Source: Thermoguttaceae bacterium
GTDB lineage: Bacteria > Planctomycetota > Planctomycetia > Pirellulales > Thermoguttaceae
Direction of reading: 5' to 3'
NCBI GenBank assembly: GCA_025060325.1
Contig: JANXBW010000004.1
Coordinates: 1 to 64,000, forward strand
DNA length: 64,000 nt
Positions 1 to 64,000 of this stretch are shown here, piece by piece. The first letter of the stretch is position 1, and each line of letters opens with the position of its first letter. Position numbers and translations under genes: made by a program. The notes under the pieces are model-generated. The model ran no database searches. It was not told the DNA's origin and was given only the letters and a program-made list of their open reading frames with translations.

Positions 1-1
1 A

Positions 2-955
2 GAGATCCCCCGGCCGGATTTTCACTTGGAAGTTGGTTCGGGTACCCACGGGCAACAAACCGCCCGAGTGATGGAGCGTCTGGAAGAGGTCCTTATACAG
101 CTTGCCGACAAAGGCCGCCCCGTGGACCGGGTCGTTGTTGTGGGCGATGTCAACTCAACTTTGGGAGCGGCGTTGGCGGCCGCGAAGCTTCAGATCCCCG
201 TGGCCCACGTGGAAGCGGGACTGCGAAGCTTCGATCGGACGATGCCAGAGGAAATCAACCGGGTGCTCACCGATGCCATCTCCGATCTTCTTTTTGTCTC
301 CGAGCCAGCAGGCGTGGACAATCTCTTGCGCGAAGGTAAACCGAAGGACCAAATCCACCTTGTCGGTAACGTAATGATTGACACTTTGTTTCAGCTGCTG
401 CCTCGCGCAAAGGAGCTAAAAACACTGGATCGGCTTGGGCTGGTGCCAAAGGAGTTCGGCGTTGTTACCCTGCATCGTCCCAGTAATGTCGACAAACCGG
501 AGACTTTGGGTCCGCTAATGGAGGTGCTCATCGAAGTAGGGCAAGATCTACCGATGGTCTTTCCCGTGCACCCTCGGACACAAAAGCGTCTTGAAAGCTT
601 CGGGCTTATTTCGGGTGCGAGCGGTTCGAATGGGCGCGGCCTTCGCTTGCTTCCGCCCCTGGGCTATCTGGAGTTCTTGTCCCTTACCTCGCAAGCAAAA
701 GTGATTGTGACCGACTCCGGCGGGTTGCAGGAAGAGGCGACGGCTCTTGGGATTCCTTGTCTTACTGCACGATGGAATACAGAGCGCCCGATAACCGTAG
801 AACAAGGGACCAGTACACTTGTGGGAAATGATCCAAAACTACTTCGCGAGAAATTATGTGAAGTTGTTGAAGGTCGCTACAAACAGGGAAAATGTCCTGA
901 ACTTTGGGACGGTAAGGCGGCGCACAGAATTGCGGAGATCTTGCTGCGGACCTAA
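2..955 (+). CDS. wecB: UDP-N-acetylglucosamine 2-epimerase (non-hydrolysing), 5'-truncated by window edge
   Basis: Interconverts UDP-GlcNAc and UDP-ManNAc in the cytoplasm, supplying ManNAc-type sugars for surface polysaccharide. The open frame runs in from the window edge (first full codon at base 2), so the N-terminal part, roughly 50-70 residues, lies outside. A TTG at base 26 could be mistaken for the start, but the upstream residues IPRPDFHL continue the family alignment. Visible family hallmarks are GSGTHGQQTARVM, VVVVGDVNSTLGAALAA, HVEAGLRSFDRTMPEEINR, the VTLHRPSNVD segment, and a C-terminal TDSGGLQEEATALGIPCL nucleotide-binding region followed by TERPIT. Length and motif order are those of WecB/MnaA. 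The next gene, 127 bp downstream, is a membrane protein of the DUF218 type, which often accompanies envelope polysaccharide genes; a shared pathway is inference. Confidence 0.93.
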   Translation, partial: EIPRPDFHLEVGSGTHGQQTARVMERLEEVLIQLADKGRPVDRVVVVGDVNSTLGAALAAAKLQIPVAHVEAGLRSFDRTMPEEINRVLTDAISDLLFVSEPAGVDNLLREGKPKDQIHLVGNVMIDTLFQLLPRAKELKTLDRLGLVPKEFGVVTLHRPSNVDKPETLGPLMEVLIEVGQDLPMVFPVHPRTQKRLESFGLISGASGSNGRGLRLLPPLGYLEFLSLTSQAKVIVTDSGGLQEEATALGIPCLTARWNTERPITVEQGTSTLVGNDPKLLREKLCEVVEGRYKQGKCPELWDGKAAHRIAEILLRT

Positions 956-1082
956 GTCCCGGTTGTTACCGAACGAATCGGTTTTCGCGTTCCTTCTTAG
1001 CGAATATTTGCTTGCGCTTAAGCCAAACCTGCAGGGAGCTAAACGGTACGAGGGCTGAAACAGCCGAATGACTTGAGGACAT

Positions 1083-1871
1083 ATGCCAGAAGCACCGGCT
1101 AGGGAAAAACGCGGACCGTGGGCAAGGCTTGCCATCGTTGCGGCCGTGTGTGTTGTCTTTGCTTTGGCGGTGCTGGGAGCACGCCCTATCTTGGTGGCGG
1201 TTGCCCGAGGTGTCATTTGGGAAGACGCGATAACGCAGGACCTCAGCCGGCCGGTCTGGGTTGTGTTGACGGCTGGCCATCGGCGAGTTCCAGAAACCTA
1301 TGATTTTGTGGCGGATCTGGCGGGACGGTTCGGAGCAAAGCGGATCATTGTGTTCTCACGACCGCTAACGCGTGTAGAGGAACTGGGAGTCTTGCCGCCG
1401 GCTGGCTTGCTTGCCTGTAATGAACTGAGAAAACGGATAGATCTTTCACTGCACATTGAGGCGTACCCAGGGTTTCACGTTGATTTTTGGGATGAAGCGA
1501 GGACTATTGCCTCGATAAAGGCAGAAAGCGGTAAAAGTGTGGTAGTCTGTGTACCGCGGTTTGGCAGCAGAGTGGCAAAAACTGTGTTGACAAAGGTTTT
1601 GTCACCGGTCGGAGGCGAGGGCATAGTTGTCCAACCGGTGCCAGATCCGCGTTATGATGAGAACACCTGGTGGAAAACGCGCGCCGGTTGGAAGGCTTTA
1701 TTTTGGGCGTATAACGAGCTACTGGCCACATGGCTTTTTGGGGAGCCGGAGAAATTCCTGCCATTGTCGGTCGAAAGTTATGAAAGTTGGGCAGAGGCCT
1801 ACGTTTTTCGCTCATGCGATCATTGCGGAGAAAAGACCAGAACGAAGTTAACTGCCGACCGGATCCACTGA
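1083..1871 (+). CDS. DUF218-like (YdcF/ElyC-related) membrane-anchored protein, divergent
   Basis: A 262-residue protein with one N-terminal membrane segment (about residues 12-33) followed by a Rossmann-like domain. The pattern of strand (VWVVLTAGHRRV), helix, strand (GAKRIIVFSRP), then VVVCVPRFGSRVAKTVL and a late WWKTRAGWKALFWAYNELLA helix resembles the DUF218 family, whose members (ElyC, SanA, YdcF) are linked to envelope glycan handling. The usual acidic and His/Arg family residues are only partly kept, so activity is uncertain. ATG start at 1083. It lies 17 bp upstream of a second protein of the same architecture (1889-2650), so the pair looks like a tandem duplication. Membership in DUF218 is moderately supported; substrate is unknown. 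Confidence 0.7.
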   Translation: MPEAPAREKRGPWARLAIVAAVCVVFALAVLGARPILVAVARGVIWEDAITQDLSRPVWVVLTAGHRRVPETYDFVADLAGRFGAKRIIVFSRPLTRVEELGVLPPAGLLACNELRKRIDLSLHIEAYPGFHVDFWDEARTIASIKAESGKSVVVCVPRFGSRVAKTVLTKVLSPVGGEGIVVQPVPDPRYDENTWWKTRAGWKALFWAYNELLATWLFGEPEKFLPLSVESYESWAEAYVFRSCDHCGEKTRTKLTADRIH

Positions 1872-1888
1872 GCTCGAGTTAGACAGCC

Positions 1889-2650
1889 TTGAGGTACGCA
1901 TCGTTAACAAAAAGCCGGGTATTACGCTGGGTTGCGAAACTTGCAGCTTTCTTCATTTTGTTGGGAGCGGTGACGGTCTTTCTAGGGCAAGCGGCAGACT
2001 GGCTTGATGTCAGCGGTTGTCCTGTCCCAGCGGAATATGCTTTTGTAGTACCTGGGGAGGAAAATACCCGGCCGTTGGTCGCGGCAATCCTTTATCGGCG
2101 GGGGATTGTGAAAAAAATCCTCGTTGCGGAAAATGTTGCCGGATCATCGCAAACGGCAGGCCTTTTACGAACCACAAGTCAGCTGATAGTTGAGATTTTG
2201 CGGCGCCGCGGCGTTCGGGACGCGGACATCATCCCCATTGGTGGGGCCACAGCAAACTCATGGGATGATTTGGCGATACTTTCCGATTTTTTGCGGCGGC
2301 ACCCAAGCAGCACAGTCTCGCTGGTCACCAGCAGTTTTCACACCCGACGGTGTCGGTGGATCTTGCGTCAGCAGCTAGGCGGGGAGGCCAAGCGAGTAAC
2401 CTTTGTGGCCGCCCCGCTTGAATGGTACGACGGCATTCCTTGGTGGACTCGGCGGGAGGTGGCAGCCACGGTGGCCAGTGAATATCTTAAGCTTGGCTTC
2501 TATTGGGTGCGGTATGGCTATGGCAGTATGTGGATTGCCTTTTTCGTCGGTATAGTTTTTGGCGGTTTCGTGGTGCTTCGATTCGCGAGGAGATCCTCGA
2601 GAGTTAGTGTTGATGTAAGGAGTGGAGAGCCCGATGGTTCGTCACCTTAG
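1889..2650 (+). CDS. DUF218 (YdcF/ElyC-like) membrane protein
   Basis: A 253-residue protein with a membrane segment at about residues 14-34, a DUF218-type alpha/beta domain and a second hydrophobic segment near residues 208-230 followed by a basic tail. Family features are YAFVVPGEENTRPLVAAILY, KKILVAEN, the helix IVEILRRRGVRDADIIPIGG, the NSWDDL segment that corresponds to the conserved 'NT..ea' element, SLVTSSFHTRRCRWIL, and WWTRREVAATVASEYLKL near the end. This is the better conserved of two tandem DUF218-like proteins. The start is TTG at 1889. The 3' end overlaps the start of the nuclease/phosphatase-fold gene by 17 bp, suggesting one transcript. Likely an envelope or peptidoglycan/polysaccharide-associated function, inferred from ElyC/SanA relatives only. 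Confidence 0.78.
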   Translation: MRYASLTKSRVLRWVAKLAAFFILLGAVTVFLGQAADWLDVSGCPVPAEYAFVVPGEENTRPLVAAILYRRGIVKKILVAENVAGSSQTAGLLRTTSQLIVEILRRRGVRDADIIPIGGATANSWDDLAILSDFLRRHPSSTVSLVTSSFHTRRCRWILRQQLGGEAKRVTFVAAPLEWYDGIPWWTRREVAATVASEYLKLGFYWVRYGYGSMWIAFFVGIVFGGFVVLRFARRSSRVSVDVRSGEPDGSSP

Positions 2651-3500
2651 GCTGGCCGGACTTGCTGTCGGACTTCTGCTTATTACTAGCGGCCTCGGGG
2701 CGGAAGTCCGGGTGATGAGTTACAACATTCGCTACGGAACAGCCTTAGATGGGCAAAACCATTGGCAGCGGCGGAAAGAGTTCCTGGTGGAAACAATCCG
2801 GCAGTTCAATCCGGATTTGCTTGGAACACAAGAAACGCTCGTTTTTCAACGGGATTATCTGGCGGAAAAGCTTCCGGAATACGCCGTAATCGGGGTGGGA
2901 CGTGATGATGGGAAAGACCGTGGGGAGATGATGGCCATCTATTGGCGAAAGGAGCGTTTCCAGCTCCTGGACTCGGGGCATTTCTGGCTAAGTCAGACGC
3001 CTGAGGTGCCGGGCAGCAAAAGTTGGGATGCTGCGTTTCCGCGGATGGTAACATGGGCAAAGCTGCAAGATCTTAAGGATCCCGAAAAACCGCCAATCCT
3101 GTGGATGAACACGCATTTTGACCATCGTGGTGAACGCGCGCGGGAAGAATCGGCCCGAATTCTGCGGCAAAAGATTGAGGAAATGGGGCAGGGATGCTCA
3201 CTCGTTGTCACGGGAGATTTTAACGCGGCTGAAGGAAGTCCACCCTATCGAATTCTTTTTAGTAACGTCAATGGGAAAGACTCGCTCCTTGTGGACACAT
3301 ACCGAGTAGTCAATCCGGAACGCGGGCCAAACGAAGGGACTTTTTCCGGTTTCAGCGCGGATCGGACCTCCGGACCGCGAATCGATTGGATCGGTTGTTC
3401 GAAAGATTGGATAGTGGTTGCGGCGGGTATCGACCGAACGGCCCGTGATGGCCGAACGCCCTCGGACCATTTTGCCGTCTTCGCGGTGCTCCGCAGGTAG
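2634..3500 (+). CDS. Secreted endonuclease/exonuclease/phosphatase-family protein
   Basis: EEP-fold metal-dependent phosphoesterase of 288 residues with an N-terminal signal peptide (hydrophobic LAGLAVGLLLITSGLGA). Catalytic landmarks in order: VMSYNIRYG (metal-site Asn), LLGTQET (Glu), WMNTHFDHRGERAREESA, VVTGDFNAAEGSPPYR (Asp/Asn pair), RIDWIG and TPSDHFAVFAVL (terminal Asp-His). This motif order matches the planctomycete and Bacteroidetes secreted EEP proteins, whose substrates may be nucleic acid, inositol phosphate or phospholipid; I cannot tell which. A GTG at 2622 is also in frame, but ATG 2634 is preferred because AAGGAG lies at a suitable distance upstream. It overlaps the preceding gene by 17 bp and is followed by a strong terminator at 3558, so it is probably the last gene of the unit that includes wecB. 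Confidence 0.85.
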   Translation: MVRHLRLAGLAVGLLLITSGLGAEVRVMSYNIRYGTALDGQNHWQRRKEFLVETIRQFNPDLLGTQETLVFQRDYLAEKLPEYAVIGVGRDDGKDRGEMMAIYWRKERFQLLDSGHFWLSQTPEVPGSKSWDAAFPRMVTWAKLQDLKDPEKPPILWMNTHFDHRGERAREESARILRQKIEEMGQGCSLVVTGDFNAAEGSPPYRILFSNVNGKDSLLVDTYRVVNPERGPNEGTFSGFSADRTSGPRIDWIGCSKDWIVVAAGIDRTARDGRTPSDHFAVFAVLRR

Positions 3501-3557
3501 GAAACCTAAGAGCGAAATTTCGTAATTAAACGCGAGCTAGCGGGCGCTTGTGACCAA

Positions 3558-3596
3558 GGCGGCCTTGCTCAAACGCAGGGTCGCCTTTTTATTTTC
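3558..3596 (+). terminator. Intrinsic terminator after the wecB-DUF218-EEP unit
   Basis: Stem GGCGGCCTTGC (3558-3568) pairs with GCAGGGTCGCC (3575-3585) over 11 positions including two G-T wobbles, with a 6-nt loop, followed by five T and a further ATTTT. It ends the upstream transcript 58 bp past the stop codon and separates it from bioA. Confidence 0.85.
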
Positions 3597-3758
3597 TTAA
3601 ATATGGTGCAACTTTGCCGGTGCAAGTTGCGTCTGGGGGACGACCTAGCAGATCGTTCTCACGGGGTGTCCAAGGTTGGATTTGACCCAAAAAGCTTTTG
3701 GGCAGGTGTTGATAGCGGCTCTTTGAGTTAGTGGGTTGTTTTTTTCCGGAGGACGTCA

Positions 3759-5123
3759 ATGGACTGGAACGGTATTCCCCGGGAGGAGCTTATCCGCTGG
3801 GACCGCACGATCTATTGGCACCCTTTCACCCAGATGGCGGAATACGAGCCTCTCATTTTCGTGGCAGCCGAGGGCTGTGAACTTATCGATATCGACGGCA
3901 ATCGTTACATCGACGGCGTAAGTAGCCTGTGGTGCAACATCCACGGTCATCGGCATCCGCGGATTGATCAAGCTATCCGCGAGCAACTGGACCGCGTGGC
4001 GCATGTGACCGCTCTGGGGTGCTCGAACCCTACGAGTATTGTCCTGGCGAAGCGGCTTGTGGAAATTGCTCCCTCGGGGCTCACCCGAGTTTTCTTCTCC
4101 GACAATGGTGCTACGGCGGTCGAGGTGGCATTGAAGATGGCCTTTCAGTATTGGAGGCAGTGCCGGCCACCACGTCCGGAGAAAAATCTGTATGTCGCTT
4201 TGGAAGGAGCTTATCACGGCGATACGCTAGGAGCTGTAAGTGTCGGCGGCGTGGAGCGTTTTCATGCGATGTTCCGGCCGCTGCTTTTTCCGTGCATAAG
4301 GCTGCCGGCGCCCGATACTTACCGAACTCCGGCGGGTGTGCCTGCGGACAGGTTGGCGGAGTATCATCTTGGGCTTCTTGAGCAGGTTCTTCGGGAGCGT
4401 CATCAGGAGATTGTGGCCGTTGTCGTTGAACCCTTGATCCAAGCGGCAGCCGGCATGATCTTTCACCCACCGGGGTATCTTCGGGGGGTTAGAGAACTCA
4501 CCCAGAAATACGACGTGTTTCTGATTGCTGACGAGGTTGCGGTCGGGATGGGCCGGACCGGCCGAATGTTCGCCTGTGAACATGAGAGCGTGAGCCCGGA
4601 TTTCTTGTGCTTGGCGAAGGGTTTAACAGGCGGGTATCTTCCGCTGGCAGCAACGTTGACAACAGACCGTGTTTGGGAAGCGTTTCTCGGACGGTATGAG
4701 GAGTCGCGCACATTTTTCCACGGACATACATACACAGGTAACCCGTTGGGAGCTGCTGCGGCCTTAGCCACCTTAGCCATCTTTGAAGAAGAACAAACAT
4801 TAGCCAAGCTGCCGCCAAAGGTACAGCATCTGGCGGAACGGCTTGCCCCTTTGCGTGATCATCCACATGTGGGAGATGTGCGACAGCGTGGCCTGATCGC
4901 CGCCGTGGAATTGGTGCGAGATAAGACCACAAAGGAGCCCTATCCGTGGGGCGAGAAGCGGGGTTTCCGGGTCTGCCAGGTCGCACGGCGTCATGGGGTC
5001 TGGCTCCGGCCGTTGGGAAATGTTATCGTGATCATGCCGCCACTTGCGATTTCGCTTCAGCAGATCGAGCGCATTGTCGAGGCGATCGCCGACGGCATCG
5101 ATTGGGCCACGAGCGACTGTTAG
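3759..5123 (+). CDS. bioA: Adenosylmethionine-8-amino-7-oxononanoate aminotransferase
   Basis: PLP-dependent class III aminotransferase that converts 7-keto-8-aminopelargonate to 7,8-diaminopelargonate with S-adenosylmethionine as amino donor, the third-last step of biotin synthesis. The 454-residue length is normal for BioA. The diagnostic IYWHPFTQM motif lies near residues 19-27, followed by DGVSSLWCNIHGHRHP, FFSDNGATAVEVALKMAFQYW, LEGAYHGDTLGAVSVGG, DEVAVGMGRTG, and CLAKGLTGGYLPLAAT with the Schiff-base lysine. A ribosome site GGAGG sits 8 nt before ATG. No other biotin gene lies nearby, so the pathway is scattered in this genome, at least here. The following gene (5209) is on the same strand 85 bp away and may be co-transcribed, without an obvious metabolic link. 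Confidence 0.95.
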   Translation: MDWNGIPREELIRWDRTIYWHPFTQMAEYEPLIFVAAEGCELIDIDGNRYIDGVSSLWCNIHGHRHPRIDQAIREQLDRVAHVTALGCSNPTSIVLAKRLVEIAPSGLTRVFFSDNGATAVEVALKMAFQYWRQCRPPRPEKNLYVALEGAYHGDTLGAVSVGGVERFHAMFRPLLFPCIRLPAPDTYRTPAGVPADRLAEYHLGLLEQVLRERHQEIVAVVVEPLIQAAAGMIFHPPGYLRGVRELTQKYDVFLIADEVAVGMGRTGRMFACEHESVSPDFLCLAKGLTGGYLPLAATLTTDRVWEAFLGRYEESRTFFHGHTYTGNPLGAAAALATLAIFEEEQTLAKLPPKVQHLAERLAPLRDHPHVGDVRQRGLIAAVELVRDKTTKEPYPWGEKRGFRVCQVARRHGVWLRPLGNVIVIMPPLAISLQQIERIVEAIADGIDWATSDC

Positions 5124-5208
5124 CGACTGGAGGGTTGGCTCGTAGGGGCCAAGTGTTTCGGGTATTTTCGCGAGGCGATTATTCATCTACAAACCGGGAG
5201 GTTGGTCC

Positions 5209-6054
5209 ATGATCGAGCTAGGACTTCACACCGACAATTGGCGGACGTTGAGCGGCAGTTTTCGTCAGGCTGCGGAGACGGCAGCACGTCTGGGCCTTAA
5301 GCATATCGAATTTGCTGTCATCCACGGGCAGTACTTCATTCAAGCCATGGGTTACGAGCCGAGCGTGTCCCTCCAGACGAACCCCCGTCGCCTCCGGCGG
5401 TATCTCGAACAGTTGGGACTTGAGGTCTCACAGATCGACGCCTCCTACCCCATGATGGGCCCCGATGGTGCTGTCTTTGGTGTGCAGTACGTGCAGCAGG
5501 CAATTCGGTTTGCAGCTGAGATCGGCTGTCCGATGGTGGATACCGTTGATGGTGGGGTAGAAATCGAGGGGTATTCCCGGGAAGAAATCTTCCAAATTAC
5601 TTGCTTCAATTATCGCCAAATCCTGGAGTGGGCGGAGGACTACAAAATTATCATCAACGTGGAGCCCCACGGCCCATACACTACCGACGGCGATTTCCTG
5701 GAGCGGCTTTTCCGCCATTTTGACTCGGAGTATTTGCGATTCAACATGGACACCGGCAACACCTATATTGCCGGATTGGACCCTGTGGAGTACTTAAAGC
5801 GATTCCGGCCGTATCTAACGCACGCGCACATCAAGGACGTCAGTCCTCAACTGGCGGCAGCTGCGAGAGGTGAGGAAACTGGGATTGCCTGTAGCGAGGT
5901 ACCCGTGGGTGGCGGCGTCAACGCGGATAATATCCGCCGGTGTTTGGAGTTCTTGCGCGAAACAAGCTGGTCCGGCGTCATATCAATCGAGTGCTATGGA
6001 ACCGAAGAAAATATCCGCCGAAGCATTGAGTTTTTGCGGCCTTTGGTGAGCTGA
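5209..6054 (+). CDS. Sugar phosphate isomerase/epimerase-like TIM barrel (AP-endonuclease-2 superfamily)
   Basis: A 281-residue xylose-isomerase-like TIM barrel. Probable metal ligands are visible at the ends of successive strands: Glu in NVEPHGPYTTDG, Asp in RFNMDTGNTYIAG, His in LTHAHIKDV and Glu in GVISIECYG. The N-terminal segment (LGLHTDNWRTLSG) and VSQIDASYPMMGPDG fit sugar isomerase/epimerase and IolE-type dehydratase relatives. Members act on keto-sugars, inosose or sugar phosphates in the cytoplasm; the substrate cannot be read from sequence. ATG is preceded by GGGAGG. Planctomycetes carry many paralogues of this family, often with sugar dehydrogenases, but here the neighbours are bioA and a PQQ-repeat protein, which give no clue. 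Confidence 0.85.
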   Translation: MIELGLHTDNWRTLSGSFRQAAETAARLGLKHIEFAVIHGQYFIQAMGYEPSVSLQTNPRRLRRYLEQLGLEVSQIDASYPMMGPDGAVFGVQYVQQAIRFAAEIGCPMVDTVDGGVEIEGYSREEIFQITCFNYRQILEWAEDYKIIINVEPHGPYTTDGDFLERLFRHFDSEYLRFNMDTGNTYIAGLDPVEYLKRFRPYLTHAHIKDVSPQLAAAARGEETGIACSEVPVGGGVNADNIRRCLEFLRETSWSGVISIECYGTEENIRRSIEFLRPLVS

Positions 6055-6402
6055 TCAGGCCGCTAGCATACCGACTTTTGTTTTTGAAATGTTCTTTTCG
6101 TACCCAAGGTGGTGGGCCAAATTGTGGGCAAACAAGAAAGGATCCGCGGTGAGTTCGCTTTGCTTGTTTAAGTTTACATCTTGGCGCATTCAAATACGCT
6201 TGAGGGCAGATTAGAATTTGGGTGGGGAGGCGTACCCGGCCCGAAGGTGTCCAGCAGTTTAGGTCCAAGGTTACTGGGCGCCGCCTTTCGAAGGTTTGAC
6301 CCTCAGTCCCCTTGAGGAGCCGACCCTCTGAGGGCTGCGATCCATGTGGTTTTATCGTTGACAACCCAGTAATGCTGCTGTTCGCGAAAGGAGGGTAGAG
6401 CG
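6055..6402 (+). other. Intergenic region upstream of PQQ-repeat protein
   Basis: About 350 bp without a convincing gene. Two short adjacent hairpins are visible near 6301-6334 (CCTCA..TGAGG and CCCTC-T-GAGGG). A perfect TTGACA lies at 6358-6363, but there is no matching -10 at the right spacing. GAAAGGAGGG just before 6403 is the ribosome site of the next gene. Confidence 0.5.
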
Positions 6403-9219
6403 ATGGCTTGCCGTATGCTCCCGTGGGCGTTAGGAATGGTTGTCCTTATTTTCCTCGGGCTAGTCCTCCCATGCAATGCCGACTCATCGGATTGGCCCAT
6501 GCTTGCGCATGACCCTGGGCGGTCGGGGGCCACTTCGGTGGAAATTCGTCCGCCCTTTGTCCGCAAGTGGTATCGCCTTTTTATTGACGAAGGTCTTATG
6601 GCAGGAGTGCAGCCGGTAGTGGCTGGCGGCGCCGTATATATTGGCACGCTTCGGGGAAAACTGTATGCCATCGAGGACTCCACCGGGCAGGACCGATGGA
6701 TCTTCCAAGCAGGCGGAGCCATCCTGCATTCCTGCGCTGTGGCCGAAGGCAAAGTTTTCTTTGGCGCTGCCGACGGTAAGATCTACGCTGTGGATTGTTC
6801 AGACGGCCGGCTCTTGTGGACAGTCCCGACGGGTGCGGCCATCTGGAATGCCCCGCTTGTTCATGAAAATACAGTGGTTATCGGAAGTCGAGATGGGAAA
6901 GTCTACGCGGTTGAAGCACAGTCTGGTCGCGTTCGCTGGACTGCCACTACGGGTGGGCCCATCTTGGCCAGCCCGGCGCTGGATACGAGTCGCAGGCGTG
7001 TTTACGTGGCAAGCGAAGACATGAGGGTGTATGCCATCGATTTTGGCGAGGGCAAAATCCTTTGGCAAAGCGAAAAACTCCCCGGTGCCACTTTTCGTGG
7101 TTACCACCCCGTTGTGGCTCCCGATGGAGCGGTGATGGTTACTGTGGCGCCTGTCATGTCGCAGGATTCGATCAATCCTATTCTTTGGGACATGGTGAAG
7201 GAAATTTTCGGGGATATCGCAAGTTGGCGCCACACGCCGGAGGAAAATGCCCGACTTCGAGAGCTCAATTTTCGTCAACTTGCCCAGCCGGAGACCTATC
7301 CCCGCCAGCTTGAATACTTGCGAAAGCGCCTGGCTGCCGAGCCGGCGTACCAGACATTTTTTGTCCTCGACCCTGCCGACGGTCGGCAACGATTTGTCGC
7401 ACCGATTGTTTATGCCGAAAGTATGAATGCCACCGGTGCGCCGCCCGTAGTCGCCCCGGACGGCCGGGTCATCATAAAATATCAAGTGCTTTTACGAAGC
7501 CGATACGAGCACTATTCGCCTTTTCTCAACGTGGGATATCTGGACACACGGACCGGGTGGATTACCCCAATCATGGACCAGAGCCGGACCTACGGTTGGC
7601 ATGATAGTCTCCTTCTTGTACATGATGAGCAAAGCCAGCTTGTGGTTGCCGGACGTGTGCTTATCAATACCCACCAGGACAACGTCAATGCCATGGACTT
7701 GGACACTTTAAAGGGTTATGAGTTTCCATTTTGTACGAACATTCACGAGCCTGCCCCCGGGGAGGCGACAGCGATTTGGGCATGTTTACTTCGAAATGAG
7801 CCTCTGCCGCCGGGAAAAGAATGGCTTATCCGTGGCACCGCGGTCTATGGGGGTGGGTCATCCATTGATGTGCCGGTGGTTGTCGCCGGCGATAGCTTTT
7901 ACTACATCCCGAGCCACGAGCTTAATTCAAGCTGCGCACTGATCGCCTATCGGATGGATCGTACGCCTGGCCCCAACACTCCGACGCAGGCTGCCCTCCC
8001 TCGGGCCACGCCGTCTGAGCTTGAAAAGATGCGAAGTTTGCCCTGGGATTGGGACATCCTTCAGTCGCCCCGAGATTGGCAATTCGTAAAGGAGCTTGGT
8101 TCGCCCAAGGGAACGCGGCTTTCGCCCGACCAAGAGGCCGCAGCAAAGGCGGCAGAAATCCCGGATGCCGAACTTGATCGGATCATCTGGAACACTGCAC
8201 CACCAAGTTCACCGGTACCGGCAGGGGGCGCCGGCAGTTCCGCACTTCGGCAACGGCTTGCTTCGGCTGTAGAGGAACTGGTGGGTGATCGATGGCAGCC
8301 GCTAGTTTTCCCGGCCGGAAAACACCCGATGGAGGGCTACCGCATCTTCTGCGACCCAACGGAGACTCTCCTCACTTTGGCGCGGGCTTATCCGTTTGTC
8401 CCGAAAGAGCTTCAGGCACGCATCCGCCGCTATGTTGATCAAATGCGGGATCCTGGGCAAGCGCTTTCAGGCCCAACGGGAGCGGCTTTTGTTGACCCGC
8501 ACGCTGGCAAAGTCCGATCCCTTTATGACGTGCCTGCGGATCGTCTCTGGCGTGTAGAGAATGATATCGTCCGCACGCCCTTGGCACGCTTATATCCGTT
8601 ATGGTTGTGGTCAACAGTCACCGGTGACTGGTCGCATGTGGAAAAGCATTGGCCTACTCTGCGGGAATTAGTGGGGCAATCGCCCAATCCTCTTGAGGAA
8701 GACTGCCGGAACGGCTATGTGGCGGGTTTGATCGCGTACTGTCGGCTTGCAAGGCGGATCGGAGATCGCGAGGCGGAAGTCCGTGGCTTGGCGACCGCCC
8801 GGCGGGCCATGCGCGAACGAATAGCGCTCGAATTTGCCCATCATTTGGGCGGCGTCCTTCATTTAGTACCGGTGCAGCGGCAAGTTTTTGCCCGATGGCG
8901 CCACTTGACCCCGGAAGTTGCAGAATTGTGTAGACGATTCGCCGGGGATATCAACAGGCGGCTTATCGAGCGGTATGTGGATTACCATCGGCCCACGTGG
9001 TGGCTTGCGTGGAACGTGGAATTAGCATGGCGTAATGAGAGCCCATTCTCCCTGCCCACCATGGCGCACGAGGTTTTCGCCGCCAAAGCGATGATTGCTC
9101 AGGAACCGGCGGAGAAGCTTCAAACCTATCTCGATATTCCGTGGTGCAAGGCCGACCTTTATTTCATCCAGAAGCTTGTGTGGTGTATTGAAGCCGAAGA
9201 AACGGCTACCGGTAAGTAG
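6403..9219 (+). CDS. Large secreted PQQ-type beta-propeller protein with C-terminal helical domain
   Basis: A 938-residue exported protein. The signal peptide covers about residues 1-27 (hydrophobic LGMVVLIFLGLVLPCNA). Residues ~40-250 contain at least four PQQ-like propeller blades of the form GxVYIGTxxGKLYAIExxTGxxRWxF (for example VFFGAADGKIYAVDCSDG and VVIGSRDGKVYAVEAQSG). Further blade-like stretches follow to about residue 510. The last 330 residues are rich in Arg, Trp and Leu helices with paired aromatic motifs such as RLYPLWLWSTVTGDW, resembling an alpha/alpha-toroid rather than a propeller. No cytochrome or dehydrogenase catalytic motif is seen, so it is more likely a structural or binding protein than a quinoprotein dehydrogenase. 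GAAAGGAGGG supports ATG 6403. Such proteins are frequent in planctomycetes and mostly uncharacterised. Confidence 0.8.
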   Translation: MACRMLPWALGMVVLIFLGLVLPCNADSSDWPMLAHDPGRSGATSVEIRPPFVRKWYRLFIDEGLMAGVQPVVAGGAVYIGTLRGKLYAIEDSTGQDRWIFQAGGAILHSCAVAEGKVFFGAADGKIYAVDCSDGRLLWTVPTGAAIWNAPLVHENTVVIGSRDGKVYAVEAQSGRVRWTATTGGPILASPALDTSRRRVYVASEDMRVYAIDFGEGKILWQSEKLPGATFRGYHPVVAPDGAVMVTVAPVMSQDSINPILWDMVKEIFGDIASWRHTPEENARLRELNFRQLAQPETYPRQLEYLRKRLAAEPAYQTFFVLDPADGRQRFVAPIVYAESMNATGAPPVVAPDGRVIIKYQVLLRSRYEHYSPFLNVGYLDTRTGWITPIMDQSRTYGWHDSLLLVHDEQSQLVVAGRVLINTHQDNVNAMDLDTLKGYEFPFCTNIHEPAPGEATAIWACLLRNEPLPPGKEWLIRGTAVYGGGSSIDVPVVVAGDSFYYIPSHELNSSCALIAYRMDRTPGPNTPTQAALPRATPSELEKMRSLPWDWDILQSPRDWQFVKELGSPKGTRLSPDQEAAAKAAEIPDAELDRIIWNTAPPSSPVPAGGAGSSALRQRLASAVEELVGDRWQPLVFPAGKHPMEGYRIFCDPTETLLTLARAYPFVPKELQARIRRYVDQMRDPGQALSGPTGAAFVDPHAGKVRSLYDVPADRLWRVENDIVRTPLARLYPLWLWSTVTGDWSHVEKHWPTLRELVGQSPNPLEEDCRNGYVAGLIAYCRLARRIGDREAEVRGLATARRAMRERIALEFAHHLGGVLHLVPVQRQVFARWRHLTPEVAELCRRFAGDINRRLIERYVDYHRPTWWLAWNVELAWRNESPFSLPTMAHEVFAAKAMIAQEPAEKLQTYLDIPWCKADLYFIQKLVWCIEAEETATGK

Positions 9220-9338
9220 GCTTGAGCTATCCGGCAATTCGCGTCGGTTCGGTCAGGACCGCCTAGTCGAAGCGAGGAAACTTTGTCAACACCTTGGGCA
9301 AGTGGGCGCGCAGTGCAGAAGGTAGAGAGCAAGGACGG

Positions 9339-11654
9339 TCAGGCCCTTCGCCACTGGAGGAGAAGGCTGTTCCCCACTACGCACACGTCACTTGCTGCCA
9401 TGGCCGCAGCGGCAAGTGCCGGTGGCACCGCGATCCCCCAAATTGGCCGGAGAATCCCAGCTGCTAGCGGGATCAAAGTAGCATTGTAGACAACTGCCCA
9501 AAACAAATTCTCCCGAATTGTCGCTAAGGTCGCCCTCGCAAGCCGGAGGGCATGAACCGCAGTAAGAAGCTCCGGGCGCAGCAAAACAATATCGGCCGAT
9601 TCGATGGCAACGTCGGCGCCGGCACCAATGGCGATTCCGACGTCGGCGGCCATGAGAGCGGGCGCATCGTTTATGCCGTCGCCGATCATCGCAACAACGT
9701 GGCCCTGCTGCTGAAGGTCCCGCACAAAATCGAGCTTTTTGCTTGGTAAGACTTCCGCCTGGATTTCATCAATTCCCACTTGTTGAGCCACGGTTCGAAC
9801 AGCCAGTTCCTGATCACCGGAGACAAGGTAGACTTTCAGCCCCAAGCGTTTCATTTCTGTGACTGCCGCCTCGCTAGTCGGTGCGATGGGATCCGCCAGG
9901 GCGATCACTCCCAGTCGCCGACCCCCGTAAGCCACCCAAAGCGGCGTTTTTCCTTCCCGACGCATTTGGCGGACCGTCTCCCGCTGTGGATCAAGGTCAA
10001 TAAAGGTTCCAGCGAAAAGTCTTTCGTTGCCGACCAAGATGGCCTTACCGTCCAACGTGGCCCGGATGCCTCGTCCTTCGAGGATTTCCAGATCTTCAAC
10101 GAGGGGGAGTTCAAGCCCTCGCTCTTCCGCAGCGGAGACAATCGCCTGGGCGAACGGATGGGTGCTTAACCTCTCGGCCGCTGCCGCCACCTGCAGAAGC
10201 TGATCTTCGGAGACCCCCGGGGCAGGGGCCAGGGCAACAACGCGGGGCTTACCCATCGTTACCGTGCCGGTTTTGTCCAAGACAACGGCCGTAACTTTGG
10301 CGGCCCGTTCAATGACCTCGCCACTTTTGTAGACGATTCCCATTCGGGTGCCGCGACCGATCCCAACCATCACTGCCATTGGGGCAGCAATTCCAATGGC
10401 ACACGGACAGGCTACGACCAGCACCGCAATGGCCGTGGCCAAAGCCGTCCCCAAGCCCGCAAATCCCCACCAGACGACAAAGCTTACACCGGCCACGGCC
10501 ACGACCACCGGAATTAAGTATTCCATCAATCGGTCGGCCGTCCTAGCCAGTTGTGGTTTTTGCCGTTGAGCCTCCTGAGCGAGCTGGACAATCTGTGCAA
10601 GAAGCGTTGACCCGGCGTCACGGCTGACCTCGATGCGCAAAACGTTGGTCCCAACATTAGTCGAGCCAGCGTAGACGAAATTTCCCGGCTCAACCTCTTT
10701 GGGAACAGGTTCACCCGTCAGCCAACTTTCGTCGACCACGCTTCGGCCTGCTACGACCTTTCCGTCAAGGCCGACCCGTTCCCCTGGACGGACGAGGACC
10801 TGTTCGCCCACACGGACATCCTGCGGATGTACCTCCTGAATTTGTTGGCCGCGGACAACTGCTATACTGCGAGGTGCGAGAGTCAACAAGCCGATGATGG
10901 CATTCCCCGCGCGACTGCGGGCAGCTGCCTCGAGATACTTACCAAGACTCACCACGGCCAGGATGACTAGCGCCTCGGCAAAATACGAATGGTGATGTCC
11001 AAGGAGTTCAAGCACTGTGGCAGAATCGACAATCCAAGCGGGCTGCAGCAGCTGAATGATGCCACCCAGCGTAGCTGCCGAGGTACCCATCGTGATAAGG
11101 CTGTCCATGTCAACAGATGCCGCCCGCAACCGCCGGAAAGCGTTAACGAAGTAAGGCCAGGCCGCCGCCACGATCGCCGGAAAAGCCAACAAGGCCTGAG
11201 TTATGTTGGCGGCGTTGCCGAGGGGAAGGAGGCCACGCTCCATTACCAGTACAACCACAAGCCCCACAAGAGCAATTCCAGATCGGATAAGCCAGCGGCG
11301 CTTCTCAGCCCGAGCGGAAGCTAGAAACTCCGCGATTGCCGTGGTCTCTTTCTGTTCGATTGGCTGGGCCTTGTACCCGGCCGCAGCCACGGCCTGGCAG
11401 AGCTTGTCTTGGAGCTGCCCCGCTTGATCTCCGACCTGCACGAACGCTCTGCCACTTAGAAGGTCGACTTCTACACGAAGGACACCGGGCACTTGCTCCA
11501 GTGCTCGCTGTACCCGGGCGACACAACTTGCACAGGTGATGCCCTGGACTTCTAAGCAGATGTTTTGAGCATGAGTCGAAGAACCCTCAGGTTGCGACCT
11601 GATTGCCGAGTGACGGGTTTCGGGTTGCAAGTTGGAAGTGAATCGATCATTCAT
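9339..11654 (-). CDS. copA: Cu(+)-exporting P-type ATPase
   Basis: P1B-type ATPase of 771 residues that pumps Cu(I) out of the cytoplasm. Domains in order: a single heavy-metal-associated domain with GITCASCVARVQ (about residues 40-48), transmembrane helices, actuator domain WLTGEPVP, the metal-translocating ACPCAIGIAAP, the phosphorylation loop DKTGTVTMGK, nucleotide-binding domain with STHPFAQAI (HP motif), hinge MIGDGINDAPALMAADVGIA, and two C-terminal helices with the YN pair (VVYNATLIPL). The last helix reads MAASD where CopA normally has MxxSS, so one copper-site Ser is replaced by Asp. The ATG at 11654 lacks a ribosome site and lies one codon after an in-frame TAA that ends a short upstream reading frame, suggesting coupled translation or a remodelled N-terminus. 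It is convergent with the PQQ gene; no copper chaperone or CsoR/CueR gene is nearby. Confidence 0.93.
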   Translation of the reverse strand: MNDRFTSNLQPETRHSAIRSQPEGSSTHAQNICLEVQGITCASCVARVQRALEQVPGVLRVEVDLLSGRAFVQVGDQAGQLQDKLCQAVAAAGYKAQPIEQKETTAIAEFLASARAEKRRWLIRSGIALVGLVVVLVMERGLLPLGNAANITQALLAFPAIVAAAWPYFVNAFRRLRAASVDMDSLITMGTSAATLGGIIQLLQPAWIVDSATVLELLGHHHSYFAEALVILAVVSLGKYLEAAARSRAGNAIIGLLTLAPRSIAVVRGQQIQEVHPQDVRVGEQVLVRPGERVGLDGKVVAGRSVVDESWLTGEPVPKEVEPGNFVYAGSTNVGTNVLRIEVSRDAGSTLLAQIVQLAQEAQRQKPQLARTADRLMEYLIPVVVAVAGVSFVVWWGFAGLGTALATAIAVLVVACPCAIGIAAPMAVMVGIGRGTRMGIVYKSGEVIERAAKVTAVVLDKTGTVTMGKPRVVALAPAPGVSEDQLLQVAAAAERLSTHPFAQAIVSAAEERGLELPLVEDLEILEGRGIRATLDGKAILVGNERLFAGTFIDLDPQRETVRQMRREGKTPLWVAYGGRRLGVIALADPIAPTSEAAVTEMKRLGLKVYLVSGDQELAVRTVAQQVGIDEIQAEVLPSKKLDFVRDLQQQGHVVAMIGDGINDAPALMAADVGIAIGAGADVAIESADIVLLRPELLTAVHALRLARATLATIRENLFWAVVYNATLIPLAAGILRPIWGIAVPPALAAAAMAASDVCVVGNSLLLQWRRA

Positions 11655-12147
11655 GGGTTACCGATTTTTATCCGTTGCCGACAGGCTAGGGATCCCAAGC
11701 TTGGCCTTCGTTAGCAAAACGAAAATATCACCTCCCCACTTAACTCTTTTCACAGACTGAGCCCCTGCCCAATTCTTACCGCGATTAAGCCTTGGAGCCA
11801 GGGGGCACTATGTGCAGCTTGCCACGCTAGATTTAAACCCAATCGGGTTTAGAATAGCAAATGCTCCACCTACAGCGACTAGCTCAATGTGCCGCAATCA
11901 AACTTTTTGGCCGATTCAGGCACGCAAGTGCTCGTTTTTCCAAGCAAAACGTTGGCAAGGTGCAAACAGAATTGTTGTTAGAACAAACTGAGTGGCGTAG
12001 ATCGCTTAGAACGTCTTTCCGGCAAGGACGGGTGTTTGAATAAGCCGGCGCGGCGTTTCTAGGGAGATGGAGATCTTTCTAGCTCAGTGGGAATCCATTG
12101 TAGCTTAAGCGCGAAAGGCTTGAGTCGGCAACGCGGAGGAAGGGGCA
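11655..12147. other. Divergent intergenic region between copA and lipoprotein gene
   Basis: About 490 bp containing upstream regions of both divergent genes. On the minus strand a perfect anti-Shine-Dalgarno complement GGAGGTGAT (11735-11727) precedes a short frame beginning at TTG 11717 and ending TAA at 11658, one codon before the copA ATG. No complete protein gene or classical sigma-70 promoter was recognised. Confidence 0.5.
11834..11851. repeat. Perfect inverted repeat in the copA-lipoprotein intergenic region
   Basis: TAAACCC (11834-11840) and GGGTTTA (11845-11851) form a 7-bp perfect inverted repeat with a 4-nt centre, 180 bp upstream of copA. It has the size of a dimeric regulator operator but could be a hairpin; no regulator can be assigned. 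Confidence 0.45.
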
Positions 12148-12588
12148 ATGCGCGTGCAATTCTGGGTTGTCATACGAGTGGTTATTCCATCGTGCTTTGT
12201 TGGCCTTTTTGTTTCGGGATGCCAGCAGACTTCATTGGACATCGTGCCGGTGAGGGGCCAGGTTCTTGTCGACGGGAAGCCGGCCGCGATGGTTCAGGTC
12301 ATTTGTCATACTTTGGGCGACCACGGAAAACTCATCCCGCCGGTAATAACGGACGACCAGGGTTTCTTCCGTCTGTCGACCTATGAGCAGGGAGACGGTG
12401 TTCCGGCCGGCGCTGAGTATTGTTTGACCTTTCACTGGGCCGACTTTGAACCGATCAGTATGAGCTTCCGCGGCGAAGATAAACTTAAGGGTCGATATAG
12501 CGATCCTGCTAAGTCAACTATCAAATTTCGCACTGAGAGAGGTAAGCCAGTTGACCTAGGCCAAATCAACCTCACCTCCGCCCAGTAA
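12148..12588 (+). CDS. Small planctomycete lipoprotein, transthyretin/carboxypeptidase-regulatory-like fold
   Basis: A 146-residue exported protein. Residues 1-25 form a lipoprotein signal with lipobox VSGC (acylated Cys25). The mature part begins VPVRGQVLVDGKPAAMVQVICHT, the pattern (V.G.V..dGkPa..a.V.F) of the small transthyretin-like lipoproteins that are highly amplified in planctomycetes. GGAGGAAGG ahead of ATG 12148 supports the start. Function is unknown; family members are thought to be envelope-anchored beta-sandwich proteins often found near Ser/Thr kinases or DUF1559 proteins, though neither adjoins it here. Its stop codon lies 3 bp from the end of the convergent ECF ATPase gene. 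Confidence 0.8.
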   Translation: MRVQFWVVIRVVIPSCFVGLFVSGCQQTSLDIVPVRGQVLVDGKPAAMVQVICHTLGDHGKLIPPVITDDQGFFRLSTYEQGDGVPAGAEYCLTFHWADFEPISMSFRGEDKLKGRYSDPAKSTIKFRTERGKPVDLGQINLTSAQ

Positions 12589-12591
12589 GTC

Positions 12592-13287
12592 TTAGCCTCC
12601 CCGTCGCGAATAATCCTCGTCCCAAAGTTTCCCATCTTGGAGCACCAGACGAGCATGGGCCACCGAGTCAAGAAGATCTTCGTCATGCGAGACGATTATC
12701 ATCGCCTGCGGCAGTTGGGCGATGATTTGAGTCACCCTTTTACGTGTTTTCTCGTCAAGTTCTGCGGTGGGTTCATCAAGAAGAAGAACGTCTGGCTTCA
12801 TAGTAAAAACGCTTGCCAGCGCAATGAGGCGTTTCTCTCCTGCAGAAAGGTGGTAGGGACACCGCCAGCGGTAGCCTTCGAGTTCTAATTCCGTGAGCAC
12901 CTCATTTGCAATGGCCCAGGCTTCTTCCTGAGATTTGCCTAAATTGAGCGGCCCAAATGCAAGCTCCTCGATGACGGTGGGGCAGAAAAGTTGATCGTCC
13001 ACCTGCTGAAAGAGGAGTCCCACCCGGCGCCGAACCTCGTAAAAATCGCTTTCTTTAACCCTTTCCTTGCCAAAAGCAATTATGGTTCCACTTCTCGGCC
13101 GAAGAAGGCCCACAATAACCCACAGGAGTGTGGTCTTGCCGCTTCCAATAGGCCCGGTGACGCCGAGCTTCTGCTTTTCAAATAAGGCAAGCGAGCAGCC
13201 GGAAAGAATCTCGTCCTGCTGCCCATAAGCGAAGTGCACATCACAAAGCTCGATCAAGGGGTGCCTTCCGGTTCCCACTTCAGCCAT
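12592..13287 (-). CDS. cbiO: ECF/cobalt-type ABC transporter ATP-binding subunit (CbiO/EcfA)
   Basis: Cytoplasmic ATPase of an energy-coupling-factor importer for a metal ion or vitamin. Motifs: A-loop Tyr in FAYG, Walker A GPIGSGKT, Q-loop LLFQQVDDQLF (the D-x-QLF form is typical of CbiO/EcfA), signature LSAGEKR, Walker B VLLLDEPTAELD and the switch His in IIVSHDEDLL. A TTG at 13386 extends the frame by 33 residues, but the extra sequence is Arg-rich and unlike the family; ATG 13287 gives a normal 231-residue protein, although neither start has a strong ribosome site. It lies 244 bp downstream of the T-component gene on the same strand. Only one ATPase is present, so a homodimer is expected. 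Confidence 0.85.
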   Translation of the reverse strand: MAEVGTGRHPLIELCDVHFAYGQQDEILSGCSLALFEKQKLGVTGPIGSGKTTLLWVIVGLLRPRSGTIIAFGKERVKESDFYEVRRRVGLLFQQVDDQLFCPTVIEELAFGPLNLGKSQEEAWAIANEVLTELELEGYRWRCPYHLSAGEKRLIALASVFTMKPDVLLLDEPTAELDEKTRKRVTQIIAQLPQAMIIVSHDEDLLDSVAHARLVLQDGKLWDEDYSRRGG

Positions 13288-13531
13288 TTTTGACGGCAAG
13301 ATTTTGCATCTGGTGTGATTGGGGACAATTACGGCTCGAAAGCGACTCCTCTGCCGCCGCTCGGTTGTTACCCTCACTTTAGCCAAATCTGGCGGGGTCC
13401 AACCGGTTCAACTTTCGGTTTAGTGTTGTAACACGTATTAGACAAATCTCAAATGGTAGCTAGCCACGCGGGGCGACCTGTTGACTCCGCCAAGAAACAT
13501 CCGGGGTGGCACCACCAGGCTCCGTCCGCCA

Positions 13532-14317
13532 CTAGGGTAAGCCGGCGAATGCCCCTAACAAGGCAAGGAGGGCAAGAACGGCTACCAAGCCGGAAACAAA
13601 GAGACGATCTTCCGGGCCAATTTGGGAGGGGAAAAGTTTCGGGAACTTTCCGGAGAAACCACGACATTTCATCGCGGCCTGAATACGCTGAGAGCGCTCG
13701 GCGCTTTTGACCACAAGCCAAGCCACCACCCGTCCCAATGTCCGTAGGCTGTGACGATTAAGCCTTGGGCGAAATCCCCGGACCTTTAGCACCCGGCGCA
13801 TTCGTTGATATTCATCGTACACGAGATAAAGGTATCGGCTGACAAGTATCACCAGAAGAGCAAGTTTGGGTGAGATTCTCAACTCGACAAGTGCATGCCC
13901 CAACCGAAATTGGTCCAGGCCGCCCAGGCAAGCGGTGGTAAAGAGCACAAGCGTGTTAACCTTTAAAAAGGTCTGCCCCGCAAGTGTCATTCCCTCCACA
14001 GTTACGCGGAGTGGACCTGCCGACCAAAAGACTTCGCCCGGGGTGCTCCACGGCAAGGTAAGTAAGAGGGGCGAGATGGCGGCGCTCACCCGAAGTAACT
14101 GAAGCAAAATCTTTCGGGGGTGCCAGTCCGCTGCGATTGCTAGGCCAATTGTCCCGCCAAGGGCAAGCCCGAGGGTTAACCAGCCGCCAAGAAAAGCGAG
14201 AACGCAGCAAAAAAAGAAGACACCCAGCAGGCGGGTACGCGGATCGACCCTCTCTAACCAGGGAGCTTCAGTGTCCTTGCCGAGGAGATGCCACGGTACG
14301 TCTTGGCTAGCTTCCAA
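13532..14317 (-). CDS. cbiQ: ECF transporter transmembrane (T) component, CbiQ/EcfT family
   Basis: Membrane scaffold that couples the ATPases to a substrate-binding S protein. Several hydrophobic helices (LLGVFFFCCVLAFLGGWLT, LALLVILVSRYLYLVY, LFVSGLVAVLALLALLGA) and two coupling helices with the Ala-Arg-Gly-like motifs RRVLKVRGF and QAAMKCRGF identify the family. The frame opens at GTG 14353, but the best start is TTG 14317, placed 9 nt after AGGAGG; this ribosome site and start lie inside the last codons of the upstream cyclophilin/Ig gene (stop at 14307), an 11-bp overlap that implies translational coupling. No S component (CbiM, BioY, ThiT etc.) is visible, so the substrate is undetermined. 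Confidence 0.85.
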   Translation of the reverse strand: MEASQDVPWHLLGKDTEAPWLERVDPRTRLLGVFFFCCVLAFLGGWLTLGLALGGTIGLAIAADWHPRKILLQLLRVSAAISPLLLTLPWSTPGEVFWSAGPLRVTVEGMTLAGQTFLKVNTLVLFTTACLGGLDQFRLGHALVELRISPKLALLVILVSRYLYLVYDEYQRMRRVLKVRGFRPRLNRHSLRTLGRVVAWLVVKSAERSQRIQAAMKCRGFSGKFPKLFPSQIGPEDRLFVSGLVAVLALLALLGAFAGLP

Positions 14318-17300
14318 GCACTTTCTCCTCCTGATCCGTGAGGGCCAAATCACCTGGTTCTGTGTTGATCTCCTGAGGATCAGAAGGTACCGGTTGCCCT
14401 TCAGGATCCCCTTCGGCAGCTGCCCGCGAGTTTATATCCACTGCAGCTGCCCGCTCGGAGGGGCGCTCCTGAGATTCCGGGCGAATCCCAGGCTCCCGAA
14501 TTTCCGCAGGCGGTTCCCGATTTAAAAGCTCTTCTTCTAACTGTTGTAGGAGATCGAGAACTTCGTTGGAAACGCCAAGGGCTCCAGTCGGCCGATTAAG
14601 CCAACCCGTTGGTCCGGCAAAGACACTTCGGCCTGACTCTGTGCCAGGGCCTCCCGTGTTAGCAACCAGGCGTGCGGGGGCCGGCAGTACAGAGTGAGAG
14701 GCGTACAAATTTTCAGGTCGCTGGAGTATTTCTCCGTTTGTTTGCACGTTTTCCCTTTCGGCTTCGGCTAGGCCCCAGGAGGCCAGGGCTAACAACCAGG
14801 GATCCATCACTTCGATCTGGATCGAAGCTGCCGTCTTGTACTCGGGGCCGGTGCCTGCCGGCGCTTTGTAAGCCTCGATGCGGGCGATCACGCGACTTGG
14901 CATCCCCATGGCCTGCCAAGCTTGCCGGCTGACATTCCAATGGATTTCTCCCGTGCGTGAATCAACAGTCAAGCCGGGCGGACCCTCGAGCAGCCGGTAG
15001 CGCACCTCTCCTGCCGGCCAGTCTGGATCGACTGCCCTCACTCGGGCCACCAGTCGGTCTCCCACCACAGCTTGGAACGGTCCAAGCTCCTCCCACACGG
15101 GCGGCTGATACACTTCGTCAACTCTAATGGAGATCTCTTTTTCGTCCCAAGCTCCGTAGCCATCGGTCACGCGTAGTCGAAGCTGATATACTCCCGGCCC
15201 GGCCGCCTCCCCAGGCTGCCATCTTATTATCCCGGTCTGGTCATCAAAAATGACACCGGCCGGATATTGGCCCTCTAAAGCAAAGACGAGATCCTGCGTT
15301 GGTAAATCGTTATCCGCCGCTACTGGCACGATTTCAACAAGGTCAAACTCCCGGGCAAATACTTCGTTGATAACAGCAAGTTGTGGGGGCTGGTTGTCCT
15401 CCGCCACAGTAAGCTGCAAGGTTGTCTCGCGATCAATTCCCGCGGAATCCACAGCCCGCAGCTTGATCTGATAGGTTCCGGGCCCTTGGGCTTCCGAGGG
15501 GGTCCAGCGGAGACGAGGTTCGCTTGGTTCAAAGGTCATCCCGTCCGGGAGTTGGCCGATAACTTCTATCGTGACCGGAGGGTAATCTGCCACCGCTGCG
15601 ACCACAAGTTCCCACGTTTGCAACTCGGTCAGTTGGTATTCTTGAGCGAGGAGGAAGTCGGGCGCATTGGCCACGGAAATAGAAAAGCTTTGCTCCGATT
15701 CATTGCCCGCCACATCCACAGCGCGGATGATGACCGGGTGGACCCCAGCTTGAGTGAAATTGGGAATCCACTGCACAACCCCTGTCGTTCTGTCGACAGT
15801 GATGCCGGATGGCCCAGAAACTAGTTCAAACGTGACGGGGCCGTTGACTTCCGGAACGATCTCTGGCTGGTATCGATACAGTCGCCCCTCGACGGCTTCC
15901 CCACTTGGACGGGAGGTAAATAGCGGAGCCACAGTGTCAACAATAAATGACACTGGGTCGGCGTCATCACTCCAGAGAGTGACGGTGTCGCGAAAATTAC
16001 CCACCGCCACCGGCACGTTGCGGAGCACTTGCACAGCCGAAAGGGTGTGAGGACCATCGGCAAAGGGAAATTCGCCGGTTGACTCCAATTCTAGCGAACT
16101 CCCTGTAGCAACGCCGGCTGCCACCTGGATGCCATCGATCAAAACATACACTTCCGCCCCTGCCACAAGACCCGTAAGGGAAAACTTAAGTCGGGCATTT
16201 TGAGAGTTGTTAAGTCGGGTGATGTTGTCGGACGCATTCGCGCCGGTATCCGAATCCTGCCCAAGCTTGACGGTAGGTTTACCCGGTCTAATGTACACTG
16301 GCACCAACTGTGAATCTTGACGGTAAACGCCGAGATTTTCATTGTCGGTGACGGCTATTCGTATACTATGGACACCGACAGCCCCCGGACCGGGTGTTAC
16401 CGTCAACAGGACCGTGGGCGCAGCGCTGTCGTAAACCCGAACCGATATCCCGCTGGTTGTAGCCGTGGCTGTGAATTTAAGCCGATCGTTTTCTCGATCA
16501 TAAGCTTCCACAATGGCGTTGACGGGCAAGCCGGCCTGGGTCCAAATGGGAGCGATAGGCTTAAGATAGGGCCCGGTGTTTGTCGTATCGGGACTGACGG
16601 TGACGCGAAAGGTTTGCGTCGCAGTATTCCCCTCGGAGTCGGTGACAGATACTTCGATTACCCCCGAGCCAGTAGTTCCCCAAGGAGCCACCAGCACCAA
16701 GGTCCTGTGGCTGGGGTCGGAAAAAACAGTGGCCGACTGAATAACCACCGGTGTCTGAGGGCGGCTATTCTGCCCCACATTGACCGCGGCAATTTGTTGC
16801 AGTACATCCCAGCCTTCGACAAGAAAACCAAAGACGCTGTGGTTGAAATCCAAATGGCGGGCCGGTCCAAGCGTAATAAAGAACTGCGAATCGTTGGTGT
16901 CGTCGCTACTCTTTGCCATCGAAAGGACCCCATCCCTTGTATGCATGAGGTTGGGGTGGAATTCGTCATCAAATCTCACGCCAGACCCGCCAGCTCCTGT
17001 TCCTGTGGGATCTCCGCCCTGAATGACAAAGTTAGGCTCAATTCGGTGGAATGTCAGCCCGTTGTAAAAGCCTTCATTGACAAGTTGGATTATCCGCCCA
17101 GTAGTGCGTGGTGCCCAATTCTCAAATAACTCGAACACAAGCGCTCCGTAACCCTGGACGTTTAGGCGGAGGTTGCGGTTGTTGTGTGCAATAACTGGCG
17201 AGAGGACCGGCTGGCTGAGATTGGGATGAGACAGAGAACTCTCGACCACTCGCGCAGAGAAGGTAAGTGCGTCCCCATCGGGGTCGATGGCGGTTAAGGG

Positions 17301-17510
17301 CACATACAGCGGGGCCCCGGAATGCAAGATTTGGTTAGGAATAGGCGACAGCTCAGGGGCCGCCATGAGACTGCGGTCCTCAAGTTGTTGAATCGTTAGT
17401 TGTCGCGCAAGGGCGCTCCTTTTTTCTTGGGGTACCGTCTTTCGGCGTTGCCGGCTTGACCCACCCTTGTTCTTTTGGCGGTAACTCCCTTTAAATGCTC
17501 GAGCACTCAT
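14307..17510 (-). CDS. Giant secreted protein with cyclophilin-type PPIase and Ig-like/cadherin-like domains
   Basis: A 1067-residue protein. The N-terminus is very basic and carries IQQLEDRSLMAA at residues 40-51, the LEPR/LEDR-xLL-type motif found at the N-termini of giant secreted planctomycete proteins in place of a standard signal peptide. Residues ~115-265 are a cyclophilin domain: VFELFENWAPRTTGRIIQLV, LTFHRIEPNFVIQGGDPTGTG (catalytic Arg156), DSQFFITLG and HSVFGFLVEGWDVL. The remainder is a chain of putative Ig-like (He_PIG) and cadherin-like domains, seen as repeated GIxxDxxTGxIxWxP and QIKLRAVDSAG units. The C-terminal 130 residues are Glu/Pro/Arg-rich and look disordered. Probably cell-surface located, with prolyl isomerisation outside the cytoplasm. 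Its stop overlaps the cbiQ start. ATG 17510 has only a weak ribosome site (GGAAC). Confidence 0.85.
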   Translation of the reverse strand: MSARAFKGSYRQKNKGGSSRQRRKTVPQEKRSALARQLTIQQLEDRSLMAAPELSPIPNQILHSGAPLYVPLTAIDPDGDALTFSARVVESSLSHPNLSQPVLSPVIAHNNRNLRLNVQGYGALVFELFENWAPRTTGRIIQLVNEGFYNGLTFHRIEPNFVIQGGDPTGTGAGGSGVRFDDEFHPNLMHTRDGVLSMAKSSDDTNDSQFFITLGPARHLDFNHSVFGFLVEGWDVLQQIAAVNVGQNSRPQTPVVIQSATVFSDPSHRTLVLVAPWGTTGSGVIEVSVTDSEGNTATQTFRVTVSPDTTNTGPYLKPIAPIWTQAGLPVNAIVEAYDRENDRLKFTATATTSGISVRVYDSAAPTVLLTVTPGPGAVGVHSIRIAVTDNENLGVYRQDSQLVPVYIRPGKPTVKLGQDSDTGANASDNITRLNNSQNARLKFSLTGLVAGAEVYVLIDGIQVAAGVATGSSLELESTGEFPFADGPHTLSAVQVLRNVPVAVGNFRDTVTLWSDDADPVSFIVDTVAPLFTSRPSGEAVEGRLYRYQPEIVPEVNGPVTFELVSGPSGITVDRTTGVVQWIPNFTQAGVHPVIIRAVDVAGNESEQSFSISVANAPDFLLAQEYQLTELQTWELVVAAVADYPPVTIEVIGQLPDGMTFEPSEPRLRWTPSEAQGPGTYQIKLRAVDSAGIDRETTLQLTVAEDNQPPQLAVINEVFAREFDLVEIVPVAADNDLPTQDLVFALEGQYPAGVIFDDQTGIIRWQPGEAAGPGVYQLRLRVTDGYGAWDEKEISIRVDEVYQPPVWEELGPFQAVVGDRLVARVRAVDPDWPAGEVRYRLLEGPPGLTVDSRTGEIHWNVSRQAWQAMGMPSRVIARIEAYKAPAGTGPEYKTAASIQIEVMDPWLLALASWGLAEAERENVQTNGEILQRPENLYASHSVLPAPARLVANTGGPGTESGRSVFAGPTGWLNRPTGALGVSNEVLDLLQQLEEELLNREPPAEIREPGIRPESQERPSERAAAVDINSRAAAEGDPEGQPVPSDPQEINTEPGDLALTDQEEKVLGS

Positions 17511-18447
17511 CGCTGTTCCGACCCGTAGCTCAAGGCCTCAACCGTCGACCCGGCAAGCTTGAATTTGGGAGCGAAAAGTGTCGGATGGGACATCTCTTTA
17601 AAGCATCATGCTTTGCTCGTGGCTAATTTCCAACTTCTCGCCAAGGCTTTCCAAATATCTGTCTGCCCTCCGTGAATAGAGCCTTGCACGCAAACCAAAA
17701 CTGGTGATCACTTGCATCGCTTCGTAAAGCCCTGTGTTTTGCCGCTACAGCGTACCTCCCCGAAAGATCGGCTAATCGGTTTAGGCGCCCGCTGGTGCCC
17801 CCGGATTTCTGCCCCGGCCTATGGAGGGTGAGATTGCAAACCTCATGCCTTAAAAATGATTGGGGCGGGAGGTAACAAAGGGGTAACGGCGAGTTCCCCA
17901 CGATTTTCTTACCGGGTAACTTAGGCAAGAGTTTCGCGCCGACGGAGTATAGCCACCGTAGTCCGCTCTTGCCGGTAAGCTTTTTTGCTTTCATAAGGTT
18001 TCAGGGGCTCTCTCCGAACGAACGATGCAGCGGTTCGACCAGGGCTTATCGCTAGCTAAGTCGTCGCGCCCTAATGCCCCAAAAACCGGGAAATCTGGGC
18101 CAGCCTTTCCGTCATGCTCTTTTTAGATATTTCCGGATGCTTTCTTTTTGGATATTTACGCGAGACCTTCCTGGGGGAATTTGCCCGCCTTACCGACGAC
18201 GCTCGAGCCGGGGTGGCCCCCTCCTTGCGCATCGACTCCATCCCTTTGGGGGGTATCCCCCTCTTTAGGAGGTACTGGGGCCAGGTGGTAGCGTGCTAAA
18301 CAGCTTTGGGCCTTGTCATCCCTCAAAAGTCGCACAATTATCGTTCCCGGCTGGGAAGATTTTTGCCCGAGCCGCGAAATAATTGGGTGGCGGGTCAAAC
18401 CGCGCCTGCTTGGCTGCCTTTCTCGAGCAAGCTTGGCCGGCGCTAGT

Positions 18448-18504
18448 CTCGTGGAGATGTTCGCTGGTCGAAATTGGTCCACGAGGGTCGCCTGTCCACG
18501 AGGG
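18448..18504. repeat. Three copies of TCCACGAG element (one inverted, two direct)
   Basis: CTCGTGGA at 18448-18455 is the exact complement of TCCACGAG at 18478-18485 and again at 18495-18502. The two direct copies extend to the 11-mer GTCCACGAGGG with 17-bp periodicity. The inverted copy can pair with either direct copy (8-bp stem), giving two mutually exclusive hairpins. The array is 75-130 bp upstream of the start codon at 18578, consistent with a regulator array or a switching 5' leader. Confidence 0.6.
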
Positions 18505-18529
18505 GGCCGACCCAGGGCTAGCAACAGAT

Positions 18530-18573
18530 GGAGTAAGTTTTTGGAAATTTGGGAGTAAGTTTTTGGAGATTTG
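18530..18573 (+). repeat. Tandem duplication of 22 bp directly before a start codon
   Basis: GGAGTAAGTTTTTGGAAATTTG-type unit present twice back to back (18530-18551 and 18552-18573), differing at one base (A versus G). The second copy ends 4 nt before ATG 18578. Each copy contains a GGAG that could act as ribosome site, so unit number would shift spacing and perhaps expression. Confidence 0.8.
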
Positions 18574-18577
18574 AGGG

Positions 18578-20413
18578 ATGAAAGAGAATCGCCTTAACAA
18601 GGTGGTGTTGACGGCCGTTTTGGCCTGGGGCCTTTGTTCGGCATGGGCACTTGGGCAGATTCGTCCCCAAACTCCGCAGCTTTTGCCGGCCAACACCGTC
18701 GCTTTGCTAACTGTTCCGGACATCCAAAGGGTTTTGCCCCAACTTCGCGAGACAAACCTCGGCCGCATGCTTCAGGATCCCGCCCTGGGGCCGTGGGCTG
18801 AAGAACTGTATGGTTGGCTAAGCCAGGCTTTAGAGCAGGTTCAAAAGCGGACCGGGGTTGGGGCGCCAGATTTGGCCTTGTTGTTTCGGGGTGAGCTCAG
18901 TGTGGCCCTGATTGATCGGCCGGAACAACCTGGGTTGGCCATTCTTATCGACTTTGCGGAAGACAAGACTCGCGTTGAGGAAATTTTGGCAACACTCGAA
19001 AAGAGCGCTACCTCACAAGGTGCCCGCCTTAGCACTACTCAAGTAGCCGGCGTCCCTGTGCGGGTCTTGGAAAGGGAAGCAGCCCGCACGGAGAGGCTGT
19101 ACTACTTGACACTGGAAAGAACACTCCTTGCGGCAAGTCATCAGGATGTGCTGGAGAACTTACTAGTCGCGTGGTTGAAGCGGCACCAAAACGCTAAGGG
19201 CCAAAACTCCGCGCCAGGGGCGCCGAAGGTGGGTACTTCGGGGGCCGGCGAAACCTTTAGCTCCCTAGGTGATTCGGCTTCGTTTAACTCATTGCTTGCG
19301 GAGTGTCAGAAACTTCAAAAAGAGCGCCCCCTAGCTTTCTGGTATGTCGATCCAATCAACCTTCTCCGTTCTGTCGGTCAAGATAATCCCAACATCCAAT
19401 TTGCCTTGGTGATGGCCCCGATTTTGGGTCTGGACGGGATTTCCGCCTTAGGGGGCGCCGTCTCGGCGGCTATTGGTCCGCTGGATTGGTTCACGCAGAC
19501 TCACTTGCTGATTTCCGGACCGCGAGGTGGGGCACTCGGCTTATTGAGCTTCGGTGCTGGGGATTATTCGCCCCCACGATGGGTGCCTGACTCCAGTGCG
19601 GAGTACCTCAGTTTGAACTGGAGGTTGCCTGACGTGCTGGAGGCGGTGCGGACGATATTGGACGGGTTCCGTGGATCTGGCGCTTTGGCCGCGGAGCTCA
19701 AACGGGTTTCCAGCCGCATTGGCATTGACATCGAAACGGAGCTTGTGCCCACCCTGACTGGTCGGATCGTGCTGGCTACCGTGATCCAATATCCCGCTCG
19801 GCGGGACAGCCGGACCCAAATCCTGGGGCTTGAAGTTCGCGACGAGGGAAAGGCCAAGGAGTTGCTCCGCCGAGTGGTCGAGCGTCTAGGCGAGCGGGTG
19901 AGTACGGAAAACTTTGGTCAGTTCGAATATTACCACATGGAGCGCCCGCGGGGAAACGAACAGGTTTATTTTGGCGTGGTGGGAAGCTGGGTTTTAGCCA
20001 CAAACCAAAAAACCGTGTATCAGCTTGCGGTGAGCGCATGGGAAGGCACGGTGGGGACACTTGCCCAGACCAAAGAATTCCAGGCGATCGCTGCCCGGAT
20101 TGACGAACGCGTTGACCCGCTCAGCTTGGGTATGGTTCGTTTTGAGAACTCCCGGGAGAACATGCGCTTTTTGTTTGAGCTTGCCCAGTCAGAGGAGGGT
20201 CGGAAGCTCCTCGAGGAAGCTGCAGGTCGGGATCGAGGTGCTCGAGCAATTCGAAACCTGATCAACCGCCGCGGACTGCCGCCTTTTTCTGTGGTGGAGC
20301 CTTACCTAGTGCCCCAGGGAAGCGTACTTATCAGCGATGAGAGCGGGCTCCACTTCTTGACATTCTCTTTCCGGGAAAATCCTCCCTCGGAGGGGCAGAA
20401 GGCCGACAAGTAA
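18578..20413 (+). CDS. Secreted DUF3352-like protein of unknown function
   Basis: A 611-residue exported protein with a clear signal peptide (residues 1-26, VVLTAVLAWGLCSAWALG). After it come repeated alpha/beta modules resembling DUF3352-type planctomycete and cyanobacterial proteins: LLPANTVALLTVPDIQRVL at the N-terminus, LALLFRGELSVALIDRPEQPGLAILIDF, and a second similar pass LTGRIVLATVIQYP..TQILGLEVRDEGKAKELLRRVVERL, with GVVGSWVLATNQKTVYQLAV. No catalytic motif is apparent. Such proteins are usually predicted periplasmic. ATG 18578 sits after the tandem repeat described above. It precedes the V-ATPase operon on the same strand by 163 bp, with a weak terminator and a candidate promoter between, so co-transcription is doubtful. 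Confidence 0.72.
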   Translation: MKENRLNKVVLTAVLAWGLCSAWALGQIRPQTPQLLPANTVALLTVPDIQRVLPQLRETNLGRMLQDPALGPWAEELYGWLSQALEQVQKRTGVGAPDLALLFRGELSVALIDRPEQPGLAILIDFAEDKTRVEEILATLEKSATSQGARLSTTQVAGVPVRVLEREAARTERLYYLTLERTLLAASHQDVLENLLVAWLKRHQNAKGQNSAPGAPKVGTSGAGETFSSLGDSASFNSLLAECQKLQKERPLAFWYVDPINLLRSVGQDNPNIQFALVMAPILGLDGISALGGAVSAAIGPLDWFTQTHLLISGPRGGALGLLSFGAGDYSPPRWVPDSSAEYLSLNWRLPDVLEAVRTILDGFRGSGALAAELKRVSSRIGIDIETELVPTLTGRIVLATVIQYPARRDSRTQILGLEVRDEGKAKELLRRVVERLGERVSTENFGQFEYYHMERPRGNEQVYFGVVGSWVLATNQKTVYQLAVSAWEGTVGTLAQTKEFQAIAARIDERVDPLSLGMVRFENSRENMRFLFELAQSEEGRKLLEEAAGRDRGARAIRNLINRRGLPPFSVVEPYLVPQGSVLISDESGLHFLTFSFRENPPSEGQKADK

Positions 20414-20425
20414 GAAACACCTGTC

Positions 20426-20447
20426 AGAGGGTTAATGCCCCTCTTTC
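20426..20447 (+). terminator. Weak terminator-like hairpin after DUF3352-like gene
   Basis: AGAGGG (20426-20431) pairs with CCCTCT (20439-20444) over a 7-nt loop, followed by only a short TTC tract. It lies 13 bp after the stop codon; termination may be partial. Confidence 0.4.
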
Positions 20448-20479
20448 AGCCCCCGTTCTCCTGGGCGCAAGCGGTCAGG

Positions 20480-20504
20480 TATAATCGTCTTTTTCCAAAA
20501 GACG
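20480..20504 (+). promoter_or_regulatory. Candidate -10 box with adjoining inverted repeat ahead of the V-ATPase operon
   Basis: A perfect TATAAT lies at 20480-20485; no good -35 is visible at 16-18 bp. It is directly followed by CGTCTTTT (20486-20493) and AAAAGACG (20497-20504), an 8-bp perfect inverted repeat with 3-nt centre that would span the transcription start. This may be an operator or a 5'-end hairpin controlling the ATPase genes starting at 20577. Confidence 0.45.
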
Positions 20505-20576
20505 ACCGCAAAGCGCTCGGAAGCGGGGGTATTTGTCACTAATTAACTGATCTTTTGATTGACCGAGGAGCTCAGG

Positions 20577-21236
20577 ATGGCCCAGACGATTGACTCTTTT
20601 ATCAGCCGGCTTCGCGCGGAGGGAGTGGATGCCGCTAAGAAAGAGGCCGAGGAAATCAAGCGGCAAGCTCAGCAGGAAGCTGAGGAAATCCTCCGCAGCG
20701 CAAGGGCCGAGGCTGAACGCATCCTGGCCGAAACGGAGCGGCAGCGGAAAATCACGCTCGAAAGGACAAGGACCGACTTGGAGCTAGCGGCTCGGGATGT
20801 GGTGGGCTATTTGCGGGCCACTTTGAATAAGGCACTTACGGCGCTTTTGGCCAAGGCGGTGGAGGCCGCCTTTAGCGACCCGGAGTTTTTGCGTCAGCTG
20901 ATTTTGCAGGTTGTTCGGGAATATGCGGCTGCCGATTTACGACAGCAAGCTCCCCTGACCATCCGAATCCCCGCAGATGCGCAGGAAAAGCTTCGCGATT
21001 GGCTACTGGTGCAATTTCACCAACTGGCAGGGACCTCGAAATCGGCTGATTTTGCCCCCGAAGTAGTGGCGACTCTTAACAAAGCCGGCTTTGAGTACAA
21101 AGTTTCCGCCGGGACAGTCGAGGTGACTTCCGACTCTGTAGTCCAACTCCTAAAAGAGATTCTCACACCCGAACTTCAAGGGATTATTGACAAGGCAATA
21201 ACCTCCGAAAGCCCGCCCCAGGCCGCCAGTGCTTAG
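20577..21236 (+). CDS. atpE: V/A-type ATPase subunit E (peripheral stalk)
   Basis: A 219-residue peripheral-stalk subunit linking the V1 head to the membrane sector. The N-terminal half is a continuous charged coiled coil (residues ~15-75, EEIKRQAQQEAEEILRSARA and similar), followed by a globular C-terminal domain with LILQVVREYAAADLR, as in bacterial E subunits. A TTG 18 bp upstream is in frame, but ATG 20577 with GAGGAG 6 nt before it is the better start (MAQTIDSF). It is the first gene of an E-DUF2764-A-B-D-I-K operon. A separate G/H-type partner subunit is not encoded nearby. Confidence 0.88.
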   Translation: MAQTIDSFISRLRAEGVDAAKKEAEEIKRQAQQEAEEILRSARAEAERILAETERQRKITLERTRTDLELAARDVVGYLRATLNKALTALLAKAVEAAFSDPEFLRQLILQVVREYAAADLRQQAPLTIRIPADAQEKLRDWLLVQFHQLAGTSKSADFAPEVVATLNKAGFEYKVSAGTVEVTSDSVVQLLKEILTPELQGIIDKAITSESPPQAASA

Positions 21237-21317
21237 GGATTTAACGAGTCGGAGTCCCAAAAAGCGGAAGTTAACGTCTCACTGACAAGGAAATAGTCAA
21301 CAGGACGTTTCTTATCA

Positions 21318-22013
21318 ATGCTTGGCCGATTGCGATATTTCATTACGGCTTTGCCGGGGCTTGGAACTCTCGGCACGGTCCCACCTATCGGCCTTGCGGA
21401 ATTGCTAGAGCATCTGTCCGGAGCACCACGCCCCCGACATCTGGTGGAAACGATTGCCTTATTGGATGACCTTGAACAACGCGAAGCGTACCTTGCGGGA
21501 GAACTCAAGCAGGTCGAACCCACTGTGCTCACCGTGGAGCAAGTAAAGGGAGAGTCTCCCCTCCCGGGCTTCCTAAGTCCGGAGGCAAGTCCTCACTCGT
21601 ATACCATCGAATTGGACAGGCTCTGGGCCAGCTATTTCCATCATGTCTATCAACTGGCGGGAGAGGAAGATTGCGAGTTTCTTCGGCGATGGGTGGGTTT
21701 CGAGGTTGCGTTGCGGAACGCGCTGGCCGTGGCCCGGGCGCGGAAGCTGGAGCTAGATGAATCGGGGTTCGTGGTGGCGCCGGAACTGGCCGATCCCACT
21801 TTGGACTTCGCCAATGTGATTTCGGAGTGGTCAGTCGCTAAGACGCCGCTAGCTGGGTTGCAGGTTGTCATCCGCGCCCGGTGGGATTGGTGCGATGCTC
21901 ACGAGGCTTGGTTCAGCTTTACAGAGGACGAGATCCTCGTTTACGCTTTGAGGCTTATGCTTTTGGAACAGTGGCGGCGGACCTCTGGCGAAGGAAAACC
22001 AGCGGAGGGTTGA
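21318..22013 (+). CDS. DUF2764 family protein of the V-type ATPase operon
   Basis: A 231-residue cytoplasmic protein in the position held by a conserved uncharacterised gene between atpE and atpA in Chlamydia and Borrelia-type V-ATPase operons (DUF2764). It begins LRYFITALPGLGTLG, corresponding to the 'YY.L.aSLP.L' opening of the family, has a helical LAELLEHLSG segment next, and ends with FTEDEILVYALRLMLLEQWRR. By position and helical content it may replace the missing subunit C (central-stalk connector), an inference not shown by sequence. The ribosome site before ATG 21318 is weak. The gap to atpE is 81 bp and to atpA 39 bp. Confidence 0.72.
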   Translation: MLGRLRYFITALPGLGTLGTVPPIGLAELLEHLSGAPRPRHLVETIALLDDLEQREAYLAGELKQVEPTVLTVEQVKGESPLPGFLSPEASPHSYTIELDRLWASYFHHVYQLAGEEDCEFLRRWVGFEVALRNALAVARARKLELDESGFVVAPELADPTLDFANVISEWSVAKTPLAGLQVVIRARWDWCDAHEAWFSFTEDEILVYALRLMLLEQWRRTSGEGKPAEG

Positions 22014-22052
22014 CGCGGCAGACATATAGGCGGCAATTGAGGAAAGAGTGCA

Positions 22053-23825
22053 ATGGCAACCACATTGGCCGAGCAAACGCAGCGTCAAAGCGATGGCTTC
22101 GTCCGTGGCAAGGTCATCGGGGTTTTCGGTAATTTGGTTACCGCGGAAACCTCCGGCCGGGTTGTGCAGAACTCCGTCGGCTATTGCATCCGCTCCGACG
22201 GCGTTCGGTTGATGAGCGAGGTCATCCGTGTTCGGGGCACAGAGGTAGATCTGCAGGTCTTTGAGGAGACGGCCGGGCTTCGCGTTGGCGATGATGTTGA
22301 GTTTCGCGATGAGATGCTGTCGGCTGTTCTCGCGCCTGGGCTTTTGGGACGCATTTACGACGGTCTTCAGAATCCGCTTCCGGAATTGGCGGATTTGGTG
22401 GGGTATTTCCTTCGGCCGGGGGTCTACCTCCATGCCGTGTCCCTAACGCAGCCGTGGCAATTCACACCCGTTGCTAAGCCGGGCGATACAGTTGAAGCGG
22501 GTGATGTGCTGGGAACTGTTCCGGAAGGCATTTTCACCCACCAAATCATGGTGCCGTTCCTATGGGAGGGGCAGTTCATCGTAAAAAAGATCGCTCCTCC
22601 CGGAGAATACACTGTCAACCAGGAGATTGCTGTTCTCCTTGGTCCTGACGGGGTCGAACGGTCGGTGACGATGCAACAGCGCTGGCCGGTGAAAAGGCCG
22701 CTTAATATCTCCCGTCGACGTCTTCTGCCAAGCGACCCCCTGGTGACGCGAGTGCGCATCATCGACACGCTTTTTCCCATTTTGCGAGGGGGCACTTATT
22801 GCATCCCTGGGCCATTCGGGGCAGGCAAGACAGTGCTCCAGCAGATTACGTCCCGCCATGCCGAAATCGATATTGTGATAATTGCCGCTTGCGGCGAGCG
22901 GGCCGGCGAAGTAGTGGAAACCCTCCGCGAGTTTCCCGAGTTGATCGACCCGCGCACCGGCCGGAGTCTCATGGAACGGACGATCATCATTTGCAATACC
23001 TCGGCTATGCCGGTGGCCGCTCGAGAAGCTTCGGTTTACACGGCGGCTACGCTGGGCGAATATTATCGACAAATGGGCCTAGATGTCCTCTTGCTTGTTG
23101 ACTCGACCTCCCGGTGGGCGCAGGCGATGAGGGAAATTTCCGGCCGGTTGGAAGAAATTCCAGGCGAAGAAGCCTTCCCGGCCTATTTGGAGAGCCGAAT
23201 CGCAGCCTTTTACGAGCGGGCTGGTGTCATCGAGCTAAAAGACGGCCGAAAAGGATCACTGACAATTGGCGGAACGGTAAGTCCGGCGGGAGGCAACTTC
23301 GAGGAGCCGGTGACGCAAGCTACCTTGAAAGTCGTCGGCGCATTCCACGGGTTGTCGCGTGCTCGGGCGGAAGCTCGGCGGTTCCCCTCTATCGACCCTC
23401 TGGATTCCTGGAGCCAATACCATGGCATCATCGACCCGAAGGTGGTAGCGCGCATTCGGCGCTTGCTGCATCAGGGGCACGAAGTGCGACAGATGATGAC
23501 TGTAGTGGGGGAGGAGGGGATTTCCGTCCAGGACTTCACGATCATGCTGAAGGCGGACTTTGTCGACAATTGCTACCTCCAGCAAAATGCGTTCGATCCG
23601 GTGGACGCGGCGACCCCTGCGGAACGGCAGAAGTTCGTCTTTGCCAAGGTGGTGCAAGTGGTGGACACGGACTTCAACTTTGCCGACAAGGCTGAAGCCC
23701 GACGGAAAATGGTGGAAATTACCGATTTGTTCCGCAATTGGAACTACGCACCGTGGCGCTCGGAGGAGTTCCAGGATTACTTAAAGCGGATTGATCACTT
23801 CATCGCGACAAAAGGCCGAGGCTAG
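22053..23825 (+). CDS. atpA: V/A-type ATPase catalytic subunit A
   Basis: Catalytic nucleotide-binding subunit of 590 residues, normal for bacterial V-type A. The beta-barrel starts with GKVIGVFGNLVTAET. The family-specific non-homologous insertion lies around residues 120-195 (HAVSLTQPWQFTPV, GDTVEAGDVLGTVPEGIFTH). Walker A is GPFGAGKT at residues 253-260. The catalytic Glu is in ACGERAGEVVETL, and VLLLVDSTSRWAQAMREISGRLEEIPGEE is nearly invariant in the family. GAGGAAAG precedes ATG. The B gene starts 6 bp after its stop. Confidence 0.97.
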   Translation: MATTLAEQTQRQSDGFVRGKVIGVFGNLVTAETSGRVVQNSVGYCIRSDGVRLMSEVIRVRGTEVDLQVFEETAGLRVGDDVEFRDEMLSAVLAPGLLGRIYDGLQNPLPELADLVGYFLRPGVYLHAVSLTQPWQFTPVAKPGDTVEAGDVLGTVPEGIFTHQIMVPFLWEGQFIVKKIAPPGEYTVNQEIAVLLGPDGVERSVTMQQRWPVKRPLNISRRRLLPSDPLVTRVRIIDTLFPILRGGTYCIPGPFGAGKTVLQQITSRHAEIDIVIIAACGERAGEVVETLREFPELIDPRTGRSLMERTIIICNTSAMPVAAREASVYTAATLGEYYRQMGLDVLLLVDSTSRWAQAMREISGRLEEIPGEEAFPAYLESRIAAFYERAGVIELKDGRKGSLTIGGTVSPAGGNFEEPVTQATLKVVGAFHGLSRARAEARRFPSIDPLDSWSQYHGIIDPKVVARIRRLLHQGHEVRQMMTVVGEEGISVQDFTIMLKADFVDNCYLQQNAFDPVDAATPAERQKFVFAKVVQVVDTDFNFADKAEARRKMVEITDLFRNWNYAPWRSEEFQDYLKRIDHFIATKGRG

Positions 23826-23831
23826 AAAGCG

Positions 23832-25178
23832 ATGAGAAAGTATTTTGACGAAATCGAGCGAATCGTCGGCAACGTCGTCACTGTTCGCGCAAGCGGTGTA
23901 GGTTATGGCGAGCTTGCTTTGATCCACACGGCTCACGGGGTGTCCTACGCGCAAGTGATCCGCCTCGATGGTCCCCGGGTTAGTTTGCAAATCTTTGCCG
24001 GCTCCCAGGGCGTGTCGAACCGGGACCGAATCGAATTCCTCCATCGGCCAATGCAGATTCCGTTTTCCGAAGCACTCCTGGGTCGGGTGCTGGATGGATC
24101 GGGGCGGCCTCGTGACGGGCGAGTGGAACTGACGGGTAAGCCTATCGCCATCGGTACTCCTCCGGTCAACCCGGTCCGCCGTCGACTGCCGGACAAAATG
24201 ATCCACACCGGCATTCCCATGATCGATGTGTTTAACTCGCTGGTGGAGTCGCAGAAGCTGCCTATCTTCTCTGTACCTGGGGAACCCTATAACGAGCTCC
24301 TAGCTCGGATCGGACTGCAGGCAGATGCCGACATTATCATCCTGGGCGGCATGGGGCTTCGGCATGATGACTATCTGAAGTTCCGCCGCACTTTTGAAGA
24401 GGGTGGCGTTTTAGGGCGGACGATTATGTTTATCCACACGGCCGCCGATCCTGTCGTCGAATGTCTCATGGTGCCCGATTTGTGCTTAGCGGTGGGCGAG
24501 CAATTTGCCCTTCAGGGCAAGCGCGTTCTGTGCTTGCTAACTGACATGACAGCCTTTTCTGACGCGTTGAAAGAAATCTCCATCATCATGGAGCAAATCC
24601 CATCTAACCGGGGATATCCGGGCGATTTGTACACGCAGCTGGCTCGGCGATATGAAAAGGCTGTGGACTTAGAGGGTGCTGGCTCGCTCACCGTTTTGGC
24701 GGTAGTAACCATGCCGGGGGATGACGTGACGCATCCCGTGCCGGACAACACTGGTTATATCACCGAGGGCCAGTTCTACCTGCGCAATGGCCGAATCGAG
24801 CCTTTTGGATCCCTTTCCCGGTTGAAGCAGCGTGTCAACGGGAAGACACGTGATGACCATCGGGCGATCATGGATGCCTGCATCCAACTTTATGCTCTGT
24901 GTCGTGAAAGCCGGGAAAAAAGGGACATGGGATTTGAAATGTCCGAATGGGACCGGAAGCTTCTTAAGTACGGCGAGCTTTTCGAACAGCGGATCATGGA
25001 CTTGGCCGTCAACATTCCGCTCTTTGAGGCGCTTGATCGATGCTGGCGGATTCTGGCGGAATGCTTTGAGCCGGCCGAGACCGGAATCCGTCGTACTTTG
25101 ATCGACAAGTATTGGCCTAAGCCTCGTCTGACCACCGAGGTAAAGCAGCCAGCGGTGGCCGCAGCCGGTGGAAGCTGA
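23832..25178 (+). CDS. atpB: V/A-type ATPase regulatory subunit B
   Basis: Non-catalytic nucleotide-binding subunit of 448 residues forming the hexameric head with subunit A. It has no complete Walker A, as expected. Family motifs are [80 protein letters not shown] and [23 protein letters not shown], followed by [28 protein letters not shown]. The ATG lies 6 bp beyond the A stop, indicating tight translational linkage. 87 bp separate it from subunit D. Confidence 0.97.
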
Positions 25179-25265
25179 TCTGGCATCCACTAAACGCCGA
25201 AAAGCTGGGATAGACCTTCAAGTGGGAGTGAGGCATAGGTTTGTGCTTTTTGCGGGACGTACACC

Positions 25266-25925
25266 GTGCCGGAAAAGAAGATCAAGCTAACTCGGCCTGA
25301 ACTGAAGCGGTATCGGGATGCGCTGGCCCGCTACCAGCGCTACTTACCGATGCTTAAGCTCAAACAGCAACGCTTGCAGCTTGCGGTGCGGGACATCGTT
25401 AGGCAAAGGCGAGCGGCCGAACAGGCAGCCGAGGAAATGGACACGCATATTCGGCGGTATCACACGGTTTTCGGTGACCGGCTGATTATTCCTCTCCATC
25501 GGTGGGCCAAGCCCTCTCGGCTAGTGTTAGGGCGGAAAAACATCGCCGGCGTAGAGATTCCGGTCTTACATCAGGTGCTTTTTCCGGAGGTGCGATACAG
25601 CTTGTTTGCCACGCCTCCCTGGGTGGACCAAGCGCTCTTGGACCTAAGGGAGAAAAGTCGCCGGGAGGCGTTAGTGGACGTTCTCCGGGAACAGGAACGG
25701 TTGCTGCAAAAGGAATTGTCGCGGATCATCCAGCGGGTGAACCTCTTCGAAAAGGTCATGATCCCGCATGCAAAGGAGGCTATTCGCCGCATCCGAATCA
25801 AGCTCGGCGACGAAATGCGTGACGCGGTCGGCCGGGCCAAGATCGCAAAGAAAAAGCTGGCGGCTGCTTTGGCTGAGGACGTGGCCCAGGGACAGTCTCT
25901 GCCGGCTCGGGAGGAAGCCGTATGA
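25266..25925 (+). CDS. atpD: V/A-type ATPase subunit D (central rotor shaft)
   Basis: Central stalk coiled-coil subunit of 219 residues. The opening IKLTRPELKRYRDALARYQRYLPMLKLKQQRLQ matches the family signature (split here: KLTRPELKRYRDAL and YLPMLKLKQQRLQ), with long N- and C-terminal helices that form the antiparallel shaft and RVNLFEKVMIPHAKEAIRRIRI in the second helix. The start is GTG 25266. The stop overlaps the ATG of subunit I by the classical ATGA, implying coupled translation. No separate subunit F gene follows. Confidence 0.9.
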   Translation: MPEKKIKLTRPELKRYRDALARYQRYLPMLKLKQQRLQLAVRDIVRQRRAAEQAAEEMDTHIRRYHTVFGDRLIIPLHRWAKPSRLVLGRKNIAGVEIPVLHQVLFPEVRYSLFATPPWVDQALLDLREKSRREALVDVLREQERLLQKELSRIIQRVNLFEKVMIPHAKEAIRRIRIKLGDEMRDAVGRAKIAKKKLAAALAEDVAQGQSLPAREEAV

Positions 25926-27706
25926 TCGTCCCGATGAAAAAAGTTTACGTAGCGGGGCGGACGTCGGATCGGGAGAGGATCCTCGATCGACTGGCCGAGC
26001 TGGGTGTCATTCATTTGGTGCCGGTTGACCCGAGCAAGGCTGTGCCTGACGAGGTGATGGTCCGTCGGGTGGAAATGCTTCGCCAGGCCATCCAATTCCT
26101 GTCACATCTGAAGCCGGAAGGGATTCGGCCGCAGCTTCCGCCCACAGATGCGGCCCAAGAGGTGACCGACATTCAGCGACGAGCCGCCGAAGGTCGGAAT
26201 CGATTAGCCGCCCTTTATCATCAACTTGAGCAAGTCACTAGTGTTTGGGGTGAACTGGCGCTAACGGACTTAGCTCGGCTTGGTGAAGTGGGGGTGTCTG
26301 TTCAGTTTTTCGAGGTGCCACCACGATTGGTCCGGGAGGTGGAGGGGGATTGCGTTTACGTGGCCGGCGACCTCCCCAGTGGCAGGACTTTAGTCGCGGT
26401 GGTTTGTCGGGACCGAGAGCCCAGGTTGCCAGAGGGTGCTCAGCCGATGCCGCTGCCGGCCCGCGATGCCCCCACGATTCGGGCGGAAGCCAAGCAGATC
26501 GAGGAGGCTCTTCGTCAGGATAATCGTCGGTTGGCGGAGTTAGCCTATCTAGTCCCGGAAATGGAACGGGAGCTGGCAGAACTTGAGGAGCAATTGGCTG
26601 AGACAGTAGCTATTCGGGGTGGCGTGGGCGACGAGGATCTCTTTGCCCTCCAAGGTTGGGTGCCGGCGGAAAAAGTCCCCGCCCTTGAAAGGGGATTGGC
26701 ACAAGTACCTTATCCGATCGGCTATCAAATCCTTGACCCCGCTCCCGAGGACAATCCCCCGACATTAATCCGGCCACCGCGATGGGCACGGCCGATCGAA
26801 GGTCTCTTCCAGATGCTGGGGACGACTCCCGGCTACCGGGAGTTCGACGTCTCCGTGCCGTTTATGATCGCTTTACCGTTGTTTACGGCTTTGCTAATTA
26901 GCGACGGCGGTTATGGGGCCATTCTTTTGCTTGGACCTGCCCTTGCGTACCGAAAAGTCGCGCGCGCTCTGGGGGCACCGTTTACGCATCTGTTGATGAT
27001 TGTCGGAGCGGTGTCCACCGTCTGGGGAATTGTTACGAATACATTTTTCGGAACGGCGCTTCCGTTTTACGAACCGCTTATTTCGGTCTCGCTGGCTGAG
27101 GAATCGCGAATCTTTATGATGCGCTTGAGCTTCACGATTGGAGCAATTCATCTTAGTCTGGCTCAGTTCTGGCAAGGAGTGCGTTATTGGCCCGATCTTG
27201 AGGCGCTAGCCAAGTTCGGCTGGGGCATTTTCATCTGGGGGATGTACGGAGTCGTCAACTTTTTTGTGGTCAAAGGTCGGTTTGATTGGTACACCCCGTG
27301 GCCTTACTTGCTATGCCTGGGGGCCTTCCTGGCAATTACTTTTGCCCATCCCAGCCGAAACATTCTGAAGACCCTGCTTTATGGCTTGGCCAGCTTTCCA
27401 TTGTCGATGCTTTCCGCGTTTTCCGATGTGATCAGTTATGTGCGGCTAATGGCGGTGGGGCTGGCAAGCAGCGTCCTTGGGGCCAGTTTCAACGACATGG
27501 CCATGCAATTCGGCAACATCTGGCTGGCAGCGATTGTGTTGACCTTGGCCCATGGGCTGAACTTAGGACTTTGTTTGATTGCGATGTTTGCTCATGGGGT
27601 ACGACTGAATATGCTGGAGTTTTCGAACAACCTGGGCATGCAATGGACCGGTTATCCGTACCGGCCCTTCGCCCGCCGAACGGTACCGCGCGGTATGGCG
27701 GCGTAA
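25922..27706 (+). CDS. atpI: V/A-type ATPase subunit I (membrane stator, a-subunit homologue)
   Basis: A 594-residue stator and ion half-channel subunit. The N-terminal cytoplasmic half (about residues 1-295) is a long hairpin arm starting MIVPMKKVYVAGRTSDRERILDRL with coiled-coil stretches. The C-terminal half carries about seven membrane helices beginning at FMIALPLFTALLISDGGYGAILL. The essential channel arginine is present in VISYVRLMAVGLASSVLGASFN, and the last helices end MLEFSNNLGMQWTGYPYRPF. Its start overlaps subunit D by 4 bp. Spacing of 123 bp to subunit K includes a terminator-like hairpin. Confidence 0.92.
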   Translation: MIVPMKKVYVAGRTSDRERILDRLAELGVIHLVPVDPSKAVPDEVMVRRVEMLRQAIQFLSHLKPEGIRPQLPPTDAAQEVTDIQRRAAEGRNRLAALYHQLEQVTSVWGELALTDLARLGEVGVSVQFFEVPPRLVREVEGDCVYVAGDLPSGRTLVAVVCRDREPRLPEGAQPMPLPARDAPTIRAEAKQIEEALRQDNRRLAELAYLVPEMERELAELEEQLAETVAIRGGVGDEDLFALQGWVPAEKVPALERGLAQVPYPIGYQILDPAPEDNPPTLIRPPRWARPIEGLFQMLGTTPGYREFDVSVPFMIALPLFTALLISDGGYGAILLLGPALAYRKVARALGAPFTHLLMIVGAVSTVWGIVTNTFFGTALPFYEPLISVSLAEESRIFMMRLSFTIGAIHLSLAQFWQGVRYWPDLEALAKFGWGIFIWGMYGVVNFFVVKGRFDWYTPWPYLLCLGAFLAITFAHPSRNILKTLLYGLASFPLSMLSAFSDVISYVRLMAVGLASSVLGASFNDMAMQFGNIWLAAIVLTLAHGLNLGLCLIAMFAHGVRLNMLEFSNNLGMQWTGYPYRPFARRTVPRGMAA

Positions 27707-27724
27707 GTTATTGACGAGGAATCT

Positions 27725-27746
27725 GCCCTGCGGTAACGGGCTTTTT
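27725..27746 (+). terminator. Terminator-like hairpin between atpI and atpK
   Basis: GCCC (27725-27728) pairs with GGGC (27738-27741), followed immediately by five T. The short stem suggests partial termination or attenuation inside the operon, between the stator and proteolipid genes. Confidence 0.4.
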
Positions 27747-27829
27747 CTGCACTTAACGGCAGCTTTGGCTAAGTAAACGAACGAGGTTCGCGGTAGAACG
27801 AAAGGAGAAAAGGCATAGGAGTATTGCCG

Positions 27830-28381
27830 ATGACGAACCTTTTCTGGTTGGCCAGTGCCATCGGACTAGGAACGCTTATCGGGCAGGTAATCGACCCTGC
27901 CGCCGGGGGCAATCTTTTTTGGCGGTTCTTAGGGGAGGGGGCAAGTGTCATCTGTCTGGGACTTGCCGCTTTGGGAAGTTCTTTAGGCATTGGCTATGCC
28001 GGCCAGGCCGCCGCCGGAGCCTGGGCTAAGGAAGCCCGCGCGGGGCGGAATCTGAGTTTCACTTACATCATTCTTGTGGGCATGCCTATTAGCCAGACCC
28101 TTTATGCCATGATCGTGATGAACAACATGCGGGGAGTTTTTAACAACGTGCAGGTTTCCGTGGCAGACGCCGGACTCCTTTTCGGCGTGGGCGTGGCGGC
28201 GGGGCTGGCGGAAATGCTCTCCGCCTGGATGCAAGGCCTCATTGGCGCTGCTGGTATCCGTGCCTTAAGCGAAGGCGAGGGCAAGGGCTTGGCGTTCATT
28301 ATCATCGCGATGGGAATTGTGGAGACGGTGGGTATTTTCGGGATGGTCTTCCTGCTCGGCATGATCCCCACCGCGAGCTAA
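27830..28381 (+). CDS. atpK: V/A-type ATPase subunit K (c-ring proteolipid, double hairpin)
   Basis: Rotor-ring proteolipid of 183 residues with four membrane helices, i.e. a fused double hairpin, as in V-type K subunits. The ion-carrying Glu is E165 in GIVETVGIFGMVF. The first hairpin lacks an acidic residue at the matching place and instead has PISQTLYAM (S88, Q89, Y92); with Q135 in MQGLIGAAGI this reproduces the Na+-ligand set of the Enterococcus NtpK ring (Thr/Ser-Gln-x-x-Tyr, Gln, Glu). A TTG 6 bp upstream is in frame, but ATG 27830 has AGGAG 8 nt before it. Last gene of the operon. Confidence 0.92.
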   Translation: MTNLFWLASAIGLGTLIGQVIDPAAGGNLFWRFLGEGASVICLGLAALGSSLGIGYAGQAAAGAWAKEARAGRNLSFTYIILVGMPISQTLYAMIVMNNMRGVFNNVQVSVADAGLLFGVGVAAGLAEMLSAWMQGLIGAAGIRALSEGEGKGLAFIIIAMGIVETVGIFGMVFLLGMIPTAS

Positions 28382-28758
28382 TCGGCATAATCGTGCTGCA
28401 TCGCCGGCGATTGTCCCGTTACATTTCCGGCCAAGCAGCCGCCGCGAGGACTTTCCCTTAGCGGACTGGCACCAGGCCGAGTGAAAGCCGACGTACGGCT
28501 GCCATCGGCTGGCCGAACGACACGCTTGTCCTCGGACAACAAAGCTGCAATGGTCGGGGGCCTCTTTGCCGGGTAGACCGGCTAACGCAGGCGGGAGTTA
28601 ATCCGTTGGCTGCGTCGATTCCCGGTGAGTCCGGGTAAGCTTGGCCTCGAATAACTGAGCGGTCTGGGAACCGGAGAGACCGGCAAGAATTGTGTAAGTT
28701 TTCGAGCCCAAAGGGGGGTAATTAGGTCTCCCGTTGGCGACGTTCAGAAAGCGGAGAA
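28382..28758 (+). other. Intergenic region rich in hairpins downstream of atpK
   Basis: No protein gene. Many short strong inverted repeats are packed here: palindrome ATCGCCGGCGAT (28400-28411); nested stem CCAGGCCGA/TCGGCTGG (28472-28480 with 28505-28512) enclosing AGCCG-ACGTA-CGGCT (28486-28500); TTGTCC/GGACAA (28526-28539); GCCGG-GTAGA-CCGGC (28568-28582); ACGCAG/CTGCGT (28585-28615); CCCGG-TGAGT-CCGGG (28621-28635); CGGTCT/AGACCG (28660-28682). None has a T tract. This may be a structured RNA or a mosaic of chance stems; it matches no RNA family I recognise. Confidence 0.35.
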
Positions 28759-29841
28759 CTACCGTCGCTCTGACAGCTCTCCCGCCCAGCAGACCTTGCC
28801 ACTACCCGCCGCAATCCGGCCTATAATCCAGCTTTCTATTCCGAATTCTTCGATCTGATGGCGAATGCTATCGGCGTAATAGGCGCTCACCACCAAGATC
28901 ATCCCAATTCCCATGTTGAAGACGCGAAACATCTCAGCTTCTTCGATATCGCCGAGCGATTGCAGCCACCGAAACACTGGTGGTACTGGCCAACTATGGG
29001 GCTCCACGATCGCATCTACATGCGGGGGGAGGATCCGCCTGAGATTGTCGAAAATACCGCCCCCGGTAACATGAGCGATCCCGTGGACGACCGTCTTCAC
29101 GCGATAATAACGAAGGACGCTACGAATAGCCGGGACGTAAATCGTGGTTGGCCGGAGCAGAACCTCGCCAACCGTTTGCCCCAGCGACGGGATGTAGTCG
29201 TTGACTTTTAACCCCGCATGCTGAAAAACCACTTTCCGGGCAAGGCTATAACCGTTGGAGTGCAATCCTGAAGAGGCTAGTCCGACCAGCAAATCCCCGG
29301 GCACAATCGTTTTGCCGGTAATAAGCTCGTCCCGATCCACCACGGCTACGCAAAAGCCGGCAAGATCATAATCCCCGGGTTGATAAGTGTCCGGAAGGAT
29401 GGCAGTTTCTCCGCCGATGAGAGCGCAGTTGGCCATCTGGCAGCCGGTGGCGATCCCCGAAAGGATCTCTTCTAAGAGGGGAGGATCGTCTTTGGGAAGG
29501 GCCACGTAATCCAGGAAGAACAGCGGTTCGGCTCCGCAGCATAGGGCGTCGTTAACGTTCATCGCCACCAGATCGATCCCCACGGTGTTATGCCTGCCCA
29601 TCATGCTTGCCACTTTAAGCTTGGTTCCCACCCCGTCGGAGCAGGCGACAAGGACCGGATTGCGGTAGCGGCGAGCGAAAATCGGGCAATCAAAATCCAG
29701 CTGGAATAGCCCAGCAAACCCACCGGGAAGTGGTATCACCCGCGGTGTGAATGTCCGGGCAAGGAGTCTGGGGAGTCTTTCCATCGCTTGGTTATAAATG
29801 TCCAGATCTACGCCGGCGTCTTTATAAGTGAGCTTGGCCAT
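28759..29841 (-). CDS. purM: Phosphoribosylformylglycinamidine cyclo-ligase (AIR synthetase)
   Basis: ATP-dependent ring closure of FGAM to AIR, step five of purine synthesis. The 360-residue protein starts [22 protein letters not shown], as in PurM, and shows [48 protein letters not shown] (in pieces: [36 protein letters not shown]), [13 protein letters not shown] and [21 protein letters not shown]. Catalytic and ATP-binding segments are intact. AAGGAG lies 11 nt before ATG 29841. No other pur gene adjoins; a 470-bp gap separates it from a divergent cytochrome gene. Confidence 0.96.
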
Positions 29842-30311
29842 TTTTGGCAGATCTCCTTATAGGTGCCCTACCACGTCCGATAGCGGCCCGCGTTTCCCCG
29901 GCCCCGATTGCCCTCAGTTGCATATTCCCGACGGTCTACCCCGGTTGAGGCAACTATGCAAAAGTTAGGTTTAGCCGGCGATTTAGGCCCGGCAAATTCT
30001 TCGGCCTGCGCGATTAGGCAGTTACCTGGCACGTTAGCTATGGGTCGCCCGCTCTGTCCCCGTGAGATCGTTCCCGGTGTCACCCCTTAGTGTGGATCCA
30101 GATCAAAGCTCAACCTATGTCAACTATTTTGCCTAATCTACTAAATTAGTTGACCCCTTGAGGCGCATCTGGCAAACTAGGGAAAGATGTAGCCGAACGG
30201 CGACGAATCGGAAAGGTGTCGGCGGCTCACGGCCCGGCTGGGCGCATGAGGTGCCGTCGATAGGTCCGCTTCTGTGGTGTCCGAGTCTCTGCTTGGTGTA
30301 GGAGTAGCATT
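29842..30311. other. Divergent intergenic region between purM and the c-type haem gene
   Basis: About 470 bp, no gene recognised. A TTGACC at 30150-30155 could be a -35 element for the rightward gene, with a poor -10. The inverted repeat around it is listed separately. No purine riboswitch core was recognised upstream of purM. Confidence 0.5.
30120..30153. repeat. Nested inverted repeat near a possible -35 box
   Basis: TCAACTA (30120-30126) and TAGTTGA (30147-30153) are perfect inverted arms; the right arm is also half of a smaller palindrome ACTAAATTAGT (30140-30150). The element overlaps TTGACC at 30150 and would suit a repressor operator upstream of the gene at 30312. Confidence 0.45.
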
Positions 30312-31097
30312 ATGGGTCAGCGGCTTTTGTGGAAGGGTGTTTTGATCGGGCTAACCGTGTGTGCCGCAGGTGCAGCGTGGCATATGTCCGCAGCGCCCCC
30401 GCCGGCTCCGAACGTGTCCACATTTGCGCCGGCGGAGGATTTGGTCGCGCAGTTCGATTATTACCTCAAACGCCTAGATGCCGACCTGGCGCAAGAAGCC
30501 GATTACAAGGATGTGGCCGATCGCGTCTACAAGGACGCAAACACGATTGTGCTGATTGCCCTGGCCCTGGGGCTGCATGATCAGCCGAACAAATACAAGC
30601 AGAATGCGGCAGGGCTTGTGGCGGCCTCCCAAAAATTGATCGCCGCTAAGGACTATGCGTCGGCCAAGGCGGCCTTAGAACAACTGAAGGCGGCAGCTGC
30701 CAAACCGCAGGGGGATCCATCCACGCTGGCGTGGAAAAAGATGGCTTCCATGCCGCCGCTAATGCAGCAGGTACCACTCGTCCACAGCCGAATTAAACGC
30801 TCCATGCGGCGATTTGAGCGGATGGCAAGCTCCATCGCCGGCGATGCCGCAACTATCGCCGTGATTGGGCAGGGAAGTATCTACAACGCTGACGAAACCA
30901 AGAAGCCGGACGAAGCGGAAAAGTGGTACCAATATTGCATCCAGATGCGCGATGCAGCGGCCCAATTGAACAAAGCAGCGCGGGCCAAGGACCAAAAAGC
31001 TGCCGAGGAGGTCCTCAAGGCCTTGGCCAAGAGTTGCGATGATTGCCACTTGGTCTTCCACCCCGAGGCCATCGGAAAGGAAGTTACCGAAGAATAA
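30312..31097 (+). CDS. Exported mono-haem c-type cytochrome-like helical protein
   Basis: A 261-residue exported protein with signal peptide (residues 1-28, LIGLTVCAAGAAWHMSA). Almost the whole mature chain is alpha-helical and Ala/Lys-rich. A single haem-attachment motif CDDCH is near the C-terminus (C242, C245, H246) in SCDDCHLVFHPEAIG, reminiscent of cytochrome c' where CxxCH also sits in the last helix. It is about twice the length of cytochrome c', so it may be a two-bundle version with only the second half keeping haem. A GGAG precedes ATG. It has a strong terminator and is likely transcribed alone. Role probably periplasmic electron transfer or gas sensing, not determinable here. Confidence 0.75.
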   Translation: MGQRLLWKGVLIGLTVCAAGAAWHMSAAPPPAPNVSTFAPAEDLVAQFDYYLKRLDADLAQEADYKDVADRVYKDANTIVLIALALGLHDQPNKYKQNAAGLVAASQKLIAAKDYASAKAALEQLKAAAAKPQGDPSTLAWKKMASMPPLMQQVPLVHSRIKRSMRRFERMASSIAGDAATIAVIGQGSIYNADETKKPDEAEKWYQYCIQMRDAAAQLNKAARAKDQKAAEEVLKALAKSCDDCHLVFHPEAIGKEVTEE

Positions 31098-31190
31098 CCA
31101 CGTCCGGCCTCACCGGCTTTAGTGGGATTCCCAGGGCGGGGTAAGTCCACAGTTAAGGCGGTTGGCAAGAACCACCGCTACTGAAACACG

Positions 31191-31225
31191 GCCCAGGTGC
31201 GACTTGCGCCTGGGCTTCTTTTTTT
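31191..31225 (+). terminator. Strong intrinsic terminator after the cytochrome-like gene
   Basis: GCCCAGG (31191-31197) pairs with CCTGGGC (31209-31215), with partial inner pairing, followed by TTCTTTTTTT. It lies 94 bp after the stop codon of the 30312 gene. Confidence 0.88.
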
Positions 31226-31270
31226 GCAACCTTTGCACAACATCCGCTTTCGCGGACCGTAAAGCTATTC

Positions 31271-32365
31271 TTAGTTGCTTTTCCTTGCTTCGCTCATTAG
31301 GCTCTCTGCGGCCGGCTTGAATTCTTCGTCGAAGAAGCGCGTGATGAGCTCGGGCGGGACAATCTCATCCCAGACCGCCACCCCGTAAAGGAGGACCAGG
31401 TCTTCGCCCTCTTGAAGTTCTAGTGGCTCCTGGTGGAGCGCAAGCGTCGCCGACATATACGCGAATGGATTGACCATTGTGAACCAGGTCGCTGGATGCC
31501 GAGGATTGCCCGGCCAGTCGAGCATGGCCACAGTGACAGGATGATTACCGGCCGTTACCTGGTACGCACACCAAAGTGCTCGCGATCCGTTTGTGCCCTC
31601 CACACCACGCTGCCCGTTAGCGTTAATAAATTCGCCCGTCTTATCCATTGCTTCGATGAACCTCACCCCTAATCCGAAATAAGGCCGGCCCCAAAGGCGG
31701 ACTGCCTTGGCGCTCTCTGGGGGTGAAAGCCTAGACTTCCACAATATCATCCGGAAAGGCCGCCCATCGGCCTGAGTTTTCCCGTCCACCCACTGGAGCT
31801 CCCGTACCTCCCGCAAGAAAAGCTTCTGCCCATCAGGGCCGAGCCAGTTAAGATGATGGCTCACGGTTGCAGTGCGACGTGGGGCTTCCCCGGCTTTTGC
31901 CTCAACATGTGTGGCTGAGCGAATAAGACCGCCATCACGCTGGAATCCACTCTTGGGATCTTCTGCCCAAAATTCAATATCATTTACTCCAATGGCAAAC
32001 ATCAGTCCATGGTGATGCAGATGGTCGGCGGGTGCGTCGCGTAAGATATTAAGTCCCCGAGGTGTTGTCCAATAGCGGACGTAAGCCTTCCGCGGATTGG
32101 GCGCCCGCTGGTACTCCCACAGTAGCTCCGAGGGCAACGGGTACTCGCTAACCGTTTCGGGCGGGACCGTCGTTTGCCGGAGTGAGACCAACCGATCGTT
32201 TGCGGACAAGACAAGTCGCGGTAATTCCTCCCCGAGCGCACCCCTTGACAACATGCTGGGCGCGGCGGCCAAAAAGCCAAGTAGTAAAACCGTGGCAATA
32301 AAGCACTTTTTTGAAACAAAGCTTTGCGTGAATGGCCGGAAGGGATGAACAGTGTAAGTCTTCAT
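31271..32365 (-). CDS. DUF6807 (PmoA-family) secreted protein
   Basis: A 364-residue exported protein with an N-terminal hydrophobic segment (about residues 22-45). Hallmarks of the PmoA/DUF6807 family are the His-rich DHLHHHGLMFAIGVNDIEFWAE near residues 117-138, then SHHLNWLGPDG, GLGVRFIEAMDKTGEFINANG, and the C-terminal VAMLDWPGNPRHPATWFTM with NPFAYMSATLAL. The fold is probably a galactose-mutarotase-like beta-sandwich acting on sugars; despite the name it is not a methane monooxygenase. AGGAGGT lies 6 nt before ATG, a strong ribosome site. It is abundant in planctomycetes, usually near carbohydrate genes. Confidence 0.82.
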   Translation of the reverse strand: MKTYTVHPFRPFTQSFVSKKCFIATVLLLGFLAAAPSMLSRGALGEELPRLVLSANDRLVSLRQTTVPPETVSEYPLPSELLWEYQRAPNPRKAYVRYWTTPRGLNILRDAPADHLHHHGLMFAIGVNDIEFWAEDPKSGFQRDGGLIRSATHVEAKAGEAPRRTATVSHHLNWLGPDGQKLFLREVRELQWVDGKTQADGRPFRMILWKSRLSPPESAKAVRLWGRPYFGLGVRFIEAMDKTGEFINANGQRGVEGTNGSRALWCAYQVTAGNHPVTVAMLDWPGNPRHPATWFTMVNPFAYMSATLALHQEPLELQEGEDLVLLYGVAVWDEIVPPELITRFFDEEFKPAAESLMSEARKSN

Positions 32366-32727
32366 CTTTCTACCTCCTGTGGAGCTGTGAGACTTGGTTT
32401 CGCGGGGCGGCTTGGGAGTTCCGCTTCGCGGTAACCGTTAGCCCGTGGTTTGGCCGGGAAGCCGCCACATAATCTCCAGGCCAGCTTTGTATTATGGTTA
32501 TTGTTCTACGGAAAACCACCCGGCGTGGGCTTTTGCGGGTATTTGCGGCGTTGGATAAGGGGTTTTGTCCGCAAAGAAGCTTAGCGTTCCTAATTCGGCT
32601 TGCAGACTTTGCGCCGTTACAAGTTAGGGTTCCTGTCGGTGCGAATGCTGGCGAAGAGCTGTAAGACAGCTGACCCAGCAGTAGCCCGGCGGCACTGTTA
32701 CTTAATCATGCGGGATGCTACTTGACC
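32366..32727. other. Divergent intergenic region upstream of ABC exporter
   Basis: About 360 bp. A TATTAT at 32490-32495 (its complement ATAATA serves the other strand) is the only promoter-like sequence, without a good -35. No gene or repeat seen. Confidence 0.4.
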
Positions 32728-33417
32728 ATGCTTGTGGTCGAACATCTATCTAAGCACTATGCCTCGCCGGCCGGCCCGCTCGTGGTGTTAAGTGATGTCA
32801 ACTTAACGGTCCAGCCTGGTCAATCGGTGGCCATTATGGGGCCAAGTGGTTCGGGGAAAAGTACGCTTCTGAACTTGATCGGTGCATTGGATCGGCCCAC
32901 CGGTGGCCGAGTCCAATTAGACGGGCAGGATTACTCGCTCCTGCCGGAAGGCGACCTGGCGCGACTGCGGAATCAACGCATTGGTTTTCTATTCCAGGAT
33001 CACCATCTTCTTCCCCAATGCACAGTTTTGGAAAATGTGCTGGTACCTTTTTTAGCTTTCGGCCGACCAACGGCTCATGACCTCAAGCGGGCTGAGGAAT
33101 TGCTTTCCGCAGTCGGTCTTGCCGCCAGGATGGACCATTTACCGGGCGAACTTTCCGGGGGTGAACGTCAACGGGCGGCTCTCGTTCGCGCCATGGTTAC
33201 CCAGCCGCGGATGCTTCTAGCCGATGAGCCCACCGGTAACTTGGACGCGGATACTGCCGAGCAAATTGTTCAGTTGATGCTTGAACTTCACCGCCAAAGC
33301 CAGAATCTCCTGATTGTCGTTACCCATAGCCCGGGCGTAGCAAGCAAGATGGACGTGGTCTTCCAATTATCGAAAGGCATTTTAAAACGCGTGGGGCAGG
33401 AAAGTGCCGCAAGTTAA
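32728..33417 (+). CDS. ABC transporter ATP-binding protein, LolD/MacB/YbbA type
   Basis: Cytoplasmic ATPase of a mechanotransmission-type exporter, 229 residues. Motifs: Walker A GPSGSGKS, Q-loop FLFQDHHLLPQCTVLENV, signature LSGGERQR, Walker B MLLADEPTGNLD, and switch His in IVVTHSPGVA. The IGFLFQDHHLLP and GNLD segments place it in the LolD/MacB/FtsE group. A TTG 6 bp upstream is in frame; ATG 32728 gives the usual N-terminus (MLVVEHLSKHY). No strong ribosome site is visible. Its partner permease starts 96 bp downstream. Confidence 0.9.
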   Translation: MLVVEHLSKHYASPAGPLVVLSDVNLTVQPGQSVAIMGPSGSGKSTLLNLIGALDRPTGGRVQLDGQDYSLLPEGDLARLRNQRIGFLFQDHHLLPQCTVLENVLVPFLAFGRPTAHDLKRAEELLSAVGLAARMDHLPGELSGGERQRAALVRAMVTQPRMLLADEPTGNLDADTAEQIVQLMLELHRQSQNLLIVVTHSPGVASKMDVVFQLSKGILKRVGQESAAS

Positions 33418-33513
33418 TGGCGCTACTGTGTACATGCGTCCAAAGATCGGGGCTGGCGGTAACTGTCAGCATTGGCCGCATTTTTCAGTAAATAAAGCGG
33501 TTCGCCCTGGAAG

Positions 33514-36500
33514 ATGCTACCCACCTTGAGGCACGTTAAGGATCGCAATAGCCCGCTCCCCCTGAGTACGTTGGCGTGGAAGTCATTTCGCTTTTGGTGG
33601 CGCGCACATCTTGCGGTCAGTATTGGTCTTGTCACTAGTGTGGCCGTGCTTGTAGGCGCCTTGGTTTTGGGAGATAGCCTACAAGCAAGCCTCACGGAGC
33701 TGGCTCTCCGCCGGCTAGGCCCAGTAGGCATCGTGATCCGTGGCGAGCGGTTCCTCCCCGTTGACCTAGTAGAAAAGCTCACAACGATTCCAGGTTTTGC
33801 TGCGAGCTTTCGGGCGGTTGTGCCGGTCCTGATACTGGAAGGTGGGCTTCGTTTCCAAAAACAGGGCATGTCGGGGCAATCGGTAGTTGCCGGCCAGGTG
33901 CAAGTCATTGTGTGCGACCACCGGTTTTGGAAGTTGGATAGCGAGGTTCCTCGGCCCACAATTACCCCCTCCCAAGCACTAATCAACGTAGCGCTGGCAC
34001 GTCGGCTGGCAGAACTATCCGCAGGACTGGCACCGGAACCGGGTGACAGACTCTTCCTTCGCGTTGATAAACCAGAGGCAATCCCGGCCGAAAGTCTACT
34101 CGGCAATCGCCGGGATACTCCCGTAACTTTGAGTCTGGTACTGGGCGGGATAGTTCCCTCGGGCGGAATGGGTGACTTTACTTTGCAGACTCGCCAGCTT
34201 TCACCGCTGACGGTGTTTATTCCGTTTGAAGCGCTTCTGGCCGACGGCTGGGAGGGTAAGTGTAATGCCATTCTTTTGGTGGAAAACGCCGGGCAATCTC
34301 CCTCCGAAATTGATGCGGCTAGTTGGCTTGAGAATCATCTGCAAGTTGATCCGGAGGTGGTGGGGCTACGGATCGAAGAGGCTCCGAAGGGTTACTATCT
34401 TATCACTTATGACGGCTACATATTCCCGCCGTGGCTAGAACGAATAATCGAGCGTCGACTTGTAGGGCTTACTTACCAGCCGGTGTTGACTTATCTAGCC
34501 AACAAGATCGCCTTTGGTGATCGATTCATTCCTTACTCGCTCGTTTCGGGGGTTAAGCTGGGTAAAGACCCACCCTTTGGGCCGCTTGTTGATATTTCTG
34601 GCGATCCTGTAGCGGAAATTTCACCGGGCACAATCGTGCTTAACGACTGGGCCGCGGAGGACCTGGGCGTAAAGGTGGGGGAGATCGTTCGGCTGGAATT
34701 CTTCTTGCCAGAGTCGGGGGGAACTAAGCTGCAGGAGTCGGCGGTCGACCTGCGGGTGGCCGGGATAGTCAAGTTGGACGGACTGGCAGCAGATCCGCTG
34801 TGGACGCCACAAATCCCCGGCGTTACCGAAAAGGAGTCGATCCGGGATTGGGACGTCCCCTTTGAGCCTTTTCATCCTGAATGGATTCGCACAAGTGGCC
34901 CGCCCGGACCGGGAAACGACGAGGATTATTGGCACCGGTATGGAACGACACCAAAGGCATTTATCGCACTGGAAACAGCACGGCAGCTCTGGGCTAGCCG
35001 ATTTGGGCAAACAACTGGCTTCCGTGTGGCACCGGGGCCAAATGTTTCCTCTGTTGACGATTTAAGGCAGCTTCTTCGCCTATCTCCGTCGGAAGCGGGC
35101 CTCCGCATCGAAACGGTGCGGGCAGCGGCTCTCCAGGCCGCCCGAGGGGGCTGGACCTTCGTTTTCCTCTTCCTAGCCTTTAGCGGATTTGTTTTGGCGG
35201 CCGGTATAATCCTGGCCATTCTTTTTGTTTATCTAGCGATCAGTCAACGGGCTGGCGAACTTGGGACACTCATGGCCTTAGGATTCACCACTGCTCGGCT
35301 ACGTCAGCTCATTACCGGCGAGCTTGCGATGACGGTTACCCTCGCCACGGTGGCCGGGATCGCAGTAGGCGCCTTGTACGCGGCAGGGATCATCCACGGC
35401 CTTCATGCGTGGTGGCTACCGGTGGTGGGTGAGCCACTAGTTAGCTTGAGGCTTCGCCTTCTCACCTTGGCTTTGGGCGGCGGCTTGGGTTTTGTGACGG
35501 CTGGGATGACAGTGGCAAAGTGTGTGCGGGATTTTCGGGCGGAGGCACCAGCCCAGCTTCTCCGGGCATTTGGTCCAGAGCTCCTCACGCAGCCTGATCG
35601 TAGGACAGGGCGAGCAAAAGCGGCTTTCATCGCAGCTGGTATATTTTTGCTTAGTGCCACGATGTTTGTTGTGGGCAGTTGGACAGAAGGATCCGCCCAG
35701 CAGAAAGCGGTATGGTTTTTCGGATCTGCCATCTGTTTACTAGTGGCCGGGGCGCTAATTTTTGCCAGATGCTTGCGCCGGAAGCGCGGACAGGGTCGGT
35801 GGCTGCTTTTGTCTCCGCTATGGGGCCTAGCTTGGGTCAACATAGGCCGAAGCCCACGCCGAAGCCTCGCCACCAGCGTTATTGTAGCGCTAGCTGTTTT
35901 TCTTTTGGTGGCCGTGAGTGTTTTTCGCCTCGAGCCTTCACGATTCCTCCCAGGCCAGCATCCTGGTAGCGGTGGTTTTGCTTTCCTTGTTCAATGTGCT
36001 TTGCCGGTCGTTGAAGATTTAAGCGACCCCCAGCGCAAAGCCGATTGGTTTGCCCCTGTAGTTGCCGGTCGCGGCAGTCAATCGCGTGCTATTGTAGACG
36101 CAATGAGAGTATCCTCCTTTCGCGTTCGGACAGGTGAGGATGCAAGTTGCCTCAATCTCTATCGGCCCCGTCAGCCGACTTTGCTTGGTGTGCCGAAGCC
36201 ATTCATTGATCGCGGCGGGTTTCGCCTAAGGCCTTGGGTAAGCTGCACTGCCGAGGAGAAGCAAAATCCTTGGCGCCTCCTGTCGCGAAGTGGGGCGGGC
36301 GGTCTCAGGGCTAGTAGCACCATCCCCGCCATTGTCGACGAAACCACGGCACTTTATGCCCTGGGGTTGTCGCCTTGGGGGGATCGGCTACTCGCTTATG
36401 TCGACTCGTCCGGACGGCAGGTCACATTGGAAGTCGTCGCCGTTCTTCAAGAAAGTATCTTCCAGGGCTGTGTACTTGTGGCCGAGAAGGAACTCCTTCG

Positions 36501-37071
36501 GCTCTATCCCTATCTGGTAGGTTATCAACTATTCCTGGTCGAGCTTAGTGGGCCAACTGATGCGGCGGCTACCTCCCCACCGTGGCCTTGGGGAGAGGTG
36601 CGTGCCCTCCTTGAAGAGGCCTTTGTCGATTACGGTGCCCAAGTCGAGAGCACATCGGAGCGATTAGCCCGCTATGCTCAGGTTCAAAATACTTACCTTG
36701 CGATTTTTCAAAGCCTTGGCAGTCTGGGGCTTCTGCTCGGAGCGTTAGGTCTGGGAGCAGTTCAGCTGCGCAACGTGTTTGAAAGGCGGCGGGAATTTGC
36801 CCTTTTGCAAGCCCTTGGGTTTCCGAGGCGACGATTGGTCGCGCTCTTGCTGGCCGAAAGCCTCGTTCTTGCCTTGGCGGGATTAGTGCTTGGAATCATC
36901 CCCGCAGGCGTGGCGGTGTTACCAAGCTTGCTGGCCGGTGAAGGTAGTCTACCTTGGCAGTGGTTAGGCTTATCGGTCGCATTGACTCTTTTTGCGGGCC
37001 TAGTGGCCAGCGTGGCGGCTGTCGGTGCCCTTTTCCGGATTCCTTTCCTTCAGGTGCTGCGTCGTGAATAA
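33514..37071 (+). CDS. Very large FtsX-type ABC transporter permease (YbbP/MacB-like)
   Basis: An 1185-residue permease forming an exporter with the preceding ATPase. It has an N-terminal membrane helix (about residues 32-55), a ~480-residue extracytoplasmic region, a first FtsX unit of several helices (WTFVFLFLAFSGFVLAAGIILAILFVYLAISQRAGELGTLMALG, read in segments, about residues 545-680), a middle group of helices (~700-830), a second extracytoplasmic region, and a terminal FtsX unit with NVFERRREFALLQALGFPRRRLVALLLAES. The two FtsX cores with GELGTLMALGF and EFALLQALGF motifs resemble YbbP. Export of lipoprotein, lipid or peptide is possible, but no membrane-fusion protein is nearby. Confidence 0.85.
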   Translation: MLPTLRHVKDRNSPLPLSTLAWKSFRFWWRAHLAVSIGLVTSVAVLVGALVLGDSLQASLTELALRRLGPVGIVIRGERFLPVDLVEKLTTIPGFAASFRAVVPVLILEGGLRFQKQGMSGQSVVAGQVQVIVCDHRFWKLDSEVPRPTITPSQALINVALARRLAELSAGLAPEPGDRLFLRVDKPEAIPAESLLGNRRDTPVTLSLVLGGIVPSGGMGDFTLQTRQLSPLTVFIPFEALLADGWEGKCNAILLVENAGQSPSEIDAASWLENHLQVDPEVVGLRIEEAPKGYYLITYDGYIFPPWLERIIERRLVGLTYQPVLTYLANKIAFGDRFIPYSLVSGVKLGKDPPFGPLVDISGDPVAEISPGTIVLNDWAAEDLGVKVGEIVRLEFFLPESGGTKLQESAVDLRVAGIVKLDGLAADPLWTPQIPGVTEKESIRDWDVPFEPFHPEWIRTSGPPGPGNDEDYWHRYGTTPKAFIALETARQLWASRFGQTTGFRVAPGPNVSSVDDLRQLLRLSPSEAGLRIETVRAAALQAARGGWTFVFLFLAFSGFVLAAGIILAILFVYLAISQRAGELGTLMALGFTTARLRQLITGELAMTVTLATVAGIAVGALYAAGIIHGLHAWWLPVVGEPLVSLRLRLLTLALGGGLGFVTAGMTVAKCVRDFRAEAPAQLLRAFGPELLTQPDRRTGRAKAAFIAAGIFLLSATMFVVGSWTEGSAQQKAVWFFGSAICLLVAGALIFARCLRRKRGQGRWLLLSPLWGLAWVNIGRSPRRSLATSVIVALAVFLLVAVSVFRLEPSRFLPGQHPGSGGFAFLVQCALPVVEDLSDPQRKADWFAPVVAGRGSQSRAIVDAMRVSSFRVRTGEDASCLNLYRPRQPTLLGVPKPFIDRGGFRLRPWVSCTAEEKQNPWRLLSRSGAGGLRASSTIPAIVDETTALYALGLSPWGDRLLAYVDSSGRQVTLEVVAVLQESIFQGCVLVAEKELLRLYPYLVGYQLFLVELSGPTDAAATSPPWPWGEVRALLEEAFVDYGAQVESTSERLARYAQVQNTYLAIFQSLGSLGLLLGALGLGAVQLRNVFERRREFALLQALGFPRRRLVALLLAESLVLALAGLVLGIIPAGVAVLPSLLAGEGSLPWQWLGLSVALTLFAGLVASVAAVGALFRIPFLQVLRRE

Positions 37072-37119
37072 TGCACCGTGGCTTGCACGATCAGTTTGCA
37101 AACAATGTCCACAGGATGG

Positions 37120-37695
37120 TCAGCCATACAGTTTACGAATTAACCATGCCATATTGCGGGCCAAAGTGCGGATCGTTTCCAACCCTTCTTGGTCATTGAG
37201 CACTTCTCCTTTCGTGCGACCGAAGGCGAGGTTCCAGTAAGTTGACCCGGGGACGATCATTTCGCTAATTAAGAAAAAGTAGTTGATCTGCGCAAAGGTG
37301 AAATTGTGTCCGGCCCGGCGAGCCACCACGATGGCTGCCCCTACCTTCCGTCGTAAAAAGTTTCCCGCAAACCTGTTGACATAACCCACTCGGTCCAGCA
37401 TAGCCATCGTTTGTGGCGTGGCCGAACCGAAATACACCGGAGAACCGACAATGATTCCTTGGGCCTCGATAAATTTTTCGATGATGCCTTCAAAGGCTGG
37501 GTCTTCCTGCATACAACGGGGCGGATTCGTCCCGCGACATCGTTCACAAGCCTGGCAGGGTTTAATCGGTCGATCGGCCAGCGAAAGGAATTCGGTCTCA
37601 AGGCCTTCCTGGGCGATGGTTTCCAAAGCAAGCCGGACCAAGGTCTCCGTATTGCCACCCGCCCGCGGACTTCCCGAAATACCGAGGACCTTCAT
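37120..37695 (-). CDS. Flavodoxin-fold NAD(P)H-dependent FMN reductase / iron-sulfur flavoprotein-like
   Basis: A 191-residue cytoplasmic flavoprotein. FMN-phosphate loop: GISGSPRAGGNTETL at residues 5-19. A Cys-containing segment PCQACERCRGTNPPRCMQED (residues ~47-66) resembles the Cys cluster of iron-sulfur flavoproteins, and IIVGSPVYFGSATPQTMAMLDRVG is the second FMN-contact motif. The enzyme probably reduces flavins or quinones with NAD(P)H; whether the Cys residues bind an Fe-S cluster or act as redox thiols cannot be decided. It is convergent with the ABC permease (48 bp apart). Confidence 0.85.
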   Translation of the reverse strand: MKVLGISGSPRAGGNTETLVRLALETIAQEGLETEFLSLADRPIKPCQACERCRGTNPPRCMQEDPAFEGIIEKFIEAQGIIVGSPVYFGSATPQTMAMLDRVGYVNRFAGNFLRRKVGAAIVVARRAGHNFTFAQINYFFLISEMIVPGSTYWNLAFGRTKGEVLNDQEGLETIRTLARNMAWLIRKLYG

Positions 37696-38407
37696 CGTCT
37701 CAGCATCTCCTCCGAAAACTTGACGAGCAAATAGGACATGTAGGTTGGTTTCGAATGCGATAGGGGGCAGCTGCCAGATGCTTTAATCAGCCCCGCAAAA
37801 CGTAGCCAACTGCCGAAAATCTTCGCTCCCCAATAAGCTCGGCTATGCTTGCCTTTTGGAGGTGGTTTGTCGCAAGCACTTGAACTCATTCGGCCAAATC
37901 GGCTGTCCAACTACGACGTCGTTCTACATGTAGCCCTCGGCTCGTTGGAAGCGGGATGGCACCAATGGCGCGAAAAAGCTGCCGCATCGGCCGATCGGGC
38001 GGCATGTACGCCCTCCATTTTGTCACTGCCGATCCTAAACCGGGCAAACGCATCGACCTGTGAACATCTCATGGTAAGCCACACCGCCGGGATGAATCAA
38101 CCGATTGACTGGGCGGATTGGCAATCCCCAGATTTTTTCGATTTCGGCAGAAAATCCGCTTAAAGGTTCCTCTCCGGCATGAAGCGCGCTTCTGCAGGAT
38201 AAAGCCAGCGGAAAATTTGCTAAATTTGGGCCTCCTTGCCTGGTTCCATGACCTACTGATTTCTTGGTGGGCCAGGGTCAACTACATCTCACGCAATTCT
38301 CACCCCGGACCCCACCACTCCGCCGCGCCTTGGCGGCGAACAAACGCAGAGCCTTTCACCGCCAGCCCTGAATCGTTGGTTTTAAGTCAGGTAGCAGGAG
38401 GGGTCCG
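37696..38407. other. Intergenic region upstream of chemoreceptor
   Basis: About 710 bp. Palindromes GGCAGCTGCC (near 37767) and ACGACGTCGT (near 37914) are present. One small open frame (37867-38163) is listed separately; otherwise nothing recognisable apart from the ribosome site GGAGG before 38408. Confidence 0.4.
37867..38163 (+). CDS. Possible small hypothetical protein
   Basis: A 98-codon frame beginning at TTG, 5 nt after GGAGGTGG, an unusually good ribosome site for a region otherwise empty. The first 45 residues (SQALELIRPNRLSNYDVVLH, then LEAGWHQWREKAAASADRAA) have a protein-like composition; the C-terminal half does not resemble any family. It may be a real small gene or a chance frame. 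Confidence 0.22.
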   Translation: MSQALELIRPNRLSNYDVVLHVALGSLEAGWHQWREKAAASADRAACTPSILSLPILNRANASTCEHLMVSHTAGMNQPIDWADWQSPDFFDFGRKSA

Positions 38408-40441
38408 ATGCTCAAATTATCTCAACTAAGCATCAAGACAAAGGTGGTTGGTGGTTTCCTGGTTGTGGCGGTAATTGCTGGAGCGGTGGGTCTTGTTGGG
38501 TTTTATGGTCTCGTACGCGCGGAACGTGCGATCGATAGGTTGGACGGGGCGGCCCTGCCGAGCGTACGAACAGCGGCAAGAATGGAGAACACCTTCTTAG
38601 TGATTAAAGCAGCGCAGCGGACGCTTCTCAACATTGACTTACCGATTGAGGATCGCAAGCGCCAGTATCAGCTGGTCGAAAAAGCGAGTGAGGAATTCGC
38701 GGAGGCACAGAAGGAGTACAACACTCTACCGAAACTGGAGGAGGAATCCCGGATATGGAAGGAATTCGTAGCTGATTACCCAAGGACTAAAGCTGAAAAT
38801 GATAAGTTTTTCGAACTTTGTAAGCGCATTGACGAAAAGATCGAGCGTTGCCAGCCAGACGAGAATGGGAAGCGCCAGCAGTTCGGCGTGCACCTCTACC
38901 GTTGCCGATTCCTGGTGACTACGGGGCGTTCTTACCTTAACGACTCAGCGGTCTACGCGAAAAATGTGGTCCTTAGGGCCCGAAACGATTCTGATTTCGA
39001 AAGGGAACTAACTGATTTTCGCAAAGCTTACCAGCAGGCCAAGTCCCATTTGGAGCAGTTGCGGGCCCTGTTACCGCGAGTGGGATTGGCCTCGAACCTA
39101 GCTGATTCAGCGCTGGCGGCCGCCGACAAGTATTATCAAGCCTACGAAAGTGCGTTTGCGAAGTACGATCGCAAAGACCCGGAGTACGCAAGCAAGGTCG
39201 ACGCAGAAGTGAAGGGCCTCCGCCGTGCGTTAGATGCCGAAATGGAGTCCCTTCAGCAGGCCGTTATAAGTTCAGTTCAGGAAGTTGAGACGCTTCTTCA
39301 GGAAATGCGCCAACAGGCGTTAGGGATTTGCCGGGATCTCATGGATACGCAAACAGCGCGGCTCCGCAATATTGTAGACTTGTGGGACAAACAGAGCATG
39401 GCGGAGGCCCGCGCCGCCGAGAACCTTGCTGCAACTCTACGCAACCTGAGTCTCGGGGCGGTATTCCTCGGCGTAGGCGTCGCGGTGGTACTCGGCTTGA
39501 CATTGGCCCGGGGAATCGTTCGGCCCGTGCAGCGGGTCGTTCAATTGGTTAAAGACGTCGCTGAGGGCGAAGGCGATCTTACTAGACGCCTTGAGGTTGT
39601 TTCCCGCGACGAGATGAGTGAGCTGGCTAAGAACTTCAATACATTCTGCGACAAACTAGAGGTGATTGTTCAGGAAGTCAAAGCCAGTGCAGAGCAATTT
39701 ACGGAAGGTGCCCGGGTAGTAGCGGAGGCGTCCCAATCGCTTGCTTCAAGTACGCAGGAACAAAGTGCCAGTGTGGAGCAGATATCCCGCTCCGCACAGC
39801 AACTGCGGCAGATGTCCGAGCAAGTCCGCGAAGCGGCGCAGGCCGCCAATGAACTCGGCCGCCAGGCGATGGCCGTTGCCCAAGAGGGTGGCCAGATCGT
39901 GGGTCGTTCCGTCGAGCACATGCAGATGATCCGGGCAAGTGCTCAGCAGATCGCCGAGATTATTCAGGTGATCTCGGAGATTGCCAGCCAGACGAATCTT
40001 CTGGCCCTCAACGCGGCTATCGAGGCTGCTCGGGCCGGCGAACACGGAATGGGATTCGCTGTCGTAGCCGACGAAGTCCGCAAGTTGGCAGAGCGGGCAA
40101 ACCAAGCTGCCGGCGAAATTGGCAAGCTCATCAAGGAGTCAACAGCTCGGGTGGAAGAGGGTGTGCAATTGTCCGAGCGGACCGGCGAAGCCTTCCGCCG
40201 CATTATGGAGAATGTGGATTCAGTGGCCCGCCGCATCTCCGAAATCGCCGATTCCTCCACAGTGGCGGCAAGTAGCGCAGAAGAGGTGGCTCGGGCTGTC
40301 CAGACCATTAGCCAGGCGGTGGAACAAGCTGCAGCCGGCAGCGAAGAGCTGGCCTCAAGCAGCGAGGAGCTCGGTGCCCAGGCGGCCACACTTAAGCAGC
40401 TCGTGGCTCGCTTCAAGACGCGCAGCGCCATCGGTGTTTAA
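38408..40441 (+). CDS. Methyl-accepting chemotaxis protein
   Basis: Transmembrane chemoreceptor of 677 residues. TM1 about residues 12-33 (VVGGFLVVAVIAGAVGLVGFYG); periplasmic helical sensor to about residue 340, long enough for a helical bimodular or extended four-helix bundle; TM2 about 343-365 (LSLGAVFLGVGVAVVLGLTLA); HAMP IVRPVQRVVQLVKDVAEGEGDLTRRL; then a coiled-coil signalling domain with the hairpin tip ISEIASQTNLLALNAAIEAARAGEHGMGFAVVADEVRKLAERA (read in pieces around the invariant NLLALNAAIEAARAGE). No C-terminal CheR pentapeptide is present. GGAGG precedes ATG. No che genes adjoin, so it must signal to a cluster elsewhere. A strong terminator follows. Confidence 0.95.
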   Translation: MLKLSQLSIKTKVVGGFLVVAVIAGAVGLVGFYGLVRAERAIDRLDGAALPSVRTAARMENTFLVIKAAQRTLLNIDLPIEDRKRQYQLVEKASEEFAEAQKEYNTLPKLEEESRIWKEFVADYPRTKAENDKFFELCKRIDEKIERCQPDENGKRQQFGVHLYRCRFLVTTGRSYLNDSAVYAKNVVLRARNDSDFERELTDFRKAYQQAKSHLEQLRALLPRVGLASNLADSALAAADKYYQAYESAFAKYDRKDPEYASKVDAEVKGLRRALDAEMESLQQAVISSVQEVETLLQEMRQQALGICRDLMDTQTARLRNIVDLWDKQSMAEARAAENLAATLRNLSLGAVFLGVGVAVVLGLTLARGIVRPVQRVVQLVKDVAEGEGDLTRRLEVVSRDEMSELAKNFNTFCDKLEVIVQEVKASAEQFTEGARVVAEASQSLASSTQEQSASVEQISRSAQQLRQMSEQVREAAQAANELGRQAMAVAQEGGQIVGRSVEHMQMIRASAQQIAEIIQVISEIASQTNLLALNAAIEAARAGEHGMGFAVVADEVRKLAERANQAAGEIGKLIKESTARVEEGVQLSERTGEAFRRIMENVDSVARRISEIADSSTVAASSAEEVARAVQTISQAVEQAAAGSEELASSSEELGAQAATLKQLVARFKTRSAIGV

Positions 40442-40606
40442 CAAAGCTTTCCGCCCACTGTAGCCTCGCCGCGGCGACATGGCAGCAGATTTCTGACTTA
40501 ATACCCCCTGGCGGTCCACGGAAGGTCGCTCATAGGCCCACGGTGGGGCCTGGATATTATTCTTCTCCCTGGTGCTTATCGATGGGCTCGGCCTAAGGAG
40601 GGCCAA

Positions 40607-40646
40607 GGGGGCGATCTCTCCCCCGGATCGCCCCCTAGTTTTTTGG
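40607..40646 (+). terminator. Strong intrinsic terminator after chemoreceptor gene
   Basis: An 11-bp perfect stem, AGGGGGCGATC (40607-40617) with GATCGCCCCCT (40627-40637), 9-nt loop, then AGTTTTTT. It is about 165 bp after the chemoreceptor stop and before the sulfatase gene. Confidence 0.9.
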
Positions 40647-40852
40647 ATCTCACGCTCGATATCTTCTCCGCACGATACCGCCCAAGGTGGTCATCTTCTT
40701 AGAATAGGGGAATCTGACCTGGTGGCCCTTGCTTTGGACCCGCGGGATTGACAACGTGTCTTGCACGGCCGACCCAGGCCTGAGGCTTTTAGTTTGCACC
40801 TGGTAACGGTTTGGATTGCAAAAGGTTGGTCCCCCGATGGGAGAACGGTAGC

Positions 40853-42385
40853 ATGCCGCGAGGATTCCCCAAGCTTTTCCGCCGTAGAACCCTTCTGGTC
40901 GTTATCAGCCTTTGCCTGTTCACGAACACTTCGGATCTTGCGCCGGTTTACGCCGAGGAAGATAAGCCCAACATTGTCATCATCTTGGCTGATGATCTTG
41001 GTTACGGGGACCTTTCGTGTCTTAATCCGGAGTCGAAGATTCCCACCCCTCGGATAGACGAGCTGGCGGCCGCCGGAATGGTCTTCACCGATGCCCATAC
41101 GCCCTCTTCGGTGTGCACGCCGACGCGATACGGCCTTCTGACTGGTCGGTACTGTTGGCGAACGCGACTTAAACAATCAGTGCTTTTGGGATTCGATCGG
41201 CCATTGATCGAGCCTGGCCGGGCGACAATCGCTTCCTTCTTGCGTGCCCACGGTTATGCCACCTGCGCGATTGGCAAGTGGCACTTAGGGCTTGGGTGGC
41301 AAAATGCCGAGGGCAAGCCGGTAACCGATAAAGATGGCACAACAAATGACCCCGGTGTGGACTACACCAAGCCAATTACCGAAGGCCCGTTGACGGTGGG
41401 TTTCGACTACTTCTTCGGTATTGCCGCTTCGTTAGATATGGCTCCCTACTGTTACATCGAAAATGACCGCGTGACAGCAATTCCTACGGAGCCAACCGAG
41501 GGGCAGGGATTCCCGGCCAGTTGGCGGGCGGGCATGCGGGCGAAGGACTTCCGCCATGAGGAAGTGGTGGATCGGCTTGCGGAAGCGGCCGAACGCTGGC
41601 TTCGTCAACATAAGGCGACCAGACCGCACCAGCCGTTTTTCCTGTATTATTCGTTGACAGCTCCGCATACACCGGTGCTTCCACTCCCGGCATTTCGGGG
41701 CAAAAGTCAAGCTGGTCTTTACGGCGACTTTGTCGTGCAAGTGGACGCCACAGTGGGCCGATTGGTTGACCTTTTGCGAGAGCTGGGCTACTGGGAAAAC
41801 ACAATCCTTATTCTGACAAGCGATAACGGCTCGACGATGACAATTCGCTCGGAGTTTCAAAAATATGGGCATGCCACCAATTATATTTTCCGCGGGCAAA
41901 AGTCGGACATTTGGGAGGGCGGCCACCGCGTGCCGTTTATCGTCACTTGGCCCGGAGGGATCCCGCCAGGCACCCGCTGCGACCGTGCCATCTGCCTTGT
42001 CGACATTTTGCCCACCGTGGCGGAAATTCTCGGTCGGCCCCTACCACCGGGGGCAGCCGAGGACGGCGTGAGTTTCGCTCCACTCCTTCGTGATCCGGAT
42101 GTCAACTGGCGGCGGCCACCTTTTGTCATGCATTCAATCCAAGGCTACTTCGCCATTCGCGACGGGGAGTGGAAACTGATCGAGTGCCGAGGCTCGGGCG
42201 GCTGGTCGCTTCCGGAAAACAAAGTACCCAAAGATGCCCCAGCTATGCAGCTCTATCATCTGGGCAGGGATATCCGAGAAACGACCAATCTCTACCCTGC
42301 CGAACACAAACGGGCAGCCGAGCTGCTTGCGAAACTCCGCAACATTCGGGGTGACCAACCAGTAAACAAGCAGTCAAACGAATAA
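40853..42385 (+). CDS. Secreted formylglycine-dependent sulfatase (arylsulfatase family, S1)
   Basis: Sulfate-ester hydrolase of 510 residues exported by a signal peptide (RRTLLVVISLCLFT, cleavage near residue 33). The type I sulfatase signature C88-T-P-T-R92 in PSSVCTPTRYGLLTGRY carries the cysteine converted to formylglycine. Metal ligands are ILADDLGYGDL (D47, D48) and LTSDNGS, and IGKWHLG gives the conserved Lys/His. LYHLGRDIRETTNLY at the C-terminus is typical of S1 enzymes. A TTG 42 bp upstream is in frame, but ATG 40853 follows GGGAGAA at good spacing and opens directly into the signal sequence. Neighbouring sialidase-like, esterase and beta-helix genes suggest action on sulfated polysaccharides. 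Confidence 0.93.
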   Translation: MPRGFPKLFRRRTLLVVISLCLFTNTSDLAPVYAEEDKPNIVIILADDLGYGDLSCLNPESKIPTPRIDELAAAGMVFTDAHTPSSVCTPTRYGLLTGRYCWRTRLKQSVLLGFDRPLIEPGRATIASFLRAHGYATCAIGKWHLGLGWQNAEGKPVTDKDGTTNDPGVDYTKPITEGPLTVGFDYFFGIAASLDMAPYCYIENDRVTAIPTEPTEGQGFPASWRAGMRAKDFRHEEVVDRLAEAAERWLRQHKATRPHQPFFLYYSLTAPHTPVLPLPAFRGKSQAGLYGDFVVQVDATVGRLVDLLRELGYWENTILILTSDNGSTMTIRSEFQKYGHATNYIFRGQKSDIWEGGHRVPFIVTWPGGIPPGTRCDRAICLVDILPTVAEILGRPLPPGAAEDGVSFAPLLRDPDVNWRRPPFVMHSIQGYFAIRDGEWKLIECRGSGGWSLPENKVPKDAPAMQLYHLGRDIRETTNLYPAEHKRAAELLAKLRNIRGDQPVNKQSNE

Positions 42386-42454
42386 ACAACCCCGTGACTT
42401 AAACTTTAAACCCGCCGACTTACCCCCAAGTAGTGCTCCGTGAACTAATTTGGT

Positions 42455-43570
42455 CTATTGCTGAGTCTGCCGAAGAAATTCGTCCACATTGATTTTGACC
42501 CGAAAAGTTACCGGCTCCTTCCATCCCTGGCGGAAGGCAAATCCGGCAAGGACCCACAGCTCGCCTGGTCGACGCTCAAAAACATATGGATAGCTTAGCT
42601 GACCCCCGGGAAGCCGACCAATTACCACCGGCTTTGTCCAGCTGCGGCCGTCATCCGGACTAAAGGCGATCGACAGCTCTTCGCGGTGCCAAGAGGATGG
42701 GAACTCAGTGCCATCGGGCCAGTGCTTCTTAGGATATTCCTTGCCTTCCGGGTTGAGCCGGTTCCACACCAGGACCAGTTTTCCGTCGGAAAGCCGGAGC
42801 AAATAGCCCGGCGAATTGCTGGCGTCGATAGCACTGGGCCGAAGAATTCGCCAGTATCGGCCACCGTCTTCGGAGATGGCCTCCCAGAAGCGGTCCAGAC
42901 TAGTGCGGATCAACATCAACAATCGGCCGTCGGAAAGCTCGGCCAGGGTCGGCTCGAAGGCGCCATCGTGATGACCTCGCCCACCCAGGTCAATCCAGTT
43001 ACTGCGCCGCCAAGTCAGGCCTTCGTCATCAGACCAGAAGGAACAACAGATGAGTCGGCCCGGGTCCTTCGCCAGGTGCTGAAGCGGTACGACGATACGG
43101 CCCCGGCTTGTTTGAATCAACGCAAAAAAGTTTGGATTATATCCCCCAAGCAACCGTTGGTTATCCTGCCAGGTTTTTCCGCCGTCAAGGCTGCGAATGG
43201 TCCACACCTCAAGGGCAGTATCATCGGTGGCCTCTCCGCGGGCAGCGTCCCAAGCAAACTTGTAGGTGGCGAAATTAAGGTAAACAAGGACCAAGGTCCC
43301 TTTCCGGGTCCGGAGCAAATAGTACGAGGCCGGCTCCTGCGGGTTTATCCCCGGGCAAACGGGCAGGGCCTCTGACCAACTTTGGCCGTCGTCGGCCGAG
43401 GTGCGAAAGCCGTCTTTATAAACCGTGGCCAACCGACCGTCCTCGAGAATGACAAACGGGCCGTGACGGTCGAGGTTCAAAGGTGTACATAAAGGATGAA
43501 TCCACAGCGAATTTGTCTCCTGAAAGGTGCACACAAGAAGAATAGTCGCGACCACGCTCAGGTGAATCAT
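42455..43570 (-). CDS. Exported sialidase/BNR-repeat (Asp-box) glycoside hydrolase-like protein
   Basis: A 371-residue protein with a short signal peptide (LSVVATILLVCTFQETNS). Five Asp-box-like motifs are visible: SADDGQSW, SLDGGKTW, SDDEGLTW, SEDGGRYW and SPDDGRSW, which mark the six-bladed sialidase propeller. An Arg/Asp arrangement such as LLMLIRTSLDRFW and YLLRLSDGKLVLVWNR fits exo-alpha-sialidase-like proteins (planctomycete BNR family), though true sialidase catalytic residues cannot be confirmed. ATG 43570 has GGAG at ideal spacing, better than a TTG 6 bp upstream. It is convergent with the sulfatase and divergent from the esterase. Confidence 0.85.
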   Translation of the reverse strand: MIHLSVVATILLVCTFQETNSLWIHPLCTPLNLDRHGPFVILEDGRLATVYKDGFRTSADDGQSWSEALPVCPGINPQEPASYYLLRTRKGTLVLVYLNFATYKFAWDAARGEATDDTALEVWTIRSLDGGKTWQDNQRLLGGYNPNFFALIQTSRGRIVVPLQHLAKDPGRLICCSFWSDDEGLTWRRSNWIDLGGRGHHDGAFEPTLAELSDGRLLMLIRTSLDRFWEAISEDGGRYWRILRPSAIDASNSPGYLLRLSDGKLVLVWNRLNPEGKEYPKKHWPDGTEFPSSWHREELSIAFSPDDGRSWTKPVVIGRLPGGQLSYPYVFERRPGELWVLAGFAFRQGWKEPVTFRVKINVDEFLRQTQQ

Positions 43571-43628
43571 CGGCAAGCTCCTAAATGGTCCAAACCAACT
43601 TGTCTCCCTCGGATCACCGACTCTTTGC

Positions 43629-43656
43629 TTGGCCTACAGGCAACGGGCCCTATAAT
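43629..43656 (+). promoter_or_regulatory. Candidate sigma-70 promoter of the alpha/beta-hydrolase gene
   Basis: TTGGCC (43629-43634), 16-bp spacer, perfect TATAAT (43651-43656), in the intergenic region before the gene at 43751. A hairpin GTAACC-TCG-GGTTAC (43698-43712) lies in the predicted leader. Confidence 0.5.
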
Positions 43657-43750
43657 CATACATCAACTACCAGCTTTTGGTGATGACGCAAGCCAGGGTA
43701 ACCTCGGGTTACGCTTTCGGCAATAAACCTAACGAGGAAGGATTCGCCCG

Positions 43751-44908
43751 ATGCTGAGACGATCAATTTTCCGGTGCTTTTTTGGCGGAGCGCTTGGGAC
43801 ATATCTTGCCACGGGACTAGCTCATGCCGAGGAGGCGTCGGTTCAAACCCGCCGGCCGCTGTTGACCGATGTTCCTCCTGTCCCAAGCTCGTGGGATGAT
43901 GTTTTGGAAGGAGTAAACAGTAAGGAGGATTGGGAAAAGCGGCGAGTGGCCCTTCGGCAGCGGTATCTTGAGCTGATTCGCGATCAGTATAAGCCATCAA
44001 AGCCGACGCTTGCCGTCCAGGTTCACGAGGATGTTGTTGTCGACGGTGTTTATCGTCGACTTTATATTTCCTATAACGTCGAGGAGGACGAGCGTGCCCA
44101 TGCTTACCTGGGCATACCCTTAGGACTTAAGGACAAAGCACCGGGTGTCGTTGCTTTGCATGGGACGTTTCCGCAAGGCACCAAGCAAGCAGCCGGTCTT
44201 GTTGATAATCCCGATAAGGCTTACCTTGATCATTTATGCCGGCGGGGATTTGTGGTGATTGCGCCCGAACATTTTGTCTCCGGCGAGCGAATTCCGCCCG
44301 AAGGACCGTATGATACGACGCGCTTCTACCAGAAACATCCGGAATGGACAGCTGTCGGGAAGTTCACCTACGAGCATTCGATCGCCGTCGACGTTTTACA
44401 AACTCGGCCGGAGGTCGACCCGGAGCGGATCGGGGCGATGGGACACTCTCTGGGCGGCCACGGAACGATTTTCCTTGCCGCGTATGACGAGCGGATCAAG
44501 GCCGCGGTGTGTAATTGCGGGGGGAGTTCCTTCCGACATAACCCCCAGGTCATGGAATGGGCTCGCGACCGCTGGTATGTGTACTTTAAACATCTTCGGC
44601 CGATTCTTCTCCAGAAGGAGGCACCCGCGATTGACTTTCACGAAATCATTGCTCTTATCGCCCCACGAGCATTTCTTGATGTCTCCGGAATAAACGACGG
44701 TAACCCTGCCGTCCAGCGCCAACGGGTGTTGATGCTTCTAAAGGTGGCCGAGGTGTATCAGCTCGTGGGTGTTCCGCAGAATTTCGCCTTTTTTGTCCAC
44801 GGTAGAGGGCATGCTGTCCCTTATGAGTCACGACAACTGATCTACGGATTCCTAGAGGTTCATTTAAAGCCCCGGGAGGCAACCCAGGCCCGTTTGGTGA
44901 CAGGTTAG
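43751..44908 (+). CDS. Exported alpha/beta-hydrolase (esterase / acetyl-xylan-esterase or dienelactone-hydrolase-like)
   Basis: Serine hydrolase of 385 residues with signal peptide (FRCFFGGALGTYLATGLAHA). The nucleophile elbow is GHSLGGHG, the acid is probably in DVSGINDGNPAVQ and the catalytic His in VHGRGHAVPYE; the oxyanion region is VVALHGTFPQG. Architecture (N-terminal ~100-residue cap including KKRRVALRQRYLELI-like helix, then the hydrolase core) fits the planctomycete polysaccharide esterase/prolyl-oligopeptidase-like group. Likely removes acyl groups from polysaccharide; inferred from neighbours (sulfatase, BNR protein, beta-helix protein). The ribosome site is GAGGAAGGA. Confidence 0.85.
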   Translation: MLRRSIFRCFFGGALGTYLATGLAHAEEASVQTRRPLLTDVPPVPSSWDDVLEGVNSKEDWEKRRVALRQRYLELIRDQYKPSKPTLAVQVHEDVVVDGVYRRLYISYNVEEDERAHAYLGIPLGLKDKAPGVVALHGTFPQGTKQAAGLVDNPDKAYLDHLCRRGFVVIAPEHFVSGERIPPEGPYDTTRFYQKHPEWTAVGKFTYEHSIAVDVLQTRPEVDPERIGAMGHSLGGHGTIFLAAYDERIKAAVCNCGGSSFRHNPQVMEWARDRWYVYFKHLRPILLQKEAPAIDFHEIIALIAPRAFLDVSGINDGNPAVQRQRVLMLLKVAEVYQLVGVPQNFAFFVHGRGHAVPYESRQLIYGFLEVHLKPREATQARLVTG

Positions 44909-45068
44909 GTTTCCGCGGGAATAAGTCGACAAGAGAGGACTTATGTTTAGGAGGCGTTTAAGGAGCCTCACATTGGAGAGCGGATTTTTGGCCGGAATAG
45001 CCGCGGAAAATTTCGTTTACGAATACTGTTGATCGTGTCGCAAGCGCATATCGGCAAGGAGGATGAAT

Positions 45069-47081
45069 ATGTCGGGCTTTCTAAGGGGAAAAGTTGAAGC
45101 ATTCGGTTGGGGAACCTTGCTGTGGGTAGCGCTAGCTTTGGTCTGGGGGACGCTAAAGGCAGAGACGGATCTGGCAGGGGAAGGTGGGCGGTCCGTAGGC
45201 CAAGAGGCTTCTGCCCAGCAGCCAGTGGTGGCCACCTTCTATGTCAGCACTAGCGGTGTGGATGACGCTCCGGGTACAAAAGCCAAACCGTTTGCCACCA
45301 TCCCTCGGGCACAACAAGCTGTCCGCCAGTGGAAACGTACCCGCGGCTTAAAAGGACATATCCTCGTGCTCATCGGTCGAGGTGTTTACGAGCTAAATGA
45401 ACCTCTTGCTTTCGGCCCGGAAGATGGAGGGGAAGGAGCATTCCGCATTATTTATCAGGCGGAGGCTCCCAACGAGGTGGTGATAAGTGGCGGAAGGAAA
45501 ATTGTCGATTGGCGAGAAGGTGAAAACGGTGTGTGGGAAGCGGTGTGGCGGGGAAAGCCCTTTCGTCAACTTTACGTTGCTGGCAAGCGAGCGGTCCGTG
45601 CACGCAGTGGGGTGCTCGACGCCGGTTACGATCCTAGTCGCTGGGAGTCACTCCATGATTTTTCTCGGGGCGGAGCGCTACCCGATGCTGACTTTTTGTT
45701 CTTCGAAGGTTTTCAGTCTTCGGCGCTGGACATGGCCGATTGGCGAAATCAGACAGATATTGAGCTTGTCTTCGTCAACGTCTGGGCACACATGCGCTAT
45801 TTAGTGCGGGAGCTTCGTCGCGAGGGTGACCTGCTTGTTGTGCTTATGAAGCAACCGCAGTTTCTCCACGGGCGGGCCAAAGAGGGCGTAAACGTAAATC
45901 TACCGGCATGGGTAGAGAATGCCCGGGAACTGCTCGATGAGCCTGGCGAATGGTATCTGGATCGGTGGGAGGAAAAGATCTTTTACCGTCCGCGGCCCGG
46001 TGAGGATCTTACCCAAGCAGAGGTCGTTGCGCCGCAACTTGAAAGACTTGTGCAAATTGAGGGGCAGCTTGGCCGACCGGTTGCAAACATCGAGTTTCGT
46101 GGCATCGTATTTTCGCACGCCAATTGGTTTTACCCGAGCGAGGTCGGACATGCTGATGTCCAAGCTAATTTCACGCTGGACTCATTTAGCGATCGACTGA
46201 TGGTCCGCCGCATGGGATATTCCTCAGTGCACAACGAGCATCGCAAGAGTCCCGGAGCGGTGCGCCTGCGATATGCCGAGGGCATCCGCTTCCACCGATG
46301 TACATTTACGCAATGTGGCAGTGCCGCGTTAGATATCGAACAAGGAAGTCGTGGGAACCAGATAGTCGGTTGCCACTTCTATGATTTGTCGGGAAGCGCT
46401 ATCCAAATCGGCGATGTGCTCCGGGATGACCACCATCCGGATGATGAGCGAAAAATCGTGAGCGACAATTCCGTTGAAAATTGTCTCATCCACGACTGTG
46501 CGTTAGATTACATGGGCGGTGTTGGTATTTTTGTGGGTTATACGACTCGGACGCGGATTGTGCACAACGAAATCTGCCGGCTGCCTTACTCCGGCATCTC
46601 TGTGGGCTGGGGGTGGGGGGAAGAGGACGCAGGAGGCGGTCCGGAGCATTATTGGCAACCGTTCCGCTACCAAACGCCAACCCCTAGCCGTGAAAACTTT
46701 ATTGCGTTCAATCACATTCACCATGTCATGTGCCCCATGCAAGATGGGGGCGGGATTTATACGTTAGGAAACCAACCTGGGACGGTAATCACGGGGAATT
46801 ACATTCACGATAATGTCGGGGCGCCGGGTGGCATTTATCTGGACGAAGGCAGCGGTTTTATCGAGGTGCGGGGCAATCTAATCCACAATGTGGTGACTGC
46901 CTTAAACTTCAACAACCATGCCCAAGACCGAATCGCCACCTGTCGCGTGGAGGGAAATTTTGTGTTCGAGGAAAGGCCGGAGCGATTTCCCCCGGAAGCT
47001 GACGCGATCCTAAGCCAAGCTGGACTGGAAAAGCCCTACCGGGTGCTCCTTGAGAAGCTACCAGAAGCCGCCACACCCTAG
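45069..47081 (+). CDS. Secreted right-handed parallel beta-helix protein (polysaccharide lyase-like)
   Basis: A 670-residue exported protein. Signal region MSGFLRGKVEAFGWG then hydrophobic LLWVALALVWGTLKA. The mature part opens TFYVSTSGVDDAPGTKAKPFATIPRAQQA, the DUF1565-like start of secreted beta-helix carbohydrate-active proteins, and the last ~330 residues show regular right-handed helix coils with NxIxxN-type turns (FHRCTFTQCGSAALDIE, ENCLIHDCALDYMGG, NYIHDNVGAPGGIYLDEGSG). An ATG at 45063 abuts AAGGAGG; the ATG at 45069 has correct 6-nt spacing and is preferred. Probably degrades or binds a polysaccharide; no catalytic residues identified. Confidence 0.83.
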   Translation: MSGFLRGKVEAFGWGTLLWVALALVWGTLKAETDLAGEGGRSVGQEASAQQPVVATFYVSTSGVDDAPGTKAKPFATIPRAQQAVRQWKRTRGLKGHILVLIGRGVYELNEPLAFGPEDGGEGAFRIIYQAEAPNEVVISGGRKIVDWREGENGVWEAVWRGKPFRQLYVAGKRAVRARSGVLDAGYDPSRWESLHDFSRGGALPDADFLFFEGFQSSALDMADWRNQTDIELVFVNVWAHMRYLVRELRREGDLLVVLMKQPQFLHGRAKEGVNVNLPAWVENARELLDEPGEWYLDRWEEKIFYRPRPGEDLTQAEVVAPQLERLVQIEGQLGRPVANIEFRGIVFSHANWFYPSEVGHADVQANFTLDSFSDRLMVRRMGYSSVHNEHRKSPGAVRLRYAEGIRFHRCTFTQCGSAALDIEQGSRGNQIVGCHFYDLSGSAIQIGDVLRDDHHPDDERKIVSDNSVENCLIHDCALDYMGGVGIFVGYTTRTRIVHNEICRLPYSGISVGWGWGEEDAGGGPEHYWQPFRYQTPTPSRENFIAFNHIHHVMCPMQDGGGIYTLGNQPGTVITGNYIHDNVGAPGGIYLDEGSGFIEVRGNLIHNVVTALNFNNHAQDRIATCRVEGNFVFEERPERFPPEADAILSQAGLEKPYRVLLEKLPEAATP

Positions 47082-47231
47082 CTCGGGCAAGCCGTCTTGC
47101 AAAGGTGGCGGGATACTTCCCGAATGGTAATCCTCCGGGAAGGACCGACACCCAAATAGCTTCTAGGGGTGGTGCAGTTTCCGCAGGGGCCGCCCTGATG
47201 TGACTTCCCGTGGACTTTTGCGAAAAGGTTA

Positions 47232-48110
47232 TTATTTGCGGACCTGAGGACCGGGGCGTTCGGCGACCGTCTCGCGAGGGCCTTGTCGAGTACTGCTTGA
47301 ACGCTCAGCCACCTGGGCCAAGAGTCGAGCAAACTCCTCACGCACGGGAGGTTGGACACCTTTGAGCCGAGCAGCTAGTCGCTGCATCCCGTCAGGCTTT
47401 TGGGCGGCTGTTTCGTGAAGCATAGCTACGAATTGGGCCGTTTGGGCAAAATTGGTATCGGCAATTCGACCCACAAGGGGATGGAGGGTTTTTGTCAACA
47501 CCTCCCAGGCGGCTTTGTCAACACTAACAAAGGCATCCAGCCGGCATGTGATGTAGTAATGACCATCTGTTTCCAGTGTGTATCCGCTCTTAAGCAAGAT
47601 GACTGCCCGGGAGTGCACTGTACGGTTAAGTAGGGGCCCCTCGTAAACGGTTTCGGCATAGATGAGCTCAGTATCATGGGTTGAATAAATGTACTCGACA
47701 ACTCCTCGGGTCCCCTCGCTGTCGCGGTAACGGAATTTACCGGGGGAAATCTCTTCAAGCTGGATTTCTGTAATTCCCATCGCCTGCCAGATGGCGACTA
47801 TGACATCTGGGTGGCGCACCACGAAAAGATAAAGCTCCGGGTCGCAGCGGATGATACAAATCGGGAGTCTTCGGAAAAAGGAAGTGTCCTGAACCACAGA
47901 AAGGACCTTCTGCCGGTTAACTTCACTAAGCTTGTCAAGAGGAATCGCCTTGAGGGCATCTTGTCGAGAGGCGGAACTGCCGCTTCCGCCCTGAGCTGCA
48001 AAACCCGCGGCTTCGAGAGGACCGAGCGCTGTAACAAGTACCCAAACGAGCAATGCTCTGGTGGTCACTTTTTCCAACCAAGCTGCCATGCGCATAGAAG
48101 TCCCGCTCAT
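47232..48110 (-). CDS. Secreted protein of unknown function
   Basis: A 292-residue protein with a hydrophobic N-terminal segment (TRALLVWVLVTALGPLEAAGFA). The core, about residues 60-230, alternates strands and helices (FFRRLPICIIRCDPELYLFVVRHPDVIVAIWQAMG in part, EEISPGKFRYRDSEG, TELIYAETVYEGPLLNR, LKSGYTLETDGHYYITCRLDAF), with a C-terminal helical Arg-rich tail. I know of no named family; the composition suggests a planctomycete-specific periplasmic protein. A TTG at 48188 extends the frame by 26 residues of non-hydrophobic sequence; ATG 48110 is preferred but has no strong ribosome site, and ATG 48095 is also possible. Confidence 0.65.
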   Translation of the reverse strand: MSGTSMRMAAWLEKVTTRALLVWVLVTALGPLEAAGFAAQGGSGSSASRQDALKAIPLDKLSEVNRQKVLSVVQDTSFFRRLPICIIRCDPELYLFVVRHPDVIVAIWQAMGITEIQLEEISPGKFRYRDSEGTRGVVEYIYSTHDTELIYAETVYEGPLLNRTVHSRAVILLKSGYTLETDGHYYITCRLDAFVSVDKAAWEVLTKTLHPLVGRIADTNFAQTAQFVAMLHETAAQKPDGMQRLAARLKGVQPPVREEFARLLAQVAERSSSTRQGPRETVAERPGPQVRK

Positions 48111-49087
48111 TTTGGGGATAAGCAAGGTCAAAGTATCCCCCGGGTAGACTGGGGAATTTTGAAGCGACTTTCTCTTTCCAGGGCCCACTGCGGTATTTCC
48201 GGCGTCAAGCGGCTGCCCGGCTAACTTCTGAGTGAACTTGCTTGAGGTCCCGGCGCCACTTGAAAAAGCTCCGCCGAGCTAATTGGGCTAGGGCGTAGCG
48301 GGCAAATCATCAGTTCTTTAGGAAACAAAGATTGCTTCTGACGAGCGCTTCCCCTTGCGGTTTATGCTGTTTCTGATTGTTTGGGCGTCTCAGATTGGTT
48401 CGAGAGCGCTTAGCGCCCCTAAAAACCCCCCCTGCTTAAAAGCCCTTTCCCGACTGTCCTGCCAAGAAAAGCGCTCCGGCTTAGGAAACGGCAAATAACT
48501 TATCGGTCAAGCGTCTTGTAAGTAGTGAAGAAAACCAGCGGGCTAAACGGAAACTCTCCAATCCTCGAGGGAATGTCTACCCCAGGAGCGAAACAGAATT
48601 CTTGACACGGATTTGCAATCGTGGTGAGTATTAATAGTATGGTGACAAATTTTATAAAGAAACAGCCTGCGGGGTTGATAGAGCACGAAAAACGCGTTGC
48701 TTGGGGCGCGGGAATGTGGGCCGGAGCTCCATCCCAAAAATCTCACCGGGGGGCTTCCCCAAAACTCCCATGGGGTGTTCGGGGAGAAAAAGTAGGTGCT
48801 TGTACGGCGTGGTTCTCCACAGTTGGCCCCGGCCTAATACGGACGACGCTTGGCCGATGTGACTGAGCTTTTTCCAGCACATCCTTCTGCGCTGCCTCAG
48901 GGGTGCTAGCTTTGGCCGGTGAGCTTCCGGGTTGGCAGGATGACAGGTCCACGGTGGCCTTTGGCGCGCCAATTGTTGGCAAGAAACTTCCGCGAATAAT
49001 TGGTTAACTGTTTTCTTGGTTACATTTTCCACGGGTGGCGCGGCATGCTAGTTGAGTTGAGGCCGCTTTCTAGTGGGGGGAGCACTC
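48111..49087. other. Long intergenic region upstream of Ser/Thr kinase
   Basis: About 980 bp between divergent genes. Contains a perfect -35-like TTGACA (48602-48607) with only a weak -10 (GAGTAT, spacing 18), and G/C-run segments around 48745-48785 with small palindromes such as CCCATGGG. Frames up to 126 codons are present on both strands but lack ribosome sites and domain patterns; none is called as a gene. Confidence 0.5.
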
Positions 49088-50839
49088 GTGAGCGAAGTTG
49101 AAACTCTCGTCACGACTCTCGTTCAATCGGGCCTTTGCACGCAAGCGGAGGTAGAAGTTTCGCTGCGGGCACTTCAAACCCGCTCCGGGTCGCCGACTGC
49201 GGACAGCTTGCTGTCGCAACTGGTTGTGGATCGGAAACTCACTCCCTTTCAAGTGCGAGCCATTTCCCAGGGCAAGATCGACTCGCTTGTGCTGGGGAAT
49301 TACGTGATCTTAGACAAATTGGGCGAAGGAGGTATGGGGCAGGTGTACAAGGCCCGGCATCGGCGGATGGGACGAATTGTCGCTTTGAAGGTCCTGCCCC
49401 CTTGGGCCACCGATAGCCCTGCCGCTGTCCAGCGATTCCAGCGGGAGGTAGAAGCCGCCGCTAAGCTCGTCCATCCCAATGTGGTCACCGCCTATGATGC
49501 CAACGAAGCAAACAACGTTCACTTCCTTGTCATGGAATTTGTGGACGGCCAGGACCTTGCGTCGCTTGTTGATAAGTCGGGCCCTCTCTCGGTGGCCCAA
49601 GCAGTAGATTTTATTTTGCAGGCGGCCAGGGGCCTCCAGTATGCACACGCCCAGGGTATCGTCCACCGAGACATTAAACCCTCCAATTTGCTGCTAAGCC
49701 GCGAAGGTGTGGTAAAAATCCTCGATCTCGGGCTAGTCCGCTTCGAACATGCCCCGAGCGAAGGAGAAACCTCTCCGCCCGATGGTCTTACGAAAACGGG
49801 TCAAATCATGGGCACTGTTGACTTTATGGCGCCCGAGCAATCCATCGATGCCAAGCGAGCGGACCATCGGGCCGATATCTACAGCCTCGGGTGTACCCTC
49901 TACTACTTGTTGACAGGAAAGCCCGTGTATCCCGGCGAGACACTTGTGGAAAAAATTCTCGCCCACCGACAAAAGCCCGTGCCATCGCTTCAGTCCGAAC
50001 GGCCCGATGTGCCACCTGCGCTTGATGCAATTTTTAAGAAGATGGTAGCTAAGAGGCCGGAAAGCCGATATCAGTCGATGGCCGAGGTGATTCGCGACCT
50101 TGAGCGGCTTGCCGGGGGCGCATCCATGCGGGCTGGCCAACCGCAGGCGGTTCTCCCCAGCCGAGCGCCCACAACAGGAGAAGAGGAGACGATCATTGGT
50201 TCAGCGCCGTCAACTGTTGGACAAAAGGCTCCCTCACTAGCCCAGACTGTTTCCCTGCCACCAAGCTCATCGCAAGTAACTGGGTCTACGCGACTGGCCC
50301 ACCCGAGGACGACCCCAACTCTACCGCCCGGGGGAGGCAAGAGTCGACTGGCGGTCTCCGGAGAGATGCAGCACAAGTGGCAGGAGACAGTTAAAGCGGT
50401 CGATGCCGACTATCGCCGTCGCCACGGAATCGGGTTCTTCAACGCTCTTCGAAAGTCCCTAGGCAAGGCAGTCAACTGGGTGGGAGTACTTGTCGTTTTG
50501 GGCATCCTTGGCGGATTTGGCTACGTAGGCTGGCTGGGTTTCCAAAACGCCTCCACTATTGAGCGAAACCGAACGCAAATTCTCCAGGCTCTTAACGAGT
50601 TCCTGGGGAAGTTTAAAATGAATGTGCGGTCAGTAGAGTTTGACAACGCGTCCTATTTTCAGCCAGCACCAACGATTATTGACTTTTCCGCTCGCGTGTA
50701 TCGGGGTGCTGACGCCAAGGCACCGGCAGGAACAGTGACGGGCAAATTGGATCGACACATTGGTCAGCTCACCTTTGATATCGAGTTGGTCTCCGGCGAA
50801 CGACTTCCGGGCATAAAGGTCTCGGTCACTAATAAGTAG
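49088..50839 (+). CDS. Transmembrane serine/threonine protein kinase (PknB-like, planctomycete type)
   Basis: A 583-residue Hanks-type kinase. Residues 1-65 form the planctomycete leader with LLSQLVVDRKLTPFQVRAISQG. The kinase domain spans about 71-345: Gly loop GEGGMG (79-84), Lys101 in VALKVL, HRDIKPSNLLL (HRD 193-195), DLG 213-215 in place of DFG as common in bacteria, GTVDFMAPEQ (248-251), and DIYSLGCTLYYLLTG. A Pro/Thr/Ser-rich linker (~350-425) is a likely phosphorylation region. A membrane helix lies at 463-485, followed by an ~98-residue extracytoplasmic domain without PASTA repeats. Start: GTG 49088 has a GGGGAG ribosome site; GTG 49073 upstream lacks one. Confidence 0.93.
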   Translation: MSEVETLVTTLVQSGLCTQAEVEVSLRALQTRSGSPTADSLLSQLVVDRKLTPFQVRAISQGKIDSLVLGNYVILDKLGEGGMGQVYKARHRRMGRIVALKVLPPWATDSPAAVQRFQREVEAAAKLVHPNVVTAYDANEANNVHFLVMEFVDGQDLASLVDKSGPLSVAQAVDFILQAARGLQYAHAQGIVHRDIKPSNLLLSREGVVKILDLGLVRFEHAPSEGETSPPDGLTKTGQIMGTVDFMAPEQSIDAKRADHRADIYSLGCTLYYLLTGKPVYPGETLVEKILAHRQKPVPSLQSERPDVPPALDAIFKKMVAKRPESRYQSMAEVIRDLERLAGGASMRAGQPQAVLPSRAPTTGEEETIIGSAPSTVGQKAPSLAQTVSLPPSSSQVTGSTRLAHPRTTPTLPPGGGKSRLAVSGEMQHKWQETVKAVDADYRRRHGIGFFNALRKSLGKAVNWVGVLVVLGILGGFGYVGWLGFQNASTIERNRTQILQALNEFLGKFKMNVRSVEFDNASYFQPAPTIIDFSARVYRGADAKAPAGTVTGKLDRHIGQLTFDIELVSGERLPGIKVSVTNK

Positions 50840-51011
50840 CTTCCAGGTGGGTTGCGCTTTGCCAGAATCTTAGGTGCCTGCTTCGGACGTGGGACAGTTT
50901 CCGCGGGGGTAAGCGGGGGGAAGTTTCGGAGCAAGAGGCGTGCCCGTATTTCCCGGCCGACACCGGGGACCCATGGTTATTGCAGCTTTTCACCGAAGGC
51001 CGGGGTCGCAA

Positions 51012-54000
51012 TCATTTCGACATTTGTTGACGGACCAGTTCCTTAAGTTGACCAAAAGCGACTTTGCCGCTTCCCGTGATGGGTATTTCTGGAACTTGAC
51101 AAAAGCTATCGGGGGAGGGCATCCACAAGGCGGGAAGACCTTCCTGGGCAAGCCTCCGACAAATTTCCTCTGGTGGTTGGGCAAGGCCCGTATGCGCCAC
51201 GACGATGCGCTCGCCTTTCTTTTCGTCAGGAATTCCAAGCACCGCCAGCATTGGCCTTTCTTCGTCCTGAATGCCAAGCGCGACGCGAATTTTCTCCTCG
51301 ATAAACTCATGCGGCACCATTTCGCCGGCAATTTTTGAAAATCGGCTAATCCGACCGACAATGTAGATGAAACCATCCTCGTCGATTTTGGCCAAATCCC
51401 CTGTTGCATACCACCCATGGCGAAGCACCGCCGCGGTTTTCTCCGGCTCGTCCAAGTAGCCAAGCATGACGTTGGGGCCCTTGACGTGAAGCTCGCCCAC
51501 TTGGTTTGCGCCCAGGTCCTGGCCTGTTTCCGGATCAACAACTTTGGCTACGACACCTGGAAGTGGCCGGCCCACCGATCCCTCCCGGAGCCCAGGCTGA
51601 AACTTTGTCACCTGGCGGCTGGGGGGAATATTCGTGCACACCACCGGGGAAAGCTCCGTTGTGCCGTAACCTTCCACCGGCTTGACACCGAACTTTTGGG
51701 CAAACTGCTGGGCAAGCTCGGGCGGAAGTTTCTCTGCCCCTGTAATGAGGACGTCCACTGTGGCAAAGTCCTCCGGTTCACAACGCCGAACATAAGACCG
51801 AAGAAAAGTGGGCGTGCTTAGGAAGATAGTGGCCCGGTGCTTCCGGCACATTTCCCCCACCACGCGAGGCTCAAGGGGGTTGGGATGGTAGACCACCTTG
51901 GGCAAAAGCATGAGTGCGGTCCACATCGTCACCGTATAGCCAAACGAGTGAAAGAATGGCAGGACCCCCAGCATGACATCCTCACGACGAATCTGTAGCA
52001 CATCACAGAAGCTAAGCACATTGGACCCGATGTTCCGATGGCTGAGCATCACCCCCTTAGGCTGTCCCGTTGACCCCGATGTAAAGATGATCGTCAGAAC
52101 ATCATCGGGCCTTATTTTTGTTAACCCGAGCCACCTTTCTACTACCCAAATGGGTAGCACCTGTGCATAAAGAAAAGCAAGCAATTTGTCCACGAGGCGA
52201 ATTTGACCCGGGATGTCCTCCAGAATCACGTAGGGAGCATCAAGCTTGAAAGGAAATCGCTCTAAGAAGCGACGACTTGTGATGACATGACCAATTTTCG
52301 CTTTGCGTATGCAGAGATTTAGGATCGACTCCGACAAGGTGTAATTGAGGTTGACAGCAATCCGCCGGTCTAGGGCAAGGGCAGCGTTGGAAACAACAGA
52401 CGCCACCGACGGCGGAAGCATCACGGCCACCGCTTTTTCGTCCGCGCCAAGAATGCGGCGGAGATATCGGCGAAGGAGAAAGGCTCGGAGAAGGACACCA
52501 TATCCGCTGAGTTCGGCACCGAGCGAGTCGGCACATTTCTGCCCTTTGCCTACTTGCCGAAGGGCACGAAGCATTCGCCGCGCGGGAATAAGTTGACGAA
52601 GATCTGGCTCGAGCATAGTCTGCAGTCCTAATTCCTCCACAGCCCGACGCAGAAGAAGCGGCTCCACAGAATAAGGTAGCGGCTTGCCGAAGCGGACGAC
52701 GACCTCTCGCCGCTGACGCAAGTTCGGCCATTTCCAGAAGAATCGTCCCCCCGCATAACTAAAGATACTCCCCCACAGCCCACCGAGAAACACCGGGACA
52801 ATAGGCACACCGGCTCCTTTAGCGAGGGCCTGGTAACCGCGCTGAAAGCCCTGGATTTGGCCCGTGCGACTGAGACCGCCTTCCGGAAAAACGCACACTA
52901 CTTCACCATCGCGAAGGGCTTTTTGCGCCGCCCGCACGGCCCGGAGCACACTGTTACTGCCCGGCTCGATTTGGATGACGCCAAACTCCTTGGCTAGCCG
53001 GGTAAAGATTCCTCCGGGGATAAATCGCGGATCGGCGACGAACCGTATCGGCCGCGGGCACGCAAGGCTCAAAAAGATCCAGTCCACCCAGGTCACGTGA
53101 TTCGGTGTCAGAAGCACGCCTCCACTCCGAGGAACCCACTGTGCCCCCTCCACGCGAAGGCGATACCTCAAGAAGACAAGGAAACGAGCCAATACCCGGA
53201 GGAAAGGTATTGGCAAAGCGACAACAAGCGTCCCGAAAACTGGCAGCATCACCAGCGCCATAAAACCAAACACTTGTCGAGCGGAAAGGCCAAGGCCTGC
53301 TGTGAGCAGCCCGTAAACCGCCGACATCGAGATCATGAATGAATACGAAACGAAATTGTTGGCCGCCATAACTCGTCCACGGGAGTCGGCTGGGCTCTGG
53401 GCTTGGAGAAAAGCCATCAAAGGAATGTCGTACAAAGCGGCGGTCACGCCCAGGAGGAAAAGTCCCACACTTGCCCACACATAAGCAACGGAAAGAGGAT
53501 GCCCGATCCCCTGGGGCACCACCGAAACACCGAGTGCCATGAGGATAATCCCTAAAGCCCCCCAGGGGACCAGTCCCAACTCAATCTTGCCCGGTGACCA
53601 CAGCCCGGCAAAAAGCGCTCCTGTGGCAATGCCCACGTTCAAAGCGGCAAGCAGATAGCCCACAAAATGTTGCTCGGTGACAAGCTCCGGTCGCGCAAGT
53701 TTGTCGATCGCCGGTTGGCTCATTGCCCCTAGGCCCCAGAAAAGTCCACTCGCCAAAGCTGCCGCAAGAAGCGCGCGACTTCGCCAAAGGAAAACTAAGT
53801 CTTTTCCCACTTGATAGAAAGGATTAATAGGGAAGCGAGCGTGGGGATTGGCCGGCCGCAAGGGCCCGAGGAATAGCGAGCTTATGAGTCCCACGCTGGC
53901 CACCCCCAGCAAGGCAGCCGCGGAGATCCACAGGTTCAACTGCCCCGGCAAAAGGTTCTCCCACCCCGGCACCACCCGTTTGGCTGCCTCGGAAGTGATG

Positions 54001-55019
54001 TGCTGCTCCAGCTGCTCCCGATCCCTAGGCCAAAAGTAAACAGCTACGACCGACGGGACCTGCGTCAAAAGCGACGGGGCACGTTGGATCTCGGAAGCCA
54101 CATGGGGTAGTTCGTTTACGGGGGCAGGAGTTTGGGTGCCATCCGGCCCAAACGTGCTTCTTGCCACCAGGATAACAGGAACACCGCCAGCCACGGAGAA
54201 GAGAGATTTCAGGTCCTGGACCAAATTTCGGCCGGAGGCGGCTTCATCCCAAATAACAAGCTCGGGTGCTCCCCTTCGTACCTGGTCAATGGCCTCGGCG
54301 ATATTCTCTGCCTGCTTTAGCCGGAAACCTTGTCTACGAATTTCTCCTGCCAAGAGGCCGGGAGAAAGCAAGTTACTTTTGTCCTCGCTTGAGCCCGTTG
54401 TCACCAGAAGCAGGCTCGGCGGGGTGGTGGCGGAATATAGGTAGCCGCCAAGGGCAGCCCCTAAAATGCAGGCCACCATGGTGGTCATTCCAATCCACCC
54501 GTTGGCCGTGGCGATGTGCGCGGACGGAACAATTTCCGGAATGCTTCCATACTTCGATGGGCTGAAAAACGCTGTCTGGGCGCCCATGAGAAAGAGGACC
54601 ACGAACATCATCCACACCTGCCCCATCCAAATGGTAACGATGCCCATCGCCATAATGAGAAGTTCCGCCGCCTTACACCAAATGATTACGCCCCGTTTAC
54701 TGTGTTTATCCGTGATAAAGCCGGCCCAACCGGCTAAGAGCAAAAAGGGTGCAAGAAAACAAACCGCGCCTAACCACAGGGCGGTATCCTGCCCGATAAG
54801 CTCTTTGCCAATGGGCACGATGAGCCAGCGAAACATGTTGTCATTTAGAGCGACCGTAAACTGCGTGACAAGTAAAGCGATAAAGCTGCGGTTCCAAAGC
54901 GATTGGGAAGGGACGGAAGAACTTGGGCTGTGAGGGACGGGCGCAGTGGCCTGGCTCATCCAGAGGGATCCTAACGACCGGTCGTAAACACCAAAAGCAT
55001 GCCAATTTCTGCTTGTCAC
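51012..55019 (-). CDS. Three-domain fusion: LplT-like MFS transporter + PlsC acyltransferase + AasC-type acyl-ACP/CoA synthetase, with inserted domain
   Basis: A 1335-residue membrane protein for lysophospholipid import and re-acylation. Residues ~45-615 are a 12-helix MFS transporter of the LplT type. Between helices 5 and 6, residues ~198-355, sits an extra alpha/beta domain (see findings). Residues ~620-800 are a PlsC acyltransferase with NHVTWVD (HX4D, His641/Asp646) and FPEGGLSRTG (711-720). From about 840 there is an AMP-forming acyl-adenylating domain with IIFTSGSTGQPKGVML (977-992), GYGTTELSPV, YATGDLAKIDEDG and ITGSGKVAF. E. coli uses separate LplT and Aas. The start GTG 55019 overlaps the apbE stop as GTGA; ATG 54959 (MSQATAPV) is an alternative. 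Confidence 0.9.
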   Translation of the reverse strand: MTSRNWHAFGVYDRSLGSLWMSQATAPVPHSPSSSVPSQSLWNRSFIALLVTQFTVALNDNMFRWLIVPIGKELIGQDTALWLGAVCFLAPFLLLAGWAGFITDKHSKRGVIIWCKAAELLIMAMGIVTIWMGQVWMMFVVLFLMGAQTAFFSPSKYGSIPEIVPSAHIATANGWIGMTTMVACILGAALGGYLYSATTPPSLLLVTTGSSEDKSNLLSPGLLAGEIRRQGFRLKQAENIAEAIDQVRRGAPELVIWDEAASGRNLVQDLKSLFSVAGGVPVILVARSTFGPDGTQTPAPVNELPHVASEIQRAPSLLTQVPSVVAVYFWPRDREQLEQHITSEAAKRVVPGWENLLPGQLNLWISAAALLGVASVGLISSLFLGPLRPANPHARFPINPFYQVGKDLVFLWRSRALLAAALASGLFWGLGAMSQPAIDKLARPELVTEQHFVGYLLAALNVGIATGALFAGLWSPGKIELGLVPWGALGIILMALGVSVVPQGIGHPLSVAYVWASVGLFLLGVTAALYDIPLMAFLQAQSPADSRGRVMAANNFVSYSFMISMSAVYGLLTAGLGLSARQVFGFMALVMLPVFGTLVVALPIPFLRVLARFLVFLRYRLRVEGAQWVPRSGGVLLTPNHVTWVDWIFLSLACPRPIRFVADPRFIPGGIFTRLAKEFGVIQIEPGSNSVLRAVRAAQKALRDGEVVCVFPEGGLSRTGQIQGFQRGYQALAKGAGVPIVPVFLGGLWGSIFSYAGGRFFWKWPNLRQRREVVVRFGKPLPYSVEPLLLRRAVEELGLQTMLEPDLRQLIPARRMLRALRQVGKGQKCADSLGAELSGYGVLLRAFLLRRYLRRILGADEKAVAVMLPPSVASVVSNAALALDRRIAVNLNYTLSESILNLCIRKAKIGHVITSRRFLERFPFKLDAPYVILEDIPGQIRLVDKLLAFLYAQVLPIWVVERWLGLTKIRPDDVLTIIFTSGSTGQPKGVMLSHRNIGSNVLSFCDVLQIRREDVMLGVLPFFHSFGYTVTMWTALMLLPKVVYHPNPLEPRVVGEMCRKHRATIFLSTPTFLRSYVRRCEPEDFATVDVLITGAEKLPPELAQQFAQKFGVKPVEGYGTTELSPVVCTNIPPSRQVTKFQPGLREGSVGRPLPGVVAKVVDPETGQDLGANQVGELHVKGPNVMLGYLDEPEKTAAVLRHGWYATGDLAKIDEDGFIYIVGRISRFSKIAGEMVPHEFIEEKIRVALGIQDEERPMLAVLGIPDEKKGERIVVAHTGLAQPPEEICRRLAQEGLPALWMPSPDSFCQVPEIPITGSGKVAFGQLKELVRQQMSK
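53955..54428 (-). other. Receiver-like domain inserted in MFS loop 5-6 of the fusion protein
   Basis: Residues ~198-355 of the 1335-residue fusion are absent from ordinary LplT. The first half reads like a CheY/REC fold: strand SLLLVTT, helix AGEIRRQG, strand FRLKQAEN, helix IAEAIDQVRRG, strand APELVIWDEA with Asp258 near the phospho-acceptor position, helix LVQDLKSLF, strand VPVILVARS. The acidic pair and the conserved Lys of true receivers are missing. The topology (N-in, loop after helix 5) predicts a non-cytoplasmic location. Assignment is inference. Confidence 0.45.
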
Positions 55020-56161
55020 TCATCGAGCGCGGCGGAAGCTTCGGGCCAGCTTCCTACCATGCGCCAGACGTAACCCCGCGGATTTTCAGCCGTTAAGGCG
55101 AAAATTGCGGCAACACCGCAGTTTCTTCGACAATAATCCTCGGCCCAATCTGGCCCTTGGATGAAGAAAGCTGTAGACAGCACATCAGCCCACGTCGCCG
55201 TTGGAGCCAACACGGTGACAGCGAGAACAGGATCGCCGACCGGGTGACCTGTTCGGGGGTCGATAATGTGGCTCAGTCGCTTGCCCTCGTGGCGGAAAAA
55301 CTGAAGTGCCGATCCGGAGGTTCCAATCGCGCCGGATTTGAGGCGAAGTACTCCTACACGAATTTCCGGCCGAAGGGGGTCACGTATACCCACCTCCCAA
55401 ATCCAGGAAGTTAAAGCTCCGCGCATTGGGCAAGGATCGCTGGGATTGCGTATGGCCTTCTGGTCCGATTGGGATTCTCCGGACCCGCAAGGCGGCGGCT
55501 CCTCCGGGACTGACATCAGGACGCTGCTATAGCCCCCGCTCACCAGGACACACTCGATCCCGAAACTCCGCAGAACACGAAGGGCCCGATCAAGGGCAAA
55601 GCCTTTGCCTATCCCACCCAAATTAAGTTCGGCGCCCACCTGCGAAAGGTAGACCGATCGGGACTGAGGCTCCAGAACTACTTTGTCTGATCCAACGGCC
55701 GAGAGGGCCTCGCGAATCTCATCGGGGGAGGGGATCTGCCTTGTTTTACGGGCAAAACCCCAAAGTCGCCAAAGCGGCCCGGAAGTGATATCAAATGCCC
55801 CGTCGGTCTCTCGGAAGGCCCGGAGTGATTCCGAAATAACCTCCCAAACCTCTTCCGAAACGGATACCGGTTGCACGCCCGCTTGCTGGTTAATGCAACT
55901 CACTTCGCTATCAGGCAGAAAATAGCTCAACTTCTTCTCTAAGTCCTGAACGACATCGAAGGCCGAAAGGACGGCATCTAAAGCCTGGGGATATATGCCT
56001 GCAGGAAGAATCACCTCGAATTGGGATCCCATAGCGGGCCGCGAATAGCGGAGGACAAATTTCGCAGAACCCTCCGCGGCTCTTCCGGGTTGTGAAACCG
56101 AAGCGGAGCTCGACTCGGGTATTAACCTGGCCTTTAAAAAATCGCGGCGGCTCTGCATCAT
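55016..56161 (-). CDS. apbE: FAD:protein FMN transferase (ApbE family)
   Basis: Mg-dependent enzyme that attaches FMN covalently to Thr/Ser of partner proteins such as NqrB/NqrC and RnfG. Family motifs: SRPAMGSQFEV (substrate/FAD entry), AFDVVQDLEKKLSYFLPDSEVSCINQQ, DGAFDITSGPLWRLWGFARK, NLGGIGKGFALDRA, LVSGGYSSV, GTSGSALQFF, LSHIIDPRTGHPV and VLAPTATWADVLSTAFFI. About 381 residues. The N-terminus MMQSRRDFLKA matches the twin-arginine consensus, but no hydrophobic stretch follows, so export is doubtful. The annotated ATG 56161 is preceded by GTG in frame; GGAGG is about 18 nt upstream. The stop overlaps the next gene as GTGA, so both are translated together; no Nqr/Rnf genes are near. Confidence 0.92.
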   Translation of the reverse strand: MMQSRRDFLKARLIPESSSASVSQPGRAAEGSAKFVLRYSRPAMGSQFEVILPAGIYPQALDAVLSAFDVVQDLEKKLSYFLPDSEVSCINQQAGVQPVSVSEEVWEVISESLRAFRETDGAFDITSGPLWRLWGFARKTRQIPSPDEIREALSAVGSDKVVLEPQSRSVYLSQVGAELNLGGIGKGFALDRALRVLRSFGIECVLVSGGYSSVLMSVPEEPPPCGSGESQSDQKAIRNPSDPCPMRGALTSWIWEVGIRDPLRPEIRVGVLRLKSGAIGTSGSALQFFRHEGKRLSHIIDPRTGHPVGDPVLAVTVLAPTATWADVLSTAFFIQGPDWAEDYCRRNCGVAAIFALTAENPRGYVWRMVGSWPEASAALDE

Positions 56162-57118
56162 CACATTCTGAGCGTATTACCTCCAACGCTAGCGATTCTT
56201 ATTCCCGCAAAGGCCTACTACCGCTATTGCCCTGGAGACCCCGGTTTGACCTTATCGGGCGCTAGCGGAGCTAAGCGCGAGTAGCTGAGCCGACAGAAGT
56301 CGAGTCCCAACCGGCAAGTGATCGCCGAAACAAACCTCCGGTCGAAAAAACAGTCAACCTTTCAGGCAGTTAGCGCGGAAGCCCAAACATCCCAATCTTC
56401 CAGGATACTTGGCTAGCTTTCCGGCCAAGCCTTACGGATTTTACGAACAAACTCATCGAACGAACAACCGAAGGGCAAGGGCATTACCTTCAGGCGTTGC
56501 GGCAAAAGAATGATCACATATCTGCTCTTGTCACCCTGCCCGACCCGCCGGCTGGTGGGCCCTTCCACGAGGGATTTGCGGTGGCGCAAGCTTAATCTCC
56601 AACTGCGGGAATCCGGTTCGGTGGGTGCAGCACCGAGTACGGGGGCATTTCCAGACTTCGAGTTGGTATTTCGGGTGTTGATCTCTCTACGGCCGGGAAT
56701 AGTGGGACAAATTAGGGTTATTTTTCCGGGCACGGCTCTTTTTTCTGGCTTCCGCCGGACCTGTCCAATTTCCCAGGTTTTGAGGCCCAAAACTTCCGCC
56801 GAGAAGAGCTTCGGAATTCGGGCGTCAGGATATGCCAGAACGCCGAACGACGCGAAAAGAGTTTGCTAAACGACGAGAACTTCACTTTGATGGGATAAAC
56901 CTGAACCGCAAACGCCCTTCGCAACGGTAAAATTTACTCAAGCGATAAACATTATACTCAATGCAGGACCAGAGTTCTTGGACAGGCCCCGTGCGGAAAC
57001 TTCGGTGAAGAACATCCCACCGAGTAAAGGAAGATTAGCTCTAGGAGTTTGTGCCCCCTCGAATCTCCCAGACCGCCTTCAGGCAGCCAGGCCAAGAGAG
57101 ATCGCTGATTGGGCATGA
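56162..57118. other. Intergenic region between apbE and repeat-protein gene
   Basis: About 950 bp. Only the weak open frame at 56413-56790 (listed separately) is noteworthy; no promoter, hairpin or repeat stood out. Confidence 0.4.
56413..56790 (-). CDS. Possible small hypothetical protein
   Basis: A 125-codon frame on the same strand as its neighbours. The first half is Arg/Pro/Ser-rich and unconvincing, but the last 35 residues (SRYVIILLPQRLKVMPLPFG, then FDEFVRKIRKAWPES) look like real protein ending in an amphipathic helix. No ribosome site is visible at the first start; an internal ATG gives a 23-residue peptide. It could also be the remnant of a larger gene. Confidence 0.25.
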   Translation of the reverse strand: MGLKTWEIGQVRRKPEKRAVPGKITLICPTIPGRREINTRNTNSKSGNAPVLGAAPTEPDSRSWRLSLRHRKSLVEGPTSRRVGQGDKSRYVIILLPQRLKVMPLPFGCSFDEFVRKIRKAWPES

Positions 57119-57682
57119 TTAACGGATCGTGACCGAGCCAGAAAGAGACTCCGTGACCCGCCAAGATTCCCCTCGCGGGCCGTAAATCCATCCGCCCCCC
57201 ACGATGGAAGGGGCAAAGCGATAAGTAACCCCTCCGGGTCCTGAGATCCATGCGCTTCCGGACAGCCCAAACGACACACGCCAGGACTCACCCCGGGGGC
57301 CGGAAATGTAAAGCCCAGTCAAGCCTTCACTTACCCGATAGGACCTTCCACCCGGGCCGGTAATCCAAGCCCCCGTTAAGCCCGGCGAAATACGCCAGGT
57401 TTCCCCACTAGGGCCAAAAACGTACCTCGATAATGGAAGACGCTCCGAGAAATCGGAAGATGGACGGGTCACCGAGCCGATGCGCAAGTCTCTGCTACGA
57501 TCGCTCAAAAGCGCGGTTATCCCGAATGGAAACTGAACATTTTGCTGCGGCTCCGCGGCAGCCAAAGGAGAAGCGGAAATAACAAGAAGAAAGACGGCAA
57601 GCCCCGCAACCACACCGTCGGCATAAATACTCCCGCAACCGTACTTCAGCACCAACCCTAAACGTGCCCGCCTTTTCCTCAT
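57119..57682 (-). CDS. Exported Gly-Pro tandem-repeat protein (five GPxGxxWR units)
   Basis: A 187-residue protein with a signal/anchor segment (residues ~22-43, VVAGLAVFLLVISASPLAAA). The last 98 residues are five head-to-tail repeats beginning at residues 90, 109, 128, 148 and 168 (lengths 19, 19, 20, 20, 20) with consensus GPxGxxWRVSxGLxGxWIS. Units 1, 3 and 5 have GE(T/S)WR; units 2 and 4 have GGxxYR, so the true period is a 39-residue Trp/Tyr pair. The repeats run to the stop codon. They most likely form a beta-rich solenoid or barrel. Start ATG 57682 is chosen because GAGGAG lies 7 nt upstream; an ATG 15 bp further upstream has no ribosome site. I do not recognise this repeat as any named family. 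Confidence 0.82.
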   Translation of the reverse strand: MRKRRARLGLVLKYGCGSIYADGVVAGLAVFLLVISASPLAAAEPQQNVQFPFGITALLSDRSRDLRIGSVTRPSSDFSERLPLSRYVFGPSGETWRISPGLTGAWITGPGGRSYRVSEGLTGLYISGPRGESWRVSFGLSGSAWISGPGGVTYRFAPSIVGGGWIYGPRGESWRVTESLSGSVTIR

Positions 57683-58146
57683 GACTTTTCTCCTCATATC
57701 CGAAGCCCCGGCTCCTAACCGACCGAACGGTTAAAAAGCACCTAAGGGGCGGCAACCCCTTCCGCGCAGTCGAAAACAGCTCGCTTTTGCGGGTGTCAAA
57801 GCTCCGCCCATATGATTGGCTGCGCTTATCCTACTAACCCCGGCCAACCACTCAATTGTAACGCGTGCGTGCTTTGTGGCCCAAAAAATCATGCCCCGAA
57901 CACTTAAGCATTTGCTACCATGAGGCGTTTTCGGTTCCTCCCTCGGGCGCTTCGGGGGCAGCTTTCCCTAAAGGAGAAGACCGCATAATCGGCAGGGAAG
58001 GTCAGGTTTAAAGCACCTTTGGGACGAGTGAAGCTTGATGGCATTGGTGGTGAGGCAACTCTTTCCGCCGCAATGCCATTCAAGCAGGAGGCTAAGTGAT
58101 TAGATAAGCTTCTATTTCAAAACGTGGAGCAGCGGAGTTTCCCACC
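57683..58146. other. Divergent intergenic region between repeat protein and unknown gene
   Basis: About 460 bp carrying upstream regions of both genes. A large hairpin (58034-58084) is listed separately. Shortly after it GGAGG is followed by a three-codon minimal frame GTG-ATT-AGA-TAA (58097-58108). No promoter could be assigned with confidence. Confidence 0.45.
58034..58084 (+). repeat. 13-bp hairpin with single bulge upstream of gene 58147
   Basis: CTTGATGGCATTG (58034-58046) pairs with CAATGCCAT-T-CAAG (58071-58084), all 13 positions Watson-Crick with one bulged T, across a 24-nt loop. No T tract follows, so it is not a terminator. It lies about 60-110 nt before the GTG start at 58147. 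Confidence 0.65.
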
Positions 58147-58608
58147 GTGACTGCTGCCTTTGACCTGGATCGTTTGCCGATAGCCCAGGCCCCGTCTAAC
58201 GACCGCGCCGTTGCTCCGGCGCAAGAGGCAGCGCGGCTTTTCCGGGCGATCTTTGGGCATAACCCGCCTGATGCGTTTACGAAGTGGTTTGTCTCCACGC
58301 CGACCTCGGTATTTCCGCCCTTTTCCGAAGAAATGTGGAGAAACTACTTCTGGGTGCTAACGCGGGTCAAGGATTTGGAGGCACTTGAATTTGCTTCCCG
58401 ACTTTTCGGGAGAAACCAGGTCCTTACGTACAAGTTGCGCCTAGCCATTTATTTGGCAGAATGCTGCCCTGGGTTCCGGCGATGGTTTGTCAATCGCGCC
58501 GACCTCCCGTTTTTGGTTGCCCTTGCCAAATTGGGTTTGGCCAAGTTGTACACGCTGTGGAAGTTGTTAAAAGGCCTCGTTTTACTCCTCCGTTACCATG
58601 GGCCTTAA
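58147..58608 (+). CDS. Hypothetical helical protein of unknown function
   Basis: A 153-residue protein starting at GTG, with GGAG upstream. It is mostly helical: APAQEAARLFRAIFGHNPPD, then FPPFSEEMWRNYFWVLTRVK, a LEALEFASRLFGRNQVLTYK helix, and a hydrophobic C-terminal helix LAKLGLAKLYTLWKLLKGLV that could be amphipathic membrane-associated. There is no signal peptide and no family I recognise. Composition (aromatic and Arg-rich helices) is protein-like, so it is probably real. It stands alone, divergent from the repeat protein and convergent with the enolase-family gene. Confidence 0.6.
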   Translation: MTAAFDLDRLPIAQAPSNDRAVAPAQEAARLFRAIFGHNPPDAFTKWFVSTPTSVFPPFSEEMWRNYFWVLTRVKDLEALEFASRLFGRNQVLTYKLRLAIYLAECCPGFRRWFVNRADLPFLVALAKLGLAKLYTLWKLLKGLVLLLRYHGP

Positions 58609-58747
58609 CCGGGACACTGGGCATGTTTGGTGCCGAAGACCGACTCTCACCGAAAGGAATCACTATACATTTTTCTGTGAATTAGTTATTCCCCGCGGGA
58701 TTCCGCCAGAGCGGCGGCGCCCCCGACCCTTGGTCTTGAACCCTTTT

Positions 58748-59947
58748 TCAAAAGAAAGCGACAGTTCGTTGATGAATTGTCCACCGCGCAAGTTGCGAGC
58801 GCTCGACAGTCACGCCGAGCCCCGGACCTTTTAACGCCGGTGCCCAGCCGCCCCAACCAAAGGTCAAGTTCTCGCGGGTAACCAATCGCCGAAAGAGAAA
58901 TCGGTCGTAGGAGCCTTCTACATACCGTGTTTGGCCAACTAGCGTGGCGAAATGCCTCCCCGCGGCTGACAGGATGCCGCTCTCCCCAGGGTGACATCCT
59001 AGCTGAAAGCCAATCCCATTGGAGTGGGCGTAGGCAGCCATTTCCAAACTGCGAAGTAGCCCTCCGCACTTAGATAGTCGAATGTTGATTAAGTCGCAGT
59101 AACCGCTGCTAATCGCCTGATGAAGATCTTCTTTTGTCACAATTGGCTCATCGAGCATGAGGGGGATGGCAAGTCGCGGCCGAATGTCCTTTAGCCGAGG
59201 CAGTTCCTCCACGGGAACTGGATCCTCAATGCAACTAATCCCGAGCGGTTTAAGCTTTTCGATAAATTCGGGCAATTCGTCCGCATGCCAGGCACCGTTG
59301 GCATCTAGGCGGATATCGACCCTTCTGCCCAGCCATTGGCGGAGCCGTCGCAGACGCCGTAACTCGCGCGCCTTGTCCTTTAGGAGCCCGACTTTGATCT
59401 TGCAGTGACGAAAGCCCCAAACACGGATAAACAAGGCTCTGATTGCCTCCGTAACTGGGTGGGCGCCCATGATTGTGGCTGAGTACTGCGCGGCCGAGCG
59501 CGGGTGGATGATACTTTGGGCTGGCGTAAACGCAGAGAGCCCTTGGGACACGGACTGGCCCCAAGAGCGCCCAAACGCATCGAGGATCGCTAGCTCAACT
59601 GCGCACCGCAGGGGATGATCAAACCCCTGGTTCTCCGTCCGCTCTGTCGGCAGCAACTTTAGGTTCTGGCAAAGGCTAAATACATCCGCCCAGCTACCGC
59701 ACGGCTTTGGCAGCCACTCCCCAACAGGTAGCGACCAAAAAAGTTGCCACAGCTGCTCCGCGGACGACCCCAATAGTCTTTTCCGCGGCACGCCCTCGCC
59801 CCAGCCTTCACTTCCGTCGGTAAGTTGACATCGGACAAAAATATTGTCCGAATACCGGTAGGACGCCGCTGCATGGCGAATACCATGCCTTAAAGGAAGG
59901 CGTGCCACGATTAGCGTTAATGTCACGATGCGTTGTGCGGTCGGCAT
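58748..59947 (-). CDS. Enolase-superfamily enzyme (muconate-lactonizing/mandelate-racemase-like)
   Basis: A 399-residue TIM-barrel enzyme of the MLE/dipeptide-epimerase/OSBS branch. Catalytic Lys pair region CKIKVG, metal ligands Asp in IRLDANGAW, Glu in CIEDPVPVEE and Asp in MLDEPIVTKED, and the opposite-face base Lys in NIRLSKCGG. The N-terminal capping domain includes SEGWGEGVPR. Abstracts an alpha-proton from a carboxylate substrate; cannot say which (dipeptide, muconate, succinylbenzoate). ATG 59947 has no strong ribosome site; a hairpin lies 23 bp upstream. Same strand as the SDR, GH3 and PanE-like genes. Confidence 0.85.
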   Translation of the reverse strand: MPTAQRIVTLTLIVARLPLRHGIRHAAASYRYSDNIFVRCQLTDGSEGWGEGVPRKRLLGSSAEQLWQLFWSLPVGEWLPKPCGSWADVFSLCQNLKLLPTERTENQGFDHPLRCAVELAILDAFGRSWGQSVSQGLSAFTPAQSIIHPRSAAQYSATIMGAHPVTEAIRALFIRVWGFRHCKIKVGLLKDKARELRRLRRLRQWLGRRVDIRLDANGAWHADELPEFIEKLKPLGISCIEDPVPVEELPRLKDIRPRLAIPLMLDEPIVTKEDLHQAISSGYCDLINIRLSKCGGLLRSLEMAAYAHSNGIGFQLGCHPGESGILSAAGRHFATLVGQTRYVEGSYDRFLFRRLVTRENLTFGWGGWAPALKGPGLGVTVERSQLARWTIHQRTVAFF

Positions 59948-59969
59948 GTGTAGTTAGGAATAATTTTCC

Positions 59970-59996
59970 CAATCATCAACACTCTCTCGATGATTG
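59970..59996 (-). promoter_or_regulatory. Inverted repeat upstream of enolase-superfamily gene
   Basis: CAATCATC (59970-59977) and GATGATTG (59989-59996) form a perfect 8-bp inverted repeat with an 11-nt centre, 23 bp before the start codon. It would suit an operator or a leader hairpin covering the ribosome-binding region. Confidence 0.45.
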
Positions 59997-60144
59997 TGCC
60001 TCTTTGCTTCAACGGCCGAATTACAGCTTGGCACCGGCCGGGATCTATTCTCCCTTAATGAGGGGTTAATGCTGGTGAAAGACCAACACTGCCCAGCGGG
60101 TTTCGATCAGTAGTTAAAATCGGATCTTAGGTCCCCGGGGCGGA

Positions 60145-61185
60145 TCACCGCACGGCGGCTTGTTTTTTGCGGAGTGCCTCTTGGGCTATCGGCAGATGCT
60201 TGGCTGCCCACTCGAGAGTTTCACGAATCCCTTCCTGAAAATCCACACGCGGCTGATAGCCGAGGACACTTTTTGCCTTTTGGATGGAAAAGTCGAGGTT
60301 GAGGGCCATAAATTTGATACGCGCACGAGTTAGTAGCGGTGGGGTTTTTCTCCTTACCAATCGTGCCCACCATTCCATCGGAACGACGGCGACCTTGGCT
60401 AGCCAAAGAGGTACCATCCCTGGGTGAGGGCAGCCGAAGAAATCGGCTATGGTGTTGATGTATTCTCGTCGCGTTACCAAACGTTCATCGCGAATATTGA
60501 ATGTCTCGCCCACTGCCTGAGGGTGGTCTATGGCAAGGAAAATTGCATCCACCAGATTACCAACGTAAGTGTTGTTGAGAACTTTCGAGCCGTCGCCAAT
60601 GAATTTCAGTCGCCCACTCAAAAGGTTTTCGATAACCCGGGGGATAGAGTGGCGCTCCCATGGCCCGTAGACAAAACCGGGGCGAAGGATCACGGCCGGA
60701 AAGCGGTAATGCTCCATATAGTGGCGAAGCAACATTTCCGCCTCGGCTTTGGTACGAGTGTAGCCATCAAGGCCTTGGAGGTCTGGCGGTACCGATTCGT
60801 CTGTACCGTAGTGATCGCGCCCCGGATAAACACCGAGGGTGCTTATATGGATAAAACGGCGCAGCGACGGCTCGCGAGCGCATGCAGAAATTAGATGTTC
60901 AAGCCCGACCACATTGATTCGGCGATATTCCTCGAGGGGCCCCCAGTCACCGATATGGGCGGCCGCGTGAACAACAACCTGCACATTCGCCACCGCAGGG
61001 GGTAATGTTCCTGGCTGAGCTAGATCGGCCGTGATCACCTCCACCGGAAGGCCCTGGAGAAGAGAGCGATCGCTCGTGGGGCGAACCATGGCCCGGATTC
61101 GGTAACCCTCGGCCAACCCACGCACAACCGTATGGTAACCAATCATGCCACTTGCGCCGGTTACAAGCATAAGCTCGCCGCGCAC
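60145..61185 (-). CDS. NAD(P)-dependent SDR epimerase/dehydratase/reductase (3beta-HSD-like)
   Basis: Extended short-chain dehydrogenase of 346 residues. Nucleotide motif LVTGASGMIGYHTV (TGxxGxxG), VVHAAAHIGDWGP, INVVGLEHLI, ISTLGVYPG and the catalytic YTRTK (Tyr-x3-Lys), then LRPGFVYGPWERHSIPRV. The latter, together with a C-terminal extension containing VPLWLAKVAVVPMEWW, suggests the 3beta-hydroxysteroid/OleD-type reductase or sugar-epimerase branch. GTG 61185 is the start: GAAGGAG lies 8 nt upstream; ATG 61170 is less well placed. Separated by about 200 bp from GH3 and enolase-type genes on the same strand. Confidence 0.87.
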   Translation of the reverse strand: MRGELMLVTGASGMIGYHTVVRGLAEGYRIRAMVRPTSDRSLLQGLPVEVITADLAQPGTLPPAVANVQVVVHAAAHIGDWGPLEEYRRINVVGLEHLISACAREPSLRRFIHISTLGVYPGRDHYGTDESVPPDLQGLDGYTRTKAEAEMLLRHYMEHYRFPAVILRPGFVYGPWERHSIPRVIENLLSGRLKFIGDGSKVLNNTYVGNLVDAIFLAIDHPQAVGETFNIRDERLVTRREYINTIADFFGCPHPGMVPLWLAKVAVVPMEWWARLVRRKTPPLLTRARIKFMALNLDFSIQKAKSVLGYQPRVDFQEGIRETLEWAAKHLPIAQEALRKKQAAVR

Positions 61186-61386
61186 CGGTCGGGCTCCTTC
61201 TTGTCAAGACTCAGATTGTGTGTGTTCGGCACTAGTTCGGATTTGCGGCCGGAAGGTTCCGCAAGTCGCAACCGGGAAGAAAGCCGGCGAATCTGTGCGG
61301 GGATTTAACCGATTTTCCTCGTGGTGGGTTCTTCACCGGCACCATTTTGGGCGCGCAAACACCGTCAAGCCCAAGGGGCTACCAAC

Positions 61387-63135
61387 TTATCGCCACCCCT
61401 CCGCTTGCAGGTTCAGCTGCGAGAGAACCAGATGATCCTCCAAATGATGATGAAGCTTCGTCTGACAGCCTTCTTGTCCGGCGGCGATCGTCGACTTAGT
61501 GACTCGGTCGATGAAGTCAAGATCGGCTACGAGGCAAGGGTGTTTATATTCCTCGAAGTTTCCCCGCTCCTGGGTGTGAAGTTGCCGCAGCCTGGCCCAC
61601 GTACCCGGAGGCACATACTGGACCGTTATCGGGTCAAGCCGATGGGTCTCCAGGCGATTTGCATACTCACAATTAAGCCGAGCCAATTGGGCGTTAACTG
61701 CTGCCGCTAGCTCAGCTTCTCTTCGCTCGGTCTGACCCGGCTCAAGCAAAAGCACATAGCGTGGACGATCGGCTATCGCCGGCGCTAAAGTGAAGGGCTG
61801 CGGGGGAATCCCTAACTGGCGGAAGGCCGTCTCTACTGCTTCGACCACTTGGCTCTCGCTAAGTTTTTCGCCAGTGAAATTTGCAAAGTGGGCGCCTTTG
61901 TTGAGAAATTCGATCAACGGGACATCGTCAAGGTACCCTGTGCAGCGGACCACGTCGCGAATGTCATAGCGGTAGAATCCAGAGGAGGTTGTTAGCAGGA
62001 TGTAGTAATCGCGGCCCACCTCCAACTCGTGAGCAAGAAGAACCGTGGGCTGCAGGGAAGTTCTTTCTTCGACGGGAATAAATTCGAAGAAATGATGGCA
62101 GTACTCCAAGATGCCGCTGCTTGAATGATCCTCATAAGGAACGGTCATATGACCTTCGCTAGCAGAAAGTCCGTGGTCGCGGATAGCCTGCTTGCCGTAG
62201 TATTTTTCAACAAGCGGCAAGAAGATTCGTACTGGGCCCCCGGTCCAGACGGCAATCACCGACAGCTCTGGCCAAGCGCGCGAAAGATCAAGCCGACCAA
62301 TTTGCTCAACAATTCTCTCCAATTGACGGGCACGCGCCGGGTCGCGTCGACGGAAATATGGGCGGAGTTTCTGCCGAATATTCCACGGGATGCTCAAATC
62401 TGCGCGAAGTGAACCGTTGTAAATGTCGCGGATAAGATGCTCAGCCTCTCTCTGGGCCAACCGAGCAAACTCGACAAGCGTGCTCGGATTGGCAGTGCCA
62501 ATTAACCCGATTCTCGGGCACGCTAGACCCAACCTCAAAGCGACGTAGTGTTTGGCATCGGCGGAGTGAATCTCCGTAACACATTGAGGAAGAGCGAACC
62601 GAAGGCGCGCAAGAAACGGAGCCGTGTGGCCCACGAGCCCACTGATAGCGCCGCAGGGAGTTCCCCCGGGGGTATAAAATTGCCGCCAATCACTCGCAAG
62701 CTTAAGAGTTTTCTTGTAAACTAAATCTTTGTGATCCCAGTAAAGCTTTACCCCCCACAGCTGCCAACCACGGCAATACTCTCGGAAAAAATGGTTGGTG
62801 ATGGGGATGTACTTTGGCTGACCAGTGGTCCCGGATGTGAGCGCAAACATAAGTACTTTCGTCCCGGGACCGTACATAGCGTCCCACTTGCCAGCTTTTA
62901 ACTTTTCGATCCAAGGCCGATAGTATTCGTAGTCGGTAATCGGCACCTGTTTGCGAAAATCACTCACGGTGCGAATGTGGGCAAATCCATGCGCTCGGCC
63001 AAATTCGCTACTTGCGTGCCGACGAACTTTGCGCAAAAGTACTTGTTCTTGATACCATCGCCCTCGACGAGCGTTGTTGACAAAAGCCCGAAAAGCTTGG
63101 TACTTCCAAAAAAGGTAGGCGTAGCGCTCCACCAT
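61387..63135 (-). CDS. GH3-family acyl-acid amido synthetase-like protein
   Basis: A 582-residue acyl-adenylating enzyme related to plant GH3 auxin/jasmonate conjugating enzymes. The ATP-binding motif is LTSGTTGQPKYIPITNHFF (residues ~109-127), followed by IAVWTGGPVRIFLPL, LSASEGHMTVPYED and a YYILLTTSSGFYRYDIRDVVRC segment (YR.DxG-like motif), then ANFTGEKLSESQVVEAV near the hinge. Bacterial homologues are of mostly unknown substrate; conjugation of an acyl acid to an amine/amino acid is the family reaction. AAGGAG sits 8 nt before ATG 63135. It starts 5 bp downstream of the PanE-like gene stop, so the two are surely co-transcribed. Confidence 0.9.
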   Translation of the reverse strand: MVERYAYLFWKYQAFRAFVNNARRGRWYQEQVLLRKVRRHASSEFGRAHGFAHIRTVSDFRKQVPITDYEYYRPWIEKLKAGKWDAMYGPGTKVLMFALTSGTTGQPKYIPITNHFFREYCRGWQLWGVKLYWDHKDLVYKKTLKLASDWRQFYTPGGTPCGAISGLVGHTAPFLARLRFALPQCVTEIHSADAKHYVALRLGLACPRIGLIGTANPSTLVEFARLAQREAEHLIRDIYNGSLRADLSIPWNIRQKLRPYFRRRDPARARQLERIVEQIGRLDLSRAWPELSVIAVWTGGPVRIFLPLVEKYYGKQAIRDHGLSASEGHMTVPYEDHSSSGILEYCHHFFEFIPVEERTSLQPTVLLAHELEVGRDYYILLTTSSGFYRYDIRDVVRCTGYLDDVPLIEFLNKGAHFANFTGEKLSESQVVEAVETAFRQLGIPPQPFTLAPAIADRPRYVLLLEPGQTERREAELAAAVNAQLARLNCEYANRLETHRLDPITVQYVPPGTWARLRQLHTQERGNFEEYKHPCLVADLDFIDRVTKSTIAAGQEGCQTKLHHHLEDHLVLSQLNLQAEGWR

Positions 63136-63139
63136 GGCC

Positions 63140-64000
63140 TTAACTCCTTTCCACGCCGATGGTGGTTGGTTCGAATCGCCTAACCTGCAAACGTTCCTTG
63201 AAGCGGTGAATTACTTCATCCCGGGCTAAAAAGGTGCGGGGGTTTTTTTGTTCCAACTCGTGCGTTAACTCCAGGACAAGCTCGTTAAGCGGGCACGGGG
63301 TTTGGTGTTCGCTACCTAATCTAACGATTTCTCCGTTTATAAAGTCGACCTCGGTCTTCTTCCCGGAGACCAAGTCCTGATAGAGCGAAAACACGATGGG
63401 CCGGCGGTTGAAACCAAAACGCATTAGGCCCCCGAGCAGCTGCCCGACTATGGGGAAGCCAAGAAGATGACAGATGGTACGAAAATGGCGGATTCCTGGT
63501 CGGCCCGGGATGGCACGATGGTGAATGCCCGCCGCCCGATAAACACGCTCGATTTCCCTAAAAAGCGGAATCGCCACCCAGCGCCGCCACGGATGATGAA
63601 GTAGACATTCGGTAATAAAGTTGGAGGCCGACAGGCACGATACGTAGCCCACCGCGTTGATGCCTAATTTAGTGTAACGTAATCCCTGAATTTCCCGTGT
63701 GTATTTAATGGGCATCCCCGTTTTACTGAGGATGGCGGCTGCTTTCCTAGCAGCGGCTTCGGCATCCGGGAACATGGGGCCCACTGCGGTCAGACCACCT
63801 AACTGGAGAGAGATATGTCCCGGAGCGGTGACGGCCACGTTTATTGTTGTTACAGCGGCCACGAGCTGCGAAGGAGGCAACCACCGCTGGAAGATTTGAT
63901 CGCAAATCCCATTTTGAATAACCACAACCGTTGCCTGGCGGATAAACGGAGCGGCTTGGCTTAGTGCCTCCTCGGTTCCGTGTGATTTGACGCAGAAAAG
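63140..64000 (-). CDS. Ketopantoate reductase (PanE/ApbA)-like protein, 5' part outside window
   Basis: The C-terminal ~286 residues of a 2-dehydropantoate 2-reductase-like enzyme. The frame is open to the window end, and upstream residues (FCVKSHGTEEAL..AAPFI then VVVIQNGICDQIF) match the PanE Rossmann domain (VK-t..a, QNG), so a GTG at 63925 is not the true start. Downstream: ITTINVAVTAPGHISLQLGG-like 'g.T..gA....G.v..' region, and the C-terminal helical domain with Lys in RYTKLGINAV, the conserved KLxxNa element, and SLYQDLVSGKKTEVDFINGEIVRLG that matches the family S.x.QD...G..TEidyinG motif. Pantothenate or a related alpha-keto acid reduction; GH3 follows in the same operon. Confidence 0.85.
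   Translation of the reverse strand, partial: LFCVKSHGTEEALSQAAPFIRQATVVVIQNGICDQIFQRWLPPSQLVAAVTTINVAVTAPGHISLQLGGLTAVGPMFPDAEAAARKAAAILSKTGMPIKYTREIQGLRYTKLGINAVGYVSCLSASNFITECLLHHPWRRWVAIPLFREIERVYRAAGIHHRAIPGRPGIRHFRTICHLLGFPIVGQLLGGLMRFGFNRRPIVFSLYQDLVSGKKTEVDFINGEIVRLGSEHQTPCPLNELVLELTHELEQKNPRTFLARDEVIHRFKERLQVRRFEPTTIGVERS

Follow-up and report, generated by a model that had tools for sequence, protein, structure and literature searches.

A short gene in a planctomycete genome encodes a protein that ends in five Gly-Pro repeats and matches no named family. What might such a protein look like when folded, and what does it belong to? We asked these questions of one gene in a 64,000-nucleotide stretch (the window) of contig JANXBW010000004.1 from a Thermoguttaceae bacterium. 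The original prediction, made from the DNA letters alone, had described a secreted protein with tandem units that carry Trp and Tyr in strict alternation, and had suggested one β-hairpin per unit and an extracellular structural or adhesive role.

The repeat protein, its ortholog and the Trp/Tyr alternation

The gene and the parts of its product are as follows.

57119..57697, minus strand: repeat protein gene, 192 residues, or 187 residues if the start is Met6 at 57682 (open reading frame and translation)
57554..57682, minus strand: putative signal sequence, Met6 to Ala48 (by eye from sequence; the ortholog has an N-terminus of like kind)
57482..57532, minus strand: FPFGI...ALLSDRSRDLR stretch, residues 56-72 (from alignment; FPFGI also in the ortholog; predicted helix at 60-72)
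57416..57427, minus strand: RYVF strand, preceding the first GPxG turn (strand at E91-94 in the model; RPVF in the ortholog)
57359..57415, minus strand: unit 1, Trp type, GPSGETWRISPGLTGAWIT (translation)
57302..57358, minus strand: unit 2, Tyr type, GPGGRSYRVSEGLTGLYIS (translation)
57242..57301, minus strand: unit 3, Trp type, GPRGESWRVSFGLSGSAWIS (translation)
57182..57241, minus strand: unit 4, Tyr type, GPGGVTYRFAPSIVGGGWIY (translation)
57122..57181, minus strand: unit 5, Trp type, GPRGESWRVTESLSGSVTIR (translation; stop codon at 57119-57121)

Met6 may be the true start, because an AGGAG lies 7-8 bases upstream of the second ATG (57682). Read by eye, the N-terminus has a basic start, a hydrophobic stretch (VVAGLAVFLLVISA) and PLAAA ahead of EP, and it lacks a lipobox Cys. 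Cleavage is expected before Glu49, and the protein is apparently exported, as had been predicted. A linker of about 45 residues, which includes QFPFGITALLSDR, separates the signal sequence from the repeats.

The five units run in tandem to the stop codon, exactly where the original prediction had placed them. They are 19, 19, 20, 20 and 20 residues long, and these 98 residues together with the stop codon make up 57119-57415. As the RYVF strand lies before the first GPxG turn, the first hairpin begins outside this interval. The repetition exceeds what shuffling produces. In the mature protein the best ungapped self-match (offset 19) scored 113, compared with a maximum of 64 in 500 shuffles; in the ortholog the self-match at offset 40 scored 72, compared with a maximum of 49, and again none of 500 residue shuffles reached it. 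TRF reported no array at a score of at least 40 within the gene. Thus, the unit copies have diverged at the DNA level.

We found one clear ortholog, in the related genome G001, an uncultured Thermoguttaceae MAG (contig CALKER010000006.1; recorded as L004 and L017). This protein has 189 residues and five units in the order W-Y-W-Y-W, and its repeat region is identical to that of the window protein at 60 of 102 residues (59%). The two genomes share gene order and orientation across an enolase-superfamily enzyme, a small unknown protein, the repeat protein and ApbE. The neighbouring proteins are 59%, 57% and 55% identical, and the repeat gene diverges at about the same pace. Identities at the three codon positions are 0.667, 0.716 and 0.392, and the NG86 method gave a dN of 0.42 and a dS of 1.49, the latter being high and near saturation. 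These values indicate that the repeat gene is under constraint. We do not claim an operon with ApbE, the enolase-superfamily gene and the 153-residue unknown, since these genes stand 0.45-0.95 kb apart and are not all in one orientation. A promoter scan found none, and the one terminator-like site, which lies upstream, is below the shuffle mean. The 153-residue neighbour (58147-58608, plus strand) has no Pfam match and is conserved across the three genus members that the search covered. Elsewhere in the window, 51012-55019 (minus strand) encodes a protein of 1335 residues in which an MFS-type transporter is fused to an acyltransferase and to an AMP-binding ligase domain.

A third genome of the genus, G002, contains a degraded relative (L005) with a long N-terminal part and about four units, which carry W, L, W and H at the alternating position. 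We rejected it as a syntenic ortholog; its contig differs from the one that holds the G002 homologue of the 153-residue neighbour.

The motifs that define the two unit types are present as described, GE(T/S)WR in units 1, 3 and 5 and GGxxYR in units 2 and 4, and the W-Y-W-Y-W order is retained at all five positions in the ortholog. Thus, the alternation is old. It had been taken to imply a 39-residue superunit that arose by duplication of a two-unit block, and this part of the interpretation did not hold. With the units aligned by hand, the parity contrast in the window protein was 0.078, a value matched by 36 of 120 unit orders. It vanished when the three columns around Trp/Tyr were left out (0.516 for same-parity units and 0.517 for the others). 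The ortholog had a contrast of 0.091, matched by 12 of 120 unit orders, and values of 0.391 versus 0.350 without the Trp/Tyr columns. Between the orthologs, units at the same position were on average 0.588 identical, compared with 0.440 for units at different positions. The five-unit array therefore predates the split of the two species. Judged from these sequences, a duplicated two-unit block is not supported, and the Trp/Tyr alternation is not good evidence for one.

Distribution and wider repeat groups

As the original prediction had supposed, the protein falls into no named sequence family. Searches with the protein and with its profile returned nothing significant from Pfam, NCBIfam, PHROGs, PADLOC or the PDB sequences. 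When three family members (set A1) were compared with all Pfam models at E <= 10, the only row was Phage_186_Fil (E 0.72); the MORN, choline-binding and Rhs/YD models gave no match at this threshold. The best PHROGs row was a tail fibre protein (E 0.11), and Rfam had no match in 50000-64000.

Relatives were few. With the window protein as query (E 0.01), five of 60 relatives' genomes matched: its own, G001, G002 and, weakly, G006 and G024. The G006 match is interrupted by two internal stops. A profile of the window protein family (A2) matched four of 119 family genomes (its own, G001, G002 and, weakly, G024) and four of 392 phylum genomes. Two of the latter loci were treated as chance: L015 shares its frame with a 367-residue membrane protein that resembles RnfD, and the L016 frame, interrupted by two stops, lies next to a 504-residue protein that resembles FliF. 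A first scan of a genome contig collection returned nothing and a second returned a single locus, the G001 ortholog; no relative was found among viral contigs, phages and plasmids. By sequence, this is a narrow, genus-level family.

Following up the weak G024 match, we came upon short secreted proteins built of 20-residue units of the form GPGGQxWSSRPNIFGGFDI. From four such loci we built a second profile (A3, GPxGxxW), leaving out L022, which had no repeat frame under our filter, and L023, which is of another type. L039, which has only the signal sequence in common with A3, was also left out. The A2 and A3 profiles aligned with a score of 44.4. This score exceeded all of 200 shuffles in which columns were permuted freely (at most 22.5) and all of 200 that preserved the 20-residue period (at most 30.8), and the reversed profile gave 9.5. 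Reciprocal searches agreed at modest E values: the L007 protein found the G001 ortholog at 9.1e-5, and A3 found the window gene at 7.7e-4 and the G001 gene at 0.0015, with nothing in G002. Among 397 genomes of the class, 11 had an A3 match at E 1e-4; at that threshold the window's genome is absent.

The window protein and the GPxGxxW proteins (L007/L018, L019, L020 and L021) have in common a signal sequence, 20-residue units, the GPxG turn, a Gln/Glu, a Trp six residues past the first Gly, and GG. They differ in that the GPxGxxW proteins follow the consensus given above, have no Arg after the Trp, are 94-139 residues long and begin their repeats directly after the signal sequence. The window protein places a 45-residue linker with the FPFGI helix before its repeats, and it has GLxG where the others have NIFGG. 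Thus, we regard it as a relative, rather than a member, of this subgroup. One of the GPxGxxW proteins, L019 (1492-1881), does show a near-exact two-unit alternation, of TDWS and YDVT units, which is the type of superunit that had been proposed for the window protein; its same-parity identity is 0.95 and otherwise 0.57, over three units only. No such alternation was seen in L041 (0.71 for same parity, 0.69 otherwise), L020 (0.53, 0.53) or L007 (0.68, 0.77).

A3 in turn aligns to the NIFGGQ(D/N)Y repeat protein L023 (score 60.5, reached by none of 100 shuffles). A direct comparison of A2 with L023 was weak (15.5, reached by six of 100 shuffles), and the window family is tied by sequence to the NIFGGQ(D/N)Y proteins through A3 only. 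A broad NIFGG profile (A7) was built from nine loci, leaving out L044 and L047, for which our filter gave no frame. With at most 10 candidates scored per genome it matched one of 392 phylum genomes, so either the group is sporadic or the search was insensitive. Eleven GPxGxxW- or NIFGG-type proteins had no Pfam match over the curated cut-off; their best rows below it were MDN1_4th (1.1e-4) and Nucleoporin_FG (0.0011). Nine proteins (L041, L042, L043, L045, L046, L048, L049, L020 and L023), all from planctomycete genomes, apparently secreted and without a Pfam match over the cut-off, consist of tandem N[IV]FGG[QYF][DN] repeats, each some 15-22 residues long. Our literature searches and family scans suggest that the window protein belongs to a scattered, unnamed and apparently undescribed group of repeat proteins.

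Predicted structure and candidate folds

We modelled the window protein with AlphaFold from a three-sequence alignment and used the best of five models (mean pLDDT 66.6; the other four, 54.4 to 38.2). Residues 91-192 had block means of 82-91 and formed 11 predicted strands, with one hairpin per unit. The model contained a single short helix, at residues 60-72, with block values of 70 and 68. The ortholog was modelled separately, cut to its mature part and again from three sequences. It again gave 11 strands, which coincided unit by unit with those of the window protein (block means 60-85), and four of its five models had means of 60.3-66.4; no residue reached a pLDDT of 90, and the helix region was under 50. 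Thus, the predicted hairpin in each unit recurs at the same places in two models.

A confident model could itself be an artefact of internal repetition, in a low-complexity secreted protein that has no fixed fold. Of the 102 residues in the repeat region, 37 are Gly or Ser, the repeats of two relatives weakly resemble the nucleoporin FG model, and the model ensemble of the window protein is uneven. Against this stand the same strands in the two models, the codon-level constraint on the gene and the conservation of units by position between the orthologs (0.588 as opposed to 0.440). We think an unfolded protein quite improbable.

Which fold the hairpins would form is less clear, as all structural scores were low. 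Foldseek found no PDB match at E <= 0.001 for either model. Its best rows were hairpin sheets of Rhs and teneurin proteins (E 0.013 for the window model and 0.021 for the ortholog model). A search of BFVD also gave nothing at E <= 0.001; a 132-residue phage protein aligned over 88 columns with an rmsd of 2.4 (E 0.023). In VIA-align, Z 8 is the mark of trust and a lower value may mean only a common arrangement; every Z given here is below 8. The first row for both models was a designed protein, 9lx4 (Z 6.0 and 7.2). The chain 1zxu ranked tenth for the window model (Z 5.3, rmsd 3.4 A, 95 residues aligned) and second for the ortholog model, where it was the top natural chain (Z 6.8, rmsd 3.3 A, 102 residues aligned). 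These alignments begin at model residues 51 and 6, that is, ahead of the helix. Biotin-dependent carboxylase chains took ranks 2-9 for the window model (Z 5.4-5.9) and ranks 7-8 for the ortholog model (Z 5.1).

The Foldseek rows raise the prospect that the units form an open or spiralling hairpin sheet, of the Rhs/teneurin YD-repeat or MORN type, that would serve as a structural or adhesive element at the surface, as the original prediction proposed. The YD-repeat sheets share hairpin repeats with the window protein, and Rhs or teneurin rows also appeared in VIA-align at Z 5.1 to 5.9. The superpositions are poor, with an rmsd mostly of 5-8 A over 80-106 residues compared with 3.3-3.4 A over 95-102 residues for 1zxu, and the Rhs, YD and MORN models of Pfam have no match at E <= 10. 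The number of units bears on this question in both directions. Counted by eye, four distant A3 relatives have four to six N[IV]xGG units, a variation that an open array would easily accommodate, whereas both members of the ortholog pair have five. We consider an open sheet rather unlikely.

Lectins occur low in the Foldseek list (for example 4uso, E 0.24), and a secreted protein with short, aromatic-rich repeats might be a five-bladed propeller or a trefoil-like lectin that binds sugars outside the cell. The rows are weak, with an rmsd of at least 10 A for the three that we saw (4uso, 6t96 and 9kl2), and a blade of four strands needs more than a two-strand unit of 19-20 residues. Such a fold seems very unlikely indeed.

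The models and their closest shapes point, at low scores, to a small closed barrel over an extended solenoid. With Z values of 5.3 and 6.8, the structural match to 1ZXU, a putative phospholipid scramblase of Arabidopsis, is of middling quality. According to the available text of Durairaj et al. (2023; PMC10584680), 1ZXU is a solved barrel structure that was compared with the β-flower fold, in which four, five or six hairpins close as a shallow barrel that in many members encloses a hydrophobic helix. The ten-strand β-flower described there consists of five hairpins, which the five units of the window protein fit. The same text gives the tubby barrel (clan CL0395) as twelve long strands around a helix, without a short tandem repeat; the window protein has no sequence match to it.

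The window protein shares with β-flower proteins its short hairpin repeats, 1ZXU as a structural neighbour and, if the barrel closes, five hairpins. Where a β-flower barrel encloses a helix, that helix is C-terminal, whereas the predicted helix of the window protein is N-terminal to the repeats. By sequence we found no connection. None of the three A1 members matched PF21784, PF21785 or PF21786 at E <= 10, and in sets of 60, 149 and 149 genomes these models matched three, three and four genomes, never that of the window; G001 and G002, both in the 60-genome set, had no match. An hhalign comparison of A2 with three Bflower-type sequences scored 14.6, which 13 of 200 shuffles reached, and comparisons with Bflower_2 and another Bflower protein were at or under shuffle level. 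The semiconserved hairpin tip of β-flowers, [DNEQ]XXG in the available text (PMC10584680), was read in none of the five units of the window protein, where the tip is GPxG, in one of five in the ortholog (DSSG) and in one of four in L005 (NPDG). As both the Pfam matches and the tip are missing, we do not file the protein as a β-flower member. We propose only that it probably follows the β-flower plan.

In sum, what the original prediction observed in the sequence was borne out, and its interpretation was borne out in part: predicted hairpins, apparent export and the lack of a named family stand, and the block duplication does not.

A model for the repeat protein

Our preferred reading, which we put forward tentatively and at somewhat less than an even chance, is that the predicted models describe an exported envelope protein with a small, closed, fivefold hairpin barrel that resembles a β-flower. 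In this model, the C-terminal 102 residues would fold into five successive β-hairpins, one for each unit of 19-20 residues. Within a unit, a WIS-like first strand would turn tightly at GPxG into a second strand, ExWRV or xxYRV, after which a Gly-rich GLxG segment would connect to the following unit. After export, the hairpins may close into a shallow fivefold barrel. The Trp/Tyr and Val residues of the second strands would then face the inside of the barrel and the Arg residues the outside. The conserved FPFGI..ALL helix could fill the barrel, as in β-flower and tubby-like proteins, or it could sit at a membrane or ligand.

The predicted shape suggests a periplasmic or surface module of the envelope that binds a hydrophobic ligand or a membrane; this role is a guess based on the tubby-like barrels. 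We saw no enzymatic signature in the protein and do not expect it to be an enzyme.

We also offer a broader hypothesis, which we regard as possible and doubtful. Planctomycetes may possess undescribed secreted barrels in which every unit of 15-22 residues folds as a single hairpin and the symmetry is set by whether there are four, five or six units, so that an architecture like that of the β-flower would be reached from unrelated repeats. The window protein would represent a fivefold branch in which Trp and Tyr alternate.

If these proposals are true, the protein would be a repeat-built, fold-level relative of the β-flower and tubby-like barrels that is invisible to current sequence models. 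It would also offer a small natural system for learning how repeat number sets barrel symmetry. The searches also indicate that secreted repeat proteins form an unnamed group within this phylum, whose envelope is poorly understood.
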